33,230 nucleotides of DNA from an uncultured Lachnospiraceae bacterium. Lineage in GTDB: Bacteria > Bacillota > Clostridia > Lachnospirales > Lachnospiraceae. The notes beneath the pieces are model-generated. The model saw nothing but the letters and a program-made list of their open reading frames with translations. It did not search any database and was not told the origin of the DNA. The stretch spans positions 1-33,230 of the forward strand of contig CANQME010000028.1 in assembly GCA_947624815.1 (NCBI GenBank), written 5' to 3'. Both the position numbers and the translations under genes were made by a program. Positions 1-33,230 of the stretch are shown here, in pieces (position 1 is the stretch's first letter; every line of letters starts with the position of its first letter).

Positions 1-1
1 T

Positions 2-33
2 GGAACAAACAAAAGCCCTGAGCAGTCAGGGCT
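2..33 (-). terminator. Rho-independent terminator in left terminal repeat
   Basis: On the minus strand, arms AGCCCTGA and TCAGGGCT (14-33) with a 4-base loop are followed by TTTTGTTTGTT. It would stop transcripts leaving the window leftward, that is, entering the presumed mobile element. Confidence 0.75.
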
Positions 34-77
34 AATGTTTAAAAATTTTCGGGACATTTTCATTTTCGCTTGACAGT
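2..77. repeat. Terminal inverted repeat, left copy (76 bp)
   Basis: This stretch is the exact reverse complement of the last 76 bases of the window, and the match stops abruptly at base 77. Read from the inside outward it begins ACTGTCAAGCGAAAATGAAA and contains AAAATGTCCC-like repeats and a terminator hairpin. A TGTCA end with repeated AAAATGTCC blocks resembles the ends of some IS21-like elements; this is inference from memory, since no transposase is present. The likely meaning is the edge of a repeated mobile element at which the sequence was cut. Confidence 0.9.
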
Positions 78-111
78 GATACAGAAGCGTTTCAGAGCAG
101 GAGGAAGACAT

Positions 112-804
112 ATGCTTAGAAGGATCATTAAAATCGATGAGGAAAAATGTAACGGCTGCGGCATCTGCGCCGAAGCCTGTCACGAGGGAGCGATCGGAAT
201 CGTTGACGGCAAAGCGAAGCTGCTGCGGGAGGATTACTGCGACGGGCTTGGCGACTGCCTTCCCGCCTGCCCGATGGAGGCGATCTCCTTTGAGGAACGG
301 GAGGCCCCGGCGTACAATGAAGCGGCGGTAAAGGCTGCACGGCAGGAAAAGCATGCCGGGAAGCTGGCCTGCGGGTGTCCCGGAACCGCGGCGCGGGCGA
401 TTGCCCGTGAGGAAGCGCCGGCGGAAAGGACGGCCGTTCACAGCCGGCTGTCCCAATGGCCGGTACAGATCAAGCTGGTTTCGGTCAATGCGTCGTATTT
501 CGACGGCGCCGATCTGCTTGTCGCCGCCGACTGCACCGCTTATGCTTACGGCAATTTCCATCAGGATTTCATCCGAAACAGGATCACTCTGATCGGCTGC
601 CCGAAGCTGGATATGGTGGATTATACCGAGAAGCTGACGCAGATCCTTGCACGGAACGATATCAGGAGCGTGACTGTCGTGCGGATGGAGGTACCCTGCT
701 GCGGCGGGATCGAGAACGCGGTAAAGCAGGCGCTTCAGGCCAGCGGGAAGTTTATTCCGTGGAGCGTGACGACGGTTTCCACGGACGGCCGGATCATCGA
801 ATGA
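112..804 (+). CDS. Dicluster 4Fe-4S ferredoxin-like protein
   Basis: A 230-residue soluble protein. The ATG at 112 is chosen because GGAGGAAG sits just upstream; the frame also stays open back to a TTG inside the terminal repeat, which has no ribosome binding site. Residues 13-23 form a classical C-x2-C-x2-C-x3-C cluster motif. A second motif has Cys43, Cys49 and Cys53-Pro, with Leu46 where a fourth cysteine is expected. The remaining 170 residues carry a conserved-looking Cys-Pro-Lys-Leu-Asp segment and a Cys-Cys-Gly-Gly near the C terminus, so this is more than a small ferredoxin. An electron-transfer role in an anaerobe is inferred and the partner is unknown. The presumed mobile-element edge lies only 34 bases upstream of the start, so the native promoter is probably missing or displaced. 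Confidence 0.85.
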   Translation: MLRRIIKIDEEKCNGCGICAEACHEGAIGIVDGKAKLLREDYCDGLGDCLPACPMEAISFEEREAPAYNEAAVKAARQEKHAGKLACGCPGTAARAIAREEAPAERTAVHSRLSQWPVQIKLVSVNASYFDGADLLVAADCTAYAYGNFHQDFIRNRITLIGCPKLDMVDYTEKLTQILARNDIRSVTVVRMEVPCCGGIENAVKQALQASGKFIPWSVTTVSTDGRIIE

Positions 805-876
805 ACGGAGAAGGCCTGCACGATCGGGCAGCAGCCGGACAGGCAGTGGCCGGCAGGATATTTGCGAACTGCAAAT

Positions 877-918
877 AAGGACGCAATTTTTGGTAAATTG
901 CGTCCTTCCTTTCTTTTG
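877..918 (+). terminator. Terminator after the ferredoxin-like gene
   Basis: A 13-bp perfect stem (877-889 with 895-907), 5-base loop and a pyrimidine-rich tail ending TTCTTTT. It separates the ferredoxin-like gene from the isomerase gene. Confidence 0.9.
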
Positions 919-934
919 AAGGTTCTTTTATAAT
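906..934 (+). promoter_or_regulatory. Weak sigma-A promoter candidate for the isomerase gene
   Basis: A perfect TATAAT lies at 929-934, just after the terminator. The -35 position at 17-bp spacing reads TTCCTT and is poor, so only the -10 box is convincing. Confidence 0.35.
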
Positions 935-1016
935 AAACATGAATGATCATATCGGAAGCGTGCCCGGCGGATGAAGGCCGGATGCGCGGATCTATTTCAG
1001 AAGGAGGGGTTTCGTA

Positions 1017-2438
1017 ATGCTGGTTGAGACAAAAGCAAGAGTTGGCGTATTCGCCATCGCGTTGGGCGCCTATCTGCCCCAGTTTCCGTCGCTGGTGCCG
1101 GAATTTGAGTCTCAGTACGAGGCGTTTAAGAAGACGCTGCCGGATACGGTGGAGGTGATCGACGGGGGGCTGGTCACGACGAAGGAGCTGTCCATGGAGG
1201 CCGGGGACAAGTTCCGCGCCGCGGACGTGGATCTGGTGATCCTTCAGCTTCTGACCTACGCCACTTCCTATAACATGCTGCCGGCGGTCCGTGATCTGAA
1301 CGTGCCGGTGGTTCTGGTCAATCTTCAGAAGAAGAAAGCGCCTGATTATGCAAATACGGACACGGCTACCTGGCTGGGCGAGCTGTACGCCTGCGGCGCC
1401 GTCGGCGAGATGGTGGCGGATCTGGAGCGGGCCGGCAAGCGCCATGCGGTGATCACCGGCGTGGTAGAAGGCGGAGACGAGCAGGCGAAGGCGGAGATCG
1501 AGGACTGGTGCCGCGCGGCTCAGGTGCGCCGCCGCTTCCGCGATACGAATCTGGCGCAGATCGGACGTCCCTACCCGGGCATGATGGATCTGTATATCGA
1601 CGAGACGAACCTGTACCACAGGATGTTCCTTTATACCAAGCAGTTCGACTGGGAGAAAATGTGGGCGATCGCGGATCACATTACCGATGAGGAAGCCATT
1701 CGCGCCAAGGCGCAGGACATCCTTGACACCTTCGATATCGAGGGCGGCGGCACCATCGAGAAGGTCTGGGATATGGCCAGATATGTGGTCGCCTTCGAGC
1801 AGTGGGTGAAGGACGAGAAGCTGGCCCTGGTGGCGTCCCATTATGACGGCTTCGCCCAGGGCGTGGCCGGAAAGCTGGACAGCATGCTGATCCCGGCGTT
1901 CTCCATGCTGATCAAGCAGGGAACCGCCTGCGCGGTGGAGGGCGATATCAAGGTGGCCATGGCCATGAGCATCCTGAAGACGATCGCCGGCACCGGTCAG
2001 CTTTCCGAGATGTATTCCATCGACTTCAACGAGGATATCTGCATCATCGGCCATTCCGGCTCCGGAGACGCAGACATTTCCCAGGCGAAGAAGCCGACCA
2101 TGAAGATCGTTCCGGTGTTCCACGGCAAGACCGGAGGCGGCTATCTGACCCAGTTCTATCCGCCTACGGGTCCGGTTACCTATCTCGGCATCACCCAGGA
2201 CCGGGACGGTCATTTCAAATTCGTCGTGGCGGAGGGCGTCAATGAGCCAGGCCCGATCTTCACCTTCGGCGATACGAACATGCGCACCCGCTTTGCCTGC
2301 GGCGCGCGGGAATTCTGCAACCGCTGGAGCGAGGCCGGCCCGACGCACCATATGGCGGCGGCGGTCGGACGCCATATCGACACGATCCTGAAGGTGGCGA
2401 AGATCTTCGACGTGCCGGTGGATATCATTACGCGGTAG
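1017..2438 (+). CDS. L-fucose/L-arabinose isomerase family protein
   Basis: A 473-residue protein with AAGGAGGGG eight bases before its ATG. Length and layout match the AraA/FucI isomerase fold. In AraA the metal ligands are two acidic residues and two histidines; here Glu308 (VEGD), Asp336 or Glu339 (DFNED), His346 (GHSG) and His444/His445 (PTHH) fall at equivalent spacing, so the site looks intact. The family interconverts aldoses and ketoses using a divalent metal, in the cytoplasm. No sugar kinase, aldolase or transporter gene is next to it, so the substrate cannot be named. It appears monocistronic: a terminator precedes it and the next gene has its own promoter. Confidence 0.85.
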   Translation: MLVETKARVGVFAIALGAYLPQFPSLVPEFESQYEAFKKTLPDTVEVIDGGLVTTKELSMEAGDKFRAADVDLVILQLLTYATSYNMLPAVRDLNVPVVLVNLQKKKAPDYANTDTATWLGELYACGAVGEMVADLERAGKRHAVITGVVEGGDEQAKAEIEDWCRAAQVRRRFRDTNLAQIGRPYPGMMDLYIDETNLYHRMFLYTKQFDWEKMWAIADHITDEEAIRAKAQDILDTFDIEGGGTIEKVWDMARYVVAFEQWVKDEKLALVASHYDGFAQGVAGKLDSMLIPAFSMLIKQGTACAVEGDIKVAMAMSILKTIAGTGQLSEMYSIDFNEDICIIGHSGSGDADISQAKKPTMKIVPVFHGKTGGGYLTQFYPPTGPVTYLGITQDRDGHFKFVVAEGVNEPGPIFTFGDTNMRTRFACGAREFCNRWSEAGPTHHMAAAVGRHIDTILKVAKIFDVPVDIITR

Positions 2439-2466
2439 ATATCGCTGCGAGGCAGATAATTTCTCC

Positions 2467-2495
2467 TTGACTTTCCGGATTGCCGGTGGTATAAA
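2467..2495 (+). promoter_or_regulatory. Sigma-A promoter of the T-box/trpB2 transcript
   Basis: TTGACT at 2467-2472, a 17-bp spacer, and TATAAA at 2490-2495. Transcription would start near 2502, just before stem I of the T-box leader. Confidence 0.8.
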
Positions 2496-2499
2496 TACC

Positions 2500-2769
2500 C
2501 TTAGAAACCTTTGAGGGAGAGTAAGTACCCAATGCGGAAGGTTGCAGAGAGCTGCCGGCGGTGGAAAGGCGGTACGGGAAGCACTGGGGAATGGGCTCCT
2601 GAGGGCGAGCGGAACTTACAGTATGCGAGCCGGAGAAGAGATCTCCGTTATCAAAATCAGCATATGATACGTATGCGCTGAGAGGGTACCGATGTACCAA
2701 GCCGGGTGGCACCGCAGGAGTTGAATCGCTCCTGTCCCTGCATTTGATTGTGGGGACGGGAGCTTTTTT
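2500..2769 (+). ncRNA. T-box riboswitch, tryptophan-specific
   Basis: A T-box leader RNA that reads uncharged tRNA and controls the downstream gene by antitermination. Visible parts: an AGTAAGTA-like stem I start, an AGAGAGC element (2546-2552), the segment GAA-TGG-GCTCCTGAG whose specifier triplet TGG is at 2592-2594, and the conserved T-box AAGCCGGGTGGCACCGC at 2699-2715. CAGGAG (2715-2720) can pair with CTCCTG (2729-2734) as antiterminator. The competing terminator pairs 2728-2738 with 2753-2763 and is followed by six T. TGG is the tryptophan codon, so low charging of tRNA-Trp should switch on trpB2. The specifier is assigned by position relative to the GAA and CCTGAG landmarks. Confidence 0.93.
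2728..2769 (+). terminator. Regulated terminator of the T-box leader
   Basis: An 11-bp stem with one G-U pair, followed by TTTTTT at 2764-2769. Its 5' arm overlaps the antiterminator arm CTCCTG, giving the two alternative states of the switch. Confidence 0.9.
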
Positions 2770-2881
2770 GATGCTCAGGCGGGAAGCGGCCGAGTTCCCG
2801 GCGAACGGCCTGCCTGCGGCGGATAGATTCTCCGGTTCCGGCAATCATAACTCTATTAAATCATTTTTGGAGGTAAGAAAG

Positions 2882-4270
2882 ATGAAACAGGAAAGCAAGA
2901 TCCCCTACAAGATCTATCTGGAAGAGAGCGAGATGCCGACCAGCTGGTACAACATGCGCGCTGACATGAAGAATAAGCCGGCGCCCCTTCTGAACCCGGG
3001 TACCCTGAAGCCCATGACCTTTGAGGAGCTTCGCGGCGTATTCTGCGACGATTTGGTCCGTCAGGAACTGGACGATACCACGGCGTATGTGGAGATTCCC
3101 GAGGAGATCCGCAATTTCTACAGGATGTACCGTCCTTCGCCGCTTGTCCGCGCTTACTGCCTGGAGGAGAAGCTTCAGACTCCGGCGAAGATCTACTATA
3201 AGTTCGAGGGAAACAACACCTCCGGCAGCCACAAGCTGAATTCCGCCATCGCTCAGGCATATTACGCGAAGAAGCAGGGCTTAAAGGGCGTGACCACGGA
3301 GACCGGCGCCGGACAGTGGGGCACGGCCCTGTCTATGGCCTGCGCGTACCTGGGCCTGGACTGCAAGGTGTATATGGTGAAGGTTTCCTACGAGCAGAAG
3401 CCGTTCCGCCGCGAGGTGATGCGCACCTACGGAGCTTCCGTGACGCCGTCTCCGTCCATGGAGACTGAGGTGGGCCGCAAGATCCTTGCGGAGCATCCGG
3501 GAACCACCGGAAGCCTGGGCTGCGCCATTTCCGAGGCTGTGGAAGTAGCTACGACCAATGAAGGCTACCGCTACGTGCTGGGAAGCGTTCTGAATCAGGT
3601 GCTGCTGCATCAGTCGGTCATCGGTCTGGAGTCCAAGATCGCCATGGACAAATACGGCATCACTCCGGATATCATCATCGGCTGCGCCGGCGGCGGCTCC
3701 AACCTGGGCGGCCTGATCGCTCCGTTCATGGGCGAGAAGCTGCGCGGCGAGAAGGATTACCGGGTCATCGCTGTTGAGCCGGCGTCCTGCCCCAGCTTTA
3801 CCAGAGGCAAGTTCGCCTATGACTTCTGTGATACCGGCATGATCTGCCCGCTGGCGAAGATGTACACCCTGGGCAGCGGCTTCATTCCGTCTCCGAACCA
3901 CGCCGGCGGACTTCGGTTCCACGGCATGAGCACGATCCTGTCCCAGCTGTATCATGACGGTCTGATGGAGGCGACCTCCGTGGAGCAGACGTCGGTATTC
4001 GAGGCTGCGGAGATGTTCGCGAGAGTGGAGGGCATCCTTCCGGCTCCGGAGAGCGCCCATGCGATCCGCGTGGCCATCGACGAGGCCCTGAAGTGCAAGG
4101 AGACCGGCGAGGAGAAGACGATCCTCTTCGGTCTGACCGGAACCGGATACTTCGATCTGGTGGCTTACGAGAAGTTCAATGACGGCGTCATGAACGACTA
4201 TATTCCGACAGACGAGGATCTGCAGAAGGGCTTCGACGGAATCCCCAAATTCCCGGGCAACGAAATCTGA
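2882..4270 (+). CDS. trpB: TrpB2-type tryptophan synthase beta-like enzyme
   Basis: A 462-residue PLP enzyme. The ATG at 2882 follows TTGGAGGTAAG; an in-frame extension upstream runs into the T-box and is not used. Lys118 in GSHKLN is the expected PLP lysine, Glu140 in TETGAGQWG the catalytic acid, and GCAGGGSN (267-274) binds the cofactor phosphate. The N-terminal extension of about 80 residues and the overall length fit the TrpB2 subfamily rather than classical TrpB of about 400 residues. It would join indole (or indoleglycerol-derived indole) to serine. No trpA or other trp gene is nearby. The Trp-specific T-box directly upstream links its expression to tRNA-Trp charging, which supports tryptophan supply, possibly by indole salvage. 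Confidence 0.93.
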   Translation: MKQESKIPYKIYLEESEMPTSWYNMRADMKNKPAPLLNPGTLKPMTFEELRGVFCDDLVRQELDDTTAYVEIPEEIRNFYRMYRPSPLVRAYCLEEKLQTPAKIYYKFEGNNTSGSHKLNSAIAQAYYAKKQGLKGVTTETGAGQWGTALSMACAYLGLDCKVYMVKVSYEQKPFRREVMRTYGASVTPSPSMETEVGRKILAEHPGTTGSLGCAISEAVEVATTNEGYRYVLGSVLNQVLLHQSVIGLESKIAMDKYGITPDIIIGCAGGGSNLGGLIAPFMGEKLRGEKDYRVIAVEPASCPSFTRGKFAYDFCDTGMICPLAKMYTLGSGFIPSPNHAGGLRFHGMSTILSQLYHDGLMEATSVEQTSVFEAAEMFARVEGILPAPESAHAIRVAIDEALKCKETGEEKTILFGLTGTGYFDLVAYEKFNDGVMNDYIPTDEDLQKGFDGIPKFPGNEI

Positions 4271-4294
4271 TAACCGCATATCATTTCTCAGAAA

Positions 4295-4351
4295 CAGAGG
4301 CCGGCTCTGCCTTCCCTTATGGGGAGACGGAGCCGGCTTTTCGATATTCTT
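4295..4351 (+). repeat. 57-bp direct repeat, left copy
   Basis: It matches 5198-5254 with 6 mismatches over 57 bases. On the minus strand it could still encode a tail (EYRKAGSVSP then stop) closely resembling the real VanY C terminus (EYLNAGPVSP then stop). This copy therefore looks like a leftover of a vanY 3' end plus terminator. Confidence 0.85.
4299..4343 (+). terminator. Terminator after trpB2
   Basis: Outer arms GCCGGCTC (4300-4307) and GAGCCGGC (4330-4337), with further imperfect pairing inside and TTTT at 4338-4341. It lies within the left copy of the 57-bp direct repeat described separately. Confidence 0.85.
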
Positions 4352-4406
4352 TTGGGGGCCTGTTCCGGTCACTATTCTGACACTATACCGATGGTATTAT
4401 TTGCTT

Positions 4407-4412
4407 TATAAT
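4407..4412 (+). promoter_or_regulatory. -10 box candidate for the lipoprotein gene
   Basis: A perfect TATAAT 23 bases before the ATG, in an AT-rich stretch. No good -35 lies at 16-18 bases; a CTGACA further upstream is spaced too far. Confidence 0.4.
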
Positions 4413-4435
4413 TTATAGAAAAAAGGGGGAAGGGC

Positions 4436-5164
4436 ATGAAGAAGCTGATACTTGTAATCATAGGGATCTGTATACTTGGAAGCGGATGCAGGAGTGGAGC
4501 TGTTTCACAGGAGCGGTACGGAGGGAATCAGAAGCCGCAGGAGCAGCCCGGAGAAACTTCGACAGTGGCCGTCACGGAATCCGGACAGCCGGTACTTAGC
4601 GCTGATCTTGAGAAAAAGACGAAAATTGGGGTGGCGGATATACTGATACCGGAAAGCAGTTGTCTTGCGGAAACGCCGTTTATGGTTTCCGACATGGAGC
4701 ATATTTTGGAAGAGGACTCCGAACTGGAGAGAGTAGATGGCAGCGAGGGGGCAAACGGCCGCTATATTTACTGGAAAGGGGCGGGAATCGAATATGTAAC
4801 TTATTCTACCGGGAATGATCTGCTGGGCGTTGTATTGCATCATGACAGTTATTCGCTGGCGAATGGGATTCAGACAGGTATGGCAGAATCGGAACTGCTT
4901 CGAATTGGCTATCCGTTTGATAAATATGAAAGTGCAGAAGACAGCGGATCCGGGGCAGTCATATTCGGGAGCGGATTATTAAGAGATGAAGCAGGACCGC
5001 TGAATACGGCCGACTATGATTCAATCTATGTTTACGCCGGAACCGTATCGGCGGAGGAGGCCCAGGCGTATGGGATCAGCGAGGGAGCCTGTTACAGCAT
5101 TGTTTTGCTGATAAAGGACGGGGTGGTCAATAAGGTGATTCTGGATATGCCTGCGGCGGGGTGA
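4436..5164 (+). CDS. Predicted lipoprotein, unknown function
   Basis: A 242-residue protein with a typical lipoprotein signal: MKK, a hydrophobic stretch of about 13 residues, then LGSGC with Cys18 as the lipidated residue. It should be anchored on the outer face of the membrane. Residues 19-60 are polar and low in hydrophobics, a likely linker, followed by a folded domain I do not recognise. GGGGGAAGGG precedes the ATG. By eye the GC content is clearly lower than in neighbouring genes (about half in the lines counted), and codon use is more AT-rich. The gene sits between two copies of a 57-bp repeat, so recent insertion is plausible. Confidence 0.85.
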   Translation: MKKLILVIIGICILGSGCRSGAVSQERYGGNQKPQEQPGETSTVAVTESGQPVLSADLEKKTKIGVADILIPESSCLAETPFMVSDMEHILEEDSELERVDGSEGANGRYIYWKGAGIEYVTYSTGNDLLGVVLHHDSYSLANGIQTGMAESELLRIGYPFDKYESAEDSGSGAVIFGSGLLRDEAGPLNTADYDSIYVYAGTVSAEEAQAYGISEGACYSIVLLIKDGVVNKVILDMPAAG

Positions 5165-5197
5165 CGGATTGTTTACGTTTCATGGGAGATTTGGGAG

Positions 5198-5254
5198 CAG
5201 AGGCCGGCTCTGCCTCCCCTTACGGGGAGACGGGGCCGGCGTTTAGGTATTCTT
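5198..5254 (+). repeat. 57-bp direct repeat, right copy, overlapping the vanY 3' end
   Basis: The second copy of the 4295-4351 sequence. Its hairpin (arms GCCGGC at 5203-5208 and 5235-5240) contains the vanY stop codon at 5220-5222, so the repeat includes the last codons of vanY. Neither strand has a good T-run here, so terminator strength is doubtful for this copy. Confidence 0.85.
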
Positions 5255-6197
5255 CCAGGCAGACGCCGAGGCGGTGAATTTCCGCTGCGGCGTCTGTGCC
5301 TACATAGCGGTAGTGCCACGGCTCGTTGCTGATACCGGTGATCTCGGTCTTATCGTCCGGATAGCGATGGATAAAGCCGTATTCGTGAGCGTGTTTGTCC
5401 AGCCATTCGTAGACCTGGTAGCCGGCAGAGTGGATACCGTCGGCATTGATGTCTACGGCGGAGCCCAGCTGATGCTCGCTGGTGCCGGGGATGGCGACCC
5501 ATTTCTCGGCTTCCTCCTTCGCCCGGGCGGCAGAATAGCCCTGGGACTGAAAGGACGCGATCTTCTCGTCCATCAGGCTCTGCTGCTTCTCGGCGGTGCG
5601 GAAGCCGGATGCGACGACCGGATACACGCCGTCGGCGCGCATTGCGTCGAACATGGACTGGAGGGACGGATAGATGCGGGAGTCTACGGACTGGCCGTTG
5701 TCGAGTTCGGTCAGACTGAGCCGTTCCTGCCAGCCCTCGGGAAGCGGATGGTTGCGGTTAACCAGAAGAAGATACCATGGAGTGTTGGTGTCGCCGGAAG
5801 CGTCTGCGGGGGCGGAAGTGCCGGAATCGCCGGAAGCGCCTGCGGTGGTGGAACCGTCGGAAACGCCGGAAGTGCCCTCAGGGGCGGAGCTGTTGGAAGC
5901 GCCTGCGGGGGAAGAGCCGCCGGAGCTGTCACCGTCCGGATCGTGCCCCGGAAGATTCGTGATTCGGATCACAGAGTCCTGTGTTTTGTCCTGCAGGAAG
6001 GACAGCGGATCATATGCCGTTTCTTCCGGAAACGGGGCGATCCTGCGCAGAACGGCGGGAACGCCGGAGAGAACTGCGATGAGTGCGGCGCAGATGCAGA
6101 GGGCGAAGAAGCAAAGCCTGCGCCTGCGGGCTGACTTCCGGCGGGCGCGGCTGCGCCGGGAGCCGGGATTGTGGTTTTGTCGTGATTGTTCATTCAT
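5220..6197 (-). CDS. vanY: VanY-type D-alanyl-D-alanine carboxypeptidase (M15)
   Basis: A 325-residue membrane-anchored zinc peptidase. The start MNEQSRQ at 6197 has GGAGG 10 bases upstream; an ATG at 6206 is only one base from that site and a GTG at 6218 lies upstream of it. The Arg-rich cytoplasmic N terminus is followed by one membrane helix (about 28-50), a Ser/Gly/Ala/Thr linker (about 91-140) and the M15 domain. SGFRT (Arg200), SEHQLGSAVD (His242, Asp249) and EPWH (Glu292, His295) supply the expected zinc ligands and catalytic residues. It removes the terminal D-Ala from peptidoglycan stem peptides outside the cell. It lies downstream of a VanR/VanS-type pair on the same strand. No vanH, vanA or vanX genes are present, so resistance cannot be claimed. 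Confidence 0.92.
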   Translation of the reverse strand: MNEQSRQNHNPGSRRSRARRKSARRRRLCFFALCICAALIAVLSGVPAVLRRIAPFPEETAYDPLSFLQDKTQDSVIRITNLPGHDPDGDSSGGSSPAGASNSSAPEGTSGVSDGSTTAGASGDSGTSAPADASGDTNTPWYLLLVNRNHPLPEGWQERLSLTELDNGQSVDSRIYPSLQSMFDAMRADGVYPVVASGFRTAEKQQSLMDEKIASFQSQGYSAARAKEEAEKWVAIPGTSEHQLGSAVDINADGIHSAGYQVYEWLDKHAHEYGFIHRYPDDKTEITGISNEPWHYRYVGTDAAAEIHRLGVCLEEYLNAGPVSP

Positions 6198-6203
6198 ACG
6201 TAT

Positions 6204-6244
6204 CATGCCTCCTGTCACGTATATTCTACAGGACAGGAGGCATG
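6204..6244 (-). promoter_or_regulatory. Perfect 13-bp inverted repeat covering the vanY ribosome binding site
   Basis: CATGCCTCCTGTC (6204-6216) and GACAGGAGGCATG (6232-6244) are perfect inverted copies 15 bases apart. In the vanY transcript they would form a strong hairpin whose 3' arm contains the GGAGG of vanY. It may act as RNA (hiding the site) or as a DNA operator. Confidence 0.75.
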
Positions 6245-6263
6245 GATTCTTTAATATCGGATT

Positions 6264-6288
6264 GTTACATTCCTAAGAAAATGTTAAC
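6264..6288 (-). promoter_or_regulatory. Candidate operator upstream of vanY
   Basis: GTTACATT (6264-6271) and AATGTTAAC (6280-6288) form an inverted repeat with one unpaired base and an 8-bp spacer. On the minus strand a weak TATTAA-like -10 follows. It is a plausible site for the adjacent response regulator, but this is only inference. The rest of the roughly 200-base gap between the kinase and vanY genes holds a GC-rich stem (about 6309-6323) and no gene. Confidence 0.4.
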
Positions 6289-6398
6289 CTGAGGCTAAGA
6301 TTTATCGTGCGCCGGTCCGGCGCCGGGAGGAGCGGGACAGCACACCGGACCGAACCGTGCGTATCCCCACGGAGAGGATATGGCCGAAGGATATACCC

Positions 6399-7520
6399 TC
6401 AGGTCTCCGGCAACGTGACCGTGAATTCGACGGTTCCGTCATGGCTGTCGGCCGTGATCGTGCCGCCGTGGAGCGTGACGATCTCTTTGGCGATGGCAAG
6501 TCCCAGTCCCGCGCCGCCGGTATCAGAGGTGCGCGCCGTATCCAGCCGGTAGAACTTCTCGAAGAGGGAGGCTAGCTTCTCGCGGGGGATGGTCCGGCCG
6601 CGGTTCTTGAAAGCGATCACGGCGGAGCCGTCCACCTCCCATGCAGAGATGCGGATCTCGGTACCGGGGTCGCTGTAGGCGGCCGCATTTTTCAGGATAT
6701 TCTGGAAAACCCGGGCCAGGCGGTCCGGATCGCCGGTGACGGTCAGATCCTCATCGGCGTCCAGGACGGCGGTATTCCCGCGCTCCATAAGAAGCGGGGA
6801 GAATTCATCCGTCAGCTGCACCAGCATATAGTAGAGGTCGATCTTCTCCTTCGTCAGCGTAATCTCATGCAGGTTATAACGAGTAATCTCAAAGAATTCG
6901 TTGATCATTTTCTCCAGCCGGCAGGCTTTGTCCAGTGTGATGCCCACATAGCGGGCCCGCTGCCCGGCGGGCATATCCGGCGCCTCGGACAGGAGGCTCA
7001 GATAGCCGATGACCGACGTGAGAGGCGTGCGGATGTCGTGAGCCAGATACATGACCAGGTCGTTCTTGCGCTGCTCGGCCAGCTGGGCGTCGACGGCCCG
7101 CTTGCGAAGCTCCGACTTTACCTCGTTCAGTTTGCGTTCGGTGGCGGCCATCTCCGGCGGCAGGCGGATGTCGCCGTCATCGCTTAAAAGGCCGTCGATG
7201 CCCTGGTTGATGGCGTCGAAATAACCGGTGAACCAGTTCAGGATCATCCACAGAAGCAGAAAGAACAGGATCAGGATCGCGACGATCCAGAAGAAGGTGA
7301 TATTGCCGCGGAAGATGATCGTATAGAGCCGGTGCGCCTCGTCGTCGCTGATCCGGAACAGACTGCGGAAGACCGACACCAGCCAGTCGCCGCCGCGCTT
7401 GTGCCAGAATCGCCGGTAGAAGAGATAGATCAGGACGGGCGCGGCGATGCCGATGCACACCAGACGGATATAAAGCTTGCGTTTAAAGCCGGAATAATCG
7501 GATCTACGGTTGTTTTTCAA
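6399..7520 (-). CDS. VanS-type sensor histidine kinase
   Basis: A 373-residue membrane kinase. I place the start at the TTG at 7520, overlapping the end of the response regulator gene, because GGAGTGGGG lies just upstream; residues further upstream in this frame only shadow the regulator gene. Two membrane helices (about 16-35 and 74-97) bracket a short external loop, so the sensor part is minimal. The phosphoacceptor is His161 in AHDIRTPLTS, the N box is around Asn278 and the G box GAGLGLA is at 335-341. It should phosphorylate the neighbouring regulator. The H-box sequence resembles VanS kinases and the context (carboxypeptidase next door) agrees, but the signal is unknown. Confidence 0.9.
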   Translation of the reverse strand: MKNNRRSDYSGFKRKLYIRLVCIGIAAPVLIYLFYRRFWHKRGGDWLVSVFRSLFRISDDEAHRLYTIIFRGNITFFWIVAILILFFLLLWMILNWFTGYFDAINQGIDGLLSDDGDIRLPPEMAATERKLNEVKSELRKRAVDAQLAEQRKNDLVMYLAHDIRTPLTSVIGYLSLLSEAPDMPAGQRARYVGITLDKACRLEKMINEFFEITRYNLHEITLTKEKIDLYYMLVQLTDEFSPLLMERGNTAVLDADEDLTVTGDPDRLARVFQNILKNAAAYSDPGTEIRISAWEVDGSAVIAFKNRGRTIPREKLASLFEKFYRLDTARTSDTGGAGLGLAIAKEIVTLHGGTITADSHDGTVEFTVTLPET

Positions 7521-8214
7521 TTTTATACCCCACTCCCCAGATGGTCCGGATATAGTTTGGTTTCTCGACCGTATCGCCCATCTTCTCCCGCAGGTGGCGG
7601 ATGTGGACGGTGATCGTGTTGTTGCTCTTGCTGTAATATTCGTCCTGCCAGATCTGATGGAACAGTTCCTCCGCGCTGACAACATTGCCCTTATTCTCCA
7701 GAAGGATCTTAAGGATCGAGAATTCCGTAGGCGTCAGCGTCAGCGGCCGTTCGTTCAGCAGACATTCGTGGGTCCGGACGTTCAGCAGCAGGCCGGAGTG
7801 GGTGAGGATATCGCTCTCCGCGTCCGGCGCTGCGCTTGCCGGATTGTAGCGCTTGTAGCGGCGCAGCTGGGCCTTCACCCGCGCCACGAGCTCCAGGGGC
7901 CGGAAGGGCTTGGTAATGTAGTCGTCCGCGCCCAGGGTCAGGCCGGTGATCTTGTCGGTCTCCTCGTCCCGGGCGGTCAGCATGATGACCGGGTAGGTGT
8001 GATCCCGGCGGATCCGGCGGCAGAGATCATAGCCGTTCATATCCGGCAGCATGATGTCGAGGATCGCCAGGTCCAGCTCCTCCCGTTCGATACAGGCCAG
8101 GGCGTCGCAGGCGGTGTAGTATTTGAATACGGTGTAGTTTTCGTTCTGAAGATAGACCTCCACCAGGTCCGCGATGGCGGCCTCGTCGTCGACGATCAGG
8201 ATCTTGTCCGGCAT
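7504..8214 (-). CDS. VanR-type response regulator (OmpR family)
   Basis: A 236-residue regulator with AAAGGAGG before its ATG. The receiver domain (1-120) has acidic Asp9/Asp10, phosphoacceptor Asp53, the LTA threonine and the KP lysine. The winged-helix DNA-binding domain (about 140-233) ends in the usual IRTIWGVGYKI. It overlaps the kinase gene by 17 bases, indicating translational coupling. Likely targets are its own operon and vanY. I see nothing truncated or missing. Confidence 0.95.
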   Translation of the reverse strand: MPDKILIVDDEAAIADLVEVYLQNENYTVFKYYTACDALACIEREELDLAILDIMLPDMNGYDLCRRIRRDHTYPVIMLTARDEETDKITGLTLGADDYITKPFRPLELVARVKAQLRRYKRYNPASAAPDAESDILTHSGLLLNVRTHECLLNERPLTLTPTEFSILKILLENKGNVVSAEELFHQIWQDEYYSKSNNTITVHIRHLREKMGDTVEKPNYIRTIWGVGYKIEKQP

Positions 8215-8311
8215 GGGAGCCTCCTTTAAATGTATCTGCGGAGCCGGCGGCTCCTGTGCTCAGTATAGCAGATTACGGAAGGGCAATCATTAGGATTCTC
8301 ATGATAAAAAA

Positions 8312-8770
8312 TTAATATTTTCCTAATTCGGATCCGGCGCCGCCTTCCGGTTTCCGGCCGGAAGAGGGTGCGGCATTCTCATTCCGGTTCATGACGTCTG
8401 CGATCTCCCCGTAACGTCGGATGATCGCGTCGTAGTTCTCCGGAAGATGGGGGAAGAGGCAGCCGCTGCAGTCTTTCCTGCCGTTGGGGAGATACCGGAA
8501 ATCGCCGCCGCAGTTCCTGCCCAGCACATAAAGCGGGCAGTAGCAGAACAGACAGTTGAATTCTTCCCGGCCGCCGGTGGGATGGCAGGGGAAATACTCG
8601 CATTCCTTATTACAGAAGTAAGCGTAGTGCCGGGCGGCCGCAGCCGGTTTCACAGGGACGGGCTGCTTGGCCGCAGCGGCCTCGGCGGGGTTTGGCTGTT
8701 CTCTTGCGGCCGGTCCGGCGTCTTCGGACCGGCCAGTCCCGGAAGCCGCCATGTCTGTCGGTGTGCTCAT
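8312..8770 (-). CDS. Cysteine-rich small-domain protein
   Basis: A 152-residue protein in two parts. Residues 1-45 are Ala/Pro-rich and probably disordered. Residues 47-125 hold nine cysteines in the pattern C-N-K-x-C, C-H-P, C-x2-C-Y-C, C-G-G and C-x2-C, which I recognise as the family named cysteine-rich small domain, a presumed metal-binding fold of unknown function. AAGGAAA precedes the ATG. It is the first gene on the minus strand before the VanR/VanS-type genes, 97 bases away, but an operon is uncertain because an AT-rich gap with a TATACT sits between them. Confidence 0.8.
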   Translation of the reverse strand: MSTPTDMAASGTGRSEDAGPAAREQPNPAEAAAAKQPVPVKPAAAARHYAYFCNKECEYFPCHPTGGREEFNCLFCYCPLYVLGRNCGGDFRYLPNGRKDCSGCLFPHLPENYDAIIRRYGEIADVMNRNENAAPSSGRKPEGGAGSELGKY

Positions 8771-8836
8771 ATGGGTTTCCTTTCTGCCGGGGACGCGTCT
8801 TATGGCGCGCAGCGGATCCGGCTTTTTTCTGCTTCT

Positions 8837-8865
8837 ATGGTATCACAGATCTGCCGGATTTACAA
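8837..8865 (-). promoter_or_regulatory. Promoter candidate for the Cys-rich protein gene
   Basis: On the minus strand TTGTAA (8860-8865), a 17-bp spacer and TACCAT (8837-8842). Both boxes match four of six consensus bases. Confidence 0.4.
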
Positions 8866-8874
8866 ACATCCCGC

Positions 8875-8903
8875 TTGAAAAAACATGTGCTTCATTGTAT
8901 AAT
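8875..8903 (+). promoter_or_regulatory. Sigma-A promoter of the GH3 gene
   Basis: TTGAAA (8875-8880), a 17-bp spacer and TATAAT (8898-8903), followed by a leader of about 50 bases. Confidence 0.85.
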
Positions 8904-8959
8904 CCAGATATCGGCAGTTTGTTAATCTTTGAACAAATACACAGACAGGAGAGGCTGAC

Positions 8960-11809
8960 ATGGCAGAGAAAGTATTTGACTTGAAGCAGTACGCGAAAAA
9001 GGCGCGGGAAGCGGCGGCAGAGGGCGCCGTGCTTCTGCGCAATGAGGGCAAGGTACTGCCCCTGGCGGCGGGCGAGAAGATCGCCCTGTTCGGAAGAAGC
9101 CAGTTTAATTATTATAAGAGCGGTACCGGCTCGGGCGGGCTTGTGAACGCCAGCTATGTGACCGGCATCCGGGAGGCGCTGGAGGGAAGCAGCTTCGTGC
9201 TGAACCAGACCGTGAAGGCGGCTTATGAGGAGTGGCTGAAGGACCATCCCCATGACAAGGGTATGGGCTGGGCCGGGGAACCCTGGCATCAGGAAGAGAT
9301 GCCTCTGACGGAGGAATTCGTGAAGAAGGCCGGAGAGGAGTCGGATACGGCCGTCGTGATCATCGGAAGGACCGCCGGCGAGGACCAGGATAATAAGGCG
9401 GAGGCCGGCAGCTATCTTCTGACCGACACGGAGGAGCAGATGCTGAAGACGGTCTGCGGCGTGTTCGAACGGACGGTAGTCCTTCTGAACGTGGGTAATA
9501 TCATCGACATGAAGTGGGTAGAGGCTTACGGACCTGCGGCGGTGCTCTATGTGTGGCAGGGCGGCCAGGAGGGCGGCAACGGCGTCCTGGACGTGTTAAA
9601 CGGCACGGTTTCCCCGTCCGGCAAGCTGGCGGATACCATCGCCCGGGATATAAACGATTATCCGTCCACGAAGAATCACGGCGACAGCACGAGAAATGTA
9701 TATGCGGAAGATATCTATGTGGGCTACCGGTATTTCGAGACATTTGCGAAGGACAAGGTGCTGTATCCCTTTGGGTTCGGTCTGTCCTATACGGATTTCG
9801 CCCTGACGGATGCGGGGATCGAGGAGATCATGCCGGGCAATCCCTTCGGACGTCTGCGCGCCCGTGTGCGCGTGACGAATACCGGATCGTATGCCGGCAA
9901 GGAAGTGGTGCAGGTCTACGTCCGTGCCCCCCAGGGAGCGCTGGGCAAGCCGGCCCGCGCCCTGTGCGGGTTTGCGAAGACGGTGCTTCTGGCTCCGGGC
10001 GAGTCCCAGACGGTGACGGTGGAATTCCCGTGGCGCGCGGCGGCTTCCTATGACGACAGCGGCGCGTCCGGATACAAGTCCTCCTACGTTCTGGAGGCCG
10101 GCGAGTACGGGTTCTACGTGGGGACGGACGTCCGCAGCGCAGGACTGGCCGGAAGCATCGAGCTGGAGAAGACGACGGTTCTGGAGACGGTCGAGGAGGC
10201 CATGGCGCCTGTGACGGAATTCGAGCGGATGAAGCCGGCGCTGAAGAGCGGCAGCGCAGATGCGGCGGAACCGGAATACATCGTGACCTATGAGAAGACG
10301 CCGCTGCGAACGGTGGAGCCGTCGGCGAGACGCATGGAGCGTCTGCCACAGAGCCCCGTCTGCACCGGCGACGAGGGCTGGAAGCTGGCGGATGTGAAGG
10401 CGGGCCGCGTGAGCATGGACGCCTTCCTGGCTCAGCTGGAGAATGAAGATCTGTTCTGCATGGTACGCGGCGAGGGAATGTGCTCTCCGAAGGTAACGCC
10501 GGGAACGGCGGGAGCCTTCGGCGGCGTGACGGAGCGCCTGAAGGCGTTCGGAATCCCGGTAGCCTGCTGCGCGGACGGCCCCAGCGGTATCCGTATGGAC
10601 TGCGGCAGTATCGCGTTTGCGATGCCCAACGGCGCCTGCCTGGCGTCCTCCTTCAACGAAGCCCTTTCCGAAGAGCTGTATGAGTGGGAGGGGATGGAGC
10701 TTCGCAAGAATAAGGTCGACACGCTTCTGGGACCGGGCATCAACCTGCACCGGAACCCGCTGAACGGCCGGAATTTTGAATATTTCTCCGAGGATCCGCT
10801 TGTCACGGGCAAGATGGCCGCGGCCCAGCTGCGGGCAATGGGACGCTATCACGTCACGGGCACGATCAAGCATTTCGCCTGCAACAGCCAGGAGTTCAAC
10901 CGTCACCGCGTGGAGGCGGTGGCGTCCGAGAGGGCGCTGCGGGAGCTGTACCTGAAGTGCTTCGAGATCGCGGTGCGCGAAGGCGGCGCTTATTCCATCA
11001 TGACCTCCTACAACCCGATCAACGGCTTCTGGTCTTCCAGCAATTACGATATGCTGACCACGATCCTTCGAAAGGAATGGGGATATGACGGCGTCGTCAT
11101 GACCGACTGGTGGTCCAAGGGCAACGACGAGGGCGAACTGGGCGACGTCCACAATATCGCCGCCATGATCCGGGGGCAGAACGACCTGTTCATGGTAGTC
11201 AACAATTCGGCGGAGAATTCCCAGAAGGACAATTCGGCCGAGGCGCTTGCGGCAGGCAAGGTCACCCGCGGCGAGTACCTGCGGGCGGCGGCCAATATTT
11301 GCCGCTACCTGATGCGGACGCCGGCGTTTGACCGGATGCAGGGCATCGAGACGGAGCTTGACCGGGATCTGGCGGCTGCGGCTGCCCAGGAAGAGGGAGC
11401 CGTCTCCGCGCTGGTTCGCGTGGCGCTGCCGCCGGAGGGCACGGCGCTTCCCGTGGAGGAGATGGCGACGGACAAAGGCAGCCGGGTGATGTTCGAGCTG
11501 GCGGCGAAGGAGCGGGGCCAGTACCGGATGACGCTGGAGTGCCGCGTTCCCGCCCAGGGCAGTCTGGCCCAGGTGCCGGTGACCATTTCCCAGGATAAGC
11601 AGATCGTTAAGATGATCTCCCTGACCGGCGAGGATAAGGAATGGCAGAAGCAGGAGCTCACGCTGAATCCGGTGTTCCAGAACACGTCCTTTGTGACCTT
11701 CTTCTTCGGACAGAGCGGCATGGAGCTTCGGAACTGCCGTGTGGAGCTCATGGAGTCCTGGGAGGAGAAGATCCGCGCGATGATGGCTTCGCGTGACAAG
11801 GCGGAGTAA
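8960..11809 (+). CDS. Glycoside hydrolase family 3, permuted domain order
   Basis: A 949-residue beta-glycosidase with CAGGAGAGG before the ATG and no signal peptide, so probably cytoplasmic. The order is unusual: the GH3 C-terminal alpha/beta domain comes first (about 12-290, with the acid/base candidate Glu141 in AGEDQDN), then a fibronectin-III-like domain (about 300-400). The TIM-barrel domain follows (about 490-790) with Lys637 of KHFACN and nucleophile Asp716 in MTDWW. An extra C-terminal beta-rich segment (about 820-949) has no motif I know. Permuted GH3 enzymes of this type are known from rumen and gut Clostridia. The substrate (gluco- or xylo-side) cannot be read from the sequence. 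It has its own promoter and no sugar transporter beside it. Confidence 0.93.
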   Translation: MAEKVFDLKQYAKKAREAAAEGAVLLRNEGKVLPLAAGEKIALFGRSQFNYYKSGTGSGGLVNASYVTGIREALEGSSFVLNQTVKAAYEEWLKDHPHDKGMGWAGEPWHQEEMPLTEEFVKKAGEESDTAVVIIGRTAGEDQDNKAEAGSYLLTDTEEQMLKTVCGVFERTVVLLNVGNIIDMKWVEAYGPAAVLYVWQGGQEGGNGVLDVLNGTVSPSGKLADTIARDINDYPSTKNHGDSTRNVYAEDIYVGYRYFETFAKDKVLYPFGFGLSYTDFALTDAGIEEIMPGNPFGRLRARVRVTNTGSYAGKEVVQVYVRAPQGALGKPARALCGFAKTVLLAPGESQTVTVEFPWRAAASYDDSGASGYKSSYVLEAGEYGFYVGTDVRSAGLAGSIELEKTTVLETVEEAMAPVTEFERMKPALKSGSADAAEPEYIVTYEKTPLRTVEPSARRMERLPQSPVCTGDEGWKLADVKAGRVSMDAFLAQLENEDLFCMVRGEGMCSPKVTPGTAGAFGGVTERLKAFGIPVACCADGPSGIRMDCGSIAFAMPNGACLASSFNEALSEELYEWEGMELRKNKVDTLLGPGINLHRNPLNGRNFEYFSEDPLVTGKMAAAQLRAMGRYHVTGTIKHFACNSQEFNRHRVEAVASERALRELYLKCFEIAVREGGAYSIMTSYNPINGFWSSSNYDMLTTILRKEWGYDGVVMTDWWSKGNDEGELGDVHNIAAMIRGQNDLFMVVNNSAENSQKDNSAEALAAGKVTRGEYLRAAANICRYLMRTPAFDRMQGIETELDRDLAAAAAQEEGAVSALVRVALPPEGTALPVEEMATDKGSRVMFELAAKERGQYRMTLECRVPAQGSLAQVPVTISQDKQIVKMISLTGEDKEWQKQELTLNPVFQNTSFVTFFFGQSGMELRNCRVELMESWEEKIRAMMASRDKAE

Positions 11810-11867
11810 GAAACGGGCGATAAAGACGGCATGAAGGCGGCTGAACCGGAAGCGGCAGAGACGCCGC

Positions 11868-12125
11868 TCAGCGGACCGGCGCCTCCACGTCTTTCTTCTT
11901 GACATTGACTAAGATGATGTCATCCCCTACCTGACAGATGTCGCAGTAGGGGATGACATATTCTTTTTCACGGCCCAGAAAACCGCAGAAGCTGCCGGGC
12001 CCGGGGACGATCAGGGCCTGCATGCAGCCGTTGCACATATCGAAATCCACGTCGCCGACGAAGCCGAGACGCCTGCAGTCTTCCGCATTGATGACCTCCT
12101 TCTGTTTCAGCTCCGAGATACGCAT
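11868..12125 (-). CDS. YlmC/YmxH-family PRC-barrel sporulation protein
   Basis: An 85-residue protein. The start MRISELKQKEV at 12125 has AAGGTGG about 11 bases upstream; a GTG 15 bases earlier lacks a proper site. Both the opening segment and the pattern LGFVGDVDFD, ALIVPG, FCGFLG, YVIPY and DDIILV match the PRC-barrel family called YlmC/YmxH, conserved in spore formers. Four cysteines, two in CNGC, are extra to what I recall of the Bacillus proteins. It lies tail to tail with the GH3 gene. The biochemical role of the family is not established. Confidence 0.88.
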   Translation of the reverse strand: MRISELKQKEVINAEDCRRLGFVGDVDFDMCNGCMQALIVPGPGSFCGFLGREKEYVIPYCDICQVGDDIILVNVKKKDVEAPVR

Positions 12126-12157
12126 AACGCACAGGACCACCTTCTCTTTCTTGATGT

Positions 12158-12187
12158 ATCCTATGAGGCTTTGTTCCTGTCCTATGA
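12158..12187 (-). promoter_or_regulatory. Possible sigma-E type promoter for ylmC/ymxH
   Basis: On the minus strand TCATAGG (12181-12187), 15 bases, then CATAGGAT (12158-12165). This fits the loose sporulation sigma-E pattern of ATA at -35 and CATAnnnT at -10. The match is short and could be chance. Confidence 0.3.
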
Positions 12188-12209
12188 CTGGCGAACGGCA
12201 ATGGGCGGC

Positions 12210-12249
12210 AATAAAATACCCCGCAGATCATTCTTGTGGATCTGCGGGG
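12210..12249 (-). terminator. Terminator after the DUF975 gene
   Basis: Arms CCCCGCAGATC (12219-12229) and GATCTGCGGGG (12239-12249), an 11-bp perfect stem. On the minus strand it is followed by TATTTTATT. It lies 9 bases beyond the DUF975 stop codon. Confidence 0.9.
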
Positions 12250-12257
12250 CGTTCATT

Positions 12258-13619
12258 TTACTGCTGGCCGGGAGGATCCGAGGGCTCCCGATATTCCGGC
12301 TCCCTGTATTCCGGTTCCTTATATTCCGGCTCCTTGTAGACTGGCTCCTGATATTCGTATTCCGGCTCCTTGTAGACTGGCTCCTGATATTCGTATTCCG
12401 GTTCCTTGTAGACCGGCTCCTGGTATTCGTCCGCCTGAGGCGGAACGGGAGCTGAGTCCGCCTGAGGCGGGACAGGAGCTGCATCTGCCTGAGGCGGAAC
12501 CGGGGCTGCACCTGGCTGCATCGGAGGCTGCGGCGGCGTCTGGACCGGAGTCTGGTAAGAACCTGGCTGAGGCGGCGCCTGAACCGGAGGCGGGTAAGAG
12601 CCTGGCTGAGGCGGTGCCTGAACCGGAGGCGGATAGGAGCCTGCCTGGGGCGGGACTGGAGCCGAGCCCGGCTGAGGCGGCGCCTGAACCGGAGGCGGGT
12701 AGGAGCCTGCTTGAGGCGGAACGGGATAGGAACCGCCCTGCTGTGCGACCGGCCTTTCCTGATAGGGATAGGAAGCATACGAACCAGTCGGGGCGGTCTG
12801 TGCCGGGCTGCGTTTCAGCTTCTCCGGGACCGAGCCCTTGAGCGCCAGATAGAACAGCGCGAGCGTGCATCCCATGTACGGGGAGAGCCACAGTGTAGCC
12901 AGTCCGAAGCTGAATGCTCCCAGAAACAGGATACCGATGAAGCTCAGCTGCAGTACGAAGTATTTCCAGCGGTTGCCCTTCATCAGGCGTTGGCTTTCAG
13001 ACAGAGCTTCGAAGATTCCCTTCTCCGGATCCTCTACCAGGATCAGATAGAACTGGCTGAAGGTCAGCAGCACATAAGCGTAAATAATAATAAACAGGAT
13101 CTCATAGACCAGCAGGAAGGCGGCTGCGAAGCCGCTTCCGCCTGATAATGCGGCCGCGACGGACATGATGTAGACCGGCGCCGCAGTGATTCCTTCCAGA
13201 AGCGCGATCAGTACGGAGATCAGCACGAACTTCCACGGCTTGTGGGCAAAGGCCCAGAACAGGGTGGTGACCTTCGCTTTCTGCCCGGATGCCACATCCA
13301 GATAAAGCCTCTGGTAGCCGACGCTCATGAGAAGCAGGACCACCAGATAGACAAAGTATAAAATGACCAGAATCAGGATCAGCGTCCCGACGGACAAGCC
13401 GCCTGTGGGAGATGCCGCCGCTGCCGGCTGGGCGGCGGAGAAGATTCCGATCAGGGTCTTGACGCCGCTTCCGAGCGCCGCGAACAGGACCGCATCCAGG
13501 GCAAGCACGAACAGATAGGTGATTCCCATGCAGATCAGGGTCGCTCCGATCACGGAGCCCCAGTTGCCCTGAAGGGAACGGCGCGCGTATAATTTCAGAT
13601 CAGACCGTTTGATATCCAT
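12258..13619 (-). CDS. DUF975-family membrane protein with long repeat tail
   Basis: A 453-residue protein. GGAGGT lies 7 bases before the ATG at 13619; a GTG three codons earlier would use no good site. Residues 1-275 carry several membrane helices and motifs of DUF975 (RRSLQGNWG near the start, SESQRLMKGNRW around 205-220). Residues from about 283 to the end are a cytoplasmic-type low-complexity tail: first Pro/Gln/Tyr repeats built on PPPVQAPPQPGS and PPQAGSYP, then three copies of EYQEPVYKEPEY and shorter REPEY units. Most DUF975 proteins I know stop soon after the membrane part, so the tail is unusual. Function unknown. It follows the DUF4190-like gene by 13 bases. Confidence 0.88.
   Translation of the reverse strand: MDIKRSDLKLYARRSLQGNWGSVIGATLICMGITYLFVLALDAVLFAALGSGVKTLIGIFSAAQPAAAASPTGGLSVGTLILILVILYFVYLVVLLLMSVGYQRLYLDVASGQKAKVTTLFWAFAHKPWKFVLISVLIALLEGITAAPVYIMSVAAALSGGSGFAAAFLLVYEILFIIIYAYVLLTFSQFYLILVEDPEKGIFEALSESQRLMKGNRWKYFVLQLSFIGILFLGAFSFGLATLWLSPYMGCTLALFYLALKGSVPEKLKRSPAQTAPTGSYASYPYQERPVAQQGGSYPVPPQAGSYPPPVQAPPQPGSAPVPPQAGSYPPPVQAPPQPGSYPPPVQAPPQPGSYQTPVQTPPQPPMQPGAAPVPPQADAAPVPPQADSAPVPPQADEYQEPVYKEPEYEYQEPVYKEPEYEYQEPVYKEPEYKEPEYREPEYREPSDPPGQQ
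12285..12735 (-). repeat. In-gene short tandem repeats encoding the DUF975 tail
   Basis: The DNA shows repeated blocks: about 36-bp units encoding EYQEPVYKEPEY near 12330-12430 and about 57-bp units encoding Pro/Gln-rich blocks near 12540-12720. Unit number could change by slippage or recombination without breaking the frame. Confidence 0.75.
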
Positions 13620-13632
13620 AGCAGTCACCTCC

Positions 13633-13929
13633 TTAGTAATAGAAGCCGGATCCGACCGGCCCGAACGAGGACGCCGCGAGATAAACCAGGATCACGACAC
13701 AGGCGGCGAGGCTTAAGAGCATGCCGATGATGCCGCAGGTCAGGCCGATCTTCGCCCGCTTGTCAAAATACGTTTCCACTCTGGACAGACATGCCAGAAC
13801 CACCGCCAGGCTCCCCAGGATCACGCCGCCGCAGCAGCAACAGGAGGTGACGATGGAGAGGATGCCGACGACCATGGAACCCAGCGCCATGGAATTGTCG
13901 TCTTTGGGATGAACCGTTTGTTCATTCAT
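13633..13929 (-). CDS. DUF4190-like small membrane protein
   Basis: A 98-residue protein starting at the ATG at 13929, with AAGGTGGGGG upstream; the longer open frame upstream has no ribosome site and crosses the promoter. Two membrane helices (about 15-45 and 65-90) are separated by a short basic loop, and the first contains Ser-Cys-Cys-Cys-Cys-Gly-Gly. A leading segment with NSMALGSMVVGILSI and a second with GLTCGIIGMLLS resemble DUF4190 proteins. It forms an operon with the DUF975 gene downstream. No function can be given. Confidence 0.8.
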   Translation of the reverse strand: MNEQTVHPKDDNSMALGSMVVGILSIVTSCCCCGGVILGSLAVVLACLSRVETYFDKRAKIGLTCGIIGMLLSLAACVVILVYLAASSFGPVGSGFYY

Positions 13930-13978
13930 ATGTATTCCCCCACCTTTCTGCGGAACAGGTAAAAATCCGTACGCAGAT

Positions 13979-14007
13979 ATTATAGTACCGTTGTCCGAAT
14001 TTGTAAA
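13979..14007 (-). promoter_or_regulatory. Sigma-A promoter of the DUF4190-DUF975 operon
   Basis: On the minus strand TTTACA (14002-14007), 17-bp spacer, TATAAT (13979-13984). Confidence 0.8.
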
Positions 14008-14039
14008 TATTTGTACAAGAATTAGGCTTTTCCTGATTA

Positions 14040-14066
14040 CTAGCACTCACTTAAAATGAGTGCTAA
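14040..14066 (+). promoter_or_regulatory. CIRCE element (HrcA operator)
   Basis: CTAGCACTC, nine bases, GAGTGCTAA. It differs from the CIRCE consensus only in the first base. It lies directly upstream of the htpG promoter, so HrcA should repress htpG and release it on heat or misfolding stress. Confidence 0.95.
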
Positions 14067-14073
14067 AAATCTA

Positions 14074-14102
14074 TTGACAAATTCCTCAAATGGTATTACA
14101 CT
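14074..14102 (+). promoter_or_regulatory. htpG promoter
   Basis: Perfect TTGACA (14074-14079), 17-bp spacer, TACACT (14097-14102). The leader to the htpG start is about 145 bases and holds no other gene. Confidence 0.8.
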
Positions 14103-14250
14103 TGTCTCCGAAGAAGAAAATCACTGCGGTGCGCCGGGGAACCGGCCGGCCGCAGCAGAAGATATCCGTGCCGCAGGGACAGGCAGGCGATGAAAGGGTG
14201 TCCGCCCCGGAGGCAGGGAGCAAACCAAGAGAAAGAAGGAGCGATGCAAC

Positions 14251-16254
14251 ATGGCAACGAAAAAAGGCAGCTTATCCATAAGCAGCGAGAACATTTTCCC
14301 GGTGATCAAGAAATGGCTGTATTCGGATCACGATATCTTCTACCGTGAGCTGATCAGCAACGGCTGCGACGCGATCACGAAGCTGAAGAAACTGGAGCTG
14401 ATGGGCGAGTACGAGAAGCCGGAGGATATGGAGTATCAGATCCAGGTCACGGTGAACCCCACGGACAAGACCATCGCGGTATCGGACAACGGTCTCGGCA
14501 TGACCGCCGGGGAGGTGGACGAGTACATCAACCAGATCGCCTTCTCCGGCGCCCAGGATTTCCTGGAGAAGTACAAGGATAAGGCCAACGAGGATCAGAT
14601 CATCGGTCATTTCGGTCTGGGCTTCTACTCCGCGTTCATGGTGGCGGACAGGGTGGCCATCGATTCCCTGTCTTACCAGAAGGATGCGGTTCCGGTTCAC
14701 TGGGAGTCCGACGGCGGTACGGAGTTCGAGATGGGAGACGGCAGCCGCGAGAGCCACGGCACGACGGTTACGCTGTATCTGAACGACGACAGCACGGAGT
14801 TCTCCAATGAATACCGGGCCCGCGAGGTGATCGAGAAGTACTGCGGCTTCATGCCGGTGCCCATTTTCTTAAACAACGCCACGGCGGAGCCTCAGTATGA
14901 GACGATCGAGAAGGACGAGCTGACGGAGAAGGACACGATCATCGAGACCATCGTCGAGGAGGCCAAGACCGAGGAGAAGGAGAACGAAAACGGCGAGAAG
15001 GAGGTCGTGGAGGTCTCTCCGGCGAAGGAGAAGTATAAGATCTTAAAGCGTCCGGTGCCGTTAAACGACGTGAATCCGTTGTGGAACAAGCATCCGAACG
15101 AGTGTACCGAGGACCAGTATAAGGAGTTCTACCGGAAGGTGTTTCTGGATTATAAGGAGCCGTTGTTCTGGATCCACCTGAACATGGATTATCCGTTTAA
15201 CCTGAAGGGAATCCTGTACTTCCCGAAGATCAACACCGAGTACGACAGCCTGGAGGGTACTATCAAGCTGTACAACAGCCAGGTCTTCATCGCGGATAAC
15301 ATTAAGGAAGTGATCCCGGAATTTTTGATGCTCCTTAAGGGCGTCATCGACTGCCCGGATCTGCCGCTGAATGTATCCAGAAGCGCCCTGCAGAACGACG
15401 GCTTCGTGAAGAAGATCTCCGATTACATCACGAAGAAGGTCGCCGACAAGCTGTCCGGCATGTGCAAGACCGACCGGGAGAATTACGAGAAGTACTGGGA
15501 CGATATCAGCCCCTTCATCAAGTTCGGCTGCTTAAAGGACGACAAGTTCGAGGAGAAGATGAAGGATTACATCATCTTTAAGAACCTGGACGGCAAGTAT
15601 CTGACGCTGCAGGACTGCTTAGACGCCGCGAAGGAGAAGCATGAGAATATCATCTACTATGTGACCGACGAGAAGGAGCAGGGTCAGTACATCAACATGT
15701 TCCGTAAGGAGGGCCTGGATGCGGTGATCTTAAAGCACACCATCGACAGCCCCTTCATCAATCAGCTGGAACAGAAGCACGAGGGCGTCAAGTTCCTCCG
15801 CATCGACGCCGACGTCAGCTCCACCTTCAAGGAAGAAGTGAAGGAGGAGGATGCGGAAGCCTTCAAGGCCGACAGCGAGAAGCTGGCGGCGGCCTTTAAG
15901 AAGGCCATCGGCAACGACAAGCTGGAGATCAAGGTGGAGAAGCTGAAGGACGACCAGCTGGCCTCCATGATTACCCTGTCCGAGGAGAACCGCCGTATGC
16001 AGGACATGATGCGCATGTACAATATGTACGGCATGGACGGCGACATGTTCGGCGGCATGGGCGAGACGCTGATCCTCAATGCGAACCATAAGCTGGTTCA
16101 GTACGTGCTGGGGCACGAGGAAGGCGAGCTGACGGAGAAGATCTGCAGGCAGCTCTACGACATGGCTTCCTTAAGCCACGGCAGCTTAAGTCCGGAGCGG
16201 ATGACGGAATTCCTGACCCGCAGCAACGAGATCATGATGGAGCTGGTGGGATAA
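14251..16254 (+). CDS. htpG: HtpG, Hsp90-family chaperone
   Basis: A 667-residue ATP-dependent cytoplasmic chaperone; AGAAGGAGCG precedes the ATG. The GHKL ATP-binding domain shows ELISNGCDAITKL (the usual Asn-Ala-Ser-Asp has become Asn-Gly-Cys-Asp), DNGLGMT and GHFGLGFYSAFMV. The middle domain has the Arg of NVSRSALQ. A charged Glu/Lys-rich insert around 220-255 makes it longer than E. coli HtpG (about 624). In E. coli htpG belongs to the sigma-32 regulon; here the CIRCE operator puts it under HrcA. A clear terminator follows. Confidence 0.97.
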   Translation: MATKKGSLSISSENIFPVIKKWLYSDHDIFYRELISNGCDAITKLKKLELMGEYEKPEDMEYQIQVTVNPTDKTIAVSDNGLGMTAGEVDEYINQIAFSGAQDFLEKYKDKANEDQIIGHFGLGFYSAFMVADRVAIDSLSYQKDAVPVHWESDGGTEFEMGDGSRESHGTTVTLYLNDDSTEFSNEYRAREVIEKYCGFMPVPIFLNNATAEPQYETIEKDELTEKDTIIETIVEEAKTEEKENENGEKEVVEVSPAKEKYKILKRPVPLNDVNPLWNKHPNECTEDQYKEFYRKVFLDYKEPLFWIHLNMDYPFNLKGILYFPKINTEYDSLEGTIKLYNSQVFIADNIKEVIPEFLMLLKGVIDCPDLPLNVSRSALQNDGFVKKISDYITKKVADKLSGMCKTDRENYEKYWDDISPFIKFGCLKDDKFEEKMKDYIIFKNLDGKYLTLQDCLDAAKEKHENIIYYVTDEKEQGQYINMFRKEGLDAVILKHTIDSPFINQLEQKHEGVKFLRIDADVSSTFKEEVKEEDAEAFKADSEKLAAAFKKAIGNDKLEIKVEKLKDDQLASMITLSEENRRMQDMMRMYNMYGMDGDMFGGMGETLILNANHKLVQYVLGHEEGELTEKICRQLYDMASLSHGSLSPERMTEFLTRSNEIMMELVG

Positions 16255-16302
16255 CCCGGCGGCGCCGGCGTCAATGCTTCCGGCGCGGCCGTATAGCACG
16301 GG

Positions 16303-16329
16303 ATCATGATGGAACCGGTGGGATAAACC
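16303..16329 (+). repeat. Duplicated copy of the htpG 3' end
   Basis: This segment reads ATCATGATGGAACCGGTGGG followed by ATAA. It nearly copies the last codons and stop of htpG at 16231-16254, with differences only around one GAG-CTG to GAA-CCG stretch. It lies 72 bases downstream, before the terminator. Confidence 0.7.
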
Positions 16330-16338
16330 GATACGTAC

Positions 16339-16387
16339 TCCCCATAGAAGAAGCTCTCTGGACGGGAATCTTCTATGGGGAATTTTT
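16339..16387 (+). terminator. Terminator after htpG
   Basis: A 13-bp perfect stem (16339-16351 with 16369-16381) followed by ATTTTTAG on the plus strand. Confidence 0.92.
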
Positions 16388-16392
16388 AGCCG

Positions 16393-17307
16393 TCAGAACA
16401 GTCCGCTGTAATGGGGAAGCGGATAATCGATCTCATAGTTCCTGCACAGATCCAGGAAATCCCTGGCTGCCGCCGTCAGATATTTCTCTCTGTGGTAGAT
16501 TATGTGGAATCTTCGCTTGAATTCGATGCCTTCCACGCTTACCGGGATCACCAGACCTTGTTCGATCACGCCCATGACCATCCGCTGGGGCAGCACCGAG
16601 ATCCCCAGGCCGTTGATCACCGCGTTGACCAGGGCGGTGGTGCTCATGGCCTCCCAGATGGGGCTGATGTGGAAGCCCGCGTTCTCAGCGGCCAGATCGA
16701 TCACCTCCCTGGTTCCGCTGCCCGGCTCCCGCAGCAGGAAGGACTGCCGTTTGAAATCCTCAAGGGTCAGATGCCGGTTGGCGCGGAAATATTCGTTGTT
16801 GGGGCAGATCACCGTCAGATGGTCTTCCATGTATTCTTCCGCGTAGAGATCCGGGTTATGGGCGGCGCCCTCGATCAGCGCGAAATCCAGTTCATTTTCC
16901 ATGATCCGCTGCTCCAGCAGATCCGACGGCGCCACCAGGGCGCGGATCTGGGTGCCGGGGCATCTGACTCCGAAGGTCTGGACGTAGCGGGGCAGAAACT
17001 GGGAGCCGATGGTGATGCTGGCGCCGACCCGCAGCAGTCCGAAGGCGTCCCAGTCGCGCATGCCCTTCTCCATATCGTCGAAGAGGGAGCAGATATGGAG
17101 GGCGTATTCCTGGAACCGGACTCCGGCCTCGGTAAGCTTCAGTCTCCGGCCGATCCGGTCGAACAGGACGACGCCGTAGTACTGCTCCAGCTCGCGCAGA
17201 GCCAGGCTCACGGCGGGCTGGGTCATCAGAAGCGCCTGGGCCGCTTTCGTCGTATTGCAGCCGTTTTCTATGATTGCAAGGAAGATCTTCATATGCCGGA
17301 TCGTCAT
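16393..17307 (-). CDS. LysR-family transcriptional regulator
   Basis: A 304-residue regulator. The start MTIRHMKIF at 17307 follows AGAAGG by 7 bases; nine more residues are open upstream but without a site. The N-terminal winged helix (about 1-60) has TKAAQALLMTQPAVSLALRE; a two-part effector-binding domain follows (about 90-300). It is divergent from the two chromate-transporter genes, the usual arrangement for a LysR regulator and its target. Its effector is unknown. Confidence 0.93.
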   Translation of the reverse strand: MTIRHMKIFLAIIENGCNTTKAAQALLMTQPAVSLALRELEQYYGVVLFDRIGRRLKLTEAGVRFQEYALHICSLFDDMEKGMRDWDAFGLLRVGASITIGSQFLPRYVQTFGVRCPGTQIRALVAPSDLLEQRIMENELDFALIEGAAHNPDLYAEEYMEDHLTVICPNNEYFRANRHLTLEDFKRQSFLLREPGSGTREVIDLAAENAGFHISPIWEAMSTTALVNAVINGLGISVLPQRMVMGVIEQGLVIPVSVEGIEFKRRFHIIYHREKYLTAAARDFLDLCRNYEIDYPLPHYSGLF

Positions 17308-17329
17308 GATATTGCCTTCTTTCTGAATT

Positions 17330-17403
17330 ATCATTCATATCAAATCGCTTATTATTTCAATAAAATTATATTATTTCCATTATAAACTGTCAAGCGCTAT
17401 ACT
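17330..17403 (+). promoter_or_regulatory. AT-rich divergent control region of the LysR and chromate transporter genes
   Basis: The 148-base gap holds TATACT (17398-17403) with a poor -35 (TTCCAT, 17375-17380), as expected for an activator-dependent promoter. A dyad TTATT-TC-AATAA (17353-17364 region) and a similar TTATTTCCATTATA just downstream are candidate LysR sites. This is an assignment by eye only. Confidence 0.4.
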
Positions 17404-17455
17404 GTTCAGAGGATAGAAACCGGAGGAAAGAAACGCAGGAAAGGGAGGACATGCG

Positions 17456-18064
17456 TTGAACGGGAATGCGCGGAAATACTGGACATTGTTTACATCAACC
17501 TTCGAACTGAGCGCCTGTACGTTTGGCGGCGGGTTCGTGATCATTCCGCTGATGCGGAGGAAGTTTGTGGATGAGCTCCACTGGATCGAGGAGCAGGAAA
17601 TGCTGGATCTGACGGCTATTGCCCAGTCCTCGCCGGGAGCCATCGCGGTCAACGCGTCGATCCTGGTGGGCTACCATGTGGCCGGCGGACTGGGGGCGCT
17701 TCTGACGGTACTGGGGACGGTGCTTCCTCCCCTGGTCATCATCTCGCTGGTGTCGCTGTGCTACGCCGCCGTGCGGGACAACGCCGTTGTGAACATGGTC
17801 ATGGCCGGGATGCTGGCCGGCGTTGGAGCGGTGATCTGCGATGTGGTCGTTACCATGACGGAGGGGCTTATGAAGCTTAAGCGGGCGCTGCCTCTCGTGA
17901 TGCTGGCCGCCACCTTCGCGGCGGTAAGGTTTTTCGGGGTCAGCATCGTGGTGATCATTCTGGTCTGCGGTCTGATCGGAGCGGCGGATATGGCGCTTGG
18001 CGAGGCCAGGAAGAAGGGGCATGATCAGGCAGCCGGTCCGGACGGGGAAGGAGGACGCGTATGA
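17456..18064 (+). CDS. Chromate transporter family protein, first half
   Basis: A 202-residue membrane protein starting with TTG, because AAGGGAGG lies 7 bases upstream and the nearby ATG is out of frame and stops at once. The FGGGFVIIPLM motif (about 23-33) and the SSPGAIAVNASILVGY motif (about 58-73) are the hallmarks of a CHR domain. One CHR domain is half the size of the classical ChrA, which has two. It overlaps the next CHR gene by four bases (ATGA), so the two are probably translated together and pair as a heterodimer. Whether the substrate is chromate is not shown. Confidence 0.9.
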   Translation: MNGNARKYWTLFTSTFELSACTFGGGFVIIPLMRRKFVDELHWIEEQEMLDLTAIAQSSPGAIAVNASILVGYHVAGGLGALLTVLGTVLPPLVIISLVSLCYAAVRDNAVVNMVMAGMLAGVGAVICDVVVTMTEGLMKLKRALPLVMLAATFAAVRFFGVSIVVIILVCGLIGAADMALGEARKKGHDQAAGPDGEGGRV

Positions 18065-18627
18065 TGATCTATCTGGAGCTGTTCTGGAGCTTCTTCCAGA
18101 TCGGACTTTTCAGCATCGGCGGCGGCTACGCGGCCATGCCGCTGATCCAGCAGCAGGTGGTGGATATCCATCCGTGGCTGAGCATGGGTCAGTTCGCGGA
18201 CATCATGGCCATCGCGGAGATGACGCCGGGACCCATCGCCATCAATTCGGCCACGTTCGTGGGGATCCAGGTAGCCGGCCTGGCTGGGGCGGTGATCGCC
18301 ACGGTGGGCTGTGTGGCGCCTTCCTGTGCGATCGTGATGACATTGGCCTATCTGTACTATCATTTCCGGAATCTGAGCATGGTGCAGGGGATCCTGGCCG
18401 GACTCAGGCCGGCGGTCGTCGCCATGATCGCCTCGGCCGGACTGTCCATCGTGTTCATGGCCTTCTTCGGCCAGAGGACGCTGCCGGCAGACTTAAGCGG
18501 GATCGATCCGGTGGCGGCGGCGATCTTTGCGGCGGGCTTCTTCTGCCTCAGAAAGTGGAAGCCGCATCCAATCGCGGTGATGGCCGGTTCCGGTCTTGCG
18601 GGGCTGATTCTTTATTCGGTGTTCTGA
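18061..18627 (+). CDS. Chromate transporter family protein, second half
   Basis: A 188-residue membrane protein with GGAAGGAGG upstream. SIGGGYAAMPLI (about 18-29) and MTPGPIAINSATFVG (about 54-68) mirror the motifs of the first half. It is not a frameshifted piece: both genes have full CHR domains and their own start signals. Together they form a two-protein CHR transporter, with the LysR gene opposite as likely regulator. Confidence 0.9.
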   Translation: MMIYLELFWSFFQIGLFSIGGGYAAMPLIQQQVVDIHPWLSMGQFADIMAIAEMTPGPIAINSATFVGIQVAGLAGAVIATVGCVAPSCAIVMTLAYLYYHFRNLSMVQGILAGLRPAVVAMIASAGLSIVFMAFFGQRTLPADLSGIDPVAAAIFAAGFFCLRKWKPHPIAVMAGSGLAGLILYSVF

Positions 18628-18658
18628 CGTTCGGTCGATACAAAGGGAGGGTGAGACG

Positions 18659-19174
18659 ATGCAGTATGTGATGAAAGCAGGAATGCTCTACGACAGGGAT
18701 CAGAAGAGATCCTTTGCCCGCGTGAAGCGGGAGTTCGCGGGAACGGAGAGAAGGATCCTATCGGCAGACGGAGCGCCGGCGCTGAGGACGGAGATCCGCA
18801 GACCGGATCCGGGGGATGTCCGTTCCGTGGAATATGTGATGGAGGAGCCGGACGGTCATGTCCGCGCCGCCGCGCGGCCGGATTATGCGGAAGGGGAAGA
18901 GCCGGAGACGGCAGGATGGTCTCCGCACCGTATGCCGAAGGTGGACCGCGCCTGTCTGCGGATGGACGGCCGGGAGTATGAGCTGGTCATGAAAAGCAGT
19001 ACCAGCTATACGCTGTCGGGGCCTTCCGGCGAGGAAGTGCTGCGGATCCTTCACAGAGGGCTGAACGGCGGATGGGACATCCAGGCGGCGGACAAGCTGG
19101 GACCGGAGACGGTCTGCGGCCTGTTCGTATTCTGCCGGTACATGGAACGGGAGAACGAGATCGTGATCGTATAA
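18659..19174 (+). CDS. Hypothetical protein, 171 residues
   Basis: A soluble, charged protein with GGGAGGGTGAG before the ATG, 31 bases after the second transporter gene, so probably part of that transcript. I do not recognise a family with certainty. Visible features: an Arg-rich middle, a beta-strand-like pattern around 95-135 (DGREYELVMKSSTSYTL), and a hydrophobic end (ETVCGLFVFCRYMERENEIVIV spread over about 150-171). The overall pattern of short strands around one helix could fit a LURP/tubby-like fold, but this is a guess. A terminator follows. Confidence 0.75.
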   Translation: MQYVMKAGMLYDRDQKRSFARVKREFAGTERRILSADGAPALRTEIRRPDPGDVRSVEYVMEEPDGHVRAAARPDYAEGEEPETAGWSPHRMPKVDRACLRMDGREYELVMKSSTSYTLSGPSGEEVLRILHRGLNGGWDIQAADKLGPETVCGLFVFCRYMERENEIVIV

Positions 19175-19195
19175 CGGGAATGGGTACGGAAACGG

Positions 19196-19227
19196 GCCTG
19201 CGCGGAATCGGACGCGCAGGCTTTTTG
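19196..19227 (+). terminator. Terminator after the chromate transporter operon
   Basis: Arms GCCTGCGC (19196-19203) and GCGCAGGC (19214-19221), followed by TTTTT. Confidence 0.9.
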
Positions 19228-19262
19228 CGGTTTCGGCTGTCCGGGCGGCGGACGGATTATAC

Positions 19263-19291
19263 TGGACAGAGCGGGAAATGACGGCTATAAT
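19263..19291 (+). promoter_or_regulatory. Sigma-A promoter of the TSUP gene
   Basis: TGGACA (19263-19268), 17-bp spacer, TATAAT (19286-19291). Confidence 0.85.
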
Positions 19292-19353
19292 AGAGGAAAG
19301 AAGCCGGGATACCGGCGTTTGGACAAACGAAAGACAAAGGGGGACAGAGGGTT

Positions 19354-20139
19354 ATGTTAATCTTTCTTATTGTCAGTTTCCTCGCCAGCGTGGCCGGGGC
19401 GATCTGCGGGATCGGCGGCGGCGTGATCATAAAGCCGGTGCTAGATCTGTTCGGGCTGGCGTCCGTAAGCACCATCAGCTTCCTGTCTGGCTGCACGGTG
19501 CTGTCCATGAGCTGCTACTCCGTGGGCCGTTCGCTGCTTGCGGGAGAACGGCGGGTCGAGATGAAGACGGGTACGCCGCTGGCGCTGGGCGCGGTCGCCG
19601 GAGGAATCGTGGGAAAAGAGCTGTTCGGCTATATCCGGGGGCTTTTCGCGAACCAGAACACCGTGGGGGCCGTTCAGGCAGCCTGCCTGGCCGTGATCAC
19701 CGGCGGCACGCTCCTCTATACGGTGTATAAGGCGAAGATCCGGACCCGCCACGTGGAGTCCGTTCTGGCGTGCGTTCTGATCGGGTTTGTTCTTGGAGTG
19801 ATGTCCAGCTTCCTGGGGATCGGCGGCGGACCGATCAATCTGGTGGTGCTTTTCTATTTCTTCAGCATGGATACGAAGACCGCCGCGGCCAACAGTCTGT
19901 ATATCATCCTGTTCAGCCAGCTTTCCAGTCTAATCTCCACGATCGTTACGGCTTCCGTGCCGGAATTTGCATGGCCGGTCCTCGGAATGATGGTGGCCGG
20001 CGGGATCGGCGGCGGCATCGTGGGCAGAATGTTCAACCGGCGGATGGACAATAAGGCGGTGGACAAGCTGTTTATCTGTCTGATGGCGGTGATCATCGGC
20101 ATCAGTCTCTATAATACGTGGCATTATTCGGCGCTTTAG
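19354..20139 (+). CDS. TSUP-family anion transporter (TauE/SafE)
   Basis: A 261-residue membrane protein with about eight hydrophobic helices. The paired motifs typical of the family are CGIGGGVIIKPVLDL (about 18-32) and FLGIGGGPINLVVL (about 152-165), one in each half. The family moves small sulfur-containing or organic anions. Its own promoter and the upstream terminator make it monocistronic; no sulfur metabolism gene adjoins it, so the substrate is open. Confidence 0.9.
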   Translation: MLIFLIVSFLASVAGAICGIGGGVIIKPVLDLFGLASVSTISFLSGCTVLSMSCYSVGRSLLAGERRVEMKTGTPLALGAVAGGIVGKELFGYIRGLFANQNTVGAVQAACLAVITGGTLLYTVYKAKIRTRHVESVLACVLIGFVLGVMSSFLGIGGGPINLVVLFYFFSMDTKTAAANSLYIILFSQLSSLISTIVTASVPEFAWPVLGMMVAGGIGGGIVGRMFNRRMDNKAVDKLFICLMAVIIGISLYNTWHYSAL

Positions 20140-20201
20140 CGGACGGCGCTGCCGGCGGGAAACGATGCTTTTCGGAGTTCGGAAGAGTAATTGGCTGTTG
20201 C

Positions 20202-20230
20202 TTGCATTTTTGGAAATTCTGAGATACAAT
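20202..20230 (+). promoter_or_regulatory. Promoter candidate for the epimerase-SGNH gene
   Basis: TTGCAT (20202-20207), 17-bp spacer, TACAAT (20225-20230), leaving a leader of about 170 bases that contains the tandem repeat. Confidence 0.5.
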
Positions 20231-20306
20231 AAATCCGCTGTTTCGGGAATATGATGTAAGAGATTGAAGACCGCTTTTCACCCTGCAGGACGCGCCGGCA
20301 GAAGAG

Positions 20307-20397
20307 ACAGCCGCGGGATGCGGCAAAGGCAGGAAAACAGCCGCGGGATGCGGCAAAGGCAGGAGAGACAGCCGCAGGATGCGGTGAAGATAGATGA
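20307..20397 (+). repeat. 30-bp tandem repeat, three copies, in the leader
   Basis: Units start at 20307, 20337 and 20368 with ACAGCCGCGGGATGCGGCAA; the first two are nearly identical, the third diverges. Each contains CCGCGGGATGCGG, able to form a small hairpin. The last unit ends at the ribosome binding site AAAGGAG of the next gene. The 270-base gap before this gene holds no coding sequence I can support. Confidence 0.85.
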
Positions 20398-20409
20398 AAG
20401 GAGTACGGC

Positions 20410-21990
20410 ATGGAATATACGATTGGAAATGGACAGCTGAGCGTAACGGTCCGGACACTGGGAGGCAGCCTGTGTTCGGTTAAGGATCAGGACGGCACCG
20501 AGTATCTCTGGCAGGGCAATCCGGCCTACTGGCGGGACCAGGCGCCGAATCTGTTCCCCTATATCGCCAGGATGACCGAAGGGAAATACACGCTGGACGG
20601 TCAGGAATACCATATGGACATCCACGGCTTTGTGAAGGACAGCGAGCTGGAGGCCGCGGAATGCGAGAAGTCCCGGATCCGGCTGAGACTGGAGGACAAT
20701 GAGAAGACCCATAGCCAGTATCCGTATCATTTTTCCTATGATATCGAATACGGACTGGAAGGAAACCGCCTGGCGGTCGTCTACCGGGTGGTGAATCGGG
20801 ATGAAAAGACCATGTATTTCGGAATCGGGGGACATCCGGGCTTCAATGTGCCGCTGGAGGACGGACTCGGGTTCGAAGACTACGAGCTGCGCTTCGACGG
20901 CGGCGATGGAGCGTCCTCTCAGGGTGAGACCCGCCGCGTCGGTTTCTCGCCCGCCTGCTTCGTGACCGGCACGACGCCGTATGCGCTGGGTGCGGCCGGC
21001 GTGCTGCCGCTCCGCCATGAGCTGTTCGACGACGACGCGATTGTCCTGACCGGCGTGCCCGCCCGGGTATGCCTGCAGGCGAAGAACGGACGGAAGGCGG
21101 TTCGCGTCTCCTACCCGCAGATGACTTATCTGGGGATCTGGCACAAGCCCCATTCGGACGCACCCTATGTCTGCATCGAACCCTGGTCGTCGCTGCCGTC
21201 CAGAGACGGGATCGTAGAGGATCTGGCGAAGCAGCCGGGGCTGATCGCCCTGGGCGCCGGAGAGACCTACGAGAACCGTTGGGAGATCGAGATCCTCTGC
21301 GGCGGGAAACCGGATCCGATGAAGGCTGTCCGGGAGCAGATGGAGGCCCATATGAAGAAGGAGCAGGCGAATAAGGTTCACAGCTACCGGAGCCTGAACC
21401 GTGTAGCGCAGAAGGGACAGATTCTGTTTACCGGTTCGTCGCTCATGGAGCAGTTCCCGGTCGCAGAGCTGGCCGCGAGCCACGGTCTCGGAAAGACGGT
21501 CTACAACCGCGGCATCGGCGGCACGACGACGGAGGACTTCCTGCGGGAGATCGACACGGTGCTGTTCGACCTGGAGCCGGCGACCGTATTTATCAATATC
21601 GGAACCAATGATATCCGGGAATGGGACGACGGCCGCGACTGGCTGGAAAGCCTTCTGGCCAATTATGAGGAGATCCTGAAACAGTGCCGTAAGCGCCTGC
21701 CGGAGACAAAGGTGTACGTGATGGCGTATTATCCGGTCAACGCAGGCGTGGATCTAAGTCCCGGCGTCCAGGGAATGCTGAAGGTCCGCACCAATGCGAA
21801 CGTAAAACTGGCCAACGGCAGGGTGGCGGAGGTGGCCGCCCGATACGGCTGCGAATATATTGATGTAAACGAAGGTCTGACGGATGCGGAAGGAAACCTG
21901 AAGGCGGAATATACCATCGAAGGCGTTCACATGTATGCGGAGGCGTACGAGGTCGTATACCGGAATCTGGAGAAATACCTGATCCAGTGA
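20410..21990 (+). CDS. Fusion of aldose 1-epimerase (LacX-like) and SGNH hydrolase
   Basis: A 526-residue two-domain protein; AAAGGAG precedes the ATG. Residues 1-300 are a mutarotase-type beta-sandwich of the LacX kind, with DIHGFV (about 70-75), GIGGHPGFN (about 138-146) and the late CIEPWSSLP. Residues from about 335 form an SGNH/GDSL hydrolase: FTGSSLME (block I, Ser), GIGGTT (block II, Gly), GTND (block III, Asn) and TIEGVHMY (block V, His). In block V the usual Asp of D-x-x-H appears as Glu. One frame runs through the linker (300-335) without interruption. The two activities suggest removal of an acyl group and anomer conversion on the same sugar, an inference. No signal peptide, so cytoplasmic. 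Confidence 0.88.
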   Translation: MEYTIGNGQLSVTVRTLGGSLCSVKDQDGTEYLWQGNPAYWRDQAPNLFPYIARMTEGKYTLDGQEYHMDIHGFVKDSELEAAECEKSRIRLRLEDNEKTHSQYPYHFSYDIEYGLEGNRLAVVYRVVNRDEKTMYFGIGGHPGFNVPLEDGLGFEDYELRFDGGDGASSQGETRRVGFSPACFVTGTTPYALGAAGVLPLRHELFDDDAIVLTGVPARVCLQAKNGRKAVRVSYPQMTYLGIWHKPHSDAPYVCIEPWSSLPSRDGIVEDLAKQPGLIALGAGETYENRWEIEILCGGKPDPMKAVREQMEAHMKKEQANKVHSYRSLNRVAQKGQILFTGSSLMEQFPVAELAASHGLGKTVYNRGIGGTTTEDFLREIDTVLFDLEPATVFINIGTNDIREWDDGRDWLESLLANYEEILKQCRKRLPETKVYVMAYYPVNAGVDLSPGVQGMLKVRTNANVKLANGRVAEVAARYGCEYIDVNEGLTDAEGNLKAEYTIEGVHMYAEAYEVVYRNLEKYLIQ

Positions 21991-22054
21991 AATGCAGAAT
22001 AACCGGCCGCCGTACAGAACGGCGGCAGCAGGAGAGAGGAAATCGGGTGACAAC

Positions 22055-22804
22055 ATGCTGAGACTGGAAAACATATCATTTCAGGCAGACGGCAAAGAAA
22101 TCTTAAAACAGATCGATCTGACGGTGGACGACCGCTTCGTGGCGATCACCGGGCCCAACGGAAGCGGCAAGTCCACGCTTCTTAAGATCATCATGGGGCT
22201 TCTGACGCCTACGTCCGGCAGGATCTGGTTGGACGGGGAGGACATTACAAAGCTTTCCGTGACGGACAGGGCGAACCGGGGGATCAGCTTCGCATTTCAG
22301 CAGCCGGTCCGCTTCAAGGGACTCCGCGTCCGGGATCTGCTGGAGCTTGCCGGAGGCCGCGACAAGAAGGACGGCGAGAGATTTGCCCACGCCTGCGAGG
22401 TCTTAAGCGAGGTGGGGCTCTGCGCCAGGGACTATATTGACCGGGAGCTGGACGATACCCTGTCCGGCGGCGAGATGAAGCGGATCGAGATCGCCATGGC
22501 GGCGGCCCGTGGAACGAAGATGACGCTTTTCGACGAGCCGGAAGCGGGGATTGATCTGTGGAGCTTCCAGAGCCTGATCCAGGTGTTTGAGAAGCTGTAT
22601 CAGGAGACGTCGGGAACGATCATGATCATCAGCCACCAGGAGCGGATCTTAAACATCGCGGACAAGATCATTTATCTGAAGGACGGCGAGGTGCTGGAAT
22701 ACGACGAGGGCATGCAGGTCATGGAGCATCTCTCCTCGGATATCCGTCCGGCGGCGTGCTCGGTCCTTCTGAACACACAGCAGGCGCCCTGCGCGGAATC
22801 GAGG
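22055..22804 (+). CDS. sufC: SufC-like ABC ATPase for Fe-S cluster assembly
   Basis: A 250-residue cytoplasmic ATPase starting at the ATG at 22055. Walker A GPNGSGKST is at 33-41, the Q-loop around 82, signature LSGGE at 136-140, Walker B MTLFDE at 156-161 and the switch His194. The DEPEAGID stretch and the lack of a membrane partner point to SufC. It is followed 5 bases after its stop codon by a SufB/D-like gene. No sufS, sufU or sufD is present here, so this is a two-gene unit of the kind reported as a minimal SUF-like system in anaerobes (from memory). Confidence 0.88.
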
Positions 22805-22812
22805 TGAGAGGG

Positions 22813-23730
22813 ATGGATGCGATCCAGAAGAATCTGTTAAAGGAAGTGGCGGCCCTGGACGCTCTGCCGGTGGGCGCCTATAATATCCGAAGCAACGGGC
22901 AGAGCGCGGCGAGGAATACGACGGCCTCGATCGACATCGTGACCAAGGAGGATAAGCAGGGCATCGACATCATCATCAAGCCAGGCACGAAGAACCAGAG
23001 CGTGCATATCCCGGTGATCATCAGCCAGAGCGGCTTAAAGGAAATGGTCTACAACGACTTCTTCATCGGCGAGGACTGCGACGTTACGATCATCGCGGGC
23101 TGCGGCATCTCCAACTGCGGCGGCGAGGATTCCCGTCACGACGGCGTCCACAGCTTCTATGTCGGGAAGGGCAGCCGGGTGAAATATGTTGAGAAGCATT
23201 ACGGCGAAGGAACCGGAAGAGGGAAGCGGCTGATGAATCCGACGACGGTGATCGAGCTTTCCGAGAATTCGGTGATGGAACTGGAGACCTCCCAGATCGG
23301 CGGGATCGACGATACGCTGCGGGTGACCAGCGCAAAGCTGGCCGCCGGAGCGTGCGTTATCATTCATGACAAGATCCTGACAGAAGGGGATCAGAAGGCG
23401 AAGGCGGAGCTTCGTGTGGAACTGAACGGGGACGGCTCCTCCTGCGACATGATCAGCCGCGGCGTGGCGAAGGGATCCAGCTATCAGGAGGTCGTCATCG
23501 GGATCGACGGCAACGCGGCCTGCAGCGGGCATGCGGAGTGCGATTCCATCATCATGGATCAGGGCGTCATCGTGGCGACGCCGCAGCTGAAGGCGACGAA
23601 CGTGGACGCGGCGCTGATCCACGAAGCGGCTATCGGCAAGATCGCAGGCGAACAGCTGATGAAGCTGATGACCATGGGACTTTCGGAGAAGGAAGCCGAG
23701 GAAATGATCATCCGGGGATTCCTGCAGTAA
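22813..23730 (+). CDS. SufB/SufD-family scaffold protein (short form)
   Basis: A 305-residue protein, start MDAIQKNLL at 22813 with GAGGTGAGAGGG upstream. It is shorter than standard SufB (about 465-495), lacking most of the N-terminal region. A beta-helix core carries CDVTIIAGCGISNCGGEDSR (about 92-111) with several cysteines, and the end matches the family: IHEAAIGKI (His270-Glu271) then GLSEKEAEEMIIRGF. The His-Glu pair is the SufB type rather than the SufD His-Gly. I infer a homodimeric scaffold working with the SufC-like ATPase. Confidence 0.87.
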   Translation: MDAIQKNLLKEVAALDALPVGAYNIRSNGQSAARNTTASIDIVTKEDKQGIDIIIKPGTKNQSVHIPVIISQSGLKEMVYNDFFIGEDCDVTIIAGCGISNCGGEDSRHDGVHSFYVGKGSRVKYVEKHYGEGTGRGKRLMNPTTVIELSENSVMELETSQIGGIDDTLRVTSAKLAAGACVIIHDKILTEGDQKAKAELRVELNGDGSSCDMISRGVAKGSSYQEVVIGIDGNAACSGHAECDSIIMDQGVIVATPQLKATNVDAALIHEAAIGKIAGEQLMKLMTMGLSEKEAEEMIIRGFLQ

Positions 23731-23736
23731 AAGATA

Positions 23737-23782
23737 CGGCCGGTACCGGCCGGGCCGTCAGGGACCCGGCCGGCGCCGGCCG
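23737..23782. repeat. Two 16-bp perfect palindromes
   Basis: CGGCCGGTACCGGCCG (23737-23752) and CGGCCGGCGCCGGCCG (23767-23782) differ only in the two central bases. They lie in the 84-base gap between the convergent sufB-like and patatin genes, each extendable as a GC stem but without a T-run. They may serve as weak transcription ends or protein sites. Confidence 0.6.
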
Positions 23783-23814
23783 AATGTGTATCTGGGACCG
23801 TCAGGCGCCGGGAT

Positions 23815-24663
23815 TCAGCGGCCGCCGTTCAGGAATGGCCGGATCGCTTCCGCGTCATGGTATCCCTTCTTGTAGAGCCGTCTCAGAGCGGCCTTGTCCC
23901 TGGTCAGGGTGCTGACGCCGCAGGTATCGTCCGGAGCCAGGATCATCAGCCGGCCCTGCGCCTCGTATTCCTTCGCCAGGGCCACTCCGCGGTTATACTG
24001 GTCGGCGCGCATACACAGCCGTTTGGCGGCGAGGGGATACCGGTGGCGGATCCGCTGCGCCAGCTTTTCATCCGTATCCGGGGTGCGGACCGTATCGCGC
24101 GGTCTGGTCAGGATCAGGACGACCTTATCGCAGCCGCGCTCGAACGCCTTTTCAATGGGGATCGTATCTCCCAGGGCCCCGTCGTAATAGGGGACGCCGT
24201 CGATCTCGCAGGGGCGGCAAATGAACGGGATCGCGCAGGAAGCCTTGAAAATGTCGTATTCGTCCTGCTTAAGATCCTGCTTTCCGAAATACTCCGGTTC
24301 GCCGTTCAGCGCGTTGGTGGCCACCGCAATAAATTCCATGGGATTGGCCATAAAGCTCTTAAAGTCCAGCGGATTCTCCCCGCCGGAATTGCTCAGGGGC
24401 CCGTAGATATAGTCCAGATCCAGATAAGCGTGGATCCGTGCGAAGTTCCGAAAACTCATATATTCCCTGCGGAAGGGGTATTCGGTATAAAACGGATAGT
24501 TGCGCTTCTTCTGCCCCGCGATGAAGGACGCGAGATTGGCGCTCCCGGCGGAGACTCCGACTCCGACGTCGAATTGGATACCCTCCTCCAGACAGTGGTC
24601 AAAAATCCCGGCCGCGTAGATGCCCCGCAGTCCGCCTCCCACGTCTACAATGCCTGTTTTCAT
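23815..24663 (-). CDS. Patatin-like phospholipase
   Basis: A 282-residue serine hydrolase. I start at MKTGIVDVGGG (24663); an ATG three codons earlier is closer to AAGAAGG, so either is possible. The oxyanion hole GGGLRG is at 9-14, the nucleophile Ser38 in GVSAG, and the dyad Asp161 in DGALGD. All catalytic parts are present. It resembles the YjjU-type bacterial patatins that hydrolyse acyl lipids. Monocistronic, convergent with the sufB-like gene. Confidence 0.92.
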   Translation of the reverse strand: MKTGIVDVGGGLRGIYAAGIFDHCLEEGIQFDVGVGVSAGSANLASFIAGQKKRNYPFYTEYPFRREYMSFRNFARIHAYLDLDYIYGPLSNSGGENPLDFKSFMANPMEFIAVATNALNGEPEYFGKQDLKQDEYDIFKASCAIPFICRPCEIDGVPYYDGALGDTIPIEKAFERGCDKVVLILTRPRDTVRTPDTDEKLAQRIRHRYPLAAKRLCMRADQYNRGVALAKEYEAQGRLMILAPDDTCGVSTLTRDKAALRRLYKKGYHDAEAIRPFLNGGR

Positions 24664-24709
24664 GTTGTTCATGCGCCTTCTTTCATAGGAAAATGCTTTA
24701 TCGGTGAAA

Positions 24710-24738
24710 AGTATAGCCGATTTTTCAAAAGAATTCAA
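24710..24738 (-). promoter_or_regulatory. Sigma-A promoter of the patatin gene
   Basis: On the minus strand TTGAAT (24733-24738), 17-bp spacer, TATACT (24710-24715). Confidence 0.75.
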
Positions 24739-24808
24739 GCCGTCCCATAAGTGTATCCAAAAAATAGTATAAGCCGCCTGAAAGGGTGTAAAAGCACTTG
24801 AAAAGCTT

Positions 24809-24853
24809 CCGAAGCATAGATTACATTAAGTTTTGCTTTCGGGTGGCTTTTTT
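24809..24853 (+). promoter_or_regulatory. Terminator-like hairpin in front of sigK
   Basis: CCGAAGCA (24809-24816) pairs with TGCTTTCGG (24834-24842) with one bulge. TTTTTT follows at 24848-24853, only three bases before the GTG start codon. It may be an attenuator or simply part of the leader. Confidence 0.4.
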
Positions 24854-24856
24854 ATT

Positions 24857-25483
24857 GTGAAGACCTATAAAAAACCGTTGTCGGCCCGTGAGGAGCGGGA
24901 CTGCCTGAAGCGCCTGGAGGAAGGGGACCAGGAGGCCAGGGATAAGCTGATCGAGCATAACATGCGGCTGGTGGCCCATGTGGTGAAGAAATACCAGGGC
25001 TCCGGTTATGATACGGAGGATCTGCTCTCGGTGGGTACGATCGGACTGATCAAGGCGGTCAGCACCTTCAACGCCGACCGGGGCCGGCTGGCGACCTACG
25101 CCGCCCGCTGCGCGGAGAACGAGATCCTGATGCTGCTCAGAGCCAATAAAAAATATTCCAGGGAGGTATCGCTTTATGACCCGATCGGCGTAGATAAGGA
25201 CGGGGAGACCGTCAGTCTGGTAGACGTGATCGAGACGGACAGCCGGGACACGCTGGAGGATATGATCCTGGAGCAGGATGTGAAGGAGCTTTACGAGGCT
25301 TACGGGCATTGCTTAAAGCCCAGCGAGCAGAAGGTGCTGCGGCTCCGCTACGGGCTTTTCGGCGGAAGGGAATATACGCAGAGGGAGATCGCCCAGCAGA
25401 TGGGGATCTCCAGATCCTATGTGAGCCGGATCGAGAAGAAGGCCATTGAGAAGATACGGGATGAGTTCGGACGGAATCCGTAG
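24857..25483 (+). CDS. sigK: SigK-type sporulation sigma factor
   Basis: A 208-residue sigma-70 factor. I choose the GTG at 24857 (MKTYKKPLSAREE), after GGGTGG; an in-frame TTG at 24833 has no site. Region 2 includes IEHNMRLVAHVVKKYQ, EDLLSVGTIGLIKAVSTF and RLATYAARCAENEILM, followed by SLYDPIGVDKDGE, which is characteristic of sigma-K/sigma-E. Region 4 ends with REIAQQMGISRSYVSRIEKK, the DNA-contacting helix-turn-helix. It should direct late mother-cell sporulation genes. The gene is intact, with no skin-like insertion. No long pro-sequence is seen with this start. Confidence 0.88.
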   Translation: MKTYKKPLSAREERDCLKRLEEGDQEARDKLIEHNMRLVAHVVKKYQGSGYDTEDLLSVGTIGLIKAVSTFNADRGRLATYAARCAENEILMLLRANKKYSREVSLYDPIGVDKDGETVSLVDVIETDSRDTLEDMILEQDVKELYEAYGHCLKPSEQKVLRLRYGLFGGREYTQREIAQQMGISRSYVSRIEKKAIEKIRDEFGRNP

Positions 25484-25493
25484 CCGGCGGGGC

Positions 25494-25522
25494 TTGTTTT
25501 TTTCCTTTCATATCGCTATAAT
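25494..25522 (+). promoter_or_regulatory. Promoter of galE
   Basis: TTGTTT (25494-25499), 17-bp spacer, perfect TATAAT (25517-25522). Confidence 0.65.
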
Positions 25523-25594
25523 AGAAAGAGAAAACGTACGCGCCCTGCCGGCTGCAGAACCGGCGCGGCGTACAGGATGACAGGAGGTAGGGAC

Positions 25595-26614
25595 ATGGCA
25601 ATTCTGGTAACGGGCGGCGCCGGCTATATCGGCAGTCACACCTGCATCGAGCTTCTGAATGCGGGATATGAAGTGGTAGTTCTGGATAACCTGTGCAATT
25701 CCTGCAGGGAATCCCTGAACCGGGTAGAGGAGATCACGGGGAAGAAGGTCATTTTCTATGAGGCGGATCTTCTGGACCAGGCGGCGGTGAAGAATGTGTT
25801 CGACAACGAGAGGATCGAAGCGGTGATCCATTTCGCGGGCTTAAAGGCGGTGGGGGAGTCCGTGTTCAAGCCGCTGGAGTATTATCATAACAACATCACC
25901 GGTACGCTGATCCTCTGCGACGAGATGAGAAAGCACGGCGTGAAGAGCATCGTGTTCAGTTCCTCCGCCACGGTCTACGGCGATCCGGCGTTCGTGCCCA
26001 TCACGGAGGAGTGCCCGAAGGGCGTGATCACGAATCCGTACGGCCGGACCAAGGGGATGCTGGAGCAGATCCTGACGGATCTTCATACGGCGGATCCGGA
26101 GTGGAAGGTGATGCTTTTAAGATACTTTAATCCCATCGGCGCGCACGAGTCGGGACGGATCGGCGAGAATCCGCGCGGCATCCCGAATAACCTGCTTCCG
26201 TATATCACACAGGTTGCGGTGGGCAGGCTGGTGTGCCTGGGCGTGTTCGGCAACGACTACGACACGCCGGACGGAACCTGCATCCGCGACTACATCCATG
26301 TGGTGGATCTGGCGGACGGCCATGTGAAGGCCCTGCAGAAGATGGATAAAGAGAGCGGCGGCGTCTGGATCTATAACCTTGGAACAGGAACAGGTTACAG
26401 TGTACTGGATGTGATCAACGCCTTTGAGGAAGCCAACGATCTGAAGATCAACTATGTGTTCAAGGAGAGGCGTCCGGGCGATGTGCCGGCCTGCTACGCA
26501 GATCCGTCGAAGGCGCAGAAGGAGCTGGGCTGGACGGCCAGACGCGGCATTAAGGAGATGTGCCGCGACGCCTGGAACTGGCAGAAGAACAATCCGGACG
26601 GATACGCGGAATAG
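25595..26614 (+). CDS. galE: UDP-glucose 4-epimerase
   Basis: A 339-residue short-chain dehydrogenase-type enzyme; CAGGAGGTAG precedes the ATG at 25595. The NAD-binding GGAGYIGSH is at 7-15, the catalytic Ser in SSSATVYG at 122-129, and Tyr149/Lys153 in YGRTK. C-terminal [15 protein letters not shown] and [14 protein letters not shown] are typical of GalE. It interconverts UDP-glucose and UDP-galactose for galactose use and surface sugars. Own promoter; galK and galT are not here. Confidence 0.96.
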
Positions 26615-26674
26615 CATCTGCGATGTGCGGGACCGGCGCCCGGCGGGCCGGAACCGCGGCACCTGCGAAATGCA

Positions 26675-26686
26675 GAACAAATGTTC
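26675..26686 (+). promoter_or_regulatory. LexA (SOS) box 1
   Basis: GAACAAATGTTC matches the Gram-positive LexA core GAAC-RNRY-GTTY exactly. It lies 10 bases upstream of the -35 box of the radical-SAM gene. Confidence 0.8.
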
Positions 26687-26696
26687 GAAATAGCAC

Positions 26697-26725
26697 TTGC
26701 TTTTTCATGGCCTCTGTGGTAAACT
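26697..26725 (+). promoter_or_regulatory. Promoter of the radical-SAM DNA repair operon
   Basis: TTGCTT (26697-26702), 17-bp spacer, TAAACT (26720-26725), framed by the two LexA boxes. Confidence 0.7.
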
Positions 26726-26732
26726 ATGGACA

Positions 26733-26744
26733 GAACATATGTTT
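26733..26744 (+). promoter_or_regulatory. LexA (SOS) box 2
   Basis: GAACATATGTTT also fits GAAC-RNRY-GTTY. It covers the expected transcription start, a position where bound LexA would block RNA polymerase. Confidence 0.8.
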
Positions 26745-26761
26745 GCCATGGAGGCTGTTTT

Positions 26762-28135
26762 ATGCTGATACAACAGAACATGGAGCTTAGGGAGAAGCTG
26801 GCGATCCTTGCGGATGCTGCGAAGTATGATGTGGCATGTACCTCCAGCGGTGTGGAGAGGAAGGGCAGACCGGGGCAGCTGGGAAGCACGGTCTATGCCG
26901 GACTGTGTCACAGCTTTGCCGCCGACGGCCGCTGTATTTCCCTCCTGAAGATCCTGTACACGAATCAGTGCATTTATGACTGCCGGTACTGTATTAACCG
27001 CCGTTCGAATGATGTGCCGCGTGCGGCGTTTACTCCGGACGAGGTCTGCCGGCTGACGATGGAATTTTACCGCCGCAATTACATAGAAGGGCTGTTTCTG
27101 AGCTCCGGCATCCTTAAGAGCCCCGATTATACGATGGATCTGCTCTATCAGACCCTCTGGAAGCTGCGCTATGTGCATGGCTTTAACGGTTATATCCATA
27201 TTAAGGCGATTCCGGGAGCGGATCCGGTTCTGATCGAGCGGGTGGGGCTACTGGCTGACAGGATGAGCGTGAACCTTGAGCTTCCTACCTCAGAAGGGCT
27301 GAAGAGACTGGCCCCGTCCAAAGACAGGACACGGATCCTGACGCCTATGCGTCAGATCCAGAGAGGGATCGCCGGTCAGAAGCAGGGGATCGTGCCGGCG
27401 CCCGGAGTGGAGAGGAACGTGCCGTACCGGTGGAAGCGGCAGTTTGTGCCGGCGGGGCAGAGCACGCAGCTGATCGTGGGCGCTACGCCGGAGAATGATT
27501 ACCAGATGATAGCGGTGGCGGAAGCGCTTTATAAGAATTATGATCTGAAGAGGGTATTCTACTCGGCGTTTGTCCGGGTGAATGACGACAGTCTGCTTCC
27601 CGCGCTGCCCGGAGGGCCGCCGCTTCTTCGGGAACACAGACTCTATCAGGCGGACTGGCTGCTGCGGTTTTATGGCTTCTCGGCGGGAGAGCTTCTGTCG
27701 GAGACGAGTCCGAATTTTAATGTGTTTCTGGATCCCAAGTGCGACTGGGCGCTGCGGCATCTGGAGCGGTTCCCGGTGGAGGTCCGGACCGCGGATTACG
27801 ATACGCTGCTGCGGGTGCCCGGCATCGGCGTCCGTTCCGCGAAGCGGATTGTGACGGCGAGACGGAGCGGGAGGCTTGGGTTTGAGGATCTTAAGAGGAT
27901 GGGAGTCGTGCTGAAGCGTGCCGTCTATTTCCTGACATGCGGAGGCAGGATGATGTATCCGCTGCAGATCGACCGGGATTTCATCACCGCGCAGCTTCTG
28001 GGGGAGGAGAAGCGGCGGGCGTGGGATATCGGGCAGAAGGACAGCTACCGGCAGATGTCCATGTTTGATGACGGGTTTCTGAATCCGGCGCCGACAGAGG
28101 AAGACAGGCTCACGGCGGTTCTGGGTCAGATGTAG
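26762..28135 (+). CDS. Putative DNA modification/repair radical SAM protein (TIGR03916-type)
   Basis: A 457-residue radical-SAM enzyme; the ATG at 26762 follows ATGGAGGC, while an earlier in-frame ATG at 26726 would lie at the transcription start. Cys70, Cys74 and Cys77 form the C-x3-C-x2-C motif that holds the 4Fe-4S cluster. The middle resembles the radical-SAM barrel (FLSSGI, YIHIKAIPGA, NLELPT). A helix-hairpin-helix DNA-binding motif, RVPGIGVRSAKRI, is near 350-362. I recall this family as the partner of TIGR03915/uracil-DNA-glycosylase-linked proteins, function unproven. It precedes the TIGR03915-type gene by 33 bases, and two LexA boxes at the promoter suggest SOS induction. Confidence 0.9.
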   Translation: MLIQQNMELREKLAILADAAKYDVACTSSGVERKGRPGQLGSTVYAGLCHSFAADGRCISLLKILYTNQCIYDCRYCINRRSNDVPRAAFTPDEVCRLTMEFYRRNYIEGLFLSSGILKSPDYTMDLLYQTLWKLRYVHGFNGYIHIKAIPGADPVLIERVGLLADRMSVNLELPTSEGLKRLAPSKDRTRILTPMRQIQRGIAGQKQGIVPAPGVERNVPYRWKRQFVPAGQSTQLIVGATPENDYQMIAVAEALYKNYDLKRVFYSAFVRVNDDSLLPALPGGPPLLREHRLYQADWLLRFYGFSAGELLSETSPNFNVFLDPKCDWALRHLERFPVEVRTADYDTLLRVPGIGVRSAKRIVTARRSGRLGFEDLKRMGVVLKRAVYFLTCGGRMMYPLQIDRDFITAQLLGEEKRRAWDIGQKDSYRQMSMFDDGFLNPAPTEEDRLTAVLGQM

Positions 28136-28168
28136 AGAAGGGGACATACAGAGAGGAGGAGGACGGCT

Positions 28169-28933
28169 GTGACGGTATTTACGTGTGCGGATTCCTTCGA
28201 AGGGATTCTGTGCGGAGTCTACGATGCGTGGATGAGCAGGCTTGGGCATGCGAATGTGTGCCTGGAGCTGGCGGACATGGGGAATCTGCGTATGTTTGCC
28301 GAGTACAGGCAGGTGGAGGAGGATCCGGAAAAGGCGGACAGGGTGATCGGCGCGATCCGGAGAAAGGCCGGACAGGGAGTCTATGAGTGTGTCTATCATG
28401 CCTCCCTGAGCTGTGAGGAGCAGAAGGCGGATCGGATCTACCGCTTTCTTGTGTATGCGCTGCATACGGGGCCTGAGATAGTGGGTATGCTGCATATTCC
28501 GGCGGTCTATGAGCTGTTCCGGATGAACCGGTTTGTAACGAACGAGGCGATGCATATGATTGAATTCGTGCGTTTCTCCCAGACAGAGGGCGGGATCCTT
28601 TTCGGAACGGCCGCGCCGAAAAACGACGTGGTTCCTCTGATGGCGCCGCACTTTGCGGACCGGCTGAATGCGGAGAACTGGGTCATCTATGATGAAAAGC
28701 GGCGCAAGGCGGCAATTCACCGTGCCATGGGAGAGTGGATCCTGGCAGAGCTGCCGGACGACAGCTTCCGCAGGAGACTGGCGGAGGCCGGAGATCAGGC
28801 AGAATTCGAGAACCTGTGGAGAACCTATCACAAGCATATCGCCATCGCTGAGAGGACGAATCCGCGCTGCCAGATGAATCATCTTCCTCTGCGGTTCCGG
28901 CCTTATATGACCGAATTTCAGAAAGGAGTTTAA
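28169..28933 (+). CDS. TIGR03915-type putative DNA repair protein
   Basis: A 254-residue protein starting with GTG after GAGAGGAGGAGG. The N-terminal half includes FEGILCGVYDAW and the C-terminal half ELFRMNRFVTNEAMHMIEF (about 114-133), FGTAAPKNDVVPLMAPHF and RTYHKHIAIAERTNPRCQMN, all features of the TIGR03915 family. In many bacteria this domain is joined to a uracil-DNA glycosylase; here it stands alone beside the radical-SAM partner. No transmembrane segment. Its reaction is not known; DNA repair is inferred from gene fusions in the family and the LexA boxes. Confidence 0.88.
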   Translation: MTVFTCADSFEGILCGVYDAWMSRLGHANVCLELADMGNLRMFAEYRQVEEDPEKADRVIGAIRRKAGQGVYECVYHASLSCEEQKADRIYRFLVYALHTGPEIVGMLHIPAVYELFRMNRFVTNEAMHMIEFVRFSQTEGGILFGTAAPKNDVVPLMAPHFADRLNAENWVIYDEKRRKAAIHRAMGEWILAELPDDSFRRRLAEAGDQAEFENLWRTYHKHIAIAERTNPRCQMNHLPLRFRPYMTEFQKGV

Positions 28934-28966
28934 AGCAAAACTCCTGTGCGCGCATCGCCGGCAGAC

Positions 28967-28995
28967 TGGACTTTCCACGGCTGATGTGCTATACT
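28967..28995 (+). promoter_or_regulatory. Promoter of the cyclic-di-GMP operon
   Basis: TGGACT (28967-28972), 17-bp spacer, TATACT (28990-28995). Just upstream a 7-bp stem GGAGTTT/AAACTCC (28925-28944) spans the previous stop codon but has no T-run. Confidence 0.65.
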
Positions 28996-29065
28996 GGTTT
29001 CAGTTATCTGTGTGGAATGGTAATTCGGACAGGAGCAGACGCGCAGAAGGGAGTTATGCATAACG

Positions 29066-31195
29066 ATGGCGGATAAACGAAAACAGAAGATCCTGATAGC
29101 GGACGATTCCGAGATGAACCGTTCGATTCTGGCAGACATGCTGGGGGACGATTATGATATCATAGAGGCGGAGAACGGCAAGGAGGCGGTCGCGCTGCTC
29201 CAGAAGCAGGCGGCGCAGATCGATCTGGTCCTTCTGGATATCGTGATGCCCGAGATGGACGGCTTCGGCGTCCTCAGGGAGATGAACGATTTCCGGTGGA
29301 TCGAGAATACTCCCGTTATCATGATCTCCGCGGAGAGCGCGCCGGCGCGGGTGCAGCAGGCGTATGAGCTGGGCATTACGGATTTCATCAGCCGGCCCTT
29401 CGACGCGGTCGTCGTTCATCACCGCGTCGTGAACACCCTGCTTCTGTATGCGAAGCAGAAGAAGCTGATGAACATGGTGGCGGATCAGGTGCTGGAGAAG
29501 GAGAAGCAGAGCGCGCTGATGATCGACATCCTCAGCCACATTGTGGAATTCCGCAACGGAGAGAGCGGACAGCACGTGCTCCATATCCGCACGCTGACAG
29601 AGCTGATGCTTAAGCATATCAATCAGATGACGGACCGGTATAATTTCAGCAAGTCGGACATCGCCCTGATCAGTACGGCGGCGGCGATCCACGACGTGGG
29701 CAAGATCGCCATACCGGGAGAGATCCTGAATAAGCCCGGACGGCTGACCAACGAAGAGTTTGCCGTTATGAAGACCCATTCCCAGGTGGGAGCCTCGATG
29801 CTGGAGGCCCTGCCCGTCCATAAGGATGAGCCTCTGGTACGCCGCGCGTACGAGATCTGCCGCTGGCATCATGAGCGGTACGACGGCCGCGGGTATCCGG
29901 ACGGACTGAAGGGAGACGAGATCCCGATCTCCGCCCAGGTCGTGGCTCTGGCGGATGTTTACGACGCGCTTACCAGCGAACGCGTATATAAGAAGGCGAT
30001 CCCCCATGAGAAAGCGGTCCAGATGATCCTGAACGGGGAATGCGGCCAGTTCAATCCGCTTCTCATGGACTGCCTGCGGGAGCTGGAGGGCAATATCCAG
30101 GAGGCGATGGCCAGCAACGAGATCCGCGACTGGAACGATCCGAACATGCTCCGCAACCTGACGGAGGAGCTGATGCAGCGGGAGGAGCTGTCTGCGTCCG
30201 ACCGGACGCTCCAGCTGTTGGAGCATGAGCGGATGAAGTACCAGTTCTTCGCCGATATGTCTCAGGAGGTCCAGTTCGAATATACGGTGTCTCCGCCGGC
30301 GGTGATGATCTCCGAATGGGGAGCCAAGCATCTGGGACTGGATGAGATCATCCGGGATCCCCATCACGATCCGGCGGTGCTTGCCAGCATGGGAGCCGAC
30401 AGCATGGAGAAGCTGGCGGGACTTTTGGCGCGCAGTACGCCGGAGAAGCCGATCGTGGATTTCGACAGCGTGATCCGGATCGGCGGAGGTGAACGGTGGA
30501 TGAAGATCATCGCGAGGGCCACCTGGTCCAAGGACGAGCCGCCCGTCTATACGGGGGCGATCGGCAAGGCCATCGATATCCACGAGACCAGAGTGAAGAT
30601 GGCGGCCCTGGAGGAGATGGCGGCCCACGATACGATGACCGGCCTTTACAATCACAAGTTTGCGAAGATGAGGATCCAGGACATGATGGCGAGAAAGCCG
30701 GAGAGCAATTTCGCCCTCGGCATCTTCGACGTGGATCATTTCAAGCAGGCCAATGATACCTACGGGCACATGTTCGGCGATCAGGTTCTGATCCATATGG
30801 CGAAGACACTGAAGCGCAACATGCGTGAAGGAACCGTATCGGCTCGTGTGGGAGGCGACGAGTTTCTGCTGTTCTTCGAGTACCGCGAGCATGTGGATCT
30901 GGCGATCAACCGTATCTTCAATTCGCTGATCGGGACATACGAATCGTTCCCCATCTCCGTCAGTATGGGGGTGGCGAAGACGCAGATGCTCGGAACGGAT
31001 TATGACACGCTGTTCCATGCGGCCGATCAGGCCCTTTACGCGGCCAAGAGAGGCGGCCGCGGCCAGTTCCGCTTCTACGACGGCGACAGCTGCGAGACGC
31101 TTTCCCTGATCTCGCCGATCGACGGCGACACGCAGGAGGAAGCGGACACGGATGCGGAGAAACGATCCGGCGGGGAGGACGCCGGTTGTGAATAA
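29066..31195 (+). CDS. REC-HD-GYP-PAS-GGDEF signalling protein
   Basis: A 709-residue cytoplasmic protein; AAGGGAG precedes the ATG by 12 bases. The receiver domain (1-125) has phosphoacceptor Asp58. An HD-GYP domain (about 150-345) shows His209-Asp210 (HDVGK), His268-His269 and RGYP (275-278), so cyclic-di-GMP phosphodiesterase residues are present. A PAS-like segment follows (about 370-500). The GGDEF domain has an intact GGDEF at 596-600, so cyclase activity is possible; the inhibitory RxxD site five residues upstream reads REGT and is lost. It therefore has both making and breaking domains for cyclic-di-GMP under phosphorylation control. An Hpt gene follows 22 bases on, probably the phosphate donor. 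Confidence 0.93.
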   Translation: MADKRKQKILIADDSEMNRSILADMLGDDYDIIEAENGKEAVALLQKQAAQIDLVLLDIVMPEMDGFGVLREMNDFRWIENTPVIMISAESAPARVQQAYELGITDFISRPFDAVVVHHRVVNTLLLYAKQKKLMNMVADQVLEKEKQSALMIDILSHIVEFRNGESGQHVLHIRTLTELMLKHINQMTDRYNFSKSDIALISTAAAIHDVGKIAIPGEILNKPGRLTNEEFAVMKTHSQVGASMLEALPVHKDEPLVRRAYEICRWHHERYDGRGYPDGLKGDEIPISAQVVALADVYDALTSERVYKKAIPHEKAVQMILNGECGQFNPLLMDCLRELEGNIQEAMASNEIRDWNDPNMLRNLTEELMQREELSASDRTLQLLEHERMKYQFFADMSQEVQFEYTVSPPAVMISEWGAKHLGLDEIIRDPHHDPAVLASMGADSMEKLAGLLARSTPEKPIVDFDSVIRIGGGERWMKIIARATWSKDEPPVYTGAIGKAIDIHETRVKMAALEEMAAHDTMTGLYNHKFAKMRIQDMMARKPESNFALGIFDVDHFKQANDTYGHMFGDQVLIHMAKTLKRNMREGTVSARVGGDEFLLFFEYREHVDLAINRIFNSLIGTYESFPISVSMGVAKTQMLGTDYDTLFHAADQALYAAKRGGRGQFRFYDGDSCETLSLISPIDGDTQEEADTDAEKRSGGEDAGCE

Positions 31196-31217
31196 ATGAG
31201 ATGAGAGGAGAGGAATC

Positions 31218-31574
31218 ATGACATTACAGGAATGCTATGCCGCACTGGAGGGCGACTATGAGGGCGTGATGGGACGTCTGCGTACTGAGAGACTGGTCCA
31301 GAAGTTTGTTCTGAAGTTCCTTGACGACGGGAGCTACAATCTGCTGACCAGCTCCATGGAATCCGGCGATTATGACGAGGCGTTCAGAGCGGCTCATACG
31401 ATCAAGGGCGTCGGACAGAATCTGAGCTTCAATAAGCTTTACGAGTCCAGCCATCTGCTGACCGAGGCGCTTCGCAGCAAGGATATCGAAGCGGCGGCGC
31501 CGCTGTACGAGCAGGTAAAGGCGGATTACGCCCAGACTGTGGATGCGATCCACGCTTATCAGGCGTCACTTTAG
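31218..31574 (+). CDS. Hpt-domain phosphotransfer protein
   Basis: A 118-residue all-helical protein with GAGAGGAGAGG before the ATG. His60 in AAHTIKGVGQNL is the phosphorylated histidine. It carries only the Hpt domain and should shuttle phosphate between a kinase elsewhere and a receiver, most simply the receiver of the preceding REC-HD-GYP-GGDEF protein. No histidine kinase is encoded alongside. Confidence 0.92.
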   Translation: MTLQECYAALEGDYEGVMGRLRTERLVQKFVLKFLDDGSYNLLTSSMESGDYDEAFRAAHTIKGVGQNLSFNKLYESSHLLTEALRSKDIEAAAPLYEQVKADYAQTVDAIHAYQASL

Positions 31575-31598
31575 AATATTGGACCGGAGGAAAAACGG

Positions 31599-32276
31599 AT
31601 GAATCGTGAACAGATGACGGTGCGGAATCTGTATGATACGGCGAAGACCATGGCGGGACCGTATCTGGAGCAGTATCGGTACCCGTGGGAGGTATTGCCT
31701 CATATCGGCGAGATCGTTCTTGCCATCGGAGCGGCCCTTCCGGCGGAAGAGTACGACCACCCCCAGGAGGATGTCTGGATCCATAAGACGGTTCGGGTGG
31801 CGGCGACTGCGACGATCAAGGGGCCGGCTGTGTTTGGCGCAGGCACGGAGATCAGGCCCGGCGCCTTTGTCCGCGGCAATGTGCTGGTAGGCGAAAACGC
31901 AGTGGTCGGCAACTCGACGGAGCTTAAGAATGTGATCCTGTTCGATCATGTCCAGGTGCCTCATTATAATTATGTAGGCGATTCCATCCTGGGTTATAAG
32001 TCCCATATGGGCGCGGCTTCGCTGACGTCGAACGTCAAGTCCGACAAGAAGCTGGTAAAGATCCACGCTTCGGACGGGGATATCGAGACAGGGCTTAAGA
32101 AGGTCGGCGCCATGCTCGGCGATCATGTGGAGGTCGGCTGCGGATCGGTTCTGAATCCGGGTACGGTGATCGGGAGGAATTCCAACATCTATCCGCTGTC
32201 CAGCGTGAGGGGCGGCGTGGACGCGAATTCCATCTATAAGCGCGACGGCGTGATCGTGGAGAAGGACGACAGATAG
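31599..32276 (+). CDS. Left-handed beta-helix protein, GlmU C-domain-like
   Basis: A 225-residue protein with ACCGGAGG before the ATG. Residues about 60-205 show the hexapeptide repeat pattern of left-handed beta-helix acyltransferases (for example AVFGAGTEIRPGAFVRG, VLVGENAVVGNSTELKN), and YNYVGDSILG (about 124-133) resembles the GlmU acetyltransferase domain. The nucleotidyltransferase domain of GlmU is absent; the N-terminal 55 residues are helical. Such stand-alone proteins are often called UDP-GlcNAc pyrophosphorylase-related, but the reaction is not known. It lies 24 bases after the Hpt gene, probably the same transcript. Confidence 0.82.
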   Translation: MNREQMTVRNLYDTAKTMAGPYLEQYRYPWEVLPHIGEIVLAIGAALPAEEYDHPQEDVWIHKTVRVAATATIKGPAVFGAGTEIRPGAFVRGNVLVGENAVVGNSTELKNVILFDHVQVPHYNYVGDSILGYKSHMGAASLTSNVKSDKKLVKIHASDGDIETGLKKVGAMLGDHVEVGCGSVLNPGTVIGRNSNIYPLSSVRGGVDANSIYKRDGVIVEKDDR

Positions 32277-32294
32277 AAGACGGAACGGATCATA

Positions 32295-32340
32295 GAAAAG
32301 CTGGCCGCCCTGCAGGCGGGATGCCGGACAGGGCAGCCAG
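32295..32340 (-). terminator. Terminator after upp
   Basis: On the minus strand CTGGCTGCCCTG (32340-32329) pairs with CAGGGCGGCCAG (32312-32301) with one mismatch, followed by CTTTTCTATG. It may also slow plus-strand transcripts from the beta-helix gene, though without a T-run in that direction. Confidence 0.8.
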
Positions 32341-32379
32341 GATCTGGTCGCTGTTTGGTATGTATGGACGCCGGCAGCG

Positions 32380-33009
32380 CTATTTGGTGCCGAAGATCCG
32401 GTCGCCGGCGTCGCCGAGACCGGGGCAGATGTACGCCGCGCTGTTCAGGCAGCGGTCCATATGGCCCACATAGATCTGGATGTCCGGATGGGCGGCATGA
32501 AGCTTCTCCAGTCCTTCCGGAGCGGCGATGATGCACATGAACTTGATGTTTTTGCCGCCGTGCTGCTTGATGAAGTCTACGGCCGCCACGGCGGAACCGC
32601 CGGTCGCCAGCATCGGATCGGTGACGACGATGGTGCGCAGCTCGATGGGGCTGGGCAGCTTGCAGAAATACTCGTGGGGTTCGTGGGTCACTTCATCCCG
32701 GTAGAGGCCGATATGGCCTACCTTGGCGGAGGGCACCAGAGACAGGATGCCGCTTACCATGCCGAGGCCGGCCCTCAGGATCGGAACCACAGCCAGCTTC
32801 TTGCCGGCCAGCATCGGGGTCATGCATTTCTCAATAGGGGTCTCGACCTCTACGTCTTCCAGGGGAAGATCACGCAGAGCTTCGTAGCCCATCAGCATGG
32901 CGATCTCGTCGGTGAGAGCGCGGAACTCATTGGTTCCGGTGTTTTTGTCGCGGAGCATGGAGATCTTGTGCTGGATCAGCGGGTGATCGAGAATGAATAC
33001 GTTTTCCAT
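32380..33009 (-). CDS. upp: Uracil phosphoribosyltransferase
   Basis: A 209-residue cytoplasmic enzyme that makes UMP from uracil and PRPP. AAAGGAGG lies 7 bases before the ATG. The PRPP-binding loop [13 protein letters not shown] is at about 127-139 and the uracil-site stretch [16 protein letters not shown] is at the C terminus, so the protein is complete. Its leader of about 95 bases is GC-rich; I see no clear PyrR site. It is the last gene of the window, separated from the terminal repeat by its promoter. Confidence 0.97.
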
Positions 33010-33106
33010 GGATGTCCTCCTTTATCGCGTATGATTCACGGATGTATTCCGGTTGCGCCTGCGGGCGGCCCGGTTCTTTTGCGGGAACGCCCCGGCGGTC
33101 TCCTAT

Positions 33107-33135
33107 ATTCTACCAAATCATATGGCATATTTCAA
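33107..33135 (-). promoter_or_regulatory. Sigma-A promoter of upp
   Basis: On the minus strand TTGAAA (33130-33135), 17-bp spacer, TAGAAT (33107-33112). The terminal repeat begins only 20 bases upstream of the -35 box. Confidence 0.8.
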
Positions 33136-33154
33136 TCATTCTTCCGAGAAAACT

Positions 33155-33230
33155 ACTGTCAAGCGAAAATGAAAATGTCCCGAAAATTTTTAAACATTAG
33201 CCCTGACTGCTCAGGGCTTTTGTTTGTTCC
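33155..33230. repeat. Terminal inverted repeat, right copy (76 bp)
   Basis: Exact reverse complement of bases 2-77. It begins ACTGTCAAGCG and ends the window. Because both copies present the same end toward the interior, the flanking elements would lie in opposite orientations. Confidence 0.9.
33199..33228 (+). terminator. Rho-independent terminator in right terminal repeat
   Basis: AGCCCTGA (33199-33206), loop CTGC, TCAGGGCT (33211-33218), then TTTGTTTGTT. It would stop plus-strand transcripts leaving the window. Confidence 0.75.

Follow-up and report, generated by a model that had tools for sequence, protein, structure and literature searches.

What would a radical-SAM protein and a partner of the DUF4130 family do behind a promoter that is framed by two LexA boxes? 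The question was raised by a two-gene locus in DNA of an uncultured Lachnospiraceae bacterium, the whole analysed stretch of 33,230 nucleotides being referred to as the window. Based on comparisons of sequences, gene neighbourhoods and structure models, we proposed that an SOS-induced radical enzyme, tethered to the sliding clamp, probably processes damaged DNA together with the DUF4130 protein. A role of the pair in DNA repair was considered likely on the same grounds.

The first LexA box (GAACAAATGTTC, 26675..26686, no strand assigned) was located upstream of the -35 element TTGCTT (26697..26702, plus strand), and the second (GAACATATGTTT, 26733..26744, no strand assigned) at the expected transcription start; both were conserved in relatives. 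The -10 element TAAACT (26720..26725, plus strand) carried a TGn extension and followed the -35 element after 17 bp. These promoter elements were read from the sequence, and the TTGCTT/TAAACT promoter between the boxes was not among the matches of a generic promoter scan. The radical-SAM gene (26762..28135, plus strand) encoded a 457 aa protein with a helix-hairpin-helix (HhH) region, and most likely starts at the ATG at 26762, preceded by GGAGG at 26750-26754, and not at 26726. The partner gene (28169..28933, plus strand) encoded a 254 aa TIGR03915/DUF4130 protein, assigned by profile matches and by linkage. The initial annotation had described two LexA boxes, a promoter between them and two genes, and all of these were found where it had placed them, the coordinates bearing out one box upstream of the -35 element and the other at the expected transcription start. 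The families it had named were recovered as well, both over their cut-offs (TIGR03916 with 659 bits, TIGR03915 with 254 bits).

Within the 33 kb, the pattern GAAC-N4-GTTY occurred in two places only, which were the boxes GAACAAATGTTC and GAACATATGTTT. Counted by strand, the matches were 3 against 1.5 expected, so the pattern is weak by itself and the evidence for the boxes lies in their position and conservation. The conservation was measured by searching 250 bp upstream of the gene start for GAAC-N4-GTTC with at most one mismatch, with the expectation taken from dinucleotide shuffles. The sample comprised 85 loci from 150 same-family genomes and the window, that is, 86 upstream regions: among the 87 genomes over the TIGR03916 cut-off, one was the window's own genome, and one more (G031), in which the gene was split over contigs, was left out. 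A locus with the gene cut by a contig end (L111) was set aside from the box counts, leaving 85 regions. At least one box was present in 83/85 regions (82/84 relatives and the window; 6.4 expected) and at least two in 67/85 (66/84 relatives and the window; 0.3 expected). A perfect GAAC-N4-GTTC site was recorded in 43 of the 86 regions, against 0.12 expected. Two loci, L090 and L106, were true misses, with no LexA box in the 250 bp upstream.

The spacing between the boxes was bimodal among the family loci, with classes of 54-61 bp and 23-36 bp. In the former, to which the window belongs, a promoter of the form TTG-N3, 16-18 bp, TA-N3-T was found between the boxes in 23/23 cases, the window among them (0.86 expected from shuffles), and the distance from box to start codon was far more variable than the box spacing. 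In the 23-36 bp class, promoter-like sequence was present near 21/29 box pairs and overlapped the first box in the six pairs printed. In wider sets the LexA pattern that the initial annotation had noted was conserved more weakly but was still present. It was recorded in 45/46 high-scoring and 20/29 lower-scoring loci of named genomes, and the phylum-wide sample gave 30/47 in the main set and 12/14 in the divergent subfamily, leaving 17/47 main-set loci with no box of the GAAC-N4-GTTC type. Box conservation thus drops outside the family, and this motif does not put the gene under SOS control everywhere.

Further, the boxes were compared with those of the host. Its genome encoded a lexA gene (246 bits in a profile search), with the boxes GAACAAAGGTTT and GAATATGTGTTC lying 80 and 28 bp before the start; the box GAACATGTGTTT was present just upstream of recA, and uvrA carried a box of similar type, AAACATTTGTTC. 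The operon thus had a conserved promoter box that matched the motif of the host's own lexA and recA, as a member of the LexA regulon would. The LexA of Alphaproteobacteria has been reported to bind another motif, GTTC-N7-GTTC (PMC8565304, in the part of the article available). Twelve alphaproteobacterial plasmid loci of distinct genera were drawn from 40 records listed of 158, and in 11/12 the 150 bp ahead of the radical-SAM gene contained an exact GTTC-N7-GTTC, where shuffled sequence gave an expectation of 0.05. Allowing one mismatch gave the same 11/12, with 1.09 expected. The motif was not found upstream of the one betaproteobacterial locus. SOS control thus appears to have tracked the change of the LexA motif between clades. 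Together, the box conservation and the motif switch in another class strongly support the prediction that the pair is under SOS control, as the initial annotation had anticipated. That the boxes are chance sites or unused, with the gene being constitutive, is very improbable: GAAC-N4-GTTY is indeed common in the host genome (76 forward sites against 49 in the control), but the position and number of the boxes are conserved across relatives and the motif is switched in Alphaproteobacteria. The genome-wide count of this pattern was discarded as evidence because the pattern is too degenerate, and the narrower RAAC-RWWY-GTTY was likewise rejected (15 forward sites against 11 in the control).

The two genes were closely associated. 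TIGR03916 was found over its cut-off in 87/150 same-family genomes and in 65/299 phylum genomes, and a DUF4130 gene followed on the same strand in 84/85 family loci, the exception (L054) ending at a contig end. By profile search, DUF4130 was detected in 83/84, 78/80 and 58/64 loci of the three sets. With TIGR03915 taken at E 0.001 and TIGR03916 at its cut-off, the 299 phylum genomes comprised 64 with both families, 1 with TIGR03916 only, 4 with TIGR03915 only and 230 with neither; three of the four TIGR03915-only genomes held sub-threshold TIGR03916 fragments. When neighbouring genes were clustered, DUF4130 recurred in 126 loci and the next cluster in 16. Neither gene was matched by PADLOC, and a defence system was dropped as a candidate. 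Plasmids also carried the radical-SAM gene, in aerobic genera that include Phaeobacter, Agrobacterium, Paracoccus and Acinetobacter. The description of an oxygen-sensitive system in an anaerobe, given by the initial annotation, was thus too narrow and does not name a defining trait.

The radical-SAM protein had a variable C-terminal tail in which a short core stayed constant, its consensus in A1 being Y-x-Q-L-S-L-F-D-D. The window copy read QMSMF (residues 431-435, 28052..28066, plus strand), with Met at the fourth position, where the family consensus QLSLF has Leu. This core resembles the published bacterial clamp-binding consensus, given as QL[S/D]LF or QxxLF in the part of the source available (PMC12309361). 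A strict pattern, Q[LMI][STDA][LMFI][FW], was matched by 191/227 tails, against 0.45 expected in total from shuffled tails. The family set and the set of named genomes share some proteins, 221 of the 228 being distinct, and duplicates were kept among the tails. One protein, L225, was left out of the tail count as its anchor was not found, and its tail has EQLSLW. By set, the pattern was present in 77/84, 74/80 and 37/49 tails and in 3/14 of the divergent subfamily, whose other tails carried near variants (QLSWDF, QLELW, QLGLF, QLSFI and similar). The Gln at column 431 was kept in 84/84, 80/80, 48/50, 14/14 and 7/7 by set. Among the controls, no match was recorded in 219 DUF4130 C-termini or in the first 330 residues of 228 radical-SAM proteins. 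All 16 relatives from other phyla (Proteobacteria, Fusobacteriota, Gemmatimonadota) ended in QL-x-L followed by F, W, L, I or GF, for example QLSLL, QLALF, QLSLF, QLKLF and QLSLW, although only 9/16 had F or W as the fifth residue of the motif.

In the structure model, residues 419-442, which hold QMSMF, were of low confidence. The core was constant and its position and linker varied, as expected for a short linear motif, and the consensus QL[SD]LF/QxxLF in an accessible segment was found family-wide. Clamp binding by the radical-SAM tail is likely. In the accessible part of the published work, QLSLF is reported to bind the DnaN of B. subtilis at micromolar affinity only, and PolC and DnaE carry the same short motif, placed near the C-terminus in PolC as it is here (PMC12309361). 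Unlike those proteins, the window protein is not a polymerase, and its clamp binding is predicted. No prior description of a clamp-binding motif in the TIGR03916 family was found in the literature searched.

It could be supposed that the pair assists translesion synthesis or the restart of forks, its target being the replisome or a 3' end instead of a base lesion. The motif is of the kind used by polymerases, and a Rad3/YoaA/DinG-type helicase was located downstream in 16 of the 73 named-genome loci whose sequence extended more than 1.5 kb past DUF4130. However, among the 101 loci of this length in both sets, those of the phylum set never showed the helicase, which was not beside the window pair either. 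It lay 42 to 1575 bp after DUF4130, mostly at about 500 bp, so it was not clearly in the same operon and was rejected as an operon member. We regard such an accessory role as unlikely, though it is the least unlikely of the competing explanations. The next neighbour cluster (11 loci) appeared ABC-transporter-like by eye and occurred on both strands.

The partner protein matched TIGR03915 with 253.7 bits (cut-off 112.25) and Pfam DUF4130 with 169.6 bits (cut-off 27), and its structure model was confident (pLDDT 92.9). A fold search returned weak matches, mostly of the DHH/RecJ/Cdc45 type, the best having E 2e-4, a TM-score of 0.42 and an rmsd of 12. No sequence relative was found in the PDB, even at E 10, and no Pfam family besides DUF4130 was matched by more than 3/54 members. 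A nuclease activity was not claimed, the DHH/RecJ-type matches being weak and the superposition poor. In the available part of an earlier report, DUF4130 was described as a predicted mutagenesis-related enzyme linked to SplB-like radical-SAM proteins and uracil glycosylases (PMC3765255). The partner in four of four proteobacterial loci checked was DUF4130 fused to a UdgX domain, and all four fusions contained the GEQPG, KRRIH-type loop and HPS motifs that are given for UdgX (PMC10359453, as far as available).

The window's own phylum differed in this respect: none of the 299 phylum genomes had a TIGR03914 (UdgX) match above the cut-off. Weaker matches, presumably to other uracil glycosylases, were recorded in 203 of them, and the host genome (87.8% complete) gave no TIGR03914 match. 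UdgX captures uracil and abasic sites. The fusion of the partner to UdgX in the Proteobacteria examined therefore suggests that the lesion is probably of a base or abasic type, but with no above-cut-off UdgX match in the phylum genomes this link may not apply to the window pair.

The radical-SAM protein matched TIGR03916 (rSAM_link_UDG) over positions 1-415 of 415, its 659 bits comparing with a cut-off of 343.5. The CX3CX2C motif (C70, C74, C77; 26969..26992, plus strand) was invariant across relatives, and Pfam PF04055 was sub-threshold (25.6 vs 29.5 bits). A further triad of cysteines, C26, C49 and C58 (26837..26935, plus strand), was kept in all 214 main-family rows (some of them identical), in 14, 13 and 14 of 14 divergent-subfamily members, and in 6/7 relatives from other phyla, the exception being Gemmatirosa. 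The segment was modelled at low confidence, and an auxiliary Fe-S cluster at the triad is a reasonable guess. C393 and C327 were rejected as cluster ligands because, although most family members keep them, they are largely missing from the divergent subfamily and from relatives in other phyla. For the HhH motif of the initial annotation (residues 339-378, 27776..27895, plus strand) the evidence was divided: the Pfam HHH_3 match stayed below the cut-off (23.6 bits vs 27), and the profile of relatives matched a ComEA-related HhH protein with E 0.0006.

The closest solved folds were HydE, lipoyl synthase, HydG, biotin synthase and MiaB, with E down to 1e-8 for HydE and lipoyl synthase. TM-scores over the whole query were 0.32-0.39 among the best 50 matches listed, so the fold match covers only a part of the protein. 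Several of these enzymes have auxiliary clusters. Such folds, the conserved triad and the NCBI family name, 'putative DNA modification/repair', would also suit a pair that installs or alters a DNA modification during SOS, for instance by marking or by insertion of sulfur or a methylthio group from the extra cluster, with no repair of a lesion. This we consider doubtful, somewhat more so than a role at the replisome or 3' ends, as repair is favoured by the clamp-type motif, by the fusion to UdgX and by SOS control that extends over two phyla, and no gene besides DUF4130 was widely recurrent at the locus (126 loci, the next 16).

A comparison with spore photoproduct lyase (SplB) was also made. 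As is proposed for the window enzyme, it is a radical-SAM protein of DNA repair that is SOS-linked in some bacteria, according to the available parts of two reports (PMC8565304, PMC3765255). An enzyme of this kind, reversing UV photoproducts, would agree with the predicted SOS control of the window gene, with the lack of a lyase match in the host genome and with the sporulation sigma-K-type factor encoded in the window. On the other hand, PF20903 had 0 matches in the genome that holds the radical-SAM gene, the lyase was absent from the best 50 folds listed, and the window enzyme differs by its HhH region and clamp-type motif. Moreover, the gene occurs in Proteobacteria, which make no endospores. 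A lyase-like activity is accordingly improbable, well below the alternatives of DNA modification and of a translesion or fork accessory.

The favoured proposal is a radical enzyme, tethered to the clamp, that processes damaged DNA together with DUF4130. As long as LexA occupies the two boxes around the promoter, the operon would stay off, and LexA cleavage triggered by RecA would lead to its expression. The radical-SAM protein would hold a [4Fe-4S] site for the 5'-deoxyadenosyl radical at CX3CX2C and probably a second metal site at C26/C49/C58. Its HhH module would serve for DNA, and its tail, which would be flexible, bears the clamp-binding-type motif. Through this tail the enzyme would be tethered to DnaN, the sliding clamp, where a gap or a stalled fork occurs, and a damaged base or sugar may be processed there by radical chemistry; DUF4130, the near-obligate partner, would serve as a product handler or a nuclease-like subunit. 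A more specific version was put forward tentatively: a replication-coupled radical repair, in which clamp-loaded TIGR03916 with a LipA/MiaB-like second Fe-S site might rewrite the lesion directly in newly replicated DNA together with DUF4130, and Proteobacteria might add UdgX to hand over captured uracil or abasic sites. If this version were true, it would represent a widespread mode of repair distinct from spore photoproduct lyase. Taken with the SOS control, the clamp-type motif and the extra cysteines would replace the vague label 'putative DNA modification/repair' by a model open to testing, in which a radical enzyme is recruited where replication leaves gaps. If correct, radical-SAM chemistry would be tied to the replisome, and UdgX, whose physiological role is to our knowledge unclear, would gain a context.

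The biochemistry of TIGR03916 and DUF4130 was not described in the literature searched, which covered few subscription papers; TIGR03916 did not appear there by name, and COG4277 and DUF4130 were each named in one paper. COG4277 is, by its naming, presumably the same radical-SAM family. COG1573-COG4277 SOS operons have been predicted in Bacteroidetes, with reports for Verrucomicrobia and Alphaproteobacteria cited in the same article; in its available part they share SOS control with the window pair and differ in having a uracil-DNA glycosylase protein as the partner, where the window has a stand-alone DUF4130 in a genome with no TIGR03914 match (PMC8565304). Likewise, CAC3343-CAC3344 of Clostridium acetobutylicum, a radical-SAM 'DNA modification/repair' protein and an unknown protein, were predicted as a LexA operon, and a predicted box and expression data are reported for them. 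These genes were likened to the window pair by description, and their account, in the part available, mentions neither a clamp motif nor the layout of the promoter and makes no comparison across the family (PMC3828012). The initial annotation had presented the pair as an undescribed system. This held for its biochemistry within the literature searched, whereas the families are catalogued and their LexA control had already been predicted, at least in the parts of the two reports available (PMC3828012, PMC8565304). The regulatory idea is thus not new; what is added, as far as that literature goes, is the clamp-type motif, the layouts with paired operators and the triad of cysteines. The clamp-type motif, the triad and the proteobacterial UdgX link were all absent from the initial annotation.

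It was also observed that ten phage records contained the gene: two were of Acinetobacter phage, and the other eight, of fecal origin, were labelled 'Bacteriophage sp.'. Phage carriage was not adopted as a claim because phage and viral records may be bacterial DNA. Two viral contigs carried the gene as well, and L271 and the tail of L303 were inspected.

In the alignment of TIGR03916 radical-SAM proteins, many relatives (for example L052, L077 and L087) carried a variable insertion behind the initial segment of the barrel (columns about 205-335), with a length of at most about 100 residues; other relatives lacked it. A divergent TIGR03916 subfamily was also recognized within the phylum, comprising 14 loci (L227-L239 and L261) with TIGR03916 scores of about 330-420 bits. 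Its DUF4130 partner was mostly a divergent version of its own, and the predicted C-terminal sliding-clamp-binding-type motif occurred as variants, such as QLSWDF. These loci never contained more than one LexA box, and 12 of the 14 had one.

A Rad3/YoaA/DinG-type DEAH helicase gene was found 42 to 1575 bp downstream of the DUF4130 gene in 16 relatives (L121, L122, L123, L127, L131, L132, L135, L137, L141, L142, L144, L146, L147, L157, L162 and L166). Records labelled as phage or viral that carried the radical-SAM gene included L271 (MT835514.1) and L303 (IMGVR_UViG_3300006947_003566). The L271 record combined this gene with a DUF4130-like ORF and a Rad3/YoaA/DinG-type helicase (L271:6109-8490), to which the helicases of the 16 relatives were 47-52% identical and whose N-terminus gave a weak PD-(D/E)XK/Cas4-like match. 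Both records are possibly bacterial DNA.

In the genome of the window itself, five LexA-box-like sites were packed into ~110 bp, ~420-530 bp upstream of lexA (L116:1817-1925, corresponding to G000:C31:27816-27924). A 39-base piece of this cluster, containing GAACAAAGGTTT, was repeated at the lexA promoter.

The same genome encoded a DarT-type DNA ADP-ribosyltransferase toxin (L280:1554-2159, contig C87), followed by a macrodomain protein ORF (L280:2174-3010). The toxin scored 140.6 bits against Pfam DarT and fell under the cut-off of the NCBIfam DarT model. The two genes make up a DarTG-like module, possibly under LexA control; a LexA-box-like site, AAACAAATGTTC, was located 53 bp upstream of the DarT-type gene (G000:C87, 4501-4512).
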